From the NCBI GenBank assembly GCA_000161775.1, contig GG704596.1, forward strand, positions 1,883,593 to 1,947,592: a DNA stretch of 64,000 bases, written 5' to 3'. Below the pieces are notes generated by a model. It worked only from the letters and a program-made list of their open reading frames with translations. It had not been told where the DNA came from and made no database searches. The stretch comes from Ruegeria lacuscaerulensis ITI-1157. GTDB taxonomy: Bacteria > Pseudomonadota > Alphaproteobacteria > Rhodobacterales > Rhodobacteraceae. The first letter of the stretch is position 1, and the number at the start of each line of letters is the position of its first letter. The position numbers and the translations under genes are program-made. Positions 1-64,000 of this stretch are shown here, piece after piece.

Positions 1-175
1 GCGGCTTGGGCAGGTCCCAGCGCTGCAGCATGAAGGCGGCTTCGGTGTTGGGTTCGCCTAGAAGAACCGGTTCGGCCTGTTCGCCTTTGACTTCGCTCAG
101 ATACCAGGCCCAAAGGATCGGCGATCCGGTCGAGTCGGTGTCGGGGGATTTGTGGCCAAATACTTGGATGGTCAT
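1..175 (-). CDS. ppaC: Manganese-dependent inorganic pyrophosphatase (partial, N-terminal end)
   Basis: Only the first 58 codons are present; the rest runs off the left edge. The ATG is at 173-175 on the complement. The N-terminus carries GHKSPDTDS, the signature of the DHH-family (family II) pyrophosphatases, in which the His and Asp residues bind Mn2+. The following segment with WAWYLSEVKG and LLGEPNTEAAF also matches that family. The enzyme would hydrolyse cytosolic pyrophosphate to two phosphates. The gene is read away from the TraB-like gene to its right, with about 95 bases between them. The family call rests on the N-terminal quarter only. Confidence 0.85.
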   Translation of the reverse strand, partial: MTIQVFGHKSPDTDSTGSPILWAWYLSEVKGEQAEPVLLGEPNTEAAFMLQRWDLPKP

Positions 176-270
176 TTCAGAATCCTGCAGGTTGATAATT
201 CGCGCGCCTTATATGCCGCGTGTTGGTCCTTGTCACCCGGCAGAAAAAGGACTGTTACCGTTTCGCTCCT

Positions 271-1251
271 TCAAAACGGCTCTCGTGTCAGGTTGTACCC
301 TGCGTTTTGCAGTTGCATCAGCAAGCCGTGGTCTCCGGCCAGGTGCCCGGCGCCAACCGCTATTACCGCGGTCTGTCCCCTGATCGACAGAATCTTCTCC
401 ATCCAGTTCGCATTGCGCTGCACCAGCAATTGGTCTTCGAACTCTGCCCATTCGCTGGCAAAGACCTCCGGGGGCAGGCCCGACGCCTCGCGCCCCAGAA
501 TTTTCGCCAGCTGCAGGATTTCGGCGTGCTTTTCCTCGATATAGGAGTTTGCCATCGTGGCCATCTGGTCGTCTCCGGCCTGCAGGGCGCCGGTCATGCG
601 AACCAGCGATTGCACCTGGTCCTCCAGCGAATGGCTCTGGAAGATCGCGATCAGGTCCTCGATCCGTTCCAGCGAGTGTTGCCGGATGCCCCGTGACAAG
701 GCCAGTTCGCTCAGGCGCGCATCCATTCCGTGATCGGCATCGGGCATCTGCAGCATGCAGGGCGGCATGCCCAGCATCATCGACAGAAACCAGGGCTGCA
801 TCTTGGCTGCCATCCACCCCGGAACGCCGCGTGCGGCAAGGGCGGTCGAGATCCGGGCCCAGTCTGCCTCATCCATCAGGTCGATCAGGCTGGGGCCGGA
901 TGTGATCAGAACCGGGCTGAAATCCGCCGCCAGGTTCTTTTCGAACTCGGCCATGTCGGATTGCGTGATCTCGAAATAGAAGGCATCGGCCTGGCTCAGC
1001 GTGGGGGCCAGCCGTTCGACGATCGGGCCCATGCGCGGGTCGTTCAGGTGAAGCGTACCGATCAGGTGCAGGACCGTGCCCCCCTTGCGCGCGATCCAGT
1101 GGTTGCCCTCGGGAAACACGGTCTGGCCGACGGCGGCATCAAGTTCGGCGCGCGTTTCCGGGGCCATGTCCAACCGCAGGTCGCGCCCCGCGCAGGCTGC
1201 CTCTGCGGAAACGGGCAAGAGCAGGAGCAGAGCGAGACGGCGCAGGCGCAT
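271..1251 (-). CDS. TraB/GumN family protein, exported
   Basis: The product is about 326 residues from the ATG at 1251; an ATG at 1263 is also in frame. The chosen start gives a good signal peptide: MRLRR, then a leucine-rich core ending near AEA. Family marks are GTLH at about residues 65-68, close to the N-terminus, and the C-terminal GAGHLAGDHGLL near residue 300. These paired conserved histidine segments define the TraB/GumN (COG3735) fold, which is thought to be a metal-dependent protease-like domain. Function in this clade is not established, although some relatives sit in polysaccharide clusters. It lies upstream of the pyrophosphatase on the same strand and is divergent from the DUF2161 gene. 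Confidence 0.8.
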   Translation of the reverse strand: MRLRRLALLLLLPVSAEAACAGRDLRLDMAPETRAELDAAVGQTVFPEGNHWIARKGGTVLHLIGTLHLNDPRMGPIVERLAPTLSQADAFYFEITQSDMAEFEKNLAADFSPVLITSGPSLIDLMDEADWARISTALAARGVPGWMAAKMQPWFLSMMLGMPPCMLQMPDADHGMDARLSELALSRGIRQHSLERIEDLIAIFQSHSLEDQVQSLVRMTGALQAGDDQMATMANSYIEEKHAEILQLAKILGREASGLPPEVFASEWAEFEDQLLVQRNANWMEKILSIRGQTAVIAVGAGHLAGDHGLLMQLQNAGYNLTREPF

Positions 1252-1361
1252 GGGACGATCCAATTGGTTGCTACATCGTGTATCCTTAGACCTCGGTCGC
1301 GGCCCGGGCGCAACCCGCGTGCAGCGCTGGTATTCCGCGGAAATGCGTCTAACATCGGGGC

Positions 1362-2036
1362 ATGAACCGCGAGCAGGATCTCTACCCTCCGATCAAGGCG
1401 CTGCTGGAGCGTCATGGCTATGTCGTCAAGGGCGAGGTCAGCGCGGCCGATATCGTCGCCGTCCGAGGCGCTGAAGATCCCGTCATCGTCGAGTTGAAGT
1501 TGCGGTTCTCGCTGGCACTGTTCCACCAGGCGGTGGCGCGCCAGAAGATCACCGATCATGTCTATGTCGCCGTCTGCAGGCCGACCGGGCGAACAGCGCG
1601 GCGCGCGCTTCGGGATAATATGTCCCTGTGCCGGCGGCTGGGGCTGGGCCTGATGACCGTCCGCACCGACGGCGCCGTCGATGTCCATTGTGACCCGGGG
1701 CCCTATGCGCCGCGCAAGGCCAAGGGCAGGGCCGCCCGCCTGCTGCGCGAGTTCGACCGGCTGCGGGGCGATCCGAATGCCGGAGGCGCCACCCGACATG
1801 GCATCGTGACCGCCTATCGCCAGGATGCATTGAAATGCGCCGCCCATCTGGCCATGCACGGCGCCACCAAGGGCGCGGATGTGGCCCGCGCGGTGCAGGT
1901 TCCCCAAGCCACCCGTTTGATGCGCGACAATCACTATGGCTGGTTCGAAAGGGTCGAAAAGGGCGTCTATGCCCTGTCCCCTGCCGGGCGGGACGGCTTG
2001 AAACACTGGGCGTGCAGCTGGGAAGGCGACAACTGA
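1362..2036 (+). CDS. DUF2161 family protein, putative PD-(D/E)XK nuclease fold
   Basis: This 224-residue protein has the core of a PD-(D/E)XK phosphodiesterase near its N-terminus. Asp30 in the AADIVAV strand is followed by Glu44 and Lys46 in VIVELKL, the usual D...ExK arrangement. The second half is rich in Arg and Lys and has a winged-helix-like segment (GADVARAVQVPQATRLM), which suggests DNA binding. The family is widespread in alphaproteobacteria but has no assigned role that I know of. It stands alone, divergent from the TraB-like gene and about 75 bases ahead of the groES promoter. The start ATG at 1362 is the first in frame. The fold assignment comes from motif spacing and recall of the family. 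Confidence 0.75.
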   Translation: MNREQDLYPPIKALLERHGYVVKGEVSAADIVAVRGAEDPVIVELKLRFSLALFHQAVARQKITDHVYVAVCRPTGRTARRALRDNMSLCRRLGLGLMTVRTDGAVDVHCDPGPYAPRKAKGRAARLLREFDRLRGDPNAGGATRHGIVTAYRQDALKCAAHLAMHGATKGADVARAVQVPQATRLMRDNHYGWFERVEKGVYALSPAGRDGLKHWACSWEGDN

Positions 2037-2075
2037 ATCGCGCAAGGCCCGAGAAAAAAATTTCCATCGGAATCG

Positions 2076-2108
2076 TTGACAGCCTCGAGGCAACCGCCTA
2101 GCTATACG
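2076..2108 (+). promoter_or_regulatory. Probable groESL promoter
   Basis: A perfect -35 hexamer TTGACA lies at 2076-2081. The AT-rich stretch TAGCTATAC at 2099-2107 is the likely -10 region, but which six bases serve as the -10 is unclear: TAGCTA gives a 17-base spacer and CTATAC a 20-base spacer. The CIRCE operator begins right after it, as expected for HrcA-repressed chaperonin operons. Confidence 0.6.
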
Positions 2109-2111
2109 CCG

Positions 2112-2138
2112 TTAGCACTCGCCGGGGGTGAGTGCTAA
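2112..2138 (+). promoter_or_regulatory. CIRCE operator (HrcA binding site)
   Basis: The sequence TTAGCACTC-N9-GAGTGCTAA is a perfect 9-9-9 inverted repeat and matches the CIRCE consensus. It sits between the likely -10 region and the groES ribosome binding site, so HrcA bound here would block transcription of groES-groEL until heat or misfolded protein releases it. hrcA itself is not in the window. Confidence 0.97.
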
Positions 2139-2195
2139 TGCCTCGCGGAGCCGCGAGGAGGGGATTAACAACCTTTGAGCCAAGGAGCTGCAAAG

Positions 2196-2507
2196 ATGGC
2201 ATTCAAACCACTTCATGATCGGGTGCTGGTGCGCCGCGTGGAAAGCGAAGAGAAGACCGCCGGCGGTCTGATCATTCCCGACAGTGCAAAAGAAAAACCC
2301 AGCGAAGGTATTGTCGTTGCTTGTGGCGAAGGCGCGCGCAAGGACAGCGGCGAGCTGATCCCGATGGCTGTGTCCGAGGGTGACAAGATCCTGTTCGGCA
2401 AATGGTCGGGCACCGAAGTCACCATCGACGGTGAAGAGCTGCTCATCATGAAAGAGAGCGACATTCTGGGCATTGTCGAGGCGTCGTCCGCCGCTAAGGC
2501 CGCCTGA
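2196..2507 (+). CDS. groES: Co-chaperonin GroES
   Basis: This 103-residue protein starts [14 protein letters not shown] and ends in the usual GroES C-terminal strand. The mobile loop region ([12 protein letters not shown]) that docks onto GroEL is intact. The start at 2196 follows a good AAGGAG ribosome binding site at 2182-2187; a TTG further upstream is less likely. GroES caps the GroEL ring and closes the folding chamber in the cytosol. It is the first gene of a two-gene operon, 51 bases ahead of groEL, under CIRCE/HrcA control. Confidence 0.98.
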
Positions 2508-2525
2508 ACGCCTCGGATCATCTGA

Positions 2526-4199
<1,674 letters not shown>

Positions 4200-4268
4200 G
4201 ATCGGTCGGGTTCGCCCAGGCGGACCCACCTCCCCCAATGCGGGGGGACATCTGCCAAAGATTTCAGC

Positions 4269-4297
4269 GGGGTCGCCTTCGGGCGGCCCCGTTTCTT
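4269..4297 (+). terminator. Rho-independent terminator after groEL
   Basis: The stem GGGGTCGCC / GGCGGCCCC (one G-T pair) closes a TTCG tetraloop and is followed by GTTTCTTT. It lies about 70 bases past the groEL stop codon. Confidence 0.8.
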
Positions 4298-4403
4298 TCA
4301 TTGCCTTCCGTGTCGGCGCGGCTTGGGTATTTTCAAAAAAAAAGTGAAGTCAACCGCACCGGAACGGGGTGTTCCCCGGTATCGAAGCGGCTAAGGGTGG
4401 GGG

Positions 4404-5267
4404 ATGCGATTGTTTCTTCTCACCGCCCTGACCATGTGCGCCTTCGCTGCGAATTCGCTGCTGAACCGGGCGGCCGTGGATGGCGGGGCCAGCGACCCGG
4501 CCGGTTTTGCGGTTGTTCGGGTATTGACGGGTGCGCTGGTTCTGTCGGCGCTGGTCGTGTTGCGCGGCGGCAGGCTGGAGATGCGCAGCAGAAAACGACT
4601 GTTCGCTGCCGGGGCCTTGTCGGTCTACATGATTGGCTTTTCCACTGCCTACCTGACTCTGGATGCCGGGCTGGGTGCGTTGATCCTGTTTGCCGTGGTC
4701 CAGGTTTCGATGTTCGTCGCGGGCAGCTTTGCCGGTGCGTCACCAAGCGCCCGCCAATGGCTTGGGGCAGGGGTGGCTCTGGCCGGTTTGGTCTGGGTCC
4801 TCTGGCCGGCCGGTGGGGCGCAGGTGCACATGCGTGGTGCCGCTTTGATGGCCGCTGCGGGAATCGGTTGGGCGGCCTATTCGCTCGCCGGTCGTTCCGA
4901 GCCCGATGCCCTTGCCGGAACCGCGGCAAATTTCGTGGTCGCCTTGCCGATGACGGCAACGGCGCTGTGGGTGATGGGCTGCGGGTGGCATATGACACCG
5001 GCCGGCATCGGCCTTGCGGCCATTTCCGGCGCCGTAACCTCGGGGTTGGGGTATGCGCTTTGGTATCGGGTTCTGCCACGGCTTTCACCCGCAGTCGCGG
5101 CGGTGGTGCAGCTGAGCGTACCGGTCATCGCAATCGGGGCCGGCGCGGCGCTGTTGAGCGAACAGATCGACGCACGGCTGATCGTCGGGGCTGGTCTGGT
5201 GCTGGGGGGTATCGCGCTGGCGGTTCTGCGCCTGACGCGCGGGCGGGGCTTTTCTAGACAGGGATAA
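4404..5267 (+). CDS. DMT/EamA family membrane transporter
   Basis: The 287-residue protein is almost wholly hydrophobic, with about ten predicted membrane helices arranged as two EamA repeats (roughly residues 1-133 and 140-275). The second-repeat segments [17 protein letters not shown] and [15 protein letters not shown] are typical of drug/metabolite exporters. It would sit in the inner membrane and export a small metabolite or amino acid; the substrate cannot be read from sequence. The stop is 17 bases ahead of the hydrolase gene, which in turn overlaps phnM, so the three probably form one operon. Confidence 0.85.
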
Positions 5268-5284
5268 GGATCTATCTGGCTTCC

Positions 5285-6058
5285 ATGCGTATTCTGATTT
5301 TCATCTGGCTCTGTCTTCTCCCGGCCGTCGCACAATCGAAATGCGTCGTGCTGTTGCACGGGCTTGCCCGGACCGAGGCGTCGTTTTCGGTCATGGAGGA
5401 ATTGTTCGAACTGCACGGCTACACCGTCGTGCGACCGGGTTACCCTTCGACCGACCTGCCCATTCCCGATCTGGCGAACCAGACCTTGCCGGCCGCTTTT
5501 TCTGCCTGCGGAGACGACACGGCGAACGTGGTGGCGCATTCGATGGGAGGCATCCTGCTGCGCTATTGGCTGCAGGATCATCGCCCGGAAAACCTGGGCC
5601 GCGTGGTCATGCTGGGGCCGCCGAACCAGGGCAGCCAGCTGGTCGATGAATTGGGGGATTGGGCGGTGTTCGGCCTGTTGAACGGTCCGGCCGGGCTGCA
5701 ACTTGGAACCGGCCCCGAGGGCATTCCCCGCCGTTTGCCACCTGTTGATTTCGAGTTGGGTGTGATTGCCGGGGAAAACTCGTTGAACCCCGTGTTCTCG
5801 GCGCTGATCGACGGGCCGGATGACGGCAAGGTCGCGGTCGAGGAAACCAAGGTCGAGGGCATGGCCGACCACATCGTCTTGCCGGTGACGCACACCTTCA
5901 TGATGAACAACCCGCAGGTCATGGCCCAGGCGCTGCATTTCATTGAATACGGATCTTTCGACCGCAGCATCACCTGGCTGGACGGGGTACTGGACATCAT
6001 CGATGAAATCTGTATCGGCGAGAACTGCGCCGAACCCGCCTCGGAACCCACACGATGA
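5285..6058 (+). CDS. Alpha/beta hydrolase, lipase-like, exported
   Basis: The 257-residue protein opens with a short signal peptide ([18 protein letters not shown]). It then shows the oxyanion HG at residues 25-26 ([10 protein letters not shown]) and a nucleophile elbow AHSMGG with Ser86. A downstream THTFMMNN supplies a candidate catalytic His. This order fits class 2 lipase/PGAP1-like acylhydrolases. The mature enzyme probably acts in the periplasm on an ester or lipid of unknown nature. Its stop codon overlaps the phnM start (ATGA), so translation is likely coupled. Confidence 0.8.
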
Positions 6059-7215
6059 CCGCATTGGAACTGACCTTTTCCGGGGCACAGGTTCTGCACC
6101 CTGATCGCGGACTTGTCGGTGACGATCTCTCAATCGCGGACGGCTTGATCCAGGAGGGCGGCGGTGCGCCGGTCGTTGATCTGAGCGGCTATCTGGTCCT
6201 GCCGGGCATCATCGACCTGCACGGCGACGGGTTCGAACGTCACATCGCCCCGCGCCGGGGGGCCATGAAGCAGATGGACGAGGGCATCCGCGCCGCCGAG
6301 GCCGAACTGGCGGCCAATGGCATCACCACAGCCGTGCTGGCGCAGTTCTACAGCTGGGAGGGCGGCGTACGCGGCCCCAAGTTCGCCGCCGACGTGTTCC
6401 GCGCGATCGCTGCGGTGAAGGGCAGCGTGGTCACCGACCTGATCCCGCAGCTGCGGTTCGAAACCCACCTGCTGGACGACTATGCCGACCTGCCGGGGCG
6501 CATCGCCGACTGGCAGGTGCCCTATGTCGTGTTCAACGATCACCTGCCCCATGACCGGCTGGCGCAGGGGCGCACCCCGCCGCGTTTGACAGGGCAGGCG
6601 CTTAAGGCTGGTCGCAGCCCCGAGGCGCATCTGAAGATGCTGCAGGACATGCACGCCCGCACACCCGAGGTTCCCGCCGCGCTTGATGCGCTTTGCGCGG
6701 CGCTGGTCCGGCAAGGCGTGCGTCTGGGCAGCCATGACGACGCGACGGCAGAAACCCGTTCCCACTGGCGCGCGCGCGGCGTGGATATCGCCGAATTTCC
6801 CGAGACGCTCGAGGCGGCCGAGGCGGCCAAGGCCACGGGGGATCACGTCATTCTGGGCTCGCCCAACGTGGTGCGGGGCGGATCGCACAAGGGCAATGTC
6901 AGCGCGCTGGACCTGATCGCCATGGGGCTGTGCGACGCGTTGGCATCGGATTACCACTATCCCAGCCCGCGCAGGGCGGCGCTGATGCTGATGAAATCGG
7001 GGCTGATGGATCTGGCGGGCGCTTGGGCGCTGGTGTCGTCGGGTCCCGCGCGGGTGCTTGGCCTCGGGGACCGCGGGTCGCTGCACCCCGGCAAACGCGC
7101 CGATCTGGTCATTCTGGACGCTGAAACGCAGCGCGTGGCGGCCACCATAGCCGGCGGGCGGGTCAGTTTCCTGTCGGGGGATGTTGCCGGGCGGTTCGTC
7201 GCCGCGGCGCGCTAG
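6055..7215 (+). CDS. phnM: PhnM-like alpha-D-ribose 1-methylphosphonate 5-triphosphate diphosphatase
   Basis: This 386-residue amidohydrolase has the N-terminal metal site [10 protein letters not shown] (residues 54-63), then SHDDATAE, and a C-terminal [12 protein letters not shown] carrying the last metal Asp. In the carbon-phosphorus lyase pathway PhnM removes pyrophosphate from alkylphosphonate ribose triphosphate. No other phn gene is near: it is the last gene of an operon with a DMT exporter and a lipase-like hydrolase. It is therefore either a detached member of the C-P lyase pathway or a paralogue with another triphosphate substrate. Its stop overlaps the purK stop on the opposite strand by four bases. 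Confidence 0.85.
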
Positions 7216-8279
7216 CGTTTGATCCGGTTGAAATGGCCCATCTTGCGGCCCGGCTTGACCTCGGCCTTGCCGTACAGGTGCAGGGCCACGTCACGCTGTT
7301 GCGCAAGCTCGGGCACGCGGTCCATGTCGTCGCCGATCAGGTTCTCCATCACCACATCCGCGTGACGCTGCCCGTCGCCCAGCGGCCAGCCGGCAACGGC
7401 GCGGATATGCTGTTCGAACTGATCGACTGCACAGCCGTTCTGCGTCCAGTGGCCCGAGTTGTGGACGCGCGGCGCGATCTCGTTCACGATCAGGCCCTGC
7501 GGCGTCACGAACAGTTCGACCCCCATGACGCCGACATAGTCCAGCGCGTTCAGGATATTCGCGGCCAGAAGCACCGCGTCGGTCCGCAGGGCGGGGGACA
7601 GGCGCGCGGGCACCGTGGTCGTGTGCAGGATGCCGTCGCGATGTACGTTCTCGCCGGGGTCGAAGCAGGCCACCTGGCCGTCCAGCCCGCGGGCGGCGAT
7701 GATCGACACCTCGTGGCTGAAACTGACGAAGCCTTCCAGGATCGCGGGTGCCCCCTGCATGTCAGCCAGCGCGGCCCGTGCGTCCTCGGGTGACTTCAGC
7801 CGCGCCTGCCCCTTGCCGTCATAGCCGAAGCGGCGGGTCTTGAGGATCGCCGGCGTGCCGATCCGTTCGATGGCGGCCTGCAGGCTGTCCAGATCGGTCA
7901 CATCGGCAAAGGGAGCGGTGTTCAGGCCCAAGCCTTGCAGGAATGTCTTTTCGGTCAGCCGGTCCTGACTGACCCGCAGCGCCTCGCGGCCGGGTCGGAT
8001 GGGGCGGTGCGATTCCAGAACATCCAACGCCTCGGTCGGGATGTTTTCGAACTCGTAGGTGATGACATCGACCGATTGCGCAAACGCGGCCAGCGCCTCG
8101 GCATCCTCATAAGATGCGGTGGTCACGCTATGCGCCACCTGGCCCGCCGGCGGGTTGGCGCCCGGCTCGAAGATATGGGTCACGAAGCCCAGCCGCGCCG
8201 CGGCCATCGACAGCATCCGGCCCAGCTGGCCACCGCCCAGAATTCCGATCACCGCGCCGGGCTGCAAGGGGTCACTCAT
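7212..8279 (-). CDS. purK: N5-carboxyaminoimidazole ribonucleotide synthase
   Basis: The 355-residue ATP-grasp enzyme begins with [13 protein letters not shown], the PurK N-terminal signature. It also has the [12 protein letters not shown] glycine-rich ATP loop and [14 protein letters not shown] near residues 264-277. With ATP and bicarbonate it carboxylates aminoimidazole ribonucleotide in purine synthesis. It is the second gene of a purEK operon, overlapping purE by eight bases. Length is normal for the family. Confidence 0.97.
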
Positions 8280-8760
8280 CGCGGGGCTCCTCGGGGATCG
8301 AGTCCGACAGCGCCGCGCGCCAGGCGTCCAGCCGGTCGGCCAGGGCTGAGTCCTGCAGGGCCAGAATACCGGCGGCCATCAGGCCGGCATTGGCGCCGCC
8401 GGCCGAGCCGATGGCCATGGTCGCAACCGGGAAACCCTTGGGCATCTGCACGATGGAATAGAGCGAGTCGACACCGGACAGCGCCCGCGTCTGCACCGGA
8501 ACGCCGATCACCGGTACCCGCGTCTTGGACGCCATCATCCCCGGCAGATGCGCGGCACCGCCGGCGCCGGCGATGATCACCTGCAGCCCGCGCTGCACGG
8601 CGGTCTTGCCGTATTCCCACAGACGATCCGGCGTGCGGTGGGCCGAGACGATCTTGGTCTCGTAGGCCACGCCCAGTTCGTCCAGTATCTCTGCAGCGCC
8701 CTTCATGGTGGGCCAGTCCGACTGGCTGCCCATGATGATTCCGACCTTGATATCGCTCAT
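8272..8760 (-). CDS. purE: 5-(carboxyamino)imidazole ribonucleotide mutase
   Basis: The 162-residue protein carries GSQSDW at residues 11-16, SAHRTP at 39-44 with the catalytic His41, and [11 protein letters not shown]. These are all hallmarks of class I PurE. It moves the carboxyl group of N5-CAIR to make CAIR, acting directly after PurK. The ATG at 8760 is the first gene in the operon; purK follows with an eight-base overlap. Confidence 0.97.
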
Positions 8761-8841
8761 CCGCCCTGTTCCCCGCCTGCGTTAGGAAGCGCGCACTATA
8801 GTGAAATCCTCTTGCGTGGCAATGCGGTTGACCGTACCCGA

Positions 8842-9066
8842 TCAGGCGATGATGTCGGGGGTCAGGCGATCCTCGATCAGCCGGATGATATCCTTCAGGC
8901 GCAGCTTCTGCTTCTTCAGCCGCTTCACCGTCAACTGGTCGGCGGTGCCGGTCGCCTCGAGCGCCTTGATCGCCTCGTCCAGGTCGCGGTGCTGCTGGCG
9001 GAACACCTCCAGTTCGACGCGCAGAACCTCGTCGGTTTTCATCGAAATGTCGGTGGGCGCATTCAT
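8842..9066 (-). CDS. DUF465 (YdcH-like) small coiled-coil protein
   Basis: The 74-residue product is charged and helical, with the KRLKKQKLRLKD segment near its C-terminus that marks the DUF465/YdcH family. The start at 9066 (MNAPTDIS) is preferred; a second ATG (MKTDEV) is eight codons in. It has no known enzymatic motif and is probably cytosolic. It is divergent from hsp20, and their 5' regions face each other across about 165 bases. Function is unknown. Confidence 0.75.
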   Translation of the reverse strand: MNAPTDISMKTDEVLRVELEVFRQQHRDLDEAIKALEATGTADQLTVKRLKKQKLRLKDIIRLIEDRLTPDIIA

Positions 9067-9134
9067 GGGCGACTCATTCGTGGCTGGTGGTGCGTGACCC
9101 ACAGAATAGTGTGTTCGGGTGAAATCTCCTAGAC

Positions 9135-9163
9135 CTTGTGGTCGGCCGTATTTCACCCCATAT
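9135..9163 (+). promoter_or_regulatory. Sigma-32 (heat-shock) type promoter for hsp20
   Basis: CTTGTG at 9135-9140 and CCCCATAT at 9156-9163 are separated by 15 bases. The known RpoH consensus is CTTGAA-N13-17-CCCCATNT. The match and its place upstream of a small heat-shock gene strongly suggest RpoH control. Confidence 0.75.
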
Positions 9164-9201
9164 TCTGATGTGTGCGGTTGCCGACTTGGGGCCGCGCATC
9201 A

Positions 9202-9224
9202 CGTCGCTTTGACAAAGAAGGACG
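9202..9224 (+). promoter_or_regulatory. Candidate hairpin over the hsp20 ribosome binding site
   Basis: CGTC (9202-9205) can pair with GACG (9221-9224) and CTTT (9207-9210) with AAAG (9214-9217), enclosing the AAGGA ribosome binding site at 9218-9222 in an internal loop and lower stem. Small heat-shock genes of alphaproteobacteria often carry RNA thermometers of the ROSE type. This hairpin is weak and does not clearly show the ROSE sequence, so the role is a guess. Confidence 0.3.
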
Positions 9225-9231
9225 AGAAAAC

Positions 9232-9645
9232 GTGTCAAAACTTACTCTTGGCTCATACCCGCATCTTCTGGGGTTCGAGCAGCTGGAACGCCTTCTGGAA
9301 CGGTCCGCAAAGGCCGGAAACGAAGGGTATCCGCCCTACAACATCGAACAGACATCCGATCACTCGTACCGCATCACCCTGGCCGTGGCCGGGTTTGCCG
9401 AAGACGACCTGTCGATCACCATCGAGGATCGGCAACTGGTGATCCGGGGCCGTCAACGCGACGACAGCGAGGGGCGCGTGTTCCTGCATCGCGGCATCGC
9501 CTCCCGCCAGTTCCAGCGCATGTTCGTGCTGGCCGACGGCGTCGAGGTCGGTGAGGCCATCATGGAAAACGGTTTGCTGCACATCGACCTGACCCGTGCC
9601 AAGCCGGAAACCGTGGTGCAGACGATCAACATAAGGAAGGGGTAA
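9232..9645 (+). CDS. Small heat-shock protein, Hsp20 family
   Basis: The 137-residue protein holds an alpha-crystallin domain from about residue 35 (YPPYNIEQTSDHSYRITLAV) to GLLHIDL near residue 115, the last matching the conserved A-x-x-x-n-G-v-L type motif. It would act as an ATP-independent holdase for unfolded proteins in the cytosol, resembling IbpA. The GTG at 9232 is chosen because it follows AAGGACGAG at 9218-9226; an in-frame start further up has no such site. It lies under a sigma-32 type promoter and is four bases ahead of the DUF1150 gene. Confidence 0.92.
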   Translation: MSKLTLGSYPHLLGFEQLERLLERSAKAGNEGYPPYNIEQTSDHSYRITLAVAGFAEDDLSITIEDRQLVIRGRQRDDSEGRVFLHRGIASRQFQRMFVLADGVEVGEAIMENGLLHIDLTRAKPETVVQTINIRKG

Positions 9646-9648
9646 GCC

Positions 9649-9873
9649 ATGAATACACCGTATGAAATCAACACCGGAGGCGATCGGATCGTCTACGTCA
9701 AAGCCGTGGACGTGGCCAAGCTGCCGCATGAAGTGCGCGCGCAGGCCGGAGATCTGGAACATCTCTATGCCGTCCACAACTCGGACGGGCAGCAACTGGC
9801 GCTGGTTGCCGACCGCAAGCTGGCCTTCGTGCTGGCCCGCCAGCATGACCTGTCGCCGGTGGCCGTGCACTGA
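9649..9873 (+). CDS. DUF1150 family protein
   Basis: The 74-residue protein has the DUF1150 pattern (RIVYVKAVDVAKLP, then HLYAVHNSDGQQLALV). The family regularly follows hsp20 in alphaproteobacteria, as here, and so is probably heat-shock co-expressed, but its job is unknown. It shows no signal peptide or membrane segment. An AAGGAAGGGG ribosome binding site lies at the end of hsp20, which argues for coupled translation. Confidence 0.85.
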   Translation: MNTPYEINTGGDRIVYVKAVDVAKLPHEVRAQAGDLEHLYAVHNSDGQQLALVADRKLAFVLARQHDLSPVAVH

Positions 9874-9969
9874 CACGGCCCGCGACGGCGTGGTTCAAGC
9901 CGCGCCAGTGCACATAATCTCATCCGCAGGGCCCGGCCCTGAGCGTAGACCGACAGGGCACGAGGGCAC

Positions 9970-10857
9970 ATGAGCTGGTTCGAATTCGATTGGGTGGACG
10001 CCTTCAGCGACCGCGCCTTTGGCGGCAATGGCTGTGCGGTCGTGCATGACGGCGCGCATCTGCCCGTTCCGCTCTGCACCGCCTTCGTCCGCGAAACCTC
10101 GTTGGTGGAATGCACCTTTACCGGCCCTTCGGACGTGGCAGATGTCCGGGTGCGCTATTTCCTGGCCAGCCGTGAAATTCCCTTTGCCGGTCACCCGACC
10201 ATAGCCACCGTGGCGGCGATGCGCAGTCGCGGCCTGATCGCGGGCGACGCCCTGACTGTGGAAACCGGCGCCGGGATCGTGGACATCCGCTTGGATGGCG
10301 ACCAGATCGAGATGACGCAGGTCGCCCCGGAATTCGGCCCGCATGTCGCGCCCGAGCTGGTGGCAGCCGCCATCGGGCTGCCCAGCAGCGCGATCATTTC
10401 GCCGCCGCAGGTGGTTTCGACCGGGCTGCCGTTCTGCATCACCGTCCTGCGCGATCACGCGGCCCTGCGCGCGGCGCAGCTGAACGTGGATGCGCTGCGG
10501 CAAGTGGCGAAGACGGCGGGCTATTCAGGCGCCGACATGGCCGAGCCGTTCCTGGTGACGCTGCAGGGTGCAACCGAGGCCGGCGATACGTTCTCGCGCC
10601 TACTGCTGGCCCCGCCCAGCCCGCCCGAGGACCCGTTCACCGGATCGGCCACCGGCGCCATGGCGGCGTATCTTTGGAAATACGGGCTGATGGCCAAGGA
10701 CAGCTTTGTCGCCGAACAGGGCCACGACATGGGCCGCCCGGGGCAGGCCGTCGTCACCCGCGTGGGGCCGCCGGATGCGATGACGGGCATCAAGGTTGCC
10801 GGGCGCGGGTTCGTTCTGATGCGCGGCCAAACCAATCTGCCGGAAAGCCTGCAATGA
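9970..10857 (+). CDS. PhzF family isomerase/epimerase-like protein
   Basis: The 295-residue protein shows both halves of the PhzF/DapF-like fold. The N-terminal half has DAFSDRAFGGNGCAVV, a conserved Glu in RETSLVE, and EIPFAGHPTIAT; the C-terminal half has DPFTGSATGAMAAYL. The family includes phenazine-pathway isomerases, but most members have unknown substrates, and no phenazine gene is near. Its stop overlaps the start of the glycosyltransferase gene by three bases (ATGA), so the two are probably translated together. Confidence 0.85.
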   Translation: MSWFEFDWVDAFSDRAFGGNGCAVVHDGAHLPVPLCTAFVRETSLVECTFTGPSDVADVRVRYFLASREIPFAGHPTIATVAAMRSRGLIAGDALTVETGAGIVDIRLDGDQIEMTQVAPEFGPHVAPELVAAAIGLPSSAIISPPQVVSTGLPFCITVLRDHAALRAAQLNVDALRQVAKTAGYSGADMAEPFLVTLQGATEAGDTFSRLLLAPPSPPEDPFTGSATGAMAAYLWKYGLMAKDSFVAEQGHDMGRPGQAVVTRVGPPDAMTGIKVAGRGFVLMRGQTNLPESLQ

Positions 10858-11720
10858 CCGAACCCGCGATCGCGATCCTGCCTTACGGCCACCGTCTGGG
10901 GCCGAAACTGGCCTCGGTGCCGTTGGCCGAGTTGATCTGGCCCCTCGGTTGCCCGGACCGGCTGACGGGCAAAACGGTGGGCGACCTTGCCGCCACCGAT
11001 CATCTGATCATGTACCCCAATTCCACCGTGCACCTGCGTCTGCGCCGAGGCACGCGGGCGCGGATTTCGCTGATGATGGGCGAACCGTCGGCCATCCATG
11101 GCAAGCACGACCGCATGCTGCGCTGGACCTGGCGGCGGTTCTTCCGGGTGTTCACATTTCACGATGTCCTGCTGGAAAGTCTGCCCAACGCGGTGTTCCT
11201 GCCCTATGGCGTGACCCAGGTACCCGACTGGCGCGATCTGGACGTGACCAAGAGTCGGTCGTGCTCGCTCATCGCCTCGGCCAAGCGCGATCTCGAGGGC
11301 CATCAACTGCGCCACGCAGTGATCGACTGGGCGCGCGACGCGGGTGCCGATGTCGACATCATGGGCCGCGGTTACAAGCCGTTCGAGCGCAAATCCGACG
11401 GGCTGGCGCCGTATCGTTATTCGGTCATCATCGAAAACGTGCGCGAGCGGAACTATTTCTCGGAGAAGCTGACCGACGCGATCCTGTGCGCGACCGTGCC
11501 GATCTATTGGGGCTGCCCGAATATCGGTGATTTCTTCGACACTTCGGGCATGATCCTGTGCGACAGTCAGGCCGACATCCAAAGGGCGATCCGGTCGGCG
11601 TCGGAGGACGATTATCAGTCACGCCTGCCGCATCTGCGGGCCATTCAGGCCAAGGCCGCGTGGTATGGTGACTTCGAGACCCGCGCGGCGCAGGCCCTGC
11701 GCGACGAACTGGCCGGCTAG
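10854..11720 (+). CDS. Glycosyltransferase family 10 (fucosyltransferase)-like protein
   Basis: The 288-residue protein has a C-terminal block at about residues 188-228 (YSVIIENVRERNYFSEKL, then VPIYWGCPNIGDFFD). This closely matches the alpha-1,3-fucosyltransferase donor-binding motif of GT10. The N-terminal half (residues 1-150) looks like the acceptor domain and has SMMMGEPSAIHGKHD-like features. It is likely a cytosolic or peripheral membrane enzyme that adds a deoxysugar to a surface glycan; donor and acceptor are unknown. It is coupled to phzF by an ATGA overlap and meets the decarboxylase gene tail-to-tail with a four-base overlap. Confidence 0.7.
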   Translation: MTEPAIAILPYGHRLGPKLASVPLAELIWPLGCPDRLTGKTVGDLAATDHLIMYPNSTVHLRLRRGTRARISLMMGEPSAIHGKHDRMLRWTWRRFFRVFTFHDVLLESLPNAVFLPYGVTQVPDWRDLDVTKSRSCSLIASAKRDLEGHQLRHAVIDWARDAGADVDIMGRGYKPFERKSDGLAPYRYSVIIENVRERNYFSEKLTDAILCATVPIYWGCPNIGDFFDTSGMILCDSQADIQRAIRSASEDDYQSRLPHLRAIQAKAAWYGDFETRAAQALRDELAG

Positions 11721-13141
11721 CGCGCGTTCAGCGCGTCCACCAACTCTTGCACCAGCAGATCGATATCGGCCCGGTCGGTGGCAAAGTTGATGATGGAAAC
11801 CCGGATGATCTGCTGCCCGCGCCACACCCCGTGGCTGGGATAGACCTTGCCGTTGGCCTGTACGTGCCGCAGCACGCGGGTGGTCTCGTCATCGCCGTCG
11901 CAGGCAATTGCAACCTGGTTCGAGACCACAGTGTTCACCACGTTCAACCCCGCGATCCCGTCCAACTGCCGAGCGAGGTATTCTGCAAGCGCGCAGTGGC
12001 GCGCAACCATCTCGCGCACGCCGTCCGCCCCCAGATGCCGGATGATGGCATAGCTGGGCACGCCACGCGCCCGCCGGCTCAGTTCCAGCGTGGAGTCGCT
12101 GGGCTCCCAGGTTTCTTCCAATTCCGGCAGATAGGCGCCGCGGGCGGTCATGGCGCGCACCAGATCGGCGCGATCGCGGACAATGCACAGCCCGGCGTCA
12201 TAGGGCGCGTTCAGCCATTTGTGCAGATCCACCGCCCAACTGTCGGCCGCGTCCACGCCCGCCAATCTGTGACGCAGTTCGGGAACCGCGTGCAGCCACA
12301 GTCCAAAGGCGCCATCCACATGCACCCAGCCTCCGGCCGCATGCACCATCGAGATCGCCTGCGCGAACGGATCGAATGCCCCGGTGTTGATCTGCCCGGC
12401 CTGCAGGATCACCAGCGGTGGGCTAACACAGGTCTTCACGGCCCGGTCAAGCGCATCCAGGCAGATGCGGCCTTCGGCGTCGGTTTCGACACGCTGCGCC
12501 CGCTGCTGTCCGAACCCGGCATATCGCAATCCCGCAATCGGTGCCGAATGCGCATCGCTTCCCACCAGGACGGGAATGTCGGGGGCCTGAAACAAACCCT
12601 GTTCGCCCACGTCCCAGCCTTGTCGCGCCAGCAATGCATCCCGGGCCGCGATGATGGCCTGCGCATTGGCAACGGTGCCTCCGGTCACGACGCCCACTCC
12701 GCAATCCGGCGGCAGGTTCAGCAACTCCAGACACCAGCGGCACAGCGTCTGCTCGATCACCGCCACCGAGGGGCTTTCCTTGGCCGAGGCCGAATTCTGC
12801 CCCCAGGCCGACACCAGGAAATCAGCAGCTGTTCCCACCGGCATCGACCCGCCGCAGACATAACCAAAGAACCGCGGAGCGGCATGAGCGTGCAGCCCCG
12901 GCACCGCGTCAGCAGCCAACCGGCGGATCACCGCTTCAGCGCTTTCGCCGGTCTCAGGCAGCGGAGTCGCAAATCGTGGCAACAGGTCATCTGGTCGCAA
13001 GTCCGGACGCGCCGGCATCATCTCTAACGAAGCTCGGAATTCTAGGCTCAACTCAGCCGCCGCCTGCATGGCACGCTTTTCGTCTGCGCTCAAAGGCGAC
13101 AGCAGTGGTTCCACTAGGCTTTTCCCCCGTGTTTCGCTCAT
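11717..13141 (-). CDS. PLP-dependent group II amino-acid decarboxylase family protein
   Basis: The 474-residue protein from the ATG at 13141 shows a PLP fold type I decarboxylase core. TGGTVANAQ (153-161) binds phosphate, HVDGAFG (274-280) supplies the Asp that contacts the ring nitrogen, and VDLHKWLN carries the Schiff-base Lys308. This matches the group II decarboxylase family (aromatic-L-amino-acid, glutamate and related decarboxylases). The substrate cannot be assigned. It stands alone between a glycosyltransferase and sat-cysC. A longer N-terminal extension is open but lacks family similarity. Confidence 0.85.
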   Translation of the reverse strand: MSETRGKSLVEPLLSPLSADEKRAMQAAAELSLEFRASLEMMPARPDLRPDDLLPRFATPLPETGESAEAVIRRLAADAVPGLHAHAAPRFFGYVCGGSMPVGTAADFLVSAWGQNSASAKESPSVAVIEQTLCRWCLELLNLPPDCGVGVVTGGTVANAQAIIAARDALLARQGWDVGEQGLFQAPDIPVLVGSDAHSAPIAGLRYAGFGQQRAQRVETDAEGRICLDALDRAVKTCVSPPLVILQAGQINTGAFDPFAQAISMVHAAGGWVHVDGAFGLWLHAVPELRHRLAGVDAADSWAVDLHKWLNAPYDAGLCIVRDRADLVRAMTARGAYLPELEETWEPSDSTLELSRRARGVPSYAIIRHLGADGVREMVARHCALAEYLARQLDGIAGLNVVNTVVSNQVAIACDGDDETTRVLRHVQANGKVYPSHGVWRGQQIIRVSIINFATDRADIDLLVQELVDALNAR

Positions 13142-13315
13142 CGCATCGCTGATCCAAGCGCAACGTCGCAGGCGGGAACTGGGGCTTCTAAAGGGCGCAA
13201 GGCAGCCGACACCGCCGAGTATTTTTTCATACGAGAAAGTCCACAGTCGTAACAAAGATGAGAAACAATGGCGCAAGACTAGAGACGCTCAATCATTTCG
13301 TCCAGCCTTCAACGC

Positions 13316-13342
13316 AAAACCCCCCGAAAATCGGGGGGTTTG
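13316..13342 (-). terminator. Terminator of sat-cysC
   Basis: Arms AACCCCCCGA (13318-13327) and TCGGGGGGTT (13331-13340) form a perfect ten-base stem with a three-base loop. On the minus strand the stem ends in TTTT, about 30 bases past the sat-cysC stop. Confidence 0.9.
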
Positions 13343-13367
13343 TGGCGGATGTTAATCTGCCTCAGGG

Positions 13368-15086
13368 TCAAGAGGCGGCGATCAGCCCCATGCTTTCCAG
13401 CTTCAGCAGAACCTGGTGGGCGCAGTTGTCGACATCCACATTCTCGGTCTCGACACGCAGTTCGGGGTTTTCCGGAACATCGTAGGGGTCCGAGATGCCA
13501 GTGAATTCCTTGATCTTGCCTTCGCGCGCCAGCTTGTACAGGCCCTTGCGGTCCCGGCGCTCGCATTCCTCGATGCTGGTGGCCACGTGGACCTCGCAGA
13601 AGGCGCCGAACTGCTCGACCTCTTCGCGCACGGCGCGGCGGGTGGCGGCATAGGGCGCGATCGGGGCACAGATGGCGATGCCGCCGTTCTTGGTGATCTC
13701 GGAGGCCACATAGCCGATGCGACGGATGTTCAGGTCGCGGTGTTCCTTCGAGAAGCCCAGTTCCGAGCTGAGGTTCTTGCGGACGATGTCACCGTCCAGC
13801 AACGTGACGGGACGGCCGCCCATCTCCATCAGCTTGACCATCAGAGCGTTGGCGATGGTCGATTTGCCCGAGCCCGAGAAACCGGTGAAGAATACGGTAA
13901 AGCCCTGCTGGCTGCGCGGCGGATAGCGGCGGCGCAGCTGCTCGACCACCTCGGGGAACGAGAACCACTCGGGGATATCGATGCCTTCGCGCAGACGGCG
14001 GCGCAGCTCGGTGCCCGAGATGTTCAGGATGGTGACGTTGTCGCGATCCTCGATCTCGTCCGCGGGTTCGTACTGGGCGCGTTCCTGCACGTAGACCATG
14101 TGTTTGAAATCGACCATCTCGATGCCGATCTCGTCCTGATATTTGCGGAACAGGTCCTGTGCGTCATAGGGGCCGTAGAAATCCTCGCCCTGGCTGTTCT
14201 TGCCCGGGCCGGCATGGTCGCGGCCGACGATGAAGTGAGTGCAGCCGTGGTTCTTGCGGATCAGGCCGTGCCAGACCGCCTCGCGCGGGCCGGCCATGCG
14301 CATCGCCAGGTTCAGCAGGCTCATCGTGGTGGTCGAAGCCGGGTACTTGTCCAGTACCGCCTCGTAGCAGCGCACGCGGGTGAAGTGATCGACATCGCCG
14401 GGCTTGGTCAGGCCCACGACCGGGTGGATCAGCAGGTTGGCCTGTGCCTCGCGCGCGGCACGGAAGGTCAGTTCCTGGTGTGCGCGGTGCAGCGGGTTGC
14501 GGGTCTGGAAAGCGACGATGCGGCGCCAGCCCAGCTTGCGGAAATAGGCGCGCAGCTCGTTCGGGGTGTCGCGGCGGGCCTTGAAGTCATAGTGCACCGG
14601 CGGCTGGATACCGGTCACGGGACCGCCCAGATAGACCTTGCCGGCCACGTTGTGCAGGTAGTTCACGGCCGGGTGCGCCACGTCGTCCGCACCGAACACC
14701 TTTTCGGCCTCGCGCGATTTGTCCGGTGTCCAGCGGTCGGTCACCGTCATGGTTGCCAGAATCACGCCTTCCTGGTCGCGCAGCGCGATGTCCTGGCCCA
14801 GCTCGACCTGGTCCGCGAACTCTTCGCTGACATCCAGGGTGATCGGCATCGGCCACAGGCTGCCATCGGCCAGGCGCATGTTTTCGACCACGCTGTCATA
14901 GTCGGCTTCGGTCAGGAAACCCTTGAGCGGGTTGAACCCGCCGTTCATCAGCAGTTCCAGGTCGCAAATCTGGCGCGGGGTCAGATCCCAGCTGGTCAGG
15001 TCGGCGGCTTCGGCCTTCAGCTTCTGTGCGGATTCATAAGAAACATACAGCTCCGGGATCGGGGCCAGATTACTCAACATGGTCAT
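13368..15086 (-). CDS. sat-cysC: Bifunctional sulfate adenylyltransferase/adenylylsulfate kinase
   Basis: The 572-residue protein is a fusion. An ATP sulfurylase (about residues 1-385) carries the active-site loop QTRNPLHRAH at 194-203 and GRDHAGPG. It is followed by an APS kinase (about 395-570) with the P-loop GFSGSGKST near residues 401-409 and the DGD segment. Together they turn sulfate and two ATP into PAPS for assimilation or sulfation. It is a single-gene unit with its own terminator. No reductase or transporter genes are adjacent. Start choice: MTML at 15086, with an alternative ATG two codons in. Confidence 0.96.
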   Translation of the reverse strand: MTMLSNLAPIPELYVSYESAQKLKAEAADLTSWDLTPRQICDLELLMNGGFNPLKGFLTEADYDSVVENMRLADGSLWPMPITLDVSEEFADQVELGQDIALRDQEGVILATMTVTDRWTPDKSREAEKVFGADDVAHPAVNYLHNVAGKVYLGGPVTGIQPPVHYDFKARRDTPNELRAYFRKLGWRRIVAFQTRNPLHRAHQELTFRAAREAQANLLIHPVVGLTKPGDVDHFTRVRCYEAVLDKYPASTTTMSLLNLAMRMAGPREAVWHGLIRKNHGCTHFIVGRDHAGPGKNSQGEDFYGPYDAQDLFRKYQDEIGIEMVDFKHMVYVQERAQYEPADEIEDRDNVTILNISGTELRRRLREGIDIPEWFSFPEVVEQLRRRYPPRSQQGFTVFFTGFSGSGKSTIANALMVKLMEMGGRPVTLLDGDIVRKNLSSELGFSKEHRDLNIRRIGYVASEITKNGGIAICAPIAPYAATRRAVREEVEQFGAFCEVHVATSIEECERRDRKGLYKLAREGKIKEFTGISDPYDVPENPELRVETENVDVDNCAHQVLLKLESMGLIAAS

Positions 15087-15290
15087 TTCAATGCTCTTGT
15101 CGCAGTGTTGTCAGATCAGTGATTCAAGTGCGTTTCAGGGGCGCATTTGCACCGTACTTCGACGGAAGTCCATATGCTTTTGCCGAACAAAGGAGGATAT
15201 GCGTGGTTTGGGCGCGGAATAGAAGGAATTTCCCGGACCTTCAATAAAATGCGACCAATTTTCTTTGACTTGGGCGCATTCCCGTCAGTA

Positions 15291-16976
15291 TCAGATGGTC
15301 TGTTCCTGAGGTTCCGACCAATGCGCCAGATCGCGGGCGCGCGCGACCGGCAGCGCCGAAACAGGGCCGGCAACGCCGCGCAACTGGAACCGGCGCAGCG
15401 CCAGACCGTCCGTCCGTCCACCGGCTGACCGCAGAACCGCCTCCGAGACCAGCAGTTCAACCCCCAGCGCCTTGGTCTCGGCCTCCAGACGGCTGGCCAC
15501 GTTGACGGCGTCGCCGATGATCGTGCGGGTGGCGTGACCGGCCGCGCCGATTTCGCCCAGAACCAGATCGCCCAGATGCAGGCCCATGCCGATGCGGATC
15601 TCGGGGCTGTTTTCCTCTGCCAGCTTCCGGTTGAACCCTTTCAGCGAGCGGCTGATATCCGCGGCGGCCTTCAACCCGGCCCGGGCCGAGCTTGCGGCGT
15701 CCGATGTTTCGAAAACCGCCAGCAATCCGTCGCCCATGTATTTGTCGACAGTGCCGCCATCCGCGACGATCGCGGGAACGATGGCGTCAAAGAACCGGTT
15801 CAGCAGGAAAACGATGTCATAGGGCAGCTGTCCGGTCGTGCGCGCCGTGAAACCCCGCATGTCCAGAAACAGCACGGCCAATTCCCGTTCCTGCCCCTGG
15901 CTGGCATGGGCGCGGTTGCGTCCGCCATCCGGGCGGAACACCCGGAACACGGTCAGCGGATCCTGCGGGCGCACCTGGCAGGCCAGTCGCGTGCGCCCGG
16001 TCGCCCCCACGGCTTTCAGGCTGCGCGCCTCGACGGGGCTGGGCGAGGGCAGGCGTTCGGCGCCGTCCTCGACGATCACCCGGCAGGTGGTGCAGCGGCC
16101 CTTGCCTCCGCACAGGGCGGTGTGGGGGACACCATGCGCCTGCGACATCTCAAGCAGCGTCATGCCCTTTTCCGACACCACTTCGGGGCCGTCCACATAC
16201 CGCACCCGAACCGAGTGCCGCCGTCGCCAGAGCCTGCGCCCGAAATGCGCCGCCAATGCCGCGCCAAGTGCCATCCAGAAGGCCATCAGGGCGTTGTCCT
16301 TCACGCCGACCAGGGCCTGAAAACTATCCGGTGCAGGCCAATTGTAGTGCTCTATATACTGTTCGCGCAGGTCCGGGTCGGCAAAGTCAGACCAGATGCG
16401 TCGGCCCTCGGTCAGCAGGCCGGCCAGGGCAAAGCTGGGAATGAACACCGCGACGCCGATCAGGTAAGGTGCCATCTTTCCCCACCAGCCGGTCAACCGC
16501 AGCCACATGTGCAGCCCGATGCAGCCGTGAATCCAGACCACCAGCAACAGGGCGCTCTGCATCCAGATGGCCATGTTGGGCCACATCAGGATGATGATAT
16601 AGCCCATCTCGTCATTGACACCGAAGGCCTCGTGCGCATAGCGCGTGTGCACGAGATGCGCGATCAGCTGCAAAGGGATCAGCAGGCCCAGAACGACCTG
16701 CAGCGCGGTGTGAAAGGGCATGCGCAATGTTCGGCGTGCGGCGATCGACACCAGCGCCAGCCCGGCATGGGTCAGCAACGCCGCATACAGGATGACGCTG
16801 CCCAGAATGTGCCGGGTGACCAGTTGCCGACCGTCCTGCAACCCGTGCAGATAATCGGTGTGAAACAGGCCTAGCCCGATGTTCAGAAAATGAAAGAAGG
16901 CAAAGGTGAACAGGACCAGGCCGCTTGCGATCCGCAGGCGGGTCGTCCAACTGCCCTGCCAAAGAGGGTTGCCCAA
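15291..16976 (-). CDS. Membrane haem-b/[2Fe-2S]/class III adenylate cyclase fusion (CyaC-like)
   Basis: The 561-residue protein has three parts. Residues 1-245 hold about six membrane helices with histidines in or at the edge of the helices (H29, H70, H107/H110, H150/H156), like the dihaem anchor of succinate-quinone oxidoreductases. Residues 255-345 are a plant-type ferredoxin domain with C289, C295, C298 and C333. Residues 365-540 are a class III cyclase with metal Asp372 and Asp416, adenine-selecting Lys412 and Asp489, and transition-state Asn492 and Arg496. The Sinorhizobium meliloti CyaC of this architecture is a quinone-responsive adenylate cyclase. By inference this one makes cAMP according to quinone-pool redox state. 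It is a single-gene unit. Confidence 0.85.
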   Translation of the reverse strand: MGNPLWQGSWTTRLRIASGLVLFTFAFFHFLNIGLGLFHTDYLHGLQDGRQLVTRHILGSVILYAALLTHAGLALVSIAARRTLRMPFHTALQVVLGLLIPLQLIAHLVHTRYAHEAFGVNDEMGYIIILMWPNMAIWMQSALLLVVWIHGCIGLHMWLRLTGWWGKMAPYLIGVAVFIPSFALAGLLTEGRRIWSDFADPDLREQYIEHYNWPAPDSFQALVGVKDNALMAFWMALGAALAAHFGRRLWRRRHSVRVRYVDGPEVVSEKGMTLLEMSQAHGVPHTALCGGKGRCTTCRVIVEDGAERLPSPSPVEARSLKAVGATGRTRLACQVRPQDPLTVFRVFRPDGGRNRAHASQGQERELAVLFLDMRGFTARTTGQLPYDIVFLLNRFFDAIVPAIVADGGTVDKYMGDGLLAVFETSDAASSARAGLKAAADISRSLKGFNRKLAEENSPEIRIGMGLHLGDLVLGEIGAAGHATRTIIGDAVNVASRLEAETKALGVELLVSEAVLRSAGGRTDGLALRRFQLRGVAGPVSALPVARARDLAHWSEPQEQTI

Positions 16977-17049
16977 TCCTTCACCCGATATTTGCCGCGC
17001 CTGTCCTCAGTCTGGGCTGCGCGACTGCGGGGGTCAAGCTTGGGGCAAA

Positions 17050-17083
17050 ACGAAAAACGCGGCGCCAATGCACCGCGTTTTCA
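17050..17083 (-). terminator. Terminator of trxB
   Basis: Arms AAAACGCGG (17054-17062) and CCGCGTTTT (17073-17081) enclose a ten-base loop just past the trxB stop. The minus strand reads into TTTTTCGTTTT. It could work in both directions. Confidence 0.8.
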
Positions 17084-17086
17084 AGG

Positions 17087-18213
<1,127 letters not shown>

Positions 18214-18237
18214 AACCGAAAAATTCAGGAGCACCGC

Positions 18238-18738
18238 ATGGTCACGACACGGCTGGACGAGATCGACCGCAAAATCCTTGCTGAATTGCAGGCGGACGGA
18301 CGGATGACCAATGTCGAGCTTGCAAAACGTGTTGGAATTTCAGCGCCGCCCTGCCTGCGCCGCGTGCGCACGCTCGAGGAGGCCGGCTACATCCGCGGCT
18401 ACCACGCCGAGGTCAACGCCCGCGAACTGGGGTTCGAGGTTCAGGTCTTTGCGATGGTTGGGCTGGAAAGCCAGGCCGAGGCCGAATTGCGCGCCTTCGA
18501 GGACCGCTGCCGCGACTGGCCGCTGGTACGCGAATGCCACATGCTGAACGGCGAGGTCGATTTCATCCTGAAATGCGTGGCCCCCGACCTCAGCAGTTTT
18601 CAGCAATTCCTGACGGGCGAGTTGTTGACCACGCCGAACGTGGCCAGCGTCAAGACGTCGCTGGTCATCCGCGGCGCCAAAGACGAACCTGGCGTCCCGT
18701 TCGACGTGTTGGAAGAACGGATGAACCGAACGGCGTAA
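18238..18738 (+). CDS. Lrp/AsnC family transcriptional regulator
   Basis: The 166-residue protein has an N-terminal winged helix-turn-helix (LDEIDRKILAELQADGRM, then VGISAPPCLRRVRTLEEAG). It is followed by a RAM/AsnC ligand-binding domain from about residue 70 to 150. Such regulators assemble into octamers and respond to amino acids. It is divergent from trxB, so it may regulate both genes, but no target is proved. Length is normal. Confidence 0.93.
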   Translation: MVTTRLDEIDRKILAELQADGRMTNVELAKRVGISAPPCLRRVRTLEEAGYIRGYHAEVNARELGFEVQVFAMVGLESQAEAELRAFEDRCRDWPLVRECHMLNGEVDFILKCVAPDLSSFQQFLTGELLTTPNVASVKTSLVIRGAKDEPGVPFDVLEERMNRTA

Positions 18739-18855
18739 CGCCCGCGTATCCGCGATTTGCGGAATATGGCGGCAGAACCGCCACGATGACCATGGAAATG
18801 GCCCAGCTCAGTAAAATCTGCATGTCGCCCCCCAAAATGCTGTGTCGTTTCCGTT

Positions 18856-19638
18856 TCAAGCCGTAATCGCGTCGATCTCTCCTTCTCCGGCGCGCGGCAT
18901 CCGCAGCGGCCCGAAGTCGCTCAGCGAGTTGATGTGCGGGAACAGGTTCATATACACCGTCCGCAGGCTGTGGCTCATCATCCGAACCGCTGTCACACCG
19001 GGGTGATAGGTTTCGAATTGCAGGCCATCGACGCCGATCACCGTGTGGCGTTTCAGGCAGATGTGAAACAGCTCGACCGGCGTCGGCGGCTGGGTTTCGA
19101 TCACGTTCATGCCGTCCTGGAACTCGGCCACCGGGGTCAGCATCGGCTGACCGTCACTCAGGTGACGCAGATGCGCCGGTGTTCCCAGCAGTCGCGCCGC
19201 CGGTCCGGCGATCACGCCCGACAACGGTCTCTGCATGCCGAACGTGTCCGACATGATCCGGGTCAGGGGGCGGGTGCGGCCGCGAGAATCCTCTCGCCCC
19301 GGAACCAGCGTTACGGACCCCTTCCAAAGCACGGTTTCCGATTGTCCCTCGTGGGTCAGGACGGTGTCACCCGGCAGAAGGTCTTCGATGGCCATCGGCC
19401 CGTGCTCGGTCTCTACCAGCGATCCTCGTGTAAAAGCGCAGAACGCGTCCTCGAACACCGTCAGTGCAGGGGCAATGTGACGGGTCTGCGACACGTCCCC
19501 GTTTCGCAGTAGCGCACTGACTTCGTACCGGCGCAGCTGTGCTTTTGGCTTCGTTGCCGTCCGTGGCGCATCGCGCAGCAATACCGATGTATCAAGGGCA
19601 TTCCGCGCAGCCCTGGACAGCGAATGTGGAATAGTCAT
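18856..19638 (-). CDS. Hint (hedgehog/intein) domain protein
   Basis: The 260-residue protein starts at the ATG at 19638, behind AAAGGATCGG. From about residue 65 it shows the Hint N-terminal block AFTRGSLVETEHGPMAIEDL followed by LPGDTVLT, and later PVELFHICLKRH, typical of roseobacter Hint proteins. The usual nucleophile Cys directly before the F-T-x-G motif is replaced by Ala68; the nearest Cys is one place upstream (Cys67). It may therefore not be a self-cleaving domain. Residues 1-60 match no domain I know. It has no signal peptide and its function is unknown. Confidence 0.8.
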   Translation of the reverse strand: MTIPHSLSRAARNALDTSVLLRDAPRTATKPKAQLRRYEVSALLRNGDVSQTRHIAPALTVFEDAFCAFTRGSLVETEHGPMAIEDLLPGDTVLTHEGQSETVLWKGSVTLVPGREDSRGRTRPLTRIMSDTFGMQRPLSGVIAGPAARLLGTPAHLRHLSDGQPMLTPVAEFQDGMNVIETQPPTPVELFHICLKRHTVIGVDGLQFETYHPGVTAVRMMSHSLRTVYMNLFPHINSLSDFGPLRMPRAGEGEIDAITA

Positions 19639-19965
19639 GTATTCCGATCCTTTTGAAATCCCCGGCAGACGGACATGCCTCGCAAAAGGTCCGCTTGCCG
19701 GACTTGTTCTTTGTCTTGAAATGAATGATCCACCTTCGGGCGCCAGCCGGTTCGGCAGCGCACGGCCGATGAATATCGCATACTTGCGGTCAATACACTG
19801 ACCCCCCAGACAAACTCGTACACCACGGACGTAATTGTCCGCACAACGCGCTCTGAACAACCGTCCAGGAAAACACCTGCGACGGCTCACGTTCCGAGGT
19901 CAGAGCAAACCTCGTTACGCGTATTGCCCTTCGGGACCGGCAGCTGGTCCCTCGGGGATCTCGGT

Positions 19966-20094
19966 TCAGCGGCGCGCGGCCAGACGGCGCGCCACCCGGG
20001 CAGAGGAGCTTGAAACCCGCTTCCAGGGCATGTCCATTTTCTGGTCCCTGGTTGCCGCAACGACGGCCTCGAGAAAGCGAGACTTGATCTTCAT
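19966..20094 (-). CDS. Possible small basic protein, 42 residues
   Basis: The reading frame starts at an ATG at 20094 with AGGAAG about six bases upstream. The product begins MKIKSRFLEAVVAATRDQKM, continues with MPWKR and ends in an Arg/Ala-rich tail. From memory, short proteins of this general form (hydrophobic helix, MPW, basic tail) recur in roseobacters, but I cannot verify this. No function is known. It stands alone, and the only support is the ribosome binding site and this resemblance. Confidence 0.4.
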   Translation of the reverse strand: MKIKSRFLEAVVAATRDQKMDMPWKRVSSSSARVARRLAARR

Positions 20095-20322
20095 TGGTTT
20101 CTTCCTGCTCAATTCCAGGCCATGGCCCTGTTTCGTTTTGAGCGTCCATTGTCGCGCCTGTTTGAGGCAGCGTTGTGGCTGTAAATGGATCATTTGAGGA
20201 AGGAAACGCGGATCGGCAGCCCCTCTGTTGTTGAGGATGCCAGCATTCACATGGCCGGATTCAGGTAACCAACTGAGCACTAGCAAAAAATTGAAACGAT
20301 TCTGTCTCAACTAGACACGAAA

Positions 20323-20352
20323 AATGTGGCGGAAAAGTGGCGCTGCCACATT
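20323..20352 (-). terminator. Probable terminator of the lgt-methyltransferase-pgeF operon
   Basis: On the minus strand GTGGC-AGC-GCCAC is followed by TTTT. A wider, alternative stem AATGTGGC/GCCACATT (20323-20330 and 20345-20352) runs into TTTT as well. Both lie within 40 bases of the pgeF stop. Confidence 0.65.
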
Positions 20353-20362
20353 CGGGCCAGTT

Positions 20363-21121
20363 TCAAAGCCGGATTGCTGATATCAATCGACCGTAGTCGG
20401 CCTCGCCCGCATGGGTGGCGCGCCGGTAGGAATAAAAGCGGTCGGGGTCCGAGTATGTGCAGTGGCGCGTCCACTCCGCCTCGCCCACGCCGGCCCGCCG
20501 CAGCCGGTGCAGGCCAAAGGCGGGCAGGTCGAACAGCATCCGGTCGCCGTGCCCATTTGAAAAAAACCTCGTGTTGTCAGGGTCATCCGCGATGAAATCA
20601 TCCAGGAATTCCGGCCCGACTTCATAGGCGAGCTGTGAGATCGTGGGCCCGATCACCGCCCGGATGTTTTCGCGTCGGGCCCCCAGTGCCTCCATCGCGT
20701 CCACGGTGGCCTCGAGCACACCGTCCAAGGCGCCGCGCCACCCCGCGTGGGCCGCGCCGATCACGTTTGCGTCAGAATCGGCGAACAACACCGGTTGGCA
20801 ATCGGCCGTCAGGATGGTCAGCGCCAGGCCCGGCGTGGCGGTCACGATCGCGTCGGCCTTGGGCTTGTCGCCGGGAATCGGTCCATCGACTGTTGCCACC
20901 ACGGCGGAATGCACCTGGTGAACGCCGATCAGGGACTCGGGCGCGACCTCCATCGCTTCGGCCACGCGGCGTCGGTTCAGCGCCACCGCCTCGCTCTGAT
21001 CCGAGGAGCCCAACCCGCAGTTCAGCCCTGCAAATATGCCCGAGGATGCACCCCCGCGGCGGCTGAAGAAACCGTGTCGAACAGGTGTCAGCAAGTCCGA
21101 GGTCAGAATTTCCAGTGTCAT
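20363..21121 (-). CDS. pgeF: Peptidoglycan editing factor PgeF (YfiH/laccase-domain family)
   Basis: The 252-residue protein has the three metal-site segments of the family: VHQVHSAVV, TADCQPVLFAD with the catalytic Cys, and GAAHAGWRGA with the second His. E. coli PgeF removes mis-incorporated L-Ser from UDP-MurNAc precursors. Older annotations call it polyphenol oxidase. The ATG at 21121 overlaps the stop of the upstream methyltransferase gene (ATGA), and it is the last gene of an lgt-headed operon. That fits a cell-envelope role. Confidence 0.92.
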   Translation of the reverse strand: MTLEILTSDLLTPVRHGFFSRRGGASSGIFAGLNCGLGSSDQSEAVALNRRRVAEAMEVAPESLIGVHQVHSAVVATVDGPIPGDKPKADAIVTATPGLALTILTADCQPVLFADSDANVIGAAHAGWRGALDGVLEATVDAMEALGARRENIRAVIGPTISQLAYEVGPEFLDDFIADDPDNTRFFSNGHGDRMLFDLPAFGLHRLRRAGVGEAEWTRHCTYSDPDRFYSYRRATHAGEADYGRLISAIRL

Positions 21122-22185
21122 GGCTCGAGTCCCGGTGGCGGTGCTGCGGGTTTGCAATACAGGCCCAGCACTTTGAACAGGTTTCCCATTTCCTCGGGAT
21201 GCGTCAACCGTCGATGTGCGGCGACCAGCATGTTTAGCGCATCGCCCGTCAGCGGGCCCGCCAAAGCCTGCGCGCGCCGGGTGATGCCCAGCCGTTCAAG
21301 GAACACGCCCTGCTGCGTCAGCCGGGTATGGGCGCAACCCGCAGCGCGGGCGGCCTGGGCCAACAGCTCGAAGTCAACATGGGCCGTCAGATCGGCTTGG
21401 CCGGGGTTGGCCAGCGGGTCGGTCCGTTCGTGTCCTTTCAGGGCCTGGAACGTGTCACCCAGTGAATGCCAGTCGCCATAGTCAATGATCAGGCCCACGC
21501 CGCCATGAGTACGGATTCTGCGGGCGATCTCGGTGACGACGGGAACCGCGGCTGCACAGAGTTCGACCAGATCGCCATCCCGCGTGTCCTCGAGCCGTGC
21601 GGCCAACGCAGGCTGCGCCGCCCACGCACCCAGCCCAAAGGCCAGATCGTCGCCCTTCAGCCCCACCAAGCGTTCGCGCCAGCCGTCGCCATCGCGCAGG
21701 AACTGGCGGATGGGCAGGGCGTCAAAGAACTCGTTGGCCACAAGATACAGCGGCAGGTCCGGCAATGCGCCAACCTGGATGATCCAGTCCGGCGCGTGGC
21801 CCGCCAGCGCCTCGGCCTGCAGTCCGCGCAGTACCGGCGACGCCTCGAGCAGAACCACCTGCGCCGCGTCGTGGAACCCCGGAACGCCCTTGGTGGCGCG
21901 CAGGATGTCGGCCATCAACGTGCCGCGCCCGGGGCCCAGTTCGGCCAGCGCGAACCGCTCGGGCTTGCCCTGATTGATCCAGGCTTGCGCTAGGCACAGC
22001 CCGATCAGTTCTCCGAACATCTGGCTGATTTCGGGGGCGGTGACGAAATCGCCCTGCGCGCCCAGAGGGTCGCGGGTGGTGTAGTAGCCGTGGGTCGGAT
22101 GCAGCAGGCACTCGGCCATGTAGTCGGCGATGCTCATTGGCCCGTTCTGCCGGATGCGGGCGATCAGATGGTCGCGCAGGCTCAT
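21118..22185 (-). CDS. SAM-dependent methyltransferase, MidA/NDUFAF7 family (COG1565)
   Basis: The 355-residue protein starts [20 protein letters not shown] at 22185. It carries the SAM-binding [16 protein letters not shown] at about residue 80 and [14 protein letters not shown]. The mitochondrial relative NDUFAF7/MidA methylates an arginine of complex I subunit NDUFS2, so a role in complex I assembly is possible here. The bacterial substrate is not known to me. It overlaps lgt upstream and pgeF downstream by four bases each, a very compact operon. Confidence 0.88.
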
Positions 22186-23069
22186 CCTGCCCTCCGGGCG
22201 CGCAACGCGAACCACAGGCCAAGCGCGATCATCGGCAGGGATAGGAACTGGCCCATGGTCAGGCCGTAGCCGCCCACATGCCAGGCCAGGCCCAGCGGGT
22301 TGCCGGGCGCGGCGAATTGCGCATCGGGCTGGCGAAAGAATTCGACGATGAAGCGCGCCGCGCCATAGCCCGCCAGAAACACACCCATCACCCGACCGGG
22401 CCAGTGAAACGCCCCGCGCCGATAGACCAGCCACAGCAGCAGCGCGCCCAACAGCAGTCCCTCGAGCGCGGCCTCGTACAGTTGCGAGGGATGGCGGGCG
22501 CACAGCCCGGCGGCCACGTTGGCGCAATCCTGGGCCGCCGCGCCGGGAAAGATCACTGCCCAGGGCAGGTCACTGGGCCGGCCCCACAGCTCGGCATTGA
22601 CGAAATTGGCCAGTCGCCCCAGCAACAGCCCCGGCGGCACGGTATGCGCGATCAGGTCGGCCAGCGGCAGAATCGGCACCGCGTTGCGCCGCGCATACAG
22701 ATATGCGGCGGTCACCACGCCCAGCAGCCCGCCATGAAAGGCCATCCCGCCCTGCCAGACCTTCAGAATGTCCAGCGGATGGCTCAGGTAATATCCCGGC
22801 TGATAGAACAGCACGAAGCCCAGCCGCCCGCCCAAGATCACGCCAAGGATGATCCAGGTGATCAGGTCCTCCAGCTGCTCGGGGCGCATCGGCGGGGCCT
22901 GATCGGGCCACAGGGCCGGACGCCGCAGCGCCATCAGCGCCATGCGCCATGCGATCAGGATGCCGGCGATATAGGCCAGCGCATACCACCGCAGCGCGAA
23001 GTCCATCCCGAAGGCGGAAATCGAGAACAGCTCGGGCGACAGATCGGGAAAGTTCAATACAGCCTGCAT
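22182..23069 (-). CDS. lgt: Prolipoprotein diacylglyceryl transferase
   Basis: The 295-residue inner-membrane protein has about seven helices. It carries [11 protein letters not shown] with the essential His, and the Lgt signature [17 protein letters not shown]. It moves a diacylglyceryl group from phosphatidylglycerol to the lipobox Cys of prolipoproteins, the first step of lipoprotein maturation. The ATG at 23069 is divergent from ubiK, with about 97 bases between the two starts. The gene heads the lgt-methyltransferase-pgeF operon. Confidence 0.97.
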
Positions 23070-23166
23070 GTGCGTCTCATTGCCCGGAGTTCACGGGAAT
23101 AGTCAACCTTGAGCCTGCGCCCCTGATCCCCCATATAGGGACCAACCGTCATACCGGAGAAGTGAC

Positions 23167-23415
23167 ATGCAGACCCGCAACAAGTTTCTGGACGATATGT
23201 CCCAGCTGATGACCAACGCGATGGGTGTGGCCCAGGGCGCGCGGGAAGAGGCCGAGAATGCGATGAAATCGCTGCTCGACCGCTGGTTGGCCGACCGTGA
23301 TTTCGTCACCCGCGAAGAATTCGATGCCGTCCGCGCCATGGCCCAGAAGGCGCGCGAGGAGAACGCTGCGCTCGAGGCGCGCATCGCCGCGCTGGAAGCC
23401 AAGCTGGACAAGTGA
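23167..23415 (+). CDS. UbiK/BMFP family accessory factor
   Basis: The 82-residue protein consists of an amphipathic N-terminal helix (NKFLDDMSQLMTNAMGVAQG), DRDFVTREEFDAVRAMA, and a C-terminal coiled coil. This is the BMFP/UbiK layout. UbiK helps the ubiquinone biosynthesis complex in E. coli, and Brucella BMFP promotes membrane fusion in vitro. The ribosome binding site GGAGAAG is good. It is a single gene, followed by a strong hairpin, and is divergent from lgt. Confidence 0.88.
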   Translation: MQTRNKFLDDMSQLMTNAMGVAQGAREEAENAMKSLLDRWLADRDFVTREEFDAVRAMAQKAREENAALEARIAALEAKLDK

Positions 23416-23752
23416 TCTCAGCGGTGACGTGTCGCCGCTGAAACCCGGGCTGAAACTTCGGAAAAAACATCCCAGTCGCACGAACCCGATCAGGAGCGTG
23501 CGCTGCGGTGGATTGTGCCGTTCGTCGCGCATAAATCAAGACAAACCTGCGATCACCGCCAATATTTTGATCGCCGTTGCCATCCGTCCACAACTTATTG
23601 CTGTTATCCCCAAGTTTTGGGGTTGCCAGAGTCCACCCCGCGGCGCACCATATTTGGTACAGGCCCAAGGGGGAAGCCCGGCTTGTAGAGCAGGCAACTA
23701 GCGCTGGGGCGCTGCCAGTCCCGCAATGCTAGATTTTTAGTGAGGTGGCATC
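23416..23752. other. Intergenic stretch with hairpins
   Basis: This 337-base stretch holds no gene I can support. Just past the ubiK stop, TCAGCGGTGAC (23418-23428) pairs with GTCGCCGCTGA (23431-23441) into an eleven-base stem with one G-T pair but no T tract. A second hairpin, CCCCAA-GTT-TTGGGG, is at 23608-23622. The 3' part presumably contains the ybjN promoter. Confidence 0.5.
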
Positions 23753-24253
23753 ATGGCCCTTTCCGAGCATTTTCTCGAAGAAGACCTTCATCCGATCGAC
23801 ATCGTCGAACATCTGGCCGAACATCACGATTGGGATTTCGACCGGATCGGTGACGACCAGATCGCCATGGCGGTCGAAGGCCAGTGGCGCACTTATTCGA
23901 TCACTCTGGCCTGGTCCAATTACGATGAAACGCTGCGCATGGTCTGTTCGTTCGAGATGGAGCCGCCATCCGACCGGATCGGCGATCTGTACGAACTGCT
24001 GAACCACATGAATGATCAGTGCTGGGCGGGGGCCTTCACCTACTGGGCCAATCAGAAGCTGATGGTCTACCGGTACGGTCTGGTTCTGGCGGGCGGTCAG
24101 TCGGCCAGCCCCGAGCAGATCGACACGATGATCACCTCCGCCGTTCTCAGCGCCGAGCGTTATTATCCGGCGATCCAACTGGTGACCTGGGGCAACCGCA
24201 GCGCCGAAGAGGCGATGCAAGTCGCCATTGCAGAGGCCTACGGCCGTGCGTAA
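23753..24253 (+). CDS. YbjN domain-containing protein
   Basis: The 166-residue protein matches the YbjN family (SDRIGDLYELLNHMNDQCWAG, split by the conserved LNHMN core). The fold resembles type III secretion chaperones. E. coli YbjN affects motility and stress responses, but its mechanism is not known. No signal peptide is visible. It begins an apparent operon with proC 39 bases downstream, followed by csaA and a hydroxyacid dehydrogenase; the link between them is unclear. Confidence 0.85.
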   Translation: MALSEHFLEEDLHPIDIVEHLAEHHDWDFDRIGDDQIAMAVEGQWRTYSITLAWSNYDETLRMVCSFEMEPPSDRIGDLYELLNHMNDQCWAGAFTYWANQKLMVYRYGLVLAGGQSASPEQIDTMITSAVLSAERYYPAIQLVTWGNRSAEEAMQVAIAEAYGRA

Positions 24254-24292
24254 AGCTTTGCCCTGAACCGCAAAAGCAGGTGAGGGGCGATC

Positions 24293-25108
24293 ATGGATAT
24301 GTCACGCGTCGCAGATCAGGGGCTGGTGCTTCTGGGATGCGGCAAGATGGGGTCGGCCATGCTGGCCGGCTGGCTGGACCACGGATTGCCGGCTGCCTCG
24401 GTCTGGGTGATCGATCCGAACCCCTCGGAGTGGCTCAGGGCACAAGGGGTCAACCTGAACACCGCTCTGCCCGAATCTCCGGCGGTGGTGCTGGTGGCGG
24501 TCAAGCCGCAGATGATGGGCGATGCGCTGCCCGCGATCCGGGCGCTGGGTGGGGGCGGCAGCCTGTTCATCTCGGTCGCCGCGGGCACCCCGATCGCCAG
24601 TTTCGAAAAGGCGCTGGGCGCGAACACGCCGATCGTGCGCGCCATGCCCAACACGCCGGCGGCGATCCGGCAGGGCATCACCGCACTGATCGGCAACAGC
24701 CATGCCTCGGATGACGACATGACCCTGGCCGAGGGTCTGCTGTCGGCCGTCGGCCAGACGGTGCGCCTGCAGGACGAAGGCCAGATGGATGCGGTGACCG
24801 GCCTCAGCGGCTCGGGTCCGGCCTATGTGTTTCACCTGATCGAAACTATGTCCGCCGCCGGCCAGGCCAACGGTCTGCCCGCCGACCTGGCGCTGCACCT
24901 GGCCAAGGCCACCGTGGCCGGGGCCGGGGCGCTGGCCATGGCGGCCGAGGAAGACCCCGCGCAGTTGCGCATCAACGTGACCTCTCCCAACGGCACCACG
25001 CAGGCCGCGTTGGAGGTACTGATGGACCCCGACACCGGCTTTCCGGCGCTGCTGAAGCGCGCCGTCACCGCTGCCACCAAACGTTCAAGGGAGTTGTCGC
25101 GTGAGTGA
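24293..25108 (+). CDS. proC: Pyrroline-5-carboxylate reductase
   Basis: The 271-residue protein has the N-terminal Rossmann motif LLGCGKMGSAML, the mid-protein VRAMPNTPAAIRQG and the C-terminal P5CR signature (DAVTGLSGSGPAYVFHLIE, then TSPNGTTQAALE). It reduces pyrroline-5-carboxylate to proline with NAD(P)H, the last step of proline synthesis. An ATG two codons in is an equal start. The 3' end overlaps csaA by eight bases. Confidence 0.96.
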   Translation: MDMSRVADQGLVLLGCGKMGSAMLAGWLDHGLPAASVWVIDPNPSEWLRAQGVNLNTALPESPAVVLVAVKPQMMGDALPAIRALGGGGSLFISVAAGTPIASFEKALGANTPIVRAMPNTPAAIRQGITALIGNSHASDDDMTLAEGLLSAVGQTVRLQDEGQMDAVTGLSGSGPAYVFHLIETMSAAGQANGLPADLALHLAKATVAGAGALAMAAEEDPAQLRINVTSPNGTTQAALEVLMDPDTGFPALLKRAVTAATKRSRELSRE

Positions 25109-25439
25109 GATTTCCTTTGACGATTTCCTGAAGGTCGATATCCGCGTGGGCAAGGTGATCCGCGCCGAGCCCTATCCCGAGGCGCGCAAGCCCGCGATCA
25201 AGATGTGGATCGATTTCGGCCCCGAGATCGGCGAGCGCAAGACCTCGGCCCAGGTCACGGCGCATTACACGCCGGAAACGCTGGTGGGCAAACAGGTGCT
25301 GGCGGTGGTGAATTTTCCGCCGCGCCAGATCGGTCGGTTCATGTCCGAGGTTCTGGTTCTGGGCCTGCCCGACGAAAACGGCGAGATCGTTCTGATCGGG
25401 CCCGACGGCAAGGTGCCGCTGGGCGGGCGGATGCACTGA
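25101..25439 (+). CDS. csaA: CsaA-like tRNA-binding protein
   Basis: The 112-residue protein is one tRNA-binding OB fold of the EMAP/Trbp111 type: DFLKVDIRVGKVI, then KTSAQVTAHYTPETLVGKQV and VLVLGLPDENGEIVLIGPDG. CsaA proteins bind structured tRNA and have been described as export chaperones. The start is GTG at 25101, inside the proC 3' end. Its stop overlaps the dehydrogenase start (TGATG), so translation of all three is likely coupled. Confidence 0.9.
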   Translation: MSEISFDDFLKVDIRVGKVIRAEPYPEARKPAIKMWIDFGPEIGERKTSAQVTAHYTPETLVGKQVLAVVNFPPRQIGRFMSEVLVLGLPDENGEIVLIGPDGKVPLGGRMH

Positions 25440-26389
25440 TGAAGCTGTGGATCACGCGCCCCATGCTGCCCGCCGTCGCCGACCGCGCCCGCGCCGAGTT
25501 CGGGGCCGAGATCCGCGACAGCACCGCGCCGTTGGACCCTGACGAATTGCTGCAGGCCCTGCGCGACTTTGACGTGGTGATCCCGACGCTGGGCGACCTG
25601 TTTTCCGCCCGCGTGTTCGAGCAGGTGTCCCAGCCGCGCTGTCGGCTGCTGGCCAATTTCGGCGTGGGCTTCAACCATATCGATGTGGCCGCCGCGCGCG
25701 CGGCCGGGGTGCAGGTCACCAACACACCCGGCGCGGTCACCGACGCCACCGCCGACATCGCGATGACTTTGCTGTTGGCCACGGCGCGCCGCGCGGGCGA
25801 GGGCGAACGGCTGGTCCGGTCGGGCGCCTGGCAGGGCTGGCACCCGACACAGATGCTGGGCCACCACGTGACGGGCAAGCGGGTCGGCATCGTCGGCATG
25901 GGCCGGATCGGGCAGGCCATCGCGCGGCGCTGCCATTTCGGGTTCGGGATGCAGGTCGCCTATCATTCGCGCAGCCCCAAGGTGCTTGATTTTCCTGCGG
26001 ATTTTGTTTCTGACCTTGCTGGGCTTGCCTCGGCTGTCGATTTTCTGGTGATCGCGGTCCCCGGCGGGATCGAGACTTATCACCTGATCGACAGCGCGGT
26101 GCTGGCGGCGATGCGCCCGTCTTGCATATTGATCAACATCGCCCGCGGCGAGGTGGTGGACGAATCCGCGCTGATCCATGCGCTTCAGGCGCGTCAGATC
26201 GCGGGCGCGGGGCTGGATGTCTATGAGTTCGAACCCGCCGTGCCGCAGGCCCTGCGCGACATGGAAAACGTGACATTGCTGCCGCATCTGGGGACCGCGA
26301 CCGAAGAGGTGCGTACCGACATGGGCCACATGGCGCTGGACAATGTGGCGGCCTTCGTGGCGGGGCGTCCGCTGCCGAACCCGGTCTAG
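25439..26389 (+). CDS. D-2-hydroxyacid dehydrogenase (glyoxylate/hydroxypyruvate reductase-like)
   Basis: The 316-residue protein has the NAD(P)-binding GMGRIGQAIARR at about residue 153, NIARGEVVDE carrying the catalytic Arg near 235, a Glu near 263, and the catalytic His in LPHLGTAT near 282. Substrate-loop residues NFGVGFNHID fit glyoxylate or hydroxypyruvate reductases. The Arg in YHSRSPK suggests NADPH preference, by analogy. It is the last gene of the ybjN-proC-csaA operon and overlaps the tdk stop tail-to-tail by four bases. Confidence 0.9.
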   Translation: MKLWITRPMLPAVADRARAEFGAEIRDSTAPLDPDELLQALRDFDVVIPTLGDLFSARVFEQVSQPRCRLLANFGVGFNHIDVAAARAAGVQVTNTPGAVTDATADIAMTLLLATARRAGEGERLVRSGAWQGWHPTQMLGHHVTGKRVGIVGMGRIGQAIARRCHFGFGMQVAYHSRSPKVLDFPADFVSDLAGLASAVDFLVIAVPGGIETYHLIDSAVLAAMRPSCILINIARGEVVDESALIHALQARQIAGAGLDVYEFEPAVPQALRDMENVTLLPHLGTATEEVRTDMGHMALDNVAAFVAGRPLPNPV

Positions 26390-26964
26390 ACGCCCACCGC
26401 CTCGCGCCAGTGCCTGCGGCACAACGAGACATAGGTCTCGTTGCCGCCGATCTGCACCTGTGCGCCCTCGGTGATGGCTTGGCCGTTCTCGTCCTGACGA
26501 ATCACCATCGTGGCCTTGCGACCGCATTTGCAGATGGTGCGCACCTCGCGCATTTCATCCGCCAACGCCAACAGGGCGGCCGAGCCGGGAAACAGCTTGC
26601 CCTGGAAATCCACCCGCAGCCCATAGGCCAGGACCGGCACGTTCAGGTCATCGACCGCGCGCGCCAGTTGCCAGACCTGGGTTTCGGACAGGAACTGCGC
26701 TTCGTCCACGAACGCGCAGGCAATCTGCCCTCGGTCCAGCCGGTCGCGTATCATCGTGAAGACGTCATCCTCGGGCCGGAACGTGTCGGCCTCGGCCGAT
26801 ATTCCGATGCGCGAGGAAATGCGCCCCATCCCCGCTCGTGCGTCGATGGCGGCGGTCATCAGATAGGTGTTCATGCCGCGCTCGCGATAGTTGTGCGAGG
26901 CTTGCAGCAACACGGTCGATTTGCCCGCGTTCATGGTTGAGTAGTTGAAGTACAGCTTGGCCAT
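26386..26964 (-). CDS. tdk: Thymidine kinase
   Basis: The 192-residue protein is a type II thymidine kinase: a P-loop variant STMNAGKST at residues 9-17, the catalytic segment FVDEAQFL, and a zinc site formed by CKCGRK and SLCRRHW. It phosphorylates thymidine in the salvage pathway. The ATG at 26964 is supported by the invariant N-terminal strand (AKLYFNYSTMNAGKS). It is a single-gene unit that converges on the dehydrogenase. Confidence 0.95.
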   Translation of the reverse strand: MAKLYFNYSTMNAGKSTVLLQASHNYRERGMNTYLMTAAIDARAGMGRISSRIGISAEADTFRPEDDVFTMIRDRLDRGQIACAFVDEAQFLSETQVWQLARAVDDLNVPVLAYGLRVDFQGKLFPGSAALLALADEMREVRTICKCGRKATMVIRQDENGQAITEGAQVQIGGNETYVSLCRRHWREAVGV

Positions 26965-27060
26965 GGCCCGGGTCTAATCGGACGCGTCAGCGCGGGCAAG
27001 CGGTGAGTTTCAGCCGCGATGCCGGGGGAGGGTCGACGCCGCCGTTGCGATTGCAGAGGC

Positions 27061-27163
27061 AGAGCTTCGCTCTTGGGGATGGATTACCTCGTGCACGCAA
27101 CAGCGACACCGCCGGTCGCAATTCGACCGAACCTTTCGCAAAGCCAATCAGATTGGCTTTGCG
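27061..27163. repeat. Cluster of three inverted repeats, possible intergenic repeat element
   Basis: Three inverted repeats follow one another: AGAGC-TTC-GCTCT at 27061-27073, CGGTCG-CAATT-CGACCG at 27113-27129, and CGCAAAGCCAATC-A-GATTGGCTTTGCG at 27137-27163. The last is a perfect 13-base palindrome with a one-base centre and no T tract, so it is not a normal terminator. The spot lies between tdk and an unknown regulator-like gene. It may be a dispersed repeat or an operator region; only a genome-wide search can tell. Confidence 0.5.
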
Positions 27164-27222
27164 TGTACTCACTACCGGCTGAATATTGCCGCCACTCACT
27201 CAGACATCCCTTGGGTATTCCA

Positions 27223-27246
27223 GGGATGCCAAACATATGGCATTCC
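27223..27246 (+). promoter_or_regulatory. Inverted repeat upstream of the HTH-like gene
   Basis: GGGATGCCA (27223-27231) and TGGCATTCC (27238-27246) form nine-base arms with one mismatch around a six-base spacer. They lie about 85 bases before the likely start of the downstream gene. Two copies of ATTATTCC follow at 27251-27258 and 27268-27275, 17 bases apart. This is the kind of dyad that a repressor or the gene's own product could bind. Confidence 0.4.
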
Positions 27247-27326
27247 AAAGATTATTCCTGTATGGGAATTATTCCTACCCTTTCCCCGGAGTGGAGAGCC
27301 GGGCAGGGCTTGTCGAAGACACGGGG

Positions 27327-27794
27327 ATGACTATGGCAGATATCGGGCCTTATCTGAAGAAACACACTGAAGCCTTGGTCAAGGATGTCGGCATCGAGGC
27401 GGCATGCGAGATCACCGGAAAGTCGAAGGCGACTCTGGGCCGGTATTATTCGGACAATCCCGAGCATGCCGACAGGTTCATGCCCGTCGATGCGGTGGCC
27501 CGGCTCGAGGCAGTCGCGACCTATCCGCATGTGACCTCGGCGCTGGCCGATCTGAAGAACATCACCCTGTCCTATGACGAGCGAAATTCACAGCGCAGCC
27601 GCACGGGCGGTGTCAACTCGGACGTGATCGCGCTCAGCCAGCGATTCGCCATGCTGATGACCGAATACCAGTCGGCGATCGAGGATGGGATCATCACCGT
27701 GAACGAGGCCAAACGCCTGCTGAAGGAAACCTCGATGCTGCAGCAGGTGCTGATCGAGATGAAGCTGCATCTGGAAGAAGAAAGCGTAAGCTGA
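27327..27794 (+). CDS. Unknown protein with HTH-like N-terminus
   Basis: The protein is 155 residues if it starts at the ATG at 27327; an ATG two codons later at 27333 is nearly equal. The N-terminal third (EAACEITGKSKATLGRYYS) reads like a helix-turn-helix of phage CII type. It is followed by a segment on Met-Pro-Val-Asp-Ala and a long C-terminal helical region (residues 100-155). I do not recognise a named family. Preceding inverted repeats and the HTH-like part suggest a DNA-binding regulator, perhaps self-regulated. It is a single gene that converges with the KAS III gene. Confidence 0.6.
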   Translation: MTMADIGPYLKKHTEALVKDVGIEAACEITGKSKATLGRYYSDNPEHADRFMPVDAVARLEAVATYPHVTSALADLKNITLSYDERNSQRSRTGGVNSDVIALSQRFAMLMTEYQSAIEDGIITVNEAKRLLKETSMLQQVLIEMKLHLEEESVS

Positions 27795-27883
27795 CGCCCG
27801 TCGGGGCAGGTTGCGCCCTGCGGCCTTCGTCCCTGACGGGGCGAAGCGACCCGCTTGGGCCGAGATCGCCGGGTCAGGCCCCT

Positions 27884-29008
27884 TTAAGCGTGGCGTTTGA
27901 CCAGGACGGACCCCACCGAATACCCCGCCCCGAACGAGCAGATCAGGCCGATGTCACCATCCTGCAGGTCGTCCGAGTATTTCGAGAAGGCAATGATCGA
28001 TCCGGCAGACGAGGTGTTGGCATAGTCCTGCAGGATGTTGGGTTGTTCGCCCGGCTCGGGCTCACGGCCCAGGACCTTCTTGCCGATGAAGTCGTTCATC
28101 GTCTTGTTGGCCTGGTGCAGCCACAACCGTTTCAGATCGCCGCTTTCGATCCCTTCGGAATCCATGTGATCGCTGATGTGCTTGCTGACCATCGGCAGCA
28201 CTTCCTTGAACACCTTTCGGCCGTTCTGCATGAACTGCATGTCGCGGCGGTCCTTCAACCCGTCGGGGCGGGTGCGCCGCAGAAAGCCGTTGTTGTTGCG
28301 GGTGTTGTTGGAAAACTCGGTCGCGCAGCGGGTCGACAGGATCTCGAAATGCGGGCCTTTGGCATCTTCGATCCGTTCGATCAAAGTCGCCGTGGCCACG
28401 TCGCCGAAGATGAAGTGACAATCCCGATCGCGCCATTCCAGGTGCCCCGAGCAGATCTCGGGGTTGACCACCAGCGCCGCCCGCACGGACCCGGAACGGA
28501 TCATGTCCGCAGCCGCCTGGATGCCGAACGTGGCCGAGGAACAGGCCACGTTCATGTCGAACCCGAACCCGGTGGCGCCCAGCTCTTTTTGGATCTCGAT
28601 GGCGATGGCGGGATAGGCGCGTTCATGGTTCGACGCGGCACAGATTACCAGATCGACATCCGCTGCCGTGCGCCCCGCTTGGGCCAGCGCCTTGTGGCAG
28701 GCGTCCAGCGCCATCTCGGTCATGATGCCTGGCTCGTCATCGCTGCGCTGGCGCAGCAGGGGGTGCATCACGTCCGGGTCCAGCACGCCGGTCTTGTCCA
28801 TGACATACCGGTTCTCGATGCCGGATGCCTTGACGATGAACTCCTCCGAGGAATGTTGCAACGGCTCCATCTCGCCCGCGGCGATGGCCTCGGCATTGGC
28901 CGCATTCACCTTGTCGGCATAGGCGTTGAAGGCTTTGACCAGCTCGGCGTTGGTGATGACGTTTTCGGGCGTGAAAACCCCGGTACCGGTGATTGCGGGC
29001 GTGTGCAT
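27884..29008 (-). CDS. Beta-ketoacyl-ACP synthase III family protein
   Basis: The 374-residue thiolase-fold enzyme shows the KAS III catalytic triad: Cys156 in NVACSSATFG, His298 in WLHQANKTMND and Asn331 in NTSSAGS. It condenses an acyl-CoA with malonyl-ACP to start or extend a fatty acid. It is about 50 residues longer than E. coli FabH and has an insertion near residues 30-60, so it belongs to a distinct subgroup and may not be the main FabH. It is divergent from marR and an RND efflux operon, and a palindrome lies between them. Confidence 0.85.
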   Translation of the reverse strand: MHTPAITGTGVFTPENVITNAELVKAFNAYADKVNAANAEAIAAGEMEPLQHSSEEFIVKASGIENRYVMDKTGVLDPDVMHPLLRQRSDDEPGIMTEMALDACHKALAQAGRTAADVDLVICAASNHERAYPAIAIEIQKELGATGFGFDMNVACSSATFGIQAAADMIRSGSVRAALVVNPEICSGHLEWRDRDCHFIFGDVATATLIERIEDAKGPHFEILSTRCATEFSNNTRNNNGFLRRTRPDGLKDRRDMQFMQNGRKVFKEVLPMVSKHISDHMDSEGIESGDLKRLWLHQANKTMNDFIGKKVLGREPEPGEQPNILQDYANTSSAGSIIAFSKYSDDLQDGDIGLICSFGAGYSVGSVLVKRHA

Positions 29009-29118
29009 GATGGGTCCTGAACGTTTCGGATCCGCTCAAAATGCAGGCACAACGACCTTAGATCAAGAGACATTGACCCAAGGGAATTCGCGGCAAAACC
29101 AAATTTCAACTTCGAGCC

Positions 29119-29131
29119 TTGAATAGTTCAA
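29119..29131 (+). promoter_or_regulatory. Candidate MarR operator (TTGAA-TAG-TTCAA)
   Basis: The 13-base palindrome TTGAA-TAG-TTCAA lies in the divergent region between the KAS III gene and marR, about 42 bases before the marR start. Short AT-rich dyads of this size are typical MarR-family binding sites. Binding here could silence the efflux operon and also affect the divergent gene. Confidence 0.5.
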
Positions 29132-29172
29132 AATATGAAGTATATGAGCGCCCAGCTCGAGCGGAGACGATC

Positions 29173-29640
29173 ATGACCACGGATACCAACCAACGGCTGT
29201 CCCGGCTGACCCCCGAGATCCAGGCGATGATGGGGGTCTATGCGCTGTACTGGAAGCTGGAAGAAAGCTTTGCCAGAATCGAAACCGAACTCAGCCAGCA
29301 GGAATGCCACATGCTGGTCAAGCTGGACCAGCCCAAGCGCATGGGCGTGCTGGCGGCTGACATGCTGACCGTGCCCTCGACCATCACCGCCACGGCTGAT
29401 GCGCTGGAGCGCGCCGGCTATCTGACCCGTCAGCCCGACCCGAGCGATCGCCGGGCCTGGCTGCTGGTGCTGACGGACAAGGGCACCGAAGCACGCAACA
29501 TGCTGGTCGCCACCGCCGGAGAGCTGTTTCGCAGCGCCTCGGGCCTGAACGACGCCGAAACCGCCGAATTCGCCCGGCTTGCTTGCAAGATTCGGGACAA
29601 CATCTTGAAAACGGGAATACCCGAGGGACTGAAGAAATGA
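29173..29640 (+). CDS. MarR family transcriptional regulator
   Basis: The 155-residue protein contains a winged helix-turn-helix (MGVLAADMLTVPSTITATAD, then GYLTRQPDPSDRRAWLLVLT), where the D-x-R-D/R wing is the MarR signature. The start at 29173 is chosen because the upstream open segment crosses the candidate operator. Its stop overlaps the start of the membrane-fusion gene (ATGA), so the regulator and pump are co-expressed. It probably represses its own operon and is released by a small ligand. Confidence 0.93.
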   Translation: MTTDTNQRLSRLTPEIQAMMGVYALYWKLEESFARIETELSQQECHMLVKLDQPKRMGVLAADMLTVPSTITATADALERAGYLTRQPDPSDRRAWLLVLTDKGTEARNMLVATAGELFRSASGLNDAETAEFARLACKIRDNILKTGIPEGLKK

Positions 29641-30674
29641 AGCTGCTGACTTCTCTGGGCTTTGCTCTGGCCGTCCTGGCCACGCCGATCGCTGCTCAGG
29701 ATGCCGCGAAACCCGTGAAACTGATGGTGGTTCAGGAAACTGCGCCCGGCTTCTCGCGGCAGTTTTTCGGGCGCGTGGCCGCGCGCCAGACCGTGGACCT
29801 GGCGTTTCAGGTGTCGGGGCAGATCGTCGAACTGCCCGTCAACGAAGGGTTCGAGGTGCCCAAGGGCGGCCTGATCGCCCGGCTGGACCAGGAACCGTTC
29901 GAACGGGCGCTGGAGCGCGCCAAACTGCAAAAAGAGCAGGCCGACCGCACCCTTGCGCGCCTGTCACGTCTGCGTGGCACCACGGCCAGCCAAGTTGCCG
30001 TCGAAGATGCCGAAACCGCCGCGCAACTGGCGGCCATCGCCGTGCGCGACGCCGAATACAACCTGGAACACGCCACCCTGACCGCGCCGTTCGATGCGCT
30101 GGTCTCGCGGCGCGAGGTCGAGAATTTCACCACCGTTTCGGCCGGCACGCCGATCGTGCGCATCCATGACATGTCGGAACTGCGAATCGAGGTGGACGTG
30201 CCCGAAATCTTGTTCCAGCGCACCAGCCAAGAGGATGGCTTCACCATCACCGCGAAATTCCCGGTCAGCGATCAGGTGTTTCCGCTGGAAATCCGAGAAT
30301 TCGACGCCGAAACATCCAGCGTCGGCCAGACCTTTCGCATCCAGTTCGGCCTGACGCCGCCCGAAGGGCTGCGGATTCTGCCCGGCTCATCGGTCACGGT
30401 GAATGTCAAAGTCGATGACAAACGCACCGGCATCATCGTGCCGCCCACCGCCATCGTGCCCGACGCCGAGGGCAATCTTGGCGTGATGGTGTTTTCGCCC
30501 GTGGGCGCCGACGAAGGCACCGTCAAATGGGTTCCGGTCACGGTCGAGCCCACCCAAGCGGGGGACGTGCGGGTGCTGACCGGCCTGTCGGATGGGGATG
30601 AGATCGTCGTCGCCGGCGGCGCGGTTCTGACCGACGGGCAGACCGTCCGGCGCTTTGCCGGCTTTGCCAACTGA
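29637..30674 (+). CDS. RND efflux periplasmic adaptor (membrane fusion) protein
   Basis: The 345-residue protein has a signal peptide (MKLLTSLGFALAVLATPIAAQ), a lipoyl-like half (VDLAFQVSGQIVELPVNEG), a coiled-coil hairpin around residues 85-130, the second lipoyl half (LTAPFDALVSRREVENF), and beta-barrel plus C-terminal domains. It joins the inner-membrane RND pump to an outer-membrane channel, which is not in the window. It overlaps marR by four bases and is 11 bases ahead of the pump gene. Confidence 0.93.
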   Translation: MKLLTSLGFALAVLATPIAAQDAAKPVKLMVVQETAPGFSRQFFGRVAARQTVDLAFQVSGQIVELPVNEGFEVPKGGLIARLDQEPFERALERAKLQKEQADRTLARLSRLRGTTASQVAVEDAETAAQLAAIAVRDAEYNLEHATLTAPFDALVSRREVENFTTVSAGTPIVRIHDMSELRIEVDVPEILFQRTSQEDGFTITAKFPVSDQVFPLEIREFDAETSSVGQTFRIQFGLTPPEGLRILPGSSVTVNVKVDDKRTGIIVPPTAIVPDAEGNLGVMVFSPVGADEGTVKWVPVTVEPTQAGDVRVLTGLSDGDEIVVAGGAVLTDGQTVRRFAGFAN

Positions 30675-30685
30675 AGGGGGCAACG

Positions 30686-33600
30686 ATGAATATCGCACGC
30701 GCCTCGATCGACCGGCCGATCCAGACCTGGCTGATCATCCTGGTCACCCTTCTGGGCGGCATCTGGGGCTTTTCCGCGCTGGGCCGGCTGGAAGACCCGG
30801 CCTTTACCATCAAGAACGCCGTCATCATCACCAGCTATCCCGGCGCAACCGCCGAGCAGGTCGCAGAAGAGGTCTCGGAGCCGCTGGAATCCGCCATCCA
30901 GCAGATGGGCGAGGTCGATGTCATCACCTCGGTCAACCGCCCGGGCCAGTCGCTGATCGAGGTCGAGATCAAATCCACCTATGACGGGTCCGAGCTGCCC
31001 GACATATGGACCCGCCTGCGCGCCAAGATCCGGGACGCGTCGCGCGGTCTGCCCTCGGGGGTCAGCACGCCTTTCGTCAATGACGGGTTCGGCGATGTGT
31101 TCGGCCTGTTCTACGCCGTCACCGCCGAAGGGTTCACCGACGCGGAAAAACACGAATTGTCGACCTTCCTGCGCCGCGAATTGCTGACCGTCGAGGGGGT
31201 GGCCGATGTCGAGGTACAGGGCCTGCCGGACGAGGCGATCTTCATCGAGCCGGACCTGGCCATTTCGGTCAATCAGAACGTTCCGCTGACCGCGATCAAC
31301 GAGGCCATCGCCAACGCCAATTCGGTTCAGGAATCGGGCACCCTGCGGGCCGAGGATCACCGCACCACGATCCTGACCGCCGACGGGTCCGACAGCGTGT
31401 CGGAAATCGCCGGCCTGTCGGTCGGCTCGCAAGGGCAGGTGATCAACCTGTTCGACATGGCCAATGTCTATCGCGCCCGCCAGACCGATCCCGACATCCT
31501 GATCCGTTTCAACGGGGTCGAGGCCTTCACCCTGGGCATCGCCGGCCTGTCGACCGAGAACATCGTCGAGGTCGGCAAACGCGTCGATGCCAAGCTGGCC
31601 GAGCTGGACGTGGAAATCCCCGCCGGGGTCGAAATTCTGCCCATCTACCAGCAGCATGTGGTGGTCGAGCAGGCCTCGAACGACTTCCTGGTCAACCTGG
31701 CCATGTCGGTGGCCATCGTGGTGGCGGTTCTGGGCATCTTCATGGGCTGGCGTGCGGCCATCGTCGTGGGCTCGACCCTGCTTTTGACGGTGGTGGGCAC
31801 GCTGCTGTTCATGGCGGTGTTCTCCATCGAGATGGAGCGCATCTCGCTGGGCGCTCTGATCATCGCAATGGGGATGCTGGTCGACAACGCCATCGTGGTG
31901 GCCGAGGGGATGCAGATCGCGATGCTCAAGGGCAAGAACTCGCGCGATGCCGCGGACGAGGCCGCCTCCAAGACCCAGATCCCGCTGCTTGGGGCCACGG
32001 TCATCGGCATCATGGCCTTTGCCGGGATCGGGCTCAGCCCGGATGCGACGGGTGAATTCCTGTTCTCGCTTTTCGCGGTGATCGGCATTTCGCTGCTGCT
32101 CAGCTGGGTGCTGGCCATCACGGTCACACCGCTGTTGGGACACTATTTTTTCAAACAGGGCAAAGAGGGCGAGATTGACGCCTACAGTGGCCTTCTGTTC
32201 CGCCTTTACGGCGCGACGCTGGCCTGGGCGCTGCGGTTCCGCTGGCTGGTGGTGGCTGGGCTGGTGGGCATCACGGTGGCCTGTTATGCGGGCTTCGGAC
32301 TGATGAAGCAGCAGTTCTTTCCCAACTCGAACACGCCGCTGTTCTTCGTGCATTACAAGCTGCCGCAGGGCACTCCGATCGACCGCACCGCCGCCGACAT
32401 GGCCGTGTTCGAGGACTGGCTGGCCAAACGCAACGACGTGGTTTCGGTGGCGACCTTCGTGGGGCAGGGGGCGACGCGCTTCATGCTGACCTATTCGGCG
32501 GAAAAGCCGAACCCCAGCTATGGGCACATGATCATCCGCACCGAAACGCTCGAGGATATCCCCGCGCTTCAGGCTGATCTCGAGGCTTTCGGCTCGGCCC
32601 GGTTCCCCGAGGGCGAGTTCCGCACCAAGCGCCTGGTCTTCGGCCCCGGCGGCGGCACTCCGATCGAGGCGCGGTTCTCGGGCAGCGATCCGGTCGTGCT
32701 GCGGCGACTGGCCGACGAGGCGGTGCGGCGTATGTCTGCGGCGTCGCCCAACGCGCTGGACGTGCATCACGACTGGCGCGAGCAGGAACTGGTGCTGCAG
32801 CCGATCTATGCGACCGAACGCGCCCAGACCGCCGGCGTCACCCGCGAGGACATTGCCGCGACGCTGCAATTCTCGACCGACGGGATCACCGGCGGCGTGT
32901 TCCGGGAACGCGACCGTCTGATCCCCATCATCCTGCGCCGCCCGGCGGATGGAGACTATTCGATCGTCGATCAGGTGGTGTATTCGGACCAGTCCCAGAA
33001 ATTCGTGCCTATCGAGCAGATGGTGGACGGGTTCCAGTACAAAGCGCTCAACACCCTGGTGCACCGGCGCGATCGGGTGCTGACCATCACCGTGGGTGCC
33101 GACATCCCCGCCGATCTGACCGCCGCCCAAGTCCACGCCGAGGTGCGCGACGCCATCGAATCGATGGACCTGCCGCTGGGCTACAAGATGGAATGGGGCG
33201 GCGAGTTCGAGGATTCCGGCAAGGCCCAGGCGAGCCTGGGCAGGCAATTGCCGCTGAGCCTGCTGATCATGGTCCTGATCTCGGTGCTGCTGTTCAACGC
33301 GATCCGACAGCCGATCATCATCTGGCTGCTGGTGCCGATGTCGGTGAACGGCGTGGTGATCGGGCTGCTGGGCACGGGGCTGCCCTTTACCTTCACCGCG
33401 CTTCTGGGCCTACTCAGCCTGTCGGGGATGCTGATCAAGAACGGCATCGTGCTGGTCGAGGAAATCGACCTGGTCCGTGCCACCGGGAAGCCCCTGCGCG
33501 AGGCGATCATCGAGGCCTCGGTCTCGCGTCTGCGCCCGGTCATGCTGGCGGCGATTACCACGATCCTGGGCATGGCGCCGCTGCTGACCGATGCGTTCTT

Positions 33601-33733
33601 CGTTTCGATGGCGGTGACGATCATGGGCGGGCTGGCCTTCGCGACCGTGCTGACGATGGTCGCCGCGCCGGTCTTCTACCTGCTGTTCTTCTCGCGCGAA
33701 GAACAACGCAGGCTGGCCGCACAGTCCCTGTAA
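30686..33733 (+). CDS. RND efflux transporter permease subunit
   Basis: The 1015-residue protein has the AcrB layout: TM1, a large periplasmic porter/docking part, TM2-7, a second periplasmic part and TM8-12. The TM4 proton-relay site reads GMLVDNAIVV near residue 400, so it has Asp-Asn in place of AcrB's Asp-Asp. The TM10 lysine is kept in GMLIKNGIVL. It exports drugs or lipids by proton antiport; the substrate is unknown. The divergent KAS III gene hints at a lipid-related substrate. It ends at a strong bidirectional terminator. Confidence 0.94.
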   Translation: MNIARASIDRPIQTWLIILVTLLGGIWGFSALGRLEDPAFTIKNAVIITSYPGATAEQVAEEVSEPLESAIQQMGEVDVITSVNRPGQSLIEVEIKSTYDGSELPDIWTRLRAKIRDASRGLPSGVSTPFVNDGFGDVFGLFYAVTAEGFTDAEKHELSTFLRRELLTVEGVADVEVQGLPDEAIFIEPDLAISVNQNVPLTAINEAIANANSVQESGTLRAEDHRTTILTADGSDSVSEIAGLSVGSQGQVINLFDMANVYRARQTDPDILIRFNGVEAFTLGIAGLSTENIVEVGKRVDAKLAELDVEIPAGVEILPIYQQHVVVEQASNDFLVNLAMSVAIVVAVLGIFMGWRAAIVVGSTLLLTVVGTLLFMAVFSIEMERISLGALIIAMGMLVDNAIVVAEGMQIAMLKGKNSRDAADEAASKTQIPLLGATVIGIMAFAGIGLSPDATGEFLFSLFAVIGISLLLSWVLAITVTPLLGHYFFKQGKEGEIDAYSGLLFRLYGATLAWALRFRWLVVAGLVGITVACYAGFGLMKQQFFPNSNTPLFFVHYKLPQGTPIDRTAADMAVFEDWLAKRNDVVSVATFVGQGATRFMLTYSAEKPNPSYGHMIIRTETLEDIPALQADLEAFGSARFPEGEFRTKRLVFGPGGGTPIEARFSGSDPVVLRRLADEAVRRMSAASPNALDVHHDWREQELVLQPIYATERAQTAGVTREDIAATLQFSTDGITGGVFRERDRLIPIILRRPADGDYSIVDQVVYSDQSQKFVPIEQMVDGFQYKALNTLVHRRDRVLTITVGADIPADLTAAQVHAEVRDAIESMDLPLGYKMEWGGEFEDSGKAQASLGRQLPLSLLIMVLISVLLFNAIRQPIIIWLLVPMSVNGVVIGLLGTGLPFTFTALLGLLSLSGMLIKNGIVLVEEIDLVRATGKPLREAIIEASVSRLRPVMLAAITTILGMAPLLTDAFFVSMAVTIMGGLAFATVLTMVAAPVFYLLFFSREEQRRLAAQSL

Positions 33734-33753
33734 CTTGTTGCCTTGAAAAGAAA

Positions 33754-33784
33754 AAGCCCCGGCGAAGAGCCGGGGCTTATTTTG
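33754..33784. terminator. Bidirectional terminator between the RND pump gene and carB
   Basis: Arms AAGCCCCGGC (33754-33763) and GCCGGGGCTT (33769-33778) form a perfect ten-base stem with loop GAAGA. It is preceded by an A-rich and followed by a T-rich tract, so it can stop both convergent genes. Confidence 0.92.
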
Positions 33785-33801
33785 TGTGGGAATGCGGCGG
33801 A

Positions 33802-37155
<3,354 letters not shown>

Positions 37156-37327
37156 GGCCTGGTCCCTTCGATTTTGCACGAGTCACGGGCGCCGCCCAAG
37201 CGCCCAAATTGTCGTGCGTTATAGGGACCCCGGCAAAAGGTGCAAGGGGGATCGGAAACGGAAGCGAATTTGCCGCTTTCCCCCCTTTCCCTCGGCGCCG
37301 TATTCTCTATATGCCGCTGAACGGCAG

Positions 37328-38461
37328 ATGAGGAAGCAATTGCGCATTCGTTTCGATCAGGGACCTGCCGGTCCGGGCACCGGTTTCGACCGGCCCGCCC
37401 AGGTGATCCGCGCCGACCGGGCGGAGCAGGTGCCCCAGGCGTTGGCGGCGCTGGATGACGCGCGGGCACAGGGCGGCTGGCTGGCCGGATATGCCAGTTA
37501 CGAGCTGGGCTATGCGCTTGAGCCCAAGCTGGCCGCGAGGCTGCCCGCGACCCGTCGATTGCCGCTTTTGTGCTTTGGCGTGTTCGATGGCCCGAGCGTG
37601 CAGGACCTGCCGTCCGGTGCGGCCGGGCTGACTGCGTTCCAGCCACGTTGGAGCGAGGCGCGCTATGCGGAAGCCTTCCGCGCCGTGCATGATGCGATCG
37701 GGGCCGGGGACATCTATCAGGCCAACCTGACCTTTCCCATCGACCTGGAAACCGAGGGCGACAGTGCCGCGCTCTATGCCGCGCTGACCGCCGGACAGCC
37801 GGTCGGTCATGGCGCGCTGGTGCAGCAGGACGGGCTGCCCGATCTGCTCAGCCGCTCGCCCGAGCTGTTCTTCCGCACCGATGCCGAGGGGATGATCGAA
37901 ACCCGGCCGATGAAGGGCACCCAGCCGCGCAGCGCCGACCTGGCCGAGGATGCGCGGCGGCGCGATTTCCTGTCCTCGGACGAAAAGAACCGGGCCGAGA
38001 ACCTGATGATCGTGGACCTGCTGCGCAATGACATCAGCCGCGTGGCGCTGCCGGGAACCGTTCAGGTGCCCGAGCTGTTCAAGGTCGAGACCTACGCCAC
38101 CGTGCACCAGATGGTGTCGCTGGTGCAGGCGCGGCTGCAGGTGGGGGCGGGGCTGTCGGACATCCTGACGGCGCTGTTTCCCTGTGGCTCGATTACCGGG
38201 GCGCCCAAGATCCGTGCGATGGAGATTCTGTCGGATCTGGAGCCCTGGCCGCGCGACATCTATTGCGGCACCATCGGCTGGGCCGCCCCGGACGGGCGGT
38301 CGGAGTTTAACGTCGCGATCCGGACCTTGATGGTCGAGGGCAATCGGGCCACGTTGAACGTCGGCGGGGGCGTCGTCTGGGACAGCACCGCCGCGTCAGA
38401 ATACGAGGAAGCGCTATGGAAAGCCCGGTTCGCGCGCCAACTGAGCCTGATTTCCGCCTGA
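37328..38461 (+). CDS. pabB: Aminodeoxychorismate synthase component I
   Basis: The 377-residue protein is a chorismate-binding enzyme with an IYQANLTFP block, EKNRAENLMIVDLLRNDIS and the GSITGAPKIRAMEI signature. It turns chorismate and ammonia into 4-amino-4-deoxychorismate for folate synthesis. The start is taken as the ATG at 37328; a TTG a few codons on is possible. Its 3' end overlaps the next gene, a class IV aminotransferase, by 46 bases. The pairing of the two supports the PabB assignment over anthranilate synthase. Confidence 0.9.
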   Translation: MRKQLRIRFDQGPAGPGTGFDRPAQVIRADRAEQVPQALAALDDARAQGGWLAGYASYELGYALEPKLAARLPATRRLPLLCFGVFDGPSVQDLPSGAAGLTAFQPRWSEARYAEAFRAVHDAIGAGDIYQANLTFPIDLETEGDSAALYAALTAGQPVGHGALVQQDGLPDLLSRSPELFFRTDAEGMIETRPMKGTQPRSADLAEDARRRDFLSSDEKNRAENLMIVDLLRNDISRVALPGTVQVPELFKVETYATVHQMVSLVQARLQVGAGLSDILTALFPCGSITGAPKIRAMEILSDLEPWPRDIYCGTIGWAAPDGRSEFNVAIRTLMVEGNRATLNVGGGVVWDSTAASEYEEALWKARFARQLSLISA

Positions 38462-39063
38462 TCGAAACCTTTGCGTTTCGGCCCGGGCAGGGGTTCGTGC
38501 GGCTCGATCGCCACCTACGGCGCATGGCGCGAACGGCTGACTGGCTGGGTGTTCGGTTCGATGTGCGGCGCGTCGGCGAAGTGGTGGACGGTGTGTCCGG
38601 CGCTGATCCGCTGCGGTGTCGGCTGACGCTGGACTTGACCGGTGCACCCAAGATCACCACGGGGCCTTTGGCAGACAACCCGCCGGGCTGGACGGTGGGT
38701 CTGGCGACAACAAGGCTGACGTCCTCGGACACCTGGCTGCGCCACAAGACCACCCGCCGCGCGATCTATGATCAAGCGCGGGCGGAATTGCCCGACGGCG
38801 TGGACGAGCTGTTGTTCCTGAACGAACGGGATGAACTGTGCGAGGGCACCATCACCAACCTGTTCGTCGAAACGGAAGACGGGCGCCTGCTGACACCGCC
38901 CGTTGCGGCGGGCCTGCTGCCGGGCATCCTGCGTGAGGAGTTGCTCGAAACCGGACGCGCGACCGAGGCGGTCCTGACCCTGCATGACCTGGCCGCCGCG
39001 CACCGGGTCTGGATGGGCAATTCCTTGCGCGGTTTGATACCGGCCAAGGTAATGCTGCCATGA
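38416..39063 (+). CDS. pabC: Class IV aminotransferase, probable aminodeoxychorismate lyase
   Basis: The 215-residue PLP protein has the catalytic Lys in LRHKTTRRAIYDQA and the phosphate-binding ELCEGTITNLFVE and GLLPGILREELL segments of fold type IV. Beside pabB, it most likely removes pyruvate from aminodeoxychorismate to give p-aminobenzoate. It is shorter than E. coli PabC (about 270 residues), mainly at the N-terminus. It overlaps pabB by 46 bases, and its stop overlaps the protease gene start by four bases. Confidence 0.8.
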   Translation: MESPVRAPTEPDFRLIETFAFRPGQGFVRLDRHLRRMARTADWLGVRFDVRRVGEVVDGVSGADPLRCRLTLDLTGAPKITTGPLADNPPGWTVGLATTRLTSSDTWLRHKTTRRAIYDQARAELPDGVDELLFLNERDELCEGTITNLFVETEDGRLLTPPVAAGLLPGILREELLETGRATEAVLTLHDLAAAHRVWMGNSLRGLIPAKVMLP

Positions 39064-39731
39064 GCGACCGCAGCTCCGCGCGTGGATTGCAGGTGTCGAA
39101 CCTGCGCCTGAAGGCTGAATTCGTGGCGTTCTATGTCGCGGTCCCCTTGCTGATCGCCGTTCTGTTTCCACCCGATTGGATGTTCCCGGCGCTGTTCTTC
39201 TTCACCGCTGTCGGGATCGCCCTGCTGCACCGCACCCCGGGCTTTTCCTGGGCAGAGCTGCGCTATGGTTGGCGCAACTGGCGCTGGGCCGAGGTGATCG
39301 TGTTCATTCTGGCAATGGCCGCGATCTGTTCGGCCCTGGTGATGGCCACGCGGCCGGATGCGGCCTTTTTTCTGCTGCTGCACCGGCCCGAATTTCTGGT
39401 CGTGATCTGGCTGGGCTATCCGTTGCTGTCGGCACTGCCGCAAGAACTGCTGTTCCGCACGCTGTTCTATCGCCGCTATCACGCGATCCTGCCTAACGGC
39501 GCGGCCTTGCCGTTGCTGAACGCCGGGCTGTTTGCCTTTGCCCACCTGATGTATTGGAGCTGGATCGTCACCGTGATGACATTCGCGGGCGGGCTGCTGT
39601 TTTCCTGGGCCTACCGCAAGCGCGGGTCGTTCTTCTATGCGGTGCTGCTGCACGCGATCGCGGGCAACATCATCTTTGCCGCCGGGCTGGGCGTGTTCTT
39701 CTATTCCGGAAACGTGCAGCGCCCGTTCTAG
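39060..39731 (+). CDS. CPBP family intramembrane metalloprotease
   Basis: The 223-residue membrane protein has about six helices. It carries the three CPBP motifs: ALPQELLFRTLF (a Gln-Glu form of the usual EExxxR), FAFAHLMY and HAIAGN. Such proteases act within the membrane; relatives process CAAX proteins or serve in bacteriocin immunity. Its target here is unknown. It is translationally coupled to pabC by an ATGA overlap although no functional link is evident. Confidence 0.85.
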   Translation: MSDRSSARGLQVSNLRLKAEFVAFYVAVPLLIAVLFPPDWMFPALFFFTAVGIALLHRTPGFSWAELRYGWRNWRWAEVIVFILAMAAICSALVMATRPDAAFFLLLHRPEFLVVIWLGYPLLSALPQELLFRTLFYRRYHAILPNGAALPLLNAGLFAFAHLMYWSWIVTVMTFAGGLLFSWAYRKRGSFFYAVLLHAIAGNIIFAAGLGVFFYSGNVQRPF

Positions 39732-39736
39732 GTGCT

Positions 39737-40963
39737 TTACTCCGCGGCATCGCGCATGTCCTGATCGGGCTGATACAGATAGTCCCGCGTCAACGGCGCC
39801 GCATCGCGGCGATGACCCAGCTGCAGTTGGAACACGGTCTGGTCGCGCTCCTCGAACACCAGGATGCAGGCGGTCAGATAGAACCGCCACATGCGGATGA
39901 ACCGGTCGTCATACATCGCGCGCACCTGATCCAGGTTGCTCTCGAACCGGTCGCGCCAGGCGCGCAGGGTCAGGGCATAATGCAGCCGCAGGCTTTCAAC
40001 ATCCAGAAACCACAGACCGGTGCGCGCCACGGGTTTGACGATTTCCTCGAGCGACGGGACATAGCCGCCCGGGAAGATGTACTTGTTCAGCCAGGGCGAC
40101 TGGCCGGTGGGCGGCCCGTTGCGGCCGATGGAATGGATCAACGCAACGCCGTCAGGCTTCAACAGAGCGGCGATCCGGTCGAAATAGGTGCGCAGCTGTG
40201 GCGCGCCCACATGCTCCAGCATCCCGACCGAGACGATCCGGTCGAACTGATCCTGCATCTGCCGGTAGTCCATCAGCTGAATGTCGATGCGGTCGGTCAG
40301 CCCGGCCTGCTGCACCCGCGCGGTCGCGGTGCGGTGCTGGTTCTGCGACAGGGTCAGCCCGGTCACCCGCACGCCGTGGTCACGCGCCAGCGTCAGGGCC
40401 AGACCGCCCCAGCCGCAGCCGATGTCCAGCACGCGCATGCCGGGCTCCAGGCACAGCTTGCGCGCGATATGCGCCTTTTTGGCGGCTTGCGCCTGTTCCA
40501 AAGTCATCCTAGGCTGCTGGAAATAGGCGCAGCTGTACTGCATGTCAGGGTCCAGCATCAGCTGGTAGAAGTCGTCGGAAAGGTCATAGTGATGCGCCAC
40601 GTTTCGCCGCGCCGAGCGGACCGAGTTGCGCTGCAGGATCGGCCGCAGCAGATACCCGGCCCAGTCCTGGATCTGCTGCAGCAGGGGCAATGACCCGCTG
40701 GCCGCGCATCGAATCGCGATCCGCATGGCACTTTCAAGGCCGCCTTCGTCGACGGTCAGGGTGCCGTTCATGTAGCCCTCGCCAAAAGCCATCTCGGGAT
40801 TGCGCACCAAGCGCGCCATCAATGCGGGGTCATGCAGGGTGATATGCGCCTCGGGCTGCGTGGCGTCGCCATAGGTGCGCGCCGTCCCGTCCGGATAGGT
40901 GATCCGCAGAGTTCCGCGGGTGATGAACCCGTGCAAAACGCGATCCAAAACAGCTTGCCACAT
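39737..40963 (-). CDS. cfa: Cyclopropane-fatty-acyl-phospholipid synthase
   Basis: The 408-residue protein has the SAM-binding VLDIGCGWGG at residues 178-187, HHYDLSDDFYQLML, the YSCAYF segment with Cys145, and a C-terminal GYVPSLEEI/RLHYALTLRAWRDRF block. It adds a methylene from SAM across the double bond of membrane phospholipid acyl chains, usually in stress or stationary phase. The start at 40963 follows a near-perfect AAGGAGGTG. It is a single-gene unit, divergent from aspS. Confidence 0.93.
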   Translation of the reverse strand: MWQAVLDRVLHGFITRGTLRITYPDGTARTYGDATQPEAHITLHDPALMARLVRNPEMAFGEGYMNGTLTVDEGGLESAMRIAIRCAASGSLPLLQQIQDWAGYLLRPILQRNSVRSARRNVAHHYDLSDDFYQLMLDPDMQYSCAYFQQPRMTLEQAQAAKKAHIARKLCLEPGMRVLDIGCGWGGLALTLARDHGVRVTGLTLSQNQHRTATARVQQAGLTDRIDIQLMDYRQMQDQFDRIVSVGMLEHVGAPQLRTYFDRIAALLKPDGVALIHSIGRNGPPTGQSPWLNKYIFPGGYVPSLEEIVKPVARTGLWFLDVESLRLHYALTLRAWRDRFESNLDQVRAMYDDRFIRMWRFYLTACILVFEERDQTVFQLQLGHRRDAAPLTRDYLYQPDQDMRDAAE

Positions 40964-41091
40964 CGGCCGAACACCTCCTTGTCTCAGGGGCCGGGCTTCC
41001 GCGTGCAGGGAAAACCATTCAAGTTCACCCCCACAAACATAGCGATTTTTTCGATTTTGTCTGCATTCCGGCCCGCATCGCGCCCCGACAC

Positions 41092-41120
41092 TTGACTTCC
41101 CGACCCGATCGCGGTGTATC
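41092..41120 (+). promoter_or_regulatory. Possible aspS promoter
   Basis: TTGACT at 41092-41097 and TGTATC at 41115-41120 are 17 bases apart, 37 bases before the aspS start. The -35 is good and the -10 is weak, so this is a tentative call. Confidence 0.4.
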
Positions 41121-41156
41121 GGCGCGACGAATTCAGCGCCCGAAGGGATATCATCC

Positions 41157-42932
41157 ATGCACGCTTATCGCAGCCATACCTGCGCCGATCTGACCGCCGC
41201 CAATGTTGGTGAAACCGTCCGCCTGTCGGGTTGGGTTCATCGGGTGCGAGATCACGGCGGCGTGCTGTTCATCGACCTGCGTGACCACTATGGGGTGACC
41301 CAGGTCCTGTGCGATGCTGACAGTGCCGCGTTCAGCGCGTTGGAGAAAGTGCGCTCGGAATGGTGCATCCGCATCGACGGCACGGTCAAGGCGCGCGACC
41401 CCGAGTTGGTGAACCCCAAGCTGCCCACCGGCGAGATCGAGGTCTATGTCCGCGAACTGGAAGTGCTGGGCGCGGCCGAGGAACTGCCGCTGATGGTGTT
41501 CGGCGATCAGGAATACCCCGAGGAAACCCGCCTGCGCTATCGTTATCTGGACCTGCGCCGCGAGGCGATGCAGCGCAATATGGCACTGCGCTCGGACGTG
41601 ATCGCGAGCATGCGCCGCCGCATGTGGGATCAGGGTTTCCGCGAATACCAGACGCCGATCATCACGGCCTCCAGCCCCGAGGGCGCGCGCGACTTCCTGG
41701 TGCCCTCGCGCCTGCATCCGGGCAAGTTCTACGCGCTGCCGCAGGCGCCGCAGCAGTTCAAGCAGCTGATCATGGTGTCGGGCTTCGACAAGTATTTCCA
41801 GATCGCGCCCTGCTTCCGCGACGAGGACCCGCGCGCCGATCGCTCGCCCACCGATTTCTACCAGCTCGACCTCGAGATGTCCTTCGTCACCCAGCAGGAC
41901 GTGTTCGACACGATCCAGCCCGTGCTGACCGGCATCTTCGAAGAGTTCGGCGGCGGCCGGAAGGTCGACAAGGTCTGGCCGCAGATCTCCTACAAGGACG
42001 CAGCGCTGTGGTATGGCACCGACAAGCCCGATCTGCGCAACCCGATCAAGATGCAGGTGGTGTCGGACCATTTCCGGGGGTCCGGTTTCGCGATCTTCGC
42101 CAAGCTGCTGGAGCAGGAAGGCACCGAGATCCGCGCGATCCCCGCACCGGGGGGCGGCAGCCGTAAATTCTGCGACCGGATGAACGCTTTTGCCCAGAAG
42201 GAAGGCCTGCCGGGTATGGGCTACATCTTCTGGCGCGAGGGCGAGAACGGGATGGAAGCAGCCGGCCCGCTGGCCAAGAATATCGGCCCCGAACGCACCG
42301 AGGCCATCCGTCAGCAACTGGGTCTGGGCAAAGGCGACGCGGCCTTCTTCCTGGGCGGCAAGCCCAAGGCCTTTGAAAAGGTGGCCGGCAAGGCCCGTGA
42401 CGTCATAGGCGAGGAACTGGGCCTGACCGACAAGGACCGGTTCGCCTTTGCCTGGATCGTGGATTTCCCGATCTACGAGAAGGACGAGGAAACCGGCGAG
42501 ATCGATTTCGAGCACAACCCGTTCTCGATGCCGCAGGGTGGCATGGAGGCGCTGCAGGGCGACCCGCTTGAGGTCAAGGGCTATCAGTACGACCTGGCCT
42601 GCAACGGCTATGAGCTGGTGTCGGGTGCGATCCGGAACCACAAGCCCGAAATCATGCTCAAGGCCTTCGAACTGGCCGGCTATGGCGAGGATGAGGTCAA
42701 AAGCCGCTTTGGTGCGCTGTTCAACGCCTTCCACTATGGTGCTCCGCCGCACGGGGGCTGCGCGGCCGGGATCGACCGGATCGTCATGCTGCTGGCGGAC
42801 GAGGCCAACATCCGCGAAGTCATGATGTTCCCGATGAACCAACGCGCCGAAGACCTGATGATGCGGGCGCCGTCGGACCCGACTTCGGATCAGCTGATGG
42901 AACTGGGCCTGCGGATCATTCCGCAGGACTGA
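41157..42932 (+). CDS. aspS: Aspartate--tRNA ligase
   Basis: The 591-residue protein has an N-terminal OB-fold anticodon domain ([20 protein letters not shown]), class II motif 2 ([18 protein letters not shown]), the GAD-type insertion typical of bacterial enzymes, and motif 3 ([18 protein letters not shown]). It charges tRNA with aspartate. Whether it also charges tRNA-Asn cannot be settled here. It stands alone with its own terminator. Confidence 0.98.
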
Positions 42933-42950
42933 GACAGTCGTACAATTTCA

Positions 42951-42987
42951 AAGGCCACCCAGCCCGAGGTTGGGTGGCCTTTTTTTG
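42951..42987 (+). terminator. Terminator after aspS
   Basis: Arms AAGGCCACCCA (42951-42961) and TGGGTGGCCTT (42971-42981) form an eleven-base perfect stem with a nine-base loop, followed by T6. It starts 18 bases past the aspS stop. Confidence 0.95.
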
Positions 42988-43194
42988 CCGACCGAAGGAT
43001 GAACCCTGTCCGGTCAAGCGGGGGGCTTGCCGGGGCAAGATCTGTCAAGGTTCGTTGATCGCAGTCATATTCAGCCCGTCGCGTACCGGTTCGCGAGTCG
43101 TGAGATTGATCCGTATCGCCTTGGCTTGCCTTCTTATTTGTCGGTACCACAAGGCACATAAAAGAGTGGCAATGACGAAGTATGTAGCGGTCAT

Positions 43195-43914
43195 TCAGAT
43201 TGCCTCGCGTCTTCCCAGCCGGTTCTGAACAAGGCCGGCAACCCTGGCCGCATGGGGTGCCACCGGAGCGCCACGGGCCCGTGAAGCGGCAAGCTGCCGC
43301 GCGGCCTCGGCCAAGACCGTGTCATTTGCGTCGCGTGCCACGCCTCCGAGGAACTGCGCCGCGTAGTCCAGCGTCCGGGCGTCCGTTGGCCCGGTCAGAA
43401 CGTCGGCGATATGAGCCATGTCGTCCTGATAGGCCATTGGGTCGGGTTTGACCTCCTCATCTCGAAATGAGGTCTGCGTGGTTGGGCGTCGGTCTTCAGG
43501 TAGCAGATCCAGTATCGTTTTCTGGAAATACGCGACGGATTTCAGTGGTTTGGCCAAGAACCCGTCAGCTCCGGCTCGCAGGGCCGATTGTTGCGCCCCA
43601 TCATCGCCGGAGATGCCGAGGATGACGCTGATCCGAGGGCTGGCGGCGTCAAGTTCCGCAATCAGGTCGGCCCCTGAGCCATCCGGAAGTCCAAGGTCCA
43701 CGATGATGACACTTGGGCGATAGATCTGGAGATGCCGCCGTGCGGACATCAGACAGTCTGCACGGCGAATCCGTGCGCCACTGTGCAAGCACATCAATCG
43801 CATCGCGTCGCAAGCATAGCGGCTGTCTTCGACGACCAGAATTGTCTGGCCCAACAACGGCCGACCGGCGCTGGGCGCAGGTGCAGAAGCGGTGAACGGC
43901 ACCGAATCGTCCAT
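43195..43914 (-). CDS. Response-regulator receiver protein with unknown C-terminal domain
   Basis: The 239-residue protein has a receiver domain at about residues 23-140, with the acidic pair Glu29-Asp30, phospho-acceptor Asp73 (VIIVDLGLPDGSG), Ser102 and Lys122 (FLAKPLKS). The last 90 residues are helical and Ala/Arg-rich, match no output domain I know, and could be an Hpt- or dimer-like bundle. No kinase gene is near. The start at 43914 follows AAAGGAG. It is divergent from mce. Confidence 0.85.
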   Translation of the reverse strand: MDDSVPFTASAPAPSAGRPLLGQTILVVEDSRYACDAMRLMCLHSGARIRRADCLMSARRHLQIYRPSVIIVDLGLPDGSGADLIAELDAASPRISVILGISGDDGAQQSALRAGADGFLAKPLKSVAYFQKTILDLLPEDRRPTTQTSFRDEEVKPDPMAYQDDMAHIADVLTGPTDARTLDYAAQFLGGVARDANDTVLAEAARQLAASRARGAPVAPHAARVAGLVQNRLGRREAI

Positions 43915-44048
43915 GGCGGTACTCCTTTCAACTAATGCCTCACGGTAGGAAAACCTGGCTAACATGGGGTTAACGCGCGTTTTGGCGCACTTGCCCTTTG
44001 GCAGGGCTGGCCCCATAAACGCCGCAACGCAGAACAGAGGAGACCGCC

Positions 44049-44453
44049 ATGATCGGCCGCTTGAACCATGTCGCCATTGCCGTGCCCGACCTCGAAGCGG
44101 CCTCGGCCCAATACCGAGACGCCTTGGGGGCCAAGGTGGGAGAGCCACAGGACGAACCGGATCATGGTGTGACCGTTGTGTTCATCGAGTTGCCGAACAC
44201 GAAGATCGAGTTGCTGTACCCGCTGGGTGACGACAGCCCGATTGCAGGGTTCCTGGAGAAGAATCCCGCGGGGGGCATCCACCATGTCTGTTACGAGGTC
44301 GAGGATATCATCGCGGCCCGTGACCATCTGAAGGCGACCGGCGCCCGGGTGTTGGGCAACGGAGAGCCCAAAATCGGTGCCCATGGAAAACCCGTCCTTT
44401 TCCTGCACCCCAAGGATTTCAACGGCTGCCTCGTGGAATTGGAACAGGTCTGA
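44049..44453 (+). CDS. mce: Methylmalonyl-CoA epimerase
   Basis: The 134-residue protein is a vicinal oxygen chelate fold: RLNHVAIAVPDLEAA with the first metal His, IELLYPLGDDSPIAGFLEKN, GGIHHVCYEVEDI with the next His, and a final CLVELEQV. It interconverts the R and S forms of methylmalonyl-CoA in propionyl-CoA breakdown. The mutase genes are not in the window. DUF1467 follows 22 bases downstream, a regular pairing in alphaproteobacteria. Confidence 0.93.
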   Translation: MIGRLNHVAIAVPDLEAASAQYRDALGAKVGEPQDEPDHGVTVVFIELPNTKIELLYPLGDDSPIAGFLEKNPAGGIHHVCYEVEDIIAARDHLKATGARVLGNGEPKIGAHGKPVLFLHPKDFNGCLVELEQV

Positions 44454-44475
44454 GCCAGATTGAGGAGGCGCCGCC

Positions 44476-44751
44476 ATGACCATTACAGCCGCGTTGGTTC
44501 TGTTTGCAGTCATCTGGTTTTTGACATTGCTGGTCGTTCTGCCGGTGCGCATCAAGACGCAGGGTGATCTGGGCGATATCGTGCCCGGTACCCATGCCGG
44601 TGCGCCTGAAGTGCACCACATGAAAAAGAAGATCTGGATCACCACCGGTATTTCGATAATCTTGTGGGCGATCATTGCAGGTATCATCGTTTCGGGAGTG
44701 ATATCGGTTCGGGATTTTGACTGGCTCAACCAACTTGAGGCCACAGGCTGA
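44476..44751 (+). CDS. DUF1467 family membrane protein
   Basis: The 91-residue protein has two membrane helices (about residues 5-24 and 53-75) joined by a loop with PVRIKTQGDLGDIVPGTHAG, the DUF1467 signature. Function is unknown; its steady position after mce suggests a link to methylmalonyl-CoA metabolism or simple co-transcription. A GGAGG ribosome binding site precedes the ATG. Confidence 0.88.
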   Translation: MTITAALVLFAVIWFLTLLVVLPVRIKTQGDLGDIVPGTHAGAPEVHHMKKKIWITTGISIILWAIIAGIIVSGVISVRDFDWLNQLEATG

Positions 44752-44801
44752 TCCCGAGCTTCTTCCGGCGGCCCTGCTAACCGTGACCGGAGGGGCGGGC
44801 C

Positions 44802-46120
44802 ATGTCCGGCAGAATATTGCTTGTCGTCTACGCAGCGGTGCTGTTGGCACCTTTGGTGCTGGCCGCCCTCCAGGGGCTTCCATTCCGGTCGTTTTGGGAT
44901 GAACTTGCCACCGGCGCCGGATTTCTGGCTTGGCCATTGTGCTGGTCGAGTTCCCTCTTTCCGGAAGGTTTCGTCTGGTCTCGCGCGGGATCGGGATGGA
45001 TGTGACGATGCGCTGGCACAGGGTGCTCGCACGCGTGGCCTTGGTTTTGGTTTTGGTTCACCCGTTCCTGTATCGGGGCATTCGAGGCCCGGCCTATCCG
45101 TGGGATACGACCCGGCAATTGACCCTGAGTTGGGAGCCTGAAGCGATCCTGCCCGGGGCAGTCGCATGGCTGTTGCTGCCCACGCTCGTAGGGCTGGCCC
45201 TGTCGCGAGCGGGTCTGGGCAAGAAATACCAGAACTGGCGCTTGGGGCATGGGGTGATGGCCATGGTCATCTGCGTGTTCGCCATTTGGCACGTATTGGC
45301 GGCGGGACGCTACAGCGCCGATCCTGTTTTGTCGTACCTTTGGCTGGCCCTGGGCGGCATCGCGGGGCTGTGTCTGCTGCGAGTTTACCTGTTGGCTCCA
45401 CTGGCCCGGTTGCGGCGGCCATGGCGCGTGGCGCGGACCGCAAAAGTGGCCGAGCGCACGTGGGAATTGGTCCTGGCTCCGGATGGCCATGAGGGTTTGA
45501 CCTATGAGGCTGGGCAGTTTGCGTGGCTGCAGGTCGGCCACGGACCGTTTTCCGTCGATGACAACCCGTTTTCAATCGCCTCGGCCCCTTCGGACGGACC
45601 CGAGCTTCGCTTTGTCATCAAGGAACTGGGCGATTTCACCCGCAGCCTTGGCCAGATCTCGGCGGGCGCACGTGCATTTGTGGATGGCCCGTTCGGGCAC
45701 TTGACCCCGATCGAATGCGATGCGCCCGGGATTGCGATGATCGCAGGGGGCGTTGGGATCGCACCAATGCTGGGTATTTTGAACGAATTGCGCGCACGCA
45801 ACGACCCGCGTCCGGTGACGCTGGTGTACGGAAACCGGGCGGCGTCGCAGATTGTCGACGGTGACAGGCTTGCCGCGATGGAACAGGCCGGCCATCTGCG
45901 ACTGGTGCATGTCCTGTCGGAACCGCCGCAGGACTGGACCGGAGAAGTGGGGTTGATCGACAGCGATTTGCTGCGCCGGACTTTCGACGACGACCAGCGC
46001 AGCACCTGGGTCTTTGTCTTGTGCGGGCCGCCCAAAATGCTGAGCGCCGTCAGGAAGGATCTGCTGGCGATGAAGGTCTCGGCTCGCCAGATCCTGAGCG
46101 AGGCCTTCGTCTATGATTGA
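44802..46120 (+). CDS. Ferric-reductase-like transmembrane oxidoreductase, apparent frameshift near the 5' end
   Basis: The N-terminal 43 codons (MSGRILLVVYAAV to ATGAGFLA) read in one frame behind a good GGAGGGG. The rest of the protein (LAIVLVEFPLSGRFR onward) reads in another frame from 44930. Adding one T near 44930 would restore one protein of about 439 residues. It has an N-terminal multi-helix haem domain (His in MRWHR, LVHPFL, LGHGVM and IWHVL) and an FNR-like FAD/NAD part (NPFSIASAP, GGVGIAPMLG, VLCGPPKM). It would pass electrons from NAD(P)H through FAD and haem across the membrane. The gene is either a pseudogene or the read has an error. It follows DUF1467 and converges on the EI24 gene. 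Confidence 0.75.
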
Positions 46121-46824
46121 CCGGCTGGAGCAGGGCGGTCGTTCAGCGCGTGGAAGATATGCGTGAACGTGGCCGCGCCAATGATCGGAACAGCCAGATT
46201 TACCACCGGGAACGTCAGCGGTATGGCCATCAAGGTTCCGGCCAGCCAGATGGTCGTGGAGTGACGTGCACGCATCCGGCGGGCCTCTGCCCGCCCCACG
46301 CGGCGCATGGCTGCCAAAGTGAAATATTCCCGGCCCAGCAGAAAGCCGTTCAATCCCCAGAAAATGAACGGGGCCAGGGGTGGAAACAGAACGTAGAGAA
46401 CCAGCGCCAACAGGTTGGCGACGATCAGCACACCCAGAAACCCGACCGAATCCAGGACCGCGTCACGGATCGGTGTACTGCCCACGGGGGGCAGTGTGGA
46501 GTAGTGCCGATCCTCGACAGCCTGGGCGACTTCGTCCAGAAACATTGAGGTGATGGCCGAGGCCACCGGCACCATCAGGAAAATGGGTAGAATCAGTACC
46601 AAAGCGATGCCCGAATAGTTCAGCACGTCATTCAGCCAAGGCACGGCCCCGACAAATGGCAGCGAAATCTCGGTTCCCGCCAGGTTGTTGATCAGCCAGA
46701 TGGCCCCGGCGCATGCCAGAACAAGCAGCACGACGGTCAGGCCGATACCGCGCAGCAGAACCGACCGGAATCTGGGGTCGCCGATTTGCCCCAAAGCCGC
46801 AAAAAAGGCGTTCAGAATGATCAT
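46111..46824 (-). CDS. EI24/CysZ-like membrane protein
   Basis: The 237-residue protein has about four to five hydrophobic helices and the EI24 features LPFVGAVPWLNDVLNYSG, FIFWGLNGFLLGREYF and AMRRVGRAEARRMRARH. CysZ members take up sulfate, but this branch has no proven function. The ATG at 46824 overlaps the stop of the nitroreductase gene (ATGA); a start four codons earlier is possible. The 3' end overlaps the convergent reductase gene by ten bases. Confidence 0.8.
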   Translation of the reverse strand: MIILNAFFAALGQIGDPRFRSVLLRGIGLTVVLLVLACAGAIWLINNLAGTEISLPFVGAVPWLNDVLNYSGIALVLILPIFLMVPVASAITSMFLDEVAQAVEDRHYSTLPPVGSTPIRDAVLDSVGFLGVLIVANLLALVLYVLFPPLAPFIFWGLNGFLLGREYFTLAAMRRVGRAEARRMRARHSTTIWLAGTLMAIPLTFPVVNLAVPIIGAATFTHIFHALNDRPAPAGQS

Positions 46825-47399
46825 CTCGATACCCATTCGGTAATGGAGTCCACATCCGGTCGGGGGCGTTCCGGCGGGACAGAGCTCTCGGTTGCGATAT
46901 GGATCAGACCCGCAACCCGCTCGTTCGGCCCAAGGCCGAAAGCACGTTCGCAGAACTCGCGGTCATGAGACTGCCAGCCGGACAGCCAGTTGGCCCCCCA
47001 ACCGGCCGCCAGTGCCGCGTTCAACAGCGCGAGGCACACCGCCCCGGCCGAGTATGTCTGTTCGATCGAAGGGATCTTTTCCGAAGGTTTCTGAACTTCG
47101 ATCACCGCAACCGCAAGCTGGCCCATGTCGAACTGGCTGCGGGCCTTGGCGATTTCGTCCGGGGTTTTTCCCAATGCGCGCCCGCGATCTTCCGTCAACT
47201 CGGCCAAGCGCGGCATCGCCCCTTTTTCCAGAACGATGAATCTCCAAGGTTCCAGTTTGCCGTGATCGGGGCTGCGGGCGGCGGCGGTCAGCAGCGGCAT
47301 CAGCTGTTCCCGTGTGGGGGCGGGTGCAACCAGGGTCTTTGCCGGGCGAGAGCGGCGAGATAACAGGAATTCCAGTGCGGCCGGGTTTTTCTGGGACAT
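46821..47399 (-). CDS. Nitroreductase family protein (YdjA-like)
   Basis: The 192-residue protein has the FMN-binding N-terminal LLSRRSRPAKTL, the AARSPDHGKLEPWRFIVL block and GAVCLALLNAALAAGWGANW, close to YdjA-type minimal nitroreductases. It would be a homodimeric flavin enzyme that reduces quinones or nitro compounds with NAD(P)H; its real substrate is unknown. It is the first gene of a pair with EI24. Confidence 0.88.
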   Translation of the reverse strand: MSQKNPAALEFLLSRRSRPAKTLVAPAPTREQLMPLLTAAARSPDHGKLEPWRFIVLEKGAMPRLAELTEDRGRALGKTPDEIAKARSQFDMGQLAVAVIEVQKPSEKIPSIEQTYSAGAVCLALLNAALAAGWGANWLSGWQSHDREFCERAFGLGPNERVAGLIHIATESSVPPERPRPDVDSITEWVSR

Positions 47400-47522
47400 A
47401 TGTTAATTTCCTTTACATTCGCATGACGTATCTCGGGCAGACGGGGGGCCGTTTCAAGGGTAAAATGCAAAACTGTCCAAACCTGTTCCACACCCGACCA
47501 ATGCACGCGCGGAGGTAGACGC

Positions 47523-47798
47523 ATGGCCAGACCCAAGGTCAGAAACCTGCCGGATTTGACCCATCTGGCCCAGCCGGGCCAGCACATCCAGGTGCGCGTC
47601 ACCCCCAAGGCCGCGCGCGACCGGATCCAAGCCGATGAAAGCAGCGTCCATATTGCGGTCACGGCGCCGGCCGAAGGCGGCAAGGCAAACCTGGCCGTCG
47701 CGCGGATCCTTGCCAAGGCCATGGGAATTGCGCCCTCGGCCCTGATCCTGAAGCAGGGACAGACCGCACGGAACAAGCTGTTCGTCTATGAGCCCTGA
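47523..47798 (+). CDS. DUF167 (YggU) family protein
   Basis: The 91-residue protein shows the DUF167 core: VRVTPKAARDRI, then VTAPAEGGKANLAVARILAK and LKQGQTARNKLFVYE. Structures of the family exist but function is unknown. It is a single gene whose stop lies 13 bases inside the 3' end of the convergent unknown gene. Confidence 0.9.
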   Translation: MARPKVRNLPDLTHLAQPGQHIQVRVTPKAARDRIQADESSVHIAVTAPAEGGKANLAVARILAKAMGIAPSALILKQGQTARNKLFVYEP

Positions 47799-48034
47799 TC
47801 CGGCGTCTCTCGGATCTGGTACACGCCTTCAGGCAAATCCAGAGCCGCGGCCAGATCTCGTAACTGGATCGGGGATAGGGTGATCTTCTGAATGCGGTCA
47901 GTGAGGGGGTCCAACTGCTCGATCGTCACGCATTCAGCAAAGCTGTTGATGACAACGTCTTCCTGCAGGGGGCCCGGGCCTTCATCAACCAGGGTAATCA
48001 CCGTCGAGTCGAATTCATGCTCAATCGAAAACAT
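47786..48034 (-). CDS. Hypothetical protein, 82 residues
   Basis: The protein starts MFSIEHEFDSTVITLVDEG and continues with a beta-rich acidic sequence ending in DLPEGVYQIRETPDQG. It has no signal peptide, Cys or recognised domain. Codon use and a plausible start at 48034 make it look real. I do not recognise the family, and no context suggests a role. Confidence 0.6.
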   Translation of the reverse strand: MFSIEHEFDSTVITLVDEGPGPLQEDVVINSFAECVTIEQLDPLTDRIQKITLSPIQLRDLAAALDLPEGVYQIRETPDQGS

Positions 48035-48151
48035 GACGCCAGAGTGCCCAGCCAAAAGACAGTTTGCAACCGCTGATTGGCTCGCGAAGAGTGGCCACCC
48101 TCACAGAGCCGCGCTAAGCTGTGCGTCCGGCTGAGATGGAAAGGACCCGGA

Positions 48152-48862
48152 ATGCGCCGTTTCTTGTTTTTGCTGGTACTGGCACTTGCCGGATGCGGCG
48201 TGCCAGCCGGGTACGACGTCTATGTGGCTGCCGAGGACTGGAACCCGTCCGCGCCGGCGATGCGCGATCGGGCCGAAACCTTCCGGCAGGTCAGCCGCGC
48301 TGTCGGGAATGCAGCCCGCGCGGAATGCGCAAGGCAGCCCGGTGGCCGGAACTGTGATTTCGTCATTCTCGTCGACCTGGACCCGTTTGAGAGCCCCAAT
48401 GCCTTTCAAACGCTCGACAAGTCCGGGCGGCCGCTCATCATTTTCACGCAGAAAATGATAAAGTCCGCCCGGAACGGGGACGAGATGGCCTTCGTCATGG
48501 GGCACGAGGCTGCCCATCACATCCTGGGCCATATCGCACGGCAGCTGGAATACCAAAAGGAAGCTGCGCGGATTTTCGGTGAAGAGGCCAGGGCACAGGG
48601 GGCCGGGCCCGAGGAGATCGATCTGGCGCGCGAGCTTGGGGCAGAAGTCGGCAGGCGCAGTTACACCAAGCAGTTCGAGTTGGAGGCCGACAGGATGGGC
48701 ACGGTCATAACCTACGCCGCAGGTTATGATCCGCTTGTGGGCATGGCCTATTTCGGACGCATTCCTGACCCGGGCGACCGGTTTTTTGCATCGCATCCAC
48801 CGAATGCCCGCCGTGTCGAGGCGGTGCTGGAGACGGTCACCGAGATGGGGTTGATCCAATGA
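48152..48862 (+). CDS. M48 family metalloprotease, lipoprotein
   Basis: The 236-residue protein begins with a lipoprotein signal (MRRFLFLLVLALAGC, Cys15 as acylation site). The zinc site HEAAHH at residues 118-123 is followed by the third ligand Glu in FELEADRMG, then a final FASHPPNARRVEAVLE. These are M48/BepA-like features. It is probably a periplasmic or outer-membrane-tethered protease in envelope quality control. It overlaps the IMPACT-like gene by four bases. Confidence 0.9.
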   Translation: MRRFLFLLVLALAGCGVPAGYDVYVAAEDWNPSAPAMRDRAETFRQVSRAVGNAARAECARQPGGRNCDFVILVDLDPFESPNAFQTLDKSGRPLIIFTQKMIKSARNGDEMAFVMGHEAAHHILGHIARQLEYQKEAARIFGEEARAQGAGPEEIDLARELGAEVGRRSYTKQFELEADRMGTVITYAAGYDPLVGMAYFGRIPDPGDRFFASHPPNARRVEAVLETVTEMGLIQ

Positions 48863-49227
48863 CCGAACTGACCAAGCTGGGCGTGGTTCTGACAGATCGC
48901 GGTTCAAAATATGCGGTGACCGGCGCGCAGGTCAGAAGCCGCGAGGACGTTGACGGGGTGTTGCGGATGCTCAAGTCCGACAAGAGCTATGCGAAAGCCA
49001 CACACAATACCTGGGCTGCGGTGTTGCCCAATGGCGCGCTCAAGGCGGATGACGGGGAAAGCGGGGCCGGTATGGTGATCCTGAAGATGCTGGAACGCGC
49101 GGGGCTGCGGAACCATGTGGTGATCGTGACGCGCTGGTACGGTGGCAAGAAATTGGGCGGCGACCGTTTCCGGAGGGTTCAGGACGCCACCCGCACCTAT
49201 CTGGAACATCTGGGCCTGCCATCTTGA
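48859..49227 (+). CDS. IMPACT/YigZ-like (UPF0029) domain protein, short form
   Basis: The 122-residue protein matches only the N-terminal UPF0029 domain of YigZ: THNTWAAVLPNG, DDGESGAGMVILKMLE and VIVTRWYGGKKLGGDRF. Normal YigZ is about 200 residues with a C-terminal DUF1949 domain that is missing here. Eukaryotic IMPACT regulates translation through GCN2; the bacterial role is unclear. It is coupled to the M48 gene by an ATGA overlap. An FNR-type box overlaps its stop codon. Confidence 0.82.
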   Translation: MTELTKLGVVLTDRGSKYAVTGAQVRSREDVDGVLRMLKSDKSYAKATHNTWAAVLPNGALKADDGESGAGMVILKMLERAGLRNHVVIVTRWYGGKKLGGDRFRRVQDATRTYLEHLGLPS

Positions 49228-49237
49228 CCTGCATCAA
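49224..49237 (+). promoter_or_regulatory. FNR/FnrL-type box ahead of the DUF6455 genes
   Basis: TTGAC-CTGC-ATCAA matches the FNR consensus TTGAT-N4-ATCAA at nine of ten bases. Its centre is about 65 bases before the first DUF6455 start. A TAGCCT at 49260-49265 lies where the -10 of a class II FNR promoter would be. This suggests oxygen-dependent activation. Confidence 0.6.
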
Positions 49238-49295
49238 GGGCTTGGCGCCGCGGATGCGTTAGCCTGACTTGGGTATGCCAGAGAAAGGAATGCCG

Positions 49296-49565
49296 ATGCC
49301 AAGCCGCGAGGTTCTGCGGCGTCACGCCGATTTGCTGGATCGGATGGCGACGAAACTGGGTGTCGATCTTCAATCCGTCGCCATAGCCGGAGACGTGTCC
49401 GTGGATGAAATCTCCGAGGCCGTGCTGCGCTGCTCCGGTTGCCCCGACCCAGAGCATTGCGCTTTCAGGTTGCGGCTGCAGGAGACCTCTGCAGAACCAC
49501 CGGAATACTGCCGAAACCGCGAGTTGCTGCAAGGTCTGATGCCATCGGCGGGACCAAGCCGATGA
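49296..49565 (+). CDS. DUF6455 family protein, copy 1
   Basis: The 89-residue protein is helical (VLRRHADLLDRMATKLGVDL) with four cysteines at 46, 49, 55 and 72 (C-x2-C-x5-C-x16-C) and a YCRNRELL ending typical of DUF6455. The start at 49296 has AAAGGA at a good distance; the ATG two codons earlier is too close. The pattern suits binding of a metal or Fe-S cluster, but that is inference. Its stop overlaps copy 2 by three bases (ATGA). Confidence 0.8.
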   Translation: MPSREVLRRHADLLDRMATKLGVDLQSVAIAGDVSVDEISEAVLRCSGCPDPEHCAFRLRLQETSAEPPEYCRNRELLQGLMPSAGPSR

Positions 49566-49831
49566 GGGCAATGGGCCAGATCATGCGCCACATGCGTCTT
49601 GTCCTGCGTATGGGGCGGGCTGCAGGGGTTGATCTGGTCGAGGCACACAAATCCGGTCGGTTGAGCCAAGCGGATTGGGCGGGCATGGTGCGGCGGTGCC
49701 AAAACTGTTCAGCGGCGCAACCGTGTCACGACTGGCTGGCGCGGCATGACACGTGCGGACCAACGTTCGAAACTTGTCCCAATCGGGCGATATTCAAGCA
49801 ACTCAGGAAACCAGAACGTCAGGAAACATGA
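49562..49831 (+). CDS. DUF6455 family protein, copy 2
   Basis: The 89-residue protein has cysteines at 46, 49, 55 and 72, exactly the same positions as copy 1, plus Cys65. Helix MRLVLRMGRAAGVDL and the tail TCPNRAIFKQL align with the first copy. It is translationally coupled to both neighbours by ATGA overlaps. It is clearly a tandem paralogue, though the sequences have diverged, so the duplication is old. Function is unknown. Confidence 0.78.
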   Translation: MRAMGQIMRHMRLVLRMGRAAGVDLVEAHKSGRLSQADWAGMVRRCQNCSAAQPCHDWLARHDTCGPTFETCPNRAIFKQLRKPERQET

Positions 49832-50088
49832 TGCAGCACATACGTTTGGGAGACATCGAGAAGCATTTCTGGCTGACGCGTTCGGTTGCACGCTGCATCG
49901 GAGTGTCGCTGAGCGAGGCCATGGCGACGGGGCAACTGACACCGCAGGGCTATGCGGAACTGGTCACGCGGTGCAGGGCTTCGGGATGCAGTGAGAAATG
50001 TGCGCAATGGCTGGCCGCTCGACAGCGCAGGGCTGATACGGCGCCCGAGTTCTGCGCCAACTCCGAATCGCTGAACAAATTGACTTGA
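49828..50088 (+). CDS. DUF6455 family protein, copy 3
   Basis: The 86-residue protein keeps the helical first half (FWLTRSVARCIGVSL) and the tail FCANSESLNKL, but its cysteines are at 49, 54, 58 and 76 (C-x4-C-x3-C) with an extra Cys23. The ligand spacing has therefore changed. It begins inside copy 2 (ATGA) and ends the apparent operon. It converges on the CDGSH gene, with four bases between the stops. Confidence 0.75.
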   Translation: MMQHIRLGDIEKHFWLTRSVARCIGVSLSEAMATGQLTPQGYAELVTRCRASGCSEKCAQWLAARQRRADTAPEFCANSESLNKLT

Positions 50089-50092
50089 CTGT

Positions 50093-50335
50093 TCAAAGCC
50101 GTGAATGCCTGCCATCGCAAAACGGGGGGTTTGCGGTCTGCTTGCAGCCGCAGAAGAACACTTTCCTGCTGGTCTCGGCCGTGTACTTGACGGGCTCCAG
50201 CCCCGTGTCCTTGTGCGATCCATCGCAGAAAGGTTGGCGCCCGGACCGTCCGCAGGCACACCAGAAATAGCTTTTTCCCTCGGTCACTTCGACAACATAG
50301 GGTTCATTCTGGGCGATCTTCGGCTTTTCGGACAT
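50093..50335 (-). CDS. CDGSH iron-sulfur domain protein with two motifs
   Basis: The 80-residue protein has two CDGSH-type sites: Cys26, Cys28, Cys37, His41 (CACGRSGRQPFCDGSH) and Cys62, Cys64, Cys73, His77 (CGCKQTANPPFCDGRH). Each would hold one [2Fe-2S] cluster with three Cys and one His, as in mitoNEET relatives. It probably moves electrons or clusters in the cytosol. The start at 50335 follows CCGGAGAG. It converges on the DUF6455 triplet. Confidence 0.93.
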   Translation of the reverse strand: MSEKPKIAQNEPYVVEVTEGKSYFWCACGRSGRQPFCDGSHKDTGLEPVKYTAETSRKVFFCGCKQTANPPFCDGRHSRL

Positions 50336-50564
50336 CTGATCTCTCCGGCATTTGTTTGATGGGTGATCGTCAATGTAATCCATCGCGGGCCATTGGGTAG
50401 AGGTCAAAGACGAGGGACGATCGAAGTGGCCGCAGGCGCCGAATTGCCATCGATCACGGGGATGTGACCCGAAATGTTGCCAGAATGGAAACTAGCCCCT
50501 ATCCTGCCTGTGGCCCCGAAAAAAAGTTGGGCAATATCACAAGATTATTAAAGGATTGATGGAC

Positions 50565-50753
50565 ATGAAACTGAAATTTGCTGCCGCTGGTGCCTTTGCC
50601 TTGATCCTGACCGCTTGCGGTCAGCAGGAAGAACCAACACCGGTCTACGTCCAGCCGGCTTATGACAAATACGGTACGCCCAGCTGCTCGGCCGGCTATG
50701 AACTGGCCACCACCGAAGCCGGTCAGACAGTTTGTAACCCGGTCATCCAGTAA
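50565..50753 (+). CDS. Small lipoprotein of unknown function
   Basis: The 62-residue protein has a lipoprotein signal with lipobox LTAC (Cys18), then QQEEPTPVYVQPAYDKYG and two further cysteines (PSCSAGYEL and TVCNPVIQ) that could form a disulfide. AAAGGA at 50550-50555 fits the ATG at 50565 better than the one at 50559. It would be anchored in the inner or outer membrane facing the periplasm. It has its own terminator. Confidence 0.75.
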   Translation: MKLKFAAAGAFALILTACGQQEEPTPVYVQPAYDKYGTPSCSAGYELATTEAGQTVCNPVIQ

Positions 50754-50774
50754 GCTTTCGACCTGCAGAATTTC

Positions 50775-50806
50775 AACAGGCGGCCTGGATGGGCCGCCTG
50801 TTTTTC
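50775..50806. terminator. Bidirectional terminator between the small lipoprotein gene and rimO
   Basis: Arms ACAGGCGGCC (50776-50785) and GGCCGCCTGT (50792-50801) form a perfect ten-base stem with a six-base loop and T5 on the plus side. The rimO stop lies about 20 bases further right. Confidence 0.9.
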
Positions 50807-50822
50807 ATGGCGAAACGGCGCG

Positions 50823-52214
50823 TCAGCGCAGCAGTCTTCCCCAAAGGTCGTATTCTCCGGCCTCGTCCACCTGAACGGCTACGATGTCGCCTGGCTTGAG
50901 GTCTTCGAACCCGTCGTCGATGAACAGGTTTCCGTCGATTTCCGGTGCATCTGCCTTGGTCCGGCAGGTGGCGGCCTCGTGATCGACGTCGTCCACGATC
51001 ACTTCGATGATTTGGCCAACCTTGGCGGCCAGTTTCGCCTCGGAGATCGCCTGCGCCTTCTCCATGAAGCGTTCCCAGCGCTCCTGCTTGACCTCTTCCG
51101 GGACGTGATCAGGCAAGTCGTTCGAGCGCGCCCCATCCACGTTTTCGTATTTGAAACAACCCACGCGATCCAGCTGCGCCTCGTCCATCCAGTCCAGCAG
51201 GGTCTGGAACTCGGCTTCGGTTTCGCCGGGGTAGCCTACGATGAAGGTCGAGCGCAGGGTGATGTCGGGGCAGATGTCGCGCCAGGCCGCGATCTCATCC
51301 AGCGTCTTCGCCGCCGCCGCAGGGCGCGCCATGCGTTTCAACACGTCCGGATGGGCGTGCTGGAACGGGATGTCCAGATAGGGCAGCAGGTTGCAACCCG
51401 CATCCGCCATCAGCGGGATCAACTCGCGCACATGCGGATAGGGATAGACGTAATGCAGCCGCACCCAGGCATCCATCTGACCCAGTTCGCGCGCCAGGTC
51501 GGTGATGTGGCTGCGCACCTCGCGGTCTTTCCAGGGGTTCACGTCATATTTGCGGTCCAGCCCATAGGCCGAGGTGTCCTGGCTGATCACCAGCAATTCG
51601 CGCACGCCGCTGTCTACCAGCTTTTCCGCTTCGCGCAGAACAGCATGTGCGGGTCGGCTGGCCAGCTTGCCGCGCATGTCGGGGATGATGCAGAATTTGC
51701 ACTTGTGGTTGCAGCCCTCTGAAATCTTGAGATAGCTGTAGTGGCGTGGCGTCAGCTTGACCCCCGAGGCGGGCAGCAGATCGACAAAGGGGTTCGGATC
51801 GGGCGGCACGGCGGCGTGGACGGCATCAAGCACCTGTTCGTACTGGTGGGGTCCGGTTACGGCCAGAATGCGCGGATGATGTTCACGGATATAGTCGGGT
51901 TCAGCCCCCAGGCACCCGGTCACGATGACCTTGCCGTTCTCCACCAGCGCCTCGCCGATCGCTTCCAGGCTTTCGGCCTTGGCACTGTCGAGAAACCCGC
52001 AGGTGTTCACGATGACGGCATCCGCCCCTGCATAATCGGGCGAGATACCGTAGCCTTCTGCTCGCAGCCGGGTCAGGATGCGTTCACTGTCCACCAGCGC
52101 CTTGGGGCAGCCCAGCGAAACCATCCCGATGGTGGGCTGGTCGCTGCGCGGGGCTTCGGTGATCCGGGCGGTGGGGGCCAGGTCGGGGCGGAGGTTTGGC
52201 GGATTGGTGCTCAT
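50823..52214 (-). CDS. rimO: Ribosomal protein S12 methylthiotransferase RimO
   Basis: The 463-residue radical-SAM protein has an N-terminal UPF0004 domain ([15 protein letters not shown] and [11 protein letters not shown] with cluster cysteines), the radical-SAM CNHKCKFC, the [11 protein letters not shown] segment and a C-terminal TRAM domain. It adds a methylthio group to a conserved Asp of S12. [11 protein letters not shown] separates RimO from MiaB. The start MSTNPPN at 52214 is preferred over an upstream open extension without similarity. Confidence 0.96.
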
Positions 52215-52313
52215 GGCGCGGCATATAGTGGGGAAATCTTCTCCTTGCAAATCCAGAGCGAGCGGGGATGAGTTGTCGATGAGCAGAAAAGCCGAAAACA
52301 CAGAGGGCAAGAC

Positions 52314-54275
52314 ATGAAGTGGCTGACGCGGATCCTGTTGATACTGATTGCGGTGGCGGGGCTGGTCATCGGGGCATTGCTGTTGATGCCGGGGGACAAG
52401 CTGGCGCGGATCCTGTCCGAACAGGTCAAGGCGCAGACCGGGCGAGACCTGACTCTGTCTGGCGACGTTCGCCTTTCTTTCTGGCCTGTATTGGGAATGG
52501 AAACCGGCCCGGTCGCTTTTGGCAACGCCAAGTGGGCCGGACCCGAACCGATGCTGAGCGCAAAAAGCCTGGCCATTGGTGTTGATGCCAGGGCCTTGCT
52601 GAGCGGTGACATCCGCGTCAAGCGCGTTCTGGCCGAGGATCCGGTTCTTCGGTTGGAGCGGAACGGCGGGCGCGGCAACTGGGAATTGGCATCGCTGGAT
52701 GCCAACCCGTCACCAGCAGCCAGCGCGCGCACATCAACAGCGCGGCCAAGCTCGGTAATTCTTGAGCAGTTGGGGCTTGTGAATGCCCGCTTAATCTATA
52801 TTGAAAACGGCGTGACGCAAATGGATTTTTCTGCCGTCGACCTGTCGGCCAGCTGGCCCGAGGTCACGGCCCCGATGAGGCTCAAGGCTGCGATGCCGGT
52901 GCCGGGCGGCACCGTCGAGGTTTCCTTGGATATTCCGGACCTGCCGACTTTTTCGGTGGGCAAGGTTACACCCATGTCCATGGCCATGACGGCGCCCGGC
53001 GGCGAGGTCCGTTTTGACGGACGAGTCAACCTGGCTGGTGAAATGGAGGGCAAAACCCTTGTAAGGACCAAGAGTACCGAGACGTTTCTGGCGGCATTCG
53101 GGCAAGGCGGTGTAAATGTGCCGACGGGATTGGGGCGTGTGGCGGATATTTCCGGCCAAATGGCCTATACGCGTGACGGCCGCATATCATTGCGCGACAT
53201 GCAGGTGATTCTGGACCACAATCGGTTCAGCGGCGAGGCTGACATTGCTATCGGCAATCCGCCGCAAGTCACGGCCCGTCTGAGCGCGGGTGATCTGGAT
53301 CTGACGCAAGCGTTTGGCGGCACGTCCACGACCACGCCTGACGCAAGCTCCACGGGTTCAACCCCGCGATCCGATGATGGGTGGTCAACAGAGCCGATCG
53401 ACGCTTCGGCTCTGGCGCTTGCGAATGGCGAGATCCGGCTGCGCGCCGACTCCATCGCGTTGCCCGAACTGACTCTTGGCCCCAGCGACCTGGTGCTGGG
53501 CCTGGACCGTTCACGCGCTGTTCTCGGGATGGAACCTGCCACACTGTTTTCCGGCAAACTTACAGGGCAGGTGGTGGCCAACAATCGCAACGGCTTGTCG
53601 GTGGGTGGAGATCTCTCGGCGGAAGGGATCGATTTGAAACAGGCGTTGATGGCGCTGGGCGGGATCGAGCGGCTGTCGGGTACCGCATCGGGCAAGCTGC
53701 GTTTCCTTGGCGTTGGTCAATCCGAAGATCAGATCATGAAATCACTGAGCGGGGAAGGCGCCTTGAACGTTGGCAAGGGCGTGATTCAGGGCATCGATCT
53801 GGATCGCTTGATGGGACGTGGAGAGGGTGCCGGGGGCGTCACGGTTTTCAACAGCCTGACAGCCTCGTTCACGGTTCGAAATGGCGATCTGATGAACGAC
53901 GATCTGTTGATGCAGCTGGACAATTTCCGCGCGGATGGAAGCGGGCGCGTCGGCTTGGGTCGGCGCGACATTGACTATCTGTTCACACCCGTCGCATTGC
54001 GCGCGAACAGCGGCAGCGGGATCGCAATTCCGGTGCGGATCGTCGGGCCGTGGAGCGCCCCTTCGATCAAGCCGGATTTGAGCAAGGTGATAGAAGCGAC
54101 GACGGGCGAAAAGCTGAAGGAACTGGAGCAAGAGGCCAAGGACAAGGCGCTGAAGAAGGTCGGAGAGGAACTGGACACTACGATTACCGACAGCGAACAG
54201 ATCGAGGACGCCCTGAAGAAAAAGCTTGAGGACGAAGCAAGGAAAGGTCTGCTGAAACTATTGGGACGAGACTGA
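52314..54275 (+). CDS. AsmA family protein
   Basis: The 653-residue protein has one N-terminal membrane helix ([19 protein letters not shown]), then the AsmA N-domain ([18 protein letters not shown]) and a C-terminal AsmA_2 block ([19 protein letters not shown]). The rest is beta-rich and periplasmic. AsmA-like proteins are thought to bridge phospholipids between membranes or affect outer-membrane assembly. The tail is Lys/Glu-rich and helical. It is a single gene, divergent from rimO. Confidence 0.9.
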
Positions 54276-54278
54276 GCA

Positions 54279-54300
54279 AGGGGCGCCGAGCGGCGCCCCT
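54279..54300. terminator. Hairpin between asmA and the phosphomannomutase gene
   Basis: AGGGGCGCCG (54279-54288) and CGGCGCCCCT (54291-54300) form a very stable GC-rich stem. There is no T tract, so terminator activity is only likely from its place between convergent genes. Confidence 0.5.
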
Positions 54301-54308
54301 CGAACGCG

Positions 54309-55805
54309 TCAAATCTTCTGATCGTAGTCGCCCACGCCGGGCTCGGTACGGATGACTGCGTCGATATCGGCGAAGATGGCGCGCATCTCCTCCTCGCTTT
54401 GGCTGCTTTCGCAGACAACAACAAGGTTGGGCGTGTTCGAAGAGGCCCGTACCAGGCCCCAGCTGCCGTTATCCAGAATCACGCGCGCTCCGTTGACCGT
54501 GACCACCTCTTTGATCGGGCGTCCGGCCAACGTCTCCTGCGCCTCGGCCTTGGCGACCAGCTTGTCAACCAGACGGGCGAGAATGTCGTATTTCTCGGTA
54601 TCGGAAGCATAGGGCGACATGGTCGGGGTCGACCACGTCCTGGGCAGCGCGCGGCGCAGGTCCGACATGCTCTTGTCCGGGTTCCGGTCCATCAGCTTGC
54701 AGATTTCGACGGCCACCCGCATGCCGCAGTCGTAGCCGCGCCCGACGGGCTCGGCCAGGAAATAGTGGCCGGATTTCTCGAACCCGGCCAACGCGCCGAT
54801 TTCCTTCACGCGCCGCTTCATGTGGCTGTGGCCGGTCTTCCAATAGTCGGCCTTGACGCCAAGCGCCTGCAGTTCGGGATCGCTGGCGAAAAGGCCGGTC
54901 GATTTCACGTCGGCCACGAAGGTGGCGCCGGGATGCAGCTTGGCCAGATCGCGCGCCATGATCACACCGACCTTGTCGGCAAAGATCTCTTCGCCTTCGT
55001 CATCGACCACGCCGCAGCGGTCTCCGTCGCCGTCAAACCCCAGGGCCAGATCCGCGCCCGTCGCTTTGACGGTGGCGGCCATGTCGTGCAGCATCTCCAT
55101 CGCTTCGGGGTTGGGGTTGTAATTGGGGAAGGTGTAGTCCAGCCGGTTGTGGCTGGGCACGACCTCGACCCCGATGCGTTCGAAGATTTCCGGCGCGAAG
55201 GCAGATGCGGTGCCGTTCCCCGTGGCACAGACGACCTTCAGCGGGCGGGACATTCTGAAATCGCCGACCAGATCGTCGATATAGGCCTCTTTCACGCCAT
55301 CGACGAATTCGTAGGATCCACCCGGGCGGGCCACGCCTTCACCGTTCAGAACGATGTCGCGCAGTTCGGACATTTCATCGGGGCCATGGGTCAGCGGGCG
55401 GTCAAAGCCCATCTTGACCCCGGTCCAGCCGTTCGGGTTGTGGCTGGCGGTCACCATGGCCACGGCCGGAACATCCAGGTGGAATTGCGCGAAATAGGCC
55501 ATGGGCGACAGCGCCGGGCCGATATCCTTGACCCGGATGCCGGCCTGCATCAGGCCCAGGATCAGAGCGTTCTTGATGGCCAGGGAATAGTCGCGATAGT
55601 CGTTGCCGACCGCGATCTCGGGCTTGATCCCACGCCGGTGCATCTGCGTGCCCAGCCCCAAGCCAAGCGCGGTCATGCCGGGCAGGTTGATCTCGTCGGG
55701 GTATTTCCAGCGGGCGTCGTATTCACGAAAGCCGGTGGGCTTGATCATCGCGTCGCGCAGAAAACTCCAGGTGTTCGGGGTCACCTCGGACAAAGGTTTG
55801 GTCAT
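54309..55805 (-). CDS. Phosphomannomutase/phosphoglucomutase
   Basis: The 498-residue protein has the alpha-D-phosphohexomutase motifs in order: catalytic Ser in VTASHNPNGWTGVKMG, the metal loop DGDGDRCG, the sugar-binding segment GFEKSGHYFLAE and a C-terminal phosphate site RASSNTPNL. It interconverts hexose 6-phosphates and 1-phosphates to feed nucleotide sugars to surface polysaccharides. It is the last gene of the kpsT-kpsE-kdsA operon. The ATG at 55805 is used; a TTG four codons up overlaps the kdsA stop region. Confidence 0.9.
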   Translation of the reverse strand: MTKPLSEVTPNTWSFLRDAMIKPTGFREYDARWKYPDEINLPGMTALGLGLGTQMHRRGIKPEIAVGNDYRDYSLAIKNALILGLMQAGIRVKDIGPALSPMAYFAQFHLDVPAVAMVTASHNPNGWTGVKMGFDRPLTHGPDEMSELRDIVLNGEGVARPGGSYEFVDGVKEAYIDDLVGDFRMSRPLKVVCATGNGTASAFAPEIFERIGVEVVPSHNRLDYTFPNYNPNPEAMEMLHDMAATVKATGADLALGFDGDGDRCGVVDDEGEEIFADKVGVIMARDLAKLHPGATFVADVKSTGLFASDPELQALGVKADYWKTGHSHMKRRVKEIGALAGFEKSGHYFLAEPVGRGYDCGMRVAVEICKLMDRNPDKSMSDLRRALPRTWSTPTMSPYASDTEKYDILARLVDKLVAKAEAQETLAGRPIKEVVTVNGARVILDNGSWGLVRASSNTPNLVVVCESSQSEEEMRAIFADIDAVIRTEPGVGDYDQKI

Positions 55806-55820
55806 CTTGTTTCTCAATTC

Positions 55821-56654
55821 TCAAATTTGAACTGGGTTGGCTTTGGCCAGAGCGTCGAACTGCATCAGCGTGCCGATCAGGTCTTCCATCTGGTCCAGCG
55901 GGATCATGTTCGGCCCGTCCGACGGCGCATTGTCCGGGTCTTGATGGGTTTCGATGAACACCGCGCCGATGCCCAGCGATACCGCCGCGCGGGCCATGAC
56001 CGGCGCGAATTCGCGCTGACCACCCGACGAGCCGCCCCGGCCGCCGGGCTGCTGTACCGAATGTGTGGCGTCCATCACCACCGGATATCCTGTCTGTGCC
56101 ATCTGCGGCAGCGACCGCATGTCGGCAACCAGCGTGTTGTAGCCAAAGGATGTTCCGCGCTCGGTCAGAAGGATGTTCCGATTGCCGGTGCTTTCGATCT
56201 TTTCGACGATGTTCGGCATCTCCCAAGGGGCAAGGAACTGACCCTTCTTGACGTTGACCGCCTTGCCCGTTTCGCCCGCAGCCAACAACATGTCCGTCTG
56301 GCGACACAGGAAGGCGGGGATCTGCAGAATATCCACCGCCTCGGCCGCGATGGCGCACTGCGCTTCGGTGTGAACGTCGGTCAGGACCGGAACACCCATC
56401 GTCTTGCGGATGTCGTCCAGAACCTTGAGGCCCGCATCGATCCCCATGCCGCGCCTGCCGGACAGAGACGTGCGGTTGGCCTTGTCATACGAGGCCTTGA
56501 AGACGTATTGCGCTCCGGCCTTGTCGCAGATGTCTTTCATCCGACCAGCGATCATCTGGGCATGGTCGGCGGTTTCAAGCTGACACGGCCCGGCGATGAC
56601 GGTCAGCGGAAGATCGTTGCCGACCGTCAGGTCGGCGATTTTTACATGTTGCAT
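55821..56654 (-). CDS. kdsA: 3-deoxy-8-phosphooctulonate synthase
   Basis: The 277-residue protein has VIAGPCQLE, FKASYDKANRTSL, NVKKGQF and DATHSVQQPG, all KdsA marks. Cys24 in AGPC stands where E. coli KdsA has Asn, so this should be the metal-dependent class. It joins PEP and arabinose 5-phosphate to make Kdo-8-phosphate for lipopolysaccharide, and for the Kdo linker of group 2-like capsules. It lies between kpsE and the mutase gene, six bases from kpsE. Confidence 0.95.
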   Translation of the reverse strand: MQHVKIADLTVGNDLPLTVIAGPCQLETADHAQMIAGRMKDICDKAGAQYVFKASYDKANRTSLSGRRGMGIDAGLKVLDDIRKTMGVPVLTDVHTEAQCAIAAEAVDILQIPAFLCRQTDMLLAAGETGKAVNVKKGQFLAPWEMPNIVEKIESTGNRNILLTERGTSFGYNTLVADMRSLPQMAQTGYPVVMDATHSVQQPGGRGGSSGGQREFAPVMARAAVSLGIGAVFIETHQDPDNAPSDGPNMIPLDQMEDLIGTLMQFDALAKANPVQI

Positions 56655-56659
56655 GTGCT

Positions 56660-58234
56660 CTACGAAGATACCTGTTCTCGGAGGACTGACGTGGTCAGCG
56701 AAATCATCAGGTAGATACCAGCAAACAGCAGGAATGCCAAAATCGTATTTTCGAATTTGCGGGGATAGCTGGGCTCTTGGCTGGGTACCGGGTTGACCGA
56801 AACGGTCAGATACCGGACCTGACGGTTGGCCTCGGTCCGGGTGTTTTCCATCTGCTGCATGGCGGTCTGCAGCATCATGTCACGGGCCGCAAGGTCAGCC
56901 TGGGCCATCTGGATCCGCACGCTCAGCCGCGCCAGAGAGTTTTCGCCCGCGGACGCGTCGAGCATTTCCGCATTCAGCTCCTCCAGGACAGCTTCCAGGC
57001 GCTCGATATCGGCGCGCACCCCATCGACCTTGGCCTGGTTTGGCCGCAGGTTGTCCAACAGCGCGGCCAACTGCAGTTCCTTGTCCTGCAACTGAATTTC
57101 GATCTCGTTGATCCGGGCTCGCAGACCGGCGATCACGCTTTCGGGGTCAAGCACCGCGCCTTTCAGTTGCAATTCGATCAGGTCTTCCTGCGCCTGTCGG
57201 CGCGCTTCCTGCGCCGCTTCGAACCCTTCGACCGCATCGCGCATCTGGTCTTCGCGCTTCTTCTCGGACAAGGCGTTTACCCGGTCTTCGGCGTAGGAGA
57301 TCAGTTTTTGCGAAAACATCGTTGCGGTTTCGGGGTCGGGGGCGGCCACCTCCATGCGGATCACCCCTTCGGTCGGATCATAACCGATGGTGATCATCCG
57401 TTTGTACAGCTTGAACGAGTCCTCAAGCGTCGCATCTGGTTCGAGCCGCTGAATCGGATCGATCCAGTCCTGCTTGAATACGTCCGAGAATCCCGCATCC
57501 CGGTCCAGCATCAGCAAGGCCTCTTTCGATTCGAGAAACGACTGGACCGAAATCGAATCCTGCGTCGTTGCGAACTGGGTCCCTGCCAGCAGCCCGCCGA
57601 TGCTGCCCGGACCGCCATCGGCCTGCAGAATCAGGAACTCCGACTCGCTGGCGTACATCGGCGTTGCGATCTTGTAGAAATAATAGCCAACCACCAAGGT
57701 CGGCAGCAGAACAAAAGCGGCCAGACGTGCGAACAAAGCAATCAGCTTGCGGCGCCGCCGTCGAGCAATGTCCTTTTGGATTTGAGCGATTTCGAACGCG
57801 CGTCGTTCTGCCGGACTCATCTCGGGGCCGGGAAGGGTTTGCGGCGCGTCCTTCACCGTTTGCGGAAGCTGGATCGTTATCTTGTCCTTGGGCTCTGCGG
57901 GCGCATCCGCAGCTGGCTGAGGCGCCCCGCCAAAATCCAGAAGATTCGTGCGTTTGAACGGATCGATGCCTTTTTTGCGCAGCAAGCGAACGGCGTCGTA
58001 GTCAGACGTCGCAGCCAGCCCATGCTTTTGCGCCATGCGCCTTGCGATGCGCAACTGGCGCCCCGTCAGACCTTCGCGCTTGATCTCATCCAGTTCAGTG
58101 CCCGCCGGTGTTTCCCCGGCTGATTGCGTAGCCGCGCGGATGCGCGAAATGGCCTCGGTACGCGCTTCGACGGTCGCTTCGTCTTGTTGCCCGTTGTTCG
58201 GGTCGTATTTCTTAGCCTTGGGTTTGGTAGTCAT
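56660..58234 (-). CDS. kpsE: Capsule polysaccharide export inner-membrane protein, KpsE-like
   Basis: The 524-residue protein has a membrane helix at about residues 165-187, a periplasmic Wzz/coiled-coil part (TPMYASESEFLILQADGG onward, long helices about 310-470), and a second helix near the C-terminus. This is the polysaccharide co-polymerase layout of KpsE/CtrB. It bridges the ABC exporter and the outer-membrane channel. Oddly, it has an extra N-terminal cytoplasmic region of about 160 charged residues; E. coli KpsE has only about 380 residues in all. It overlaps kpsT by 23 bases. Confidence 0.88.
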   Translation of the reverse strand: MTTKPKAKKYDPNNGQQDEATVEARTEAISRIRAATQSAGETPAGTELDEIKREGLTGRQLRIARRMAQKHGLAATSDYDAVRLLRKKGIDPFKRTNLLDFGGAPQPAADAPAEPKDKITIQLPQTVKDAPQTLPGPEMSPAERRAFEIAQIQKDIARRRRRKLIALFARLAAFVLLPTLVVGYYFYKIATPMYASESEFLILQADGGPGSIGGLLAGTQFATTQDSISVQSFLESKEALLMLDRDAGFSDVFKQDWIDPIQRLEPDATLEDSFKLYKRMITIGYDPTEGVIRMEVAAPDPETATMFSQKLISYAEDRVNALSEKKREDQMRDAVEGFEAAQEARRQAQEDLIELQLKGAVLDPESVIAGLRARINEIEIQLQDKELQLAALLDNLRPNQAKVDGVRADIERLEAVLEELNAEMLDASAGENSLARLSVRIQMAQADLAARDMMLQTAMQQMENTRTEANRQVRYLTVSVNPVPSQEPSYPRKFENTILAFLLFAGIYLMISLTTSVLREQVSS

Positions 58235-58871
58235 AAAGCTGCTTCGCCTCTTCCAAGGAGTCAAATATGTGGATATGCCCGTCCACCAAGACGGCGGCTT
58301 GCTGTGCGAATTTCTCCAGAACCTGCGGGTTGTGGGACACGATCACCAAAGTTGTCGTGCGCAGTCTTTCCTGAAGGATCGAACCGGCCTTCTTGTTGAA
58401 TTCGACATCCGTCGTCGCGGGCATGCCCTCGTCGATCAGGTACATGTCAAAATCCAAGGCCAGCATCAACGAAAAGGTGAACCGTGCGCGCATACCCGAC
58501 GAATAGGTCGCCAATGGCTGATTGAAATACTCGCCCAACCCGCACAGCCACTTGCAATAGGCTTCGACGTAATCGGGATCCATGCCATAGATCTTGGCGA
58601 TGTACCGGGCGTTTTCCAAGGCCGACAGCCGTTTGGAAACACCGCCGGCGAAGCCCATCGGAAATGACACCCGGCACTCGCGCCGGATTACGCCTTCGTC
58701 CGGTTTTTCCAACCCGGCCATCATGTTGATCAAGGTGGTCTTGCCCGTTCCGTTAGGGGCCAGGATGCCCAACGACCTGCCCAGCTCGATCCGGAACGAG
58801 ACCCTGTCCAGGATCACCTTTCGGCGGGTCCCGGTCCAGAAGGATTTGCTGACGTTCTCGAATTCTAGCAT
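58212..58871 (-). CDS. kpsT: Capsule polysaccharide ABC exporter ATP-binding protein, KpsT-like
   Basis: The 219-residue ATPase has a Walker A GILAPNGTGKTT (35-46), the signature YSSGMRAR (123-130) and Walker B MYLIDEG (143-149), close to KpsT/CtrD. It powers export of capsule glycolipid across the inner membrane. Its permease partner KpsM is not beside it and not in the window. The start at 58871 (MLEFENVSKS) is chosen by family alignment. It is the first gene of the kpsT-kpsE-kdsA-mutase unit. Confidence 0.9.
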   Translation of the reverse strand: MLEFENVSKSFWTGTRRKVILDRVSFRIELGRSLGILAPNGTGKTTLINMMAGLEKPDEGVIRRECRVSFPMGFAGGVSKRLSALENARYIAKIYGMDPDYVEAYCKWLCGLGEYFNQPLATYSSGMRARFTFSLMLALDFDMYLIDEGMPATTDVEFNKKAGSILQERLRTTTLVIVSHNPQVLEKFAQQAAVLVDGHIHIFDSLEEAKQLYDYQTQG

Positions 58872-59058
58872 TCCTGTTGCGCTCGTATTTCCCTGCGGGT
58901 CCGGACAAACGGACAATTGGACGACCGCCGACTGTAGCGGTGCATGTGGGCTACATTATGTCGAATTATGAAACAAATGATCAATGCGCCTGAGATCCTG
59001 CCCACGAGACCGTGACATCCGGATGGTCCTGTCTCTCCGATTCGTCTAGAACACGGCC

Positions 59059-59679
59059 ATGCCGACACCAGAAAACGTCGTCCCCGAGGGCACGCCTGAC
59101 CTCATCGAAAGGATCAAATCCTGCCGGTTGTGCGCAGACCGGTTCGAAGCGACGCCGACCGCCCATGAGCCGCGGCCGATCGTCTGGTTTCAACCCGGCG
59201 CCCGGGTTCTGATTGCCGGTCAGGCACCGGGGGCACGCGTACACCGGTCGGGGCGGCCATTTACCGATCCCTCAGGTGATCGGCTGCGCGCCTGGCTGGG
59301 TGTGTCCAAGACCCAATTCTATGATCGCGCGCAGTTTGCGATCGTGCCGATGGCTTTCTGCTTTCCCGGCTATGACGCACGGCAGGCCGATCTTCCGCCA
59401 CCGCCCATCTGCCGCAAGACCTGGCATGCCAAGGTCATGCGGGAATTGGGCGCGGTGCCCCTGACCGTGCTGGTCGGCGGCCATGCCCATCGGTTCCACC
59501 TCGGGACCCGATCCTCGGTGACCGAGACGGTGCGCGCCTGGCGGGACCATGCGCCGCGGATCTTCGCCTTGCCTCATCCGTCCTGGCGCAATACGGCATG
59601 GTTGAAGAAAAACCCCTGGTTCGAGGCTGAGCTGCTGCCGGTTCTGCGCGCCCGGGTGCAAGAGGTGCTGAATGACTGA
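59059..59679 (+). CDS. Uracil-DNA glycosylase superfamily protein
   Basis: The 206-residue protein has motif 1 GQAPGARVHRSGRPFTD and motif 3 LPHPSWRN. Cysteines at 22, 25, 101 and 118 (C-x2-C and C-x16-C) have the spacing of the [4Fe-4S] ligands in family 4 and 5 enzymes. GQAPG in place of GEAPG, and the HRSGRPF loop, set it apart from classical family 4. It probably removes uracil or another damaged base, but substrate is unproved. It overlaps sseB by eight bases. Confidence 0.85.
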   Translation: MPTPENVVPEGTPDLIERIKSCRLCADRFEATPTAHEPRPIVWFQPGARVLIAGQAPGARVHRSGRPFTDPSGDRLRAWLGVSKTQFYDRAQFAIVPMAFCFPGYDARQADLPPPPICRKTWHAKVMRELGAVPLTVLVGGHAHRFHLGTRSSVTETVRAWRDHAPRIFALPHPSWRNTAWLKKNPWFEAELLPVLRARVQEVLND

Positions 59680-60460
59680 TACCACGGCCCTGGACGCAGC
59701 CCATGCGGCGATGGAGGCCCGCCCGCAGGACGATGCGGCACGGCTGCGATTCTTCGAGCGGCTTGCCGATTCCGAGCTGTTTCTGATGCTGACCGAAGAG
59801 GCGCGCGGTGAAAACATCTCGCCCGAGCTGTTCGAGGTCGCCGACGGGCGCTTCGTGCTGGCCTTCGATCGCGAGGAGCGTCTTGTGCAGTTCGCAGGCA
59901 GGCCGGCGCCCTATGCGGCACTGTCGGGGAGGGTTCTGGCCGGGATGCTGGGCGGGCAGGGGATCGGGCTGGGCCTGAACCTCGAGGTGGCGCCCTCGTC
60001 GATGCTGATCCCGGCCGAGGCGCTGACCTGGCTGGCCGAGACGCTCAGCCATGCGCCGCAGGCGGTCGAGGCGCGGCTGGAGGAGTTTCTGCCGCCTGCC
60101 GGCTTGCCCGATGCGCTGTTGACGGCGCTGGATACCAAACTGGCAACGGCGATCGGGCTGGCCTCGGCCGCCTACCTGGTGGCGACGCGCGCCCAGGGCG
60201 GCGGGGCCGGGCACCTGTTGGCCTTCGTCGATGCCGTCGAAGGCGCGGAGCCGGCGCTGGCCAAGGCGGTCTCAGAGGCGCTGACCTTCTCGGGAATCGA
60301 AGCGGGGGCGTTGGACGTTGGATTCTTTGCCAATGACGATGTCGCGACCGAGGCGTTGTCATCCGTCGGGTTGCGGTTCGACATCCCGCAACCGACCCGC
60401 CCCGATCCAGTCCGTGCCGCGCCCGGAAGCGATCCGGACAAACCGCCGATCCTGAAATGA
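59672..60460 (+). CDS. SseB family protein
   Basis: The 262-residue protein has an SseB N-terminal domain (LADSELFLMLTEEARGENIS, then LVQFAGRPAPYAALSGR) and an Ala/Leu-rich C-terminal half. The family is named for a Salmonella sequence, but its role in most bacteria is not known. No signal peptide is visible. It is coupled to the glycosylase gene by an eight-base overlap. A hairpin follows the stop. Confidence 0.82.
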   Translation: MTDTTALDAAHAAMEARPQDDAARLRFFERLADSELFLMLTEEARGENISPELFEVADGRFVLAFDREERLVQFAGRPAPYAALSGRVLAGMLGGQGIGLGLNLEVAPSSMLIPAEALTWLAETLSHAPQAVEARLEEFLPPAGLPDALLTALDTKLATAIGLASAAYLVATRAQGGGAGHLLAFVDAVEGAEPALAKAVSEALTFSGIEAGALDVGFFANDDVATEALSSVGLRFDIPQPTRPDPVRAAPGSDPDKPPILK

Positions 60461-60462
60461 AA

Positions 60463-60484
60463 ATGCAGCGCCGGGGCGCTGCAT
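60463..60484. terminator. Hairpin between sseB and yghU
   Basis: ATGCAGCGCC (60463-60472) and GGCGCTGCAT (60475-60484) make a perfect stem with a two-base centre. T content after it is low on the plus side and the minus side reads TTTTCATTTCAG. It is a probable terminator for the convergent genes. Confidence 0.6.
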
Positions 60485-60515
60485 CTTCGGTCAGGCGTAT
60501 GGAAAAGGCATCGGC

Positions 60516-61394
60516 CTATTCGGCGGCCTGTTCCAGCTTGTCCTGCGTGCGCGTCTCGAAATCACTGGCATCGTGGCGTTCGCGCAGCTGGGTGTGCGGC
60601 TCGCCGAAGGCACGGTTGACCATCCGGCCGCGTTGCACCGCCGGGCGGGCGTCGATCTCTTTTGCCCATCGCATCACGTTCGTGTAGGATTCGACGTCCA
60701 GGAACTCGGCGGCGTCATACAGACGGCCCAAAGCCAACTGGCCATACCACGGCCAGATCGCCATGTCCGCGATCGAATAGTCATTCCCGGCGATGAAGGG
60801 CTTGCTGGCCAGTTCGCGGTCCAGAACGTCCAATTGGCGGTTGGTTTCCATGGCGAAGCGGTTGATCGGATATTCCCACTTCTCGGGCGCGTAGGCATAG
60901 AAATGGCCGAATCCGCCGCCCAGATAGGGCGCGCTGCCCATCTGCCAGAACAACCAGTTCATCACTTCGGTGCGCTCCGGGCCGGATTGCGGCAGAAATT
61001 CACCGAATTTCTCGGCCAGGTGGAACAGGATCGACCCGCTTTCGAACACGCGCACCGGGGTCTCGCCTGACCGGTCCAGCAGGGCGGGAATTTTCGAGTT
61101 GGGATTGATCTCGACAAAGCCCGAGCCGAACTGATCGCCCTCGCCGATATTGATCAGCCATGCATCGTATTCGGCGCCGTCATGGCCCAGGGCCAGCAGT
61201 TCTTCCAGCATCACGGTGACCTTGACCCCGTTCGGAGTGGCCAACGAATACAGTTGCAGCGGATGCTTGCCCACGGGCAGATCCTTGTCATGGGTGGCAC
61301 CCGCGATGGGGCGGTTGATGCTGGCAAATCGTCCGCCGCTTTCGCTGTCCCAGGTCCAGACTTTCGGAGGGGTATAGGTGGATGTGTCGCTCAT
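60516..61394 (-). CDS. yghU: Glutathione S-transferase family protein, YghU-like
   Basis: The 292-residue protein has a thioredoxin-like N-domain (LQLYSLATPNGVKVTVMLEE, then NPNSKIPALLD and VFESGSILFHLAEKF) and a helical C-domain (FIAGNDYSIADMAIWPWYG). The long N-terminal lead WTWDSESGGRFASINRPIAG is typical of YghU/YfcG-type disulfide-bond oxidoreductases. It likely uses glutathione or glutathionylspermidine to reduce disulfides or peroxides. The start at 61394 matches the family. Confidence 0.92.
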   Translation of the reverse strand: MSDTSTYTPPKVWTWDSESGGRFASINRPIAGATHDKDLPVGKHPLQLYSLATPNGVKVTVMLEELLALGHDGAEYDAWLINIGEGDQFGSGFVEINPNSKIPALLDRSGETPVRVFESGSILFHLAEKFGEFLPQSGPERTEVMNWLFWQMGSAPYLGGGFGHFYAYAPEKWEYPINRFAMETNRQLDVLDRELASKPFIAGNDYSIADMAIWPWYGQLALGRLYDAAEFLDVESYTNVMRWAKEIDARPAVQRGRMVNRAFGEPHTQLRERHDASDFETRTQDKLEQAAE

Positions 61395-61628
61395 CTTCTG
61401 CCTTTCATGCCTAAGCCGGGCGCGCCGGATCGTCCCAGAGGTAGTATTGTCACGCCCCGAGGCCAACCCCCGACGTTGCGCGTTTCGTGAAACAAGCCCC
61501 CGCAATTCGCTCACGTTTTCTCGTGTGTGGTCACAGCAACGTTAGCTGGGCTATGCGATCGGGGGGATTCCAATATTCTCGGCTGCGAAGACCCCGCGGA
61601 CACCGCCTCCAGAACAAGGATCACCTAC

Positions 61629-62147
61629 ATGAACCGTTTTGCACTGACTTTCGTCGCCGCCATGATGCTGGGCGTTCCGGCCTTTGCCGGGCCTCAATAT
61701 GTCGACGGGACCGGGTATGCCGCGTCCGGCTATGACGTCGTCGCCTACCGCGACCTCGAACAGGTGCCCATCGGCCAATCCCAACCCGAAGCCGTGCGTG
61801 GCCGCGCCGACATCACGGCCGAATACAACGGGGCCACCTGGGCTTTCGCATCCGAGGAAAACCGGGCGAAGTTTCTGGAGAACCCCGAATACTACGCCCC
61901 GCAATATGACGGGCACTGCGCCTATGGCGTGTCCAAGGGCGGCAAGGTTCCTGGCAACCCCAACCTGTGGCGCATCGTGGATGACAAGCTGTATCTGAAC
62001 ATCACTGATGTCGTGGTCGGTTTCTGGGAAGAGGACGTGCCGGGCAACATCAACCTGGCCGAAGGCAACTGGCCCGAGATCGAGCCGTCGGACGCCTCGA
62101 CCAGCGTCATTCCCAAATTTACGTCCGAAGGTCCGGTCGCGGAGTGA
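61629..62147 (+). CDS. YHS domain protein, exported
   Basis: The 172-residue protein has a signal peptide (MNRFALTFVAAMMLGVPAFA) and a YHS-like domain: SGYDVVAYRDL, FASEENRAKFLENPEYYAP and QYDGHCAYGVSKGGKVPG. YHS domains occur in metal-transport proteins and may bind copper or other metals through the Cys/His. It is probably periplasmic; function is unknown. It is divergent from yghU and ends at a terminator. Confidence 0.88.
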   Translation: MNRFALTFVAAMMLGVPAFAGPQYVDGTGYAASGYDVVAYRDLEQVPIGQSQPEAVRGRADITAEYNGATWAFASEENRAKFLENPEYYAPQYDGHCAYGVSKGGKVPGNPNLWRIVDDKLYLNITDVVVGFWEEDVPGNINLAEGNWPEIEPSDASTSVIPKFTSEGPVAE

Positions 62148-62165
62148 TCGGCCGATAACAAAAAT

Positions 62166-62196
62166 GGGGCCTGACGCATCACGTCGGGCCCTTTTC
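62166..62196 (+). terminator. Terminator after the YHS gene
   Basis: Arms GGGCCTGACG (62167-62176) and CGTCGGGCCC (62182-62191) pair with one G-T and close a CATCA loop, followed by TTTT. It starts 20 bases past the stop codon. Confidence 0.88.
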
Positions 62197-62203
62197 TGTT
62201 GGG

Positions 62204-62854
62204 TCAGGACGTTTGCCAGAATTCGTCGAGTGCGGTTTGGTCGGTTTCGAATCTGATCGTCACGCTTCGGGCCCCCGGAAATTTGCGTGATCTGATCGAG
62301 TCGGGGACGATGACCTCGCCCGCACCGCCGCTTTTAACCTGGAACGACAGAACTTCGCCCTCGAACTTGTGGCAACTGCTCAGGATTGACGTAGGCAACG
62401 CCACCCGGTTCGCGCCTTCGCGAACGGGTGTTTCCACGAAAAACGTCAGATGGCGACCGTGGCACCCGACGGCGGTGGGCACGTGGTCGCAATCCCGAGC
62501 CGCTGGTTGCGGCTGCGCCATGTCTTCGTGGTGAGGCAGTGCACGGTCAGGGTCCAGCAGCCCTCGGCACATCGCAACCGCGTCATCAGCCAGTTCAATC
62601 AGACGTTTCTTCAGCTTCGGCCGCCGAGGCCGCGCGGGGCCTTGCGGTTTGCCGGTCAAACCTTCCTTGCGCAGCAGATCATAGGCTGCCTTTGCCCGCG
62701 AGAACTGTTTGCACTCGCCGCCGGTGTGGTCGGGATGCGCATGAAAGGCGATTTCGCGCCAAGCGTTCCTTATTTCAAGGGAGGATGCTGATTGATCCAG
62801 GCCCAACGCCTGCAACGCCTCTTCCCGAGCCTGGATTTTGTCGACTGGCTCCAT
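62204..62854 (-). CDS. J-domain (DnaJ-like) protein
   Basis: The 216-residue protein has an N-terminal J domain at about residues 14-65 (LEIRNAWREIAFHAHPDHTG) with the invariant HPD that stimulates Hsp70 ATPase. There is no Gly/Phe linker or zinc finger. The last 120 residues are unrelated to DnaJ, with a KLKKRLIELADDAVAM helix and a beta-rich end. It is probably a specialised co-chaperone with an unknown client. The ATG at 62854 is used; a GTG five codons up is possible. Confidence 0.8.
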   Translation of the reverse strand: MEPVDKIQAREEALQALGLDQSASSLEIRNAWREIAFHAHPDHTGGECKQFSRAKAAYDLLRKEGLTGKPQGPARPRRPKLKKRLIELADDAVAMCRGLLDPDRALPHHEDMAQPQPAARDCDHVPTAVGCHGRHLTFFVETPVREGANRVALPTSILSSCHKFEGEVLSFQVKSGGAGEVIVPDSIRSRKFPGARSVTIRFETDQTALDEFWQTS

Positions 62855-63012
62855 ACCGAAATCACTCACTAAAAAACTGCACCCATTTTTCTGGGAGAGC
62901 GGCTTTAAGTCAAATAAATCAGTGTATTGGCGTTGATTTTGGCAACAGTTCCGCGCGCTGGCCGGCATTGTTTGCATGCGCGGGTGCCCACTTGGTGATG
63001 GGCGACGCCCCC

Positions 63013-63043
63013 CAAAAAAAGGTGGGCCGCCGAAGCGGCCCCA
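63013..63043 (-). terminator. Terminator of metF
   Basis: GGGCCGC (63024-63030) and GCGGCCC (63035-63041) close a tetraloop. On the minus strand the stem leads into a T7 tract (A7 at 63014-63020 on the plus strand), about 28 bases past the metF stop. Confidence 0.88.
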
Positions 63044-63068
63044 GCACAGGGGATTTGGAGACGGATGG

Positions 63069-63935
63069 TCAGGCGACGTGTTGCAGGTCGACTTTGGGCG
63101 TGATGCCAAGGGCGAAACACACGTCGCGCGTCAGTTCGGGGCGGTTGAGCGTGTAGAAATGCAGCCTGTCCACGCCGCCCTCGATCAGGTCCGAGCACAG
63201 TTCGGTGCACAGCGCGGTGGCCAGCAGGTCGTGCCGGTCGTCGCGAATGGCCTTTTCAAAGGCATCCTCGACCCAGCCGGGAACCCGCGCGCCGCAACGT
63301 TTCGCGAATTTGCGGGCGCCGGTCCAGTTCTCGATCGGCAGTATGCCCGGCACGATCGGCTTGTCGATCCCCGCCTTTGCGCAGGCATCGCGGAAGCGGA
63401 AGAATGTCTCGGCCTCGAAGAAGAACTGGGTCAGCGCCTCATCGGCGCCGGCATCCAGCTTGGCCTTGAGCCAATCGATATCAGCCTGTGCACTGGGGGC
63501 TTCGGGGTGGGTATCGGGATAGGCGCCGACCCGGATTTTGAACTTGCCGCTCTCGGCCAGAGCCGCGATCAGTTCGACCGAGGTCGCGAATCCGTCGGGG
63601 TGCGGGGTAAACCGGTCCTGCCCCTTGGGCGGGTCGCCGCGCAGCGCAACGATGTCGGTGACACCGGCGGCGGCAAATTCCTCGGCGATGGCCAGGGTCT
63701 CGTCGCGTGAGGCATCGACGCAGGTCAGGTGCGCGGCCACCGGCAGCCCCGACGATTTGTGCAGCGTCGCCACGGCGTCGCGCGTCAACTCGCGCGTGGT
63801 GCCGCCCGCGCCATAGGTGACCGAAACGAATCGCGGCCCCAGTGGTGCCAGGGTCTGAACCGTATCCCACAACCTGAATGACGCTTCGAGCGTTTGCGGT
63901 GGGAAGAATTCAAAGGAGATCTCGGGCTTGGTCAT
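63069..63935 (-). CDS. metF: Methylenetetrahydrofolate reductase
   Basis: The 288-residue TIM-barrel flavoprotein begins SFEFFPPQT with the catalytic Glu. It also has FVSVTYGAGGTT, AAHLTCVDAS, VALRGDPPKG and a C-terminal LHFYTLNRPEL. It reduces 5,10-methylene-THF to 5-methyl-THF, supplying the methyl group for methionine. The ATG at 63935 is the family start. Only 65 bases remain to the right edge, so promoter and neighbours are not visible. Confidence 0.96.
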   Translation of the reverse strand: MTKPEISFEFFPPQTLEASFRLWDTVQTLAPLGPRFVSVTYGAGGTTRELTRDAVATLHKSSGLPVAAHLTCVDASRDETLAIAEEFAAAGVTDIVALRGDPPKGQDRFTPHPDGFATSVELIAALAESGKFKIRVGAYPDTHPEAPSAQADIDWLKAKLDAGADEALTQFFFEAETFFRFRDACAKAGIDKPIVPGILPIENWTGARKFAKRCGARVPGWVEDAFEKAIRDDRHDLLATALCTELCSDLIEGGVDRLHFYTLNRPELTRDVCFALGITPKVDLQHVA

Positions 63936-64000
63936 CGGTGTCTCGCTGTTTGTGACCAGGCTCTTGTGCCACGATGCCGGTTGTGAGACAAACTCATATT

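Follow-up and report, generated by a model that had tools for sequence, protein, structure and literature searches.

The window analysed here, a 64-kb stretch of the genome of Ruegeria lacuscaerulensis ITI-1157, contains what is, with a probability of about 0.7, an FnrL-activated operon for paralogous small cytosolic proteins with four cysteines, most likely metal-binding and probably of use at low oxygen. In the proposed mechanism, low oxygen would allow FnrL, which is encoded elsewhere in the genome, to bind a palindrome centred at about -41.5, from where it would act on RNA polymerase as a class II activator. A single mRNA would then give rise to three translationally coupled helical proteins of the DUF6455 family. 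The four conserved cysteines of each protein most likely bind a metal, perhaps as an iron–sulphur cluster. The three copies appear to represent old, separate DUF6455 lineages, copy 3 having a shifted second ligand. Their products probably serve the microaerobic/anaerobic switch, in which they could act as sensors with a labile cluster, as carriers or as adaptors, and the convergent gene for a CDGSH protein would be an independent neighbour.

Organisation of the DUF6455 locus

Upstream of the operon, and not part of it, lies a gene for a UPF0029/IMPACT-type protein of 122 amino acids (48859..49227, plus strand; PF01205, 84.9 bits against a cut-off of 27). Its TGA stop codon (49225-49227) is overlapped by a 14-bp FNR-type palindrome, TTGACCTGCATCAA (49224..49237, no strand assigned), which fits the palindrome TTGAY-N4-RTCAA of the FNR/FnrL regulon; the window has no second exact match to TTGAYNNNNATCAA. 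The palindrome is followed on the plus strand by a predicted -10 hexamer, TAGCCT (49260..49265), which was read from the sequence and is conserved in relatives, and by a likely ribosome-binding site, AAAGGA (49284..49289), located 6 bases 5' of the ATG at 49296; a purine run resembling AAAGGA is also found in relatives.

The three DUF6455 genes are encoded on the plus strand and joined by ATGA overlaps at both junctions, i.e., between copies 1 and 2 and between copies 2 and 3. Copy 1 (49296..49565, 89 amino acids; PF20056, 93.0 bits) has cysteines at positions 46, 49, 55 and 72, copy 2 (49562..49831, 89 amino acids; 79.2 bits) at 46, 49, 55, 65 and 72, and copy 3 (49828..50088, 86 amino acids; 77.3 bits) at 23, 49, 54, 58 and 76. 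All three score above the Pfam cut-off of 23.7, cover nearly the full profile and are thus members of PF20056; no other match to this profile occurs in the genome (3.52 Mb). On the opposite strand, a convergent gene for a dual-CDGSH protein of 80 amino acids (50093..50335, minus strand; PF09360, 71.4 bits in two stretches, against a cut-off of 29.5) ends 4 bp past copy 3 and is judged to be a neighbour outside the operon. Further along, the sequence TTGATGGACATGAA at 50556-50569 is one letter off the FNR-type pattern and is overlapped by a short lipoprotein-like gene (50562-50750).

The earlier note on this DNA had described an FNR box that overlaps the upstream stop codon and precedes three ATGA-coupled DUF6455 genes, with which both the coordinates and the Pfam scores agree. 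It had also reported two complete CDGSH sites in the convergent 80-residue protein, and both motifs are found together with the PF09360 match. The cysteine positions 46, 49, 55 and 72 that it gave for copies 1 and 2 are indeed common to both, but its description overlooked the additional C65 of copy 2.

Cysteines, paralogues and fold of the DUF6455 proteins

The loci of relatives referred to below are the best 80 of 193, and several of them come from the same Ruegeria genomes as the genus set. At least four cysteines are present in all 161 DUF6455 proteins of these loci. The spacing is C-x2-C-x5-C plus a later cysteine in 147 proteins and C-x4-C-x3-C plus a later cysteine in 12, with two proteins showing other arrangements; the four conserved cysteines are a reading of the family made here rather than a Pfam statement on PF20056. 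Copy 1 has the C-x2-C-x5-C form in 80 of 80 rows. Two copies (L108:6547-6828 and L163:6301-6570) carry the additional spacings C-x9-C-x3-C and C-x2-C-x4-C, so that the cysteine spacing is variable in copies 2 and 3 but constant across the 80 rows of copy 1.

A tree of 164 rows, calculated with FastTree on 88 columns and hence on a weak basis, separates copy 1 (plus one other row) from copies 2 and 3 with 100% local support and groups copy 2 (plus four others) at 97%; copy 3 does not form one group. On this tree, the triplication of DUF6455 seems to be older than the genera. The C-x4-C-x3-C spacing is confined to copy-3-type rows, found in Ruegeria, Phaeobacter, Pseudodonghicola, Aestuariivita and other relatives, and requires a minimum of five changes on the same tree. 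The proposal that the copies have diverged in ligand geometry applies to copy 3, whose spacing is changed, and to no other copy. Taken as a local divergence, it has to be given up, since the copy 3 shift recurs as a variant within an old paralogue that several genera share.

AlphaFold2 predicts five-helix models with a mean pLDDT of 88.7 for copy 1 and 91.5 for copy 3. In the copy 1 model, C46 falls close to where helix 3 ends, C49 lies in a loop, helix 4 contains C55, and C72 immediately precedes helix 5, while the copy 3 model has a longer helix 3, with C54 in the loop. Neither model has a match in the PDB by Foldseek at E up to 0.001, and the copy 1 model has none in a viral library at the same threshold. 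Searches with PDB sequence profiles give a best E of 0.18 for the family profile and no match for copy 3, and none of the three copies has a significant match in NCBIfam. The highest 19-residue hydropathy means of the DUF6455 proteins are between 0.46 and 0.90 and hence do not indicate a membrane span. If the proteins are cytosolic, their cysteines should be reduced, which makes metal ligands likelier than disulphides.

Metal binding by the DUF6455 proteins is accordingly regarded as probable on the basis of their sequences, and an iron–sulphur cluster as the bound cofactor receives slightly less than even odds. The C-x2-C-x5-C spacing occurs in several [4Fe-4S] proteins, and WhiB and the loop of endonuclease III have similar cores. 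The four conserved cysteines would fit zinc as well, and single weak zinc-type Pfam matches occur among DUF6455 members; the proteins would then have no redox role and serve as small structural adaptors or as modules for protein binding, a tentative alternative to be taken seriously. FNR-type control and the spacing just mentioned speak against zinc and lean, if indirectly, towards iron–sulphur.

The FnrL-like regulator and FNR-type sites in the genome

In total, the genome contains 22 TTGAYNNNNRTCAA sites, compared to 3 for the reversed control pattern. Among them are sites that separate usp from ccoN, a CRP/FNR-type gene from a radical SAM gene, and coxII from PmbA-TldD, and further sites are located 5' of ccoG, coxI, phaC and PPK2. 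Several sites lie inside called genes, where they may be idle. The FnrL-like regulator itself is a protein of 247 amino acids with cNMP-binding and HTH_Crp_2 domains and with cysteines at positions 12, 15, 23 and 26. Its gene is part of the ccoN cluster, in which ccoN was identified by TIGR00780, and has its own box.

The sequence data strongly support regulation of the DUF6455 operon, which FnrL or a regulator closely related to it should turn on at low oxygen. Another CRP/FNR regulator of the DNR or FixK type could mainly use the box, in which case the operon would answer to NO or another redox signal more than to oxygen. FNR, FixK and DNR have one target sequence in common, according to the available part of PMC2908626, so the sequence does not settle which type of regulator is acting, and six HTH_Crp_2 matches of at least 44 bits are present in the genome. 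This alternative is nevertheless considered unlikely, given the position of the boxed FnrL-like gene within the ccoN cluster and the fact that a 14-mer identical to the present box, TTGACctgcATCAA, appears among the FnrL ChIP-chip sites of R. sphaeroides, at RSP0166, in the accessible text of the same publication (PMC2908626).

The CDGSH neighbour

In Ruegeria, a CDGSH motif is present in 30 of 30 loci, both motifs being recovered by pattern in 25 of them and one in 5. A CDGSH gene is found in 14 of the 80 relatives' loci, a lower bound like all neighbour counts from these loci, because their genes were called by a GC-frame-based script and some were missed. In a sample of 198 genomes of the family, compiled by hand in this respect, CDGSH occurs within 3 kb of DUF6455 in at least 20 genomes. 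The co-occurrence at the genome level is mild (64/115 genomes with DUF6455 versus 27/83 without, p = 0.0015).

The motif in all Ruegeria loci, the nearness within 3 kb and the genome-level co-occurrence are what favours the view that the DUF6455 and dual-CDGSH proteins form one oxygen-regulated, cluster-handling set. The convergent orientation of the gene and its presence in so few of the 80 loci argue against it, as does the observation that a full box (TTGA-N6-TCAA with eight fixed letters, as in all counts unless a stricter pattern is given) is found upstream of none of 13 called CDGSH genes in the relatives' loci. In the window, the 465 bp 5' of the CDGSH gene contain no TTG-N8-CAA among the matches listed. 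Nine regions with CDGSH near DUF6455 were opened. In seven of them, CDGSH forms a single block together with rimO, M48 and IMPACT genes, whose order and strand differ between regions; this block accounts for the nearness in these cases, and the other two regions stop at contig ends; the DUF6455 genes have a box in eight of the nine, the exception being L261. The nearness of CDGSH thus looks more like synteny with a housekeeping block than like a common switch, and a joint DUF6455/CDGSH set, as suggested in the earlier note, is very doubtful. The window neighbour resembles CDGSH/NEET-type proteins (PF09360) in having two full CDGSH motifs within 80 amino acids and differs from the DUF6455 genes in lying outside the operon and lacking an FNR box.

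Conservation of the FNR-type box and promoter geometry

The earlier note had proposed a search for the FNR box in related genomes, and its conservation there turns out to be far above chance. A full box is present 5' of copy 1 in 76 of the 80 relatives' loci and the other four are off by one letter; the inner positions are Y and R in all 76. Within Ruegeria, the full box occupies the same place in all 30 loci that were fetched from 37 genomes, the present one included. The rest of the 80 loci contains 11 full boxes in 927,650 bp, corresponding to 0.0017 expected per 140-bp stretch, or about 0.13 in 80. Among the 30 best loci of the family sample, 26 have a full box and L044, L060 and L061 have none, while in L038 the profile match lies elsewhere in the locus, so that the box is not properly assessed there.

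Two controls concern the genes around the operon. The box is equally common with an IMPACT gene directly upstream (37/38) and without it (39/42) in the 80 loci, and the shared stop codon of the IMPACT gene is therefore not its explanation. Furthermore, nine neighbouring gene clusters have a full box in only 3 of 357 upstream stretches, namely 1/64 for M48, 2/55 for one further cluster and 0 for all others.

The distance between the box and the promoter is fixed as well. Both the genus loci and the 80 relatives' loci have a conserved -10 hexamer that spans +36 to +41, counted from the start of the box. Its signature in the 76 loci with a full box is an A at +37 (74%) and a T at +41 (79%), and 30 of the 76 have an exact TA-N3-T at +36. 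These positions would place the transcription start near 49272 and, relative to this predicted start, the box centre (49230.5) at about -41.5, i.e., at the class II position of FNR. At the second base after TCAA (window position 49239, offset +15 relative to the start of the box; L096-L175), 99% of the 76 promoters have G, compared to no more than about one half of the remaining FNR-type sites in the genome; in the DUF6455 promoters, this G is perhaps a contact of the -35 region.

Although the TGA of the box also serves as a stop codon and a palindrome may come about fortuitously, the notion that this one is accidental or belongs to the end of the upstream gene, with no part in DUF6455 expression, is hardly credible for a box that is conserved with and without IMPACT, keeps a fixed distance to the -10 element and is nearly absent from neighbouring genes. 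Both the chance palindrome and the imposition of the box by the IMPACT stop codon are thereby ruled out as far as conservation and neighbour-gene controls can tell, and the palindrome upstream of the DUF6455 operon is not a matter of chance. The sequence side of the earlier claim of FNR-type control is borne out by a box whose place in the promoter stays the same within the genus, in the family and beyond.

Distribution of DUF6455 and its other loci

DUF6455 is present in all 37 Ruegeria genomes examined, of which 30 have three or more matches and seven have one or two. In the family sample, which consists of nearly all one genome per genus, it is found in 115 of 198 genomes and missing from 83. 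The 80 relatives' loci contain 37 single, 8 double, 34 triple copies and 1 quadruple copy. A ccoN match is present in 114 of the 115 genomes with DUF6455 and in 66 of the 83 without (Fisher p = 1.6e-6, uncorrected for kinship and completeness); ccoN matches were accepted at E up to 0.001, giving 180 of 198 genomes, 169 of which are above the curated cut-off. As 66 of 83 genomes lacking DUF6455 have a ccoN match, DUF6455 is not needed for having this oxidase.

DUF6455 genes at other places in Rhodobacterales chromosomes have a full box in 7 of 7 cases fetched, 71-114 bp before the match; these seven genes were hand-chosen, and in two the inner letter is other than Y. A second DUF6455 type, located elsewhere on the chromosome and likewise preceded by an FNR-type box, is seen in four loci (L213, L214, L216 and L218), with DUF6314, an adenylosuccinate-lyase-like gene or an OsmC/hydrolase fusion nearby. 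The few recurring neighbours of this second type in Rhodobacterales look like plain synteny.

Outside the family, DUF6455 is rare: 385 genomes were searched, and 15 of the 19 with a match lie outside it, while a second survey of 398 genomes gave 29 with a match, 2 of them outside the class. A full box, sought from 200 bp before the frame up to the match, is present in 15 of 27 profile rows from 25 loci outside the family. When three spurious-looking rows are dropped (an antisense frame in L246, plus L255 and L256, none with a box), 15 of 24 rows have a box, four of these 15 coming from one group (f174), compared to about 0.6 expected from the background, and the other 9 of the 24 genes have no full box. 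L210 contains two convergent DUF6455 genes outside the family (4837-5238, plus strand, and 5304-5921, minus strand), each with an upstream full box, the second scoring just below the Pfam cut-off. In L202, one open frame (3664-5229) comprises a glycosyltransferase and a DUF6455 domain and reflects either a fusion or a missed gene boundary. As clues to function, this frame and N-terminal extensions provide nothing clear, and the mixed neighbours of distant DUF6455 genes are no guide.

Comparison with known systems

The locus resembles the FNR/FnrL regulon of alphaproteobacteria, as described in the available portions of PMC2908626, PMC4263372, PMC4634722 and PMC5398030, in both the consensus box and its position near -41.5. 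The present genome likewise has boxes at the known targets ccoN, usp, coxI and coxII. Among the targets found in these portions, no DUF6455 gene is named. The core FNR list contains one set of hypothetical proteins, ID 2905 (PMC2908626, available part), which could be the DUF6455 family. Several FnrL targets in Rhodobacter, RSP2573, RSP6116 and RCC00435 among them, are given as unnamed hypothetical proteins in the parts seen, and a link to DUF6455 may therefore sit unrecognised in published tables. In the literature listings and text passages searched, no statement of a DUF6455–FNR link was found, and a search for PF20056 returned nothing related by title. Only one paper was found that mentions DUF6455 by name; it lists a single gene of Azospirillum that is raised 1.67 log2 by ethylene, with no function given in the accessible text (PMC11819568).

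The three copies belong to a family, DUF6455 (PF20056), that has no assigned function, even though FNR-type regulons are well studied and the family is boxed in relatives' loci and scattered relatives alike. A likely expression condition offers a clear first experiment on this domain of unknown function. If the DUF6455 proteins hold labile clusters, they would provide a new downstream level at which marine bacteria sense oxygen or NO. A bolder version, which is rather improbable, would make DUF6455 an independent family of [4Fe-4S] proteins that respond to oxygen or NO and are, in kind, the proteobacterial counterpart of WhiB; the FNR regulon would produce up to three paralogues of it at once. 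The ligand shift of copy 3 would then tune cluster stability or partner choice, and the family would form a second cluster-based sensing layer after FNR.

A parallel in ligand order is E. coli Fnr, whose cluster is bound by C20, C23, C29 and C122 according to the available part of PMC5398030, and thus by the C-x2-C-x5-C core plus a later fourth cysteine that DUF6455 also shows; this likeness is a lead only. The cluster loop of endonuclease III/MutY is absent among the matches listed (25 of 32 families, 103 members, E up to 10). Membership in the WhiB family finds no support, as only one of 103 DUF6455 members matches PF02467, at E = 0.074, and no WhiB chain appears in a PDB sequence search up to E 10. 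WhiB-like [4Fe-4S] proteins are nonetheless small and helical and have a C-x2-C-x5-C core, as do the DUF6455 proteins, which differ from them in that their fourth cysteine lies C-terminal to this core.
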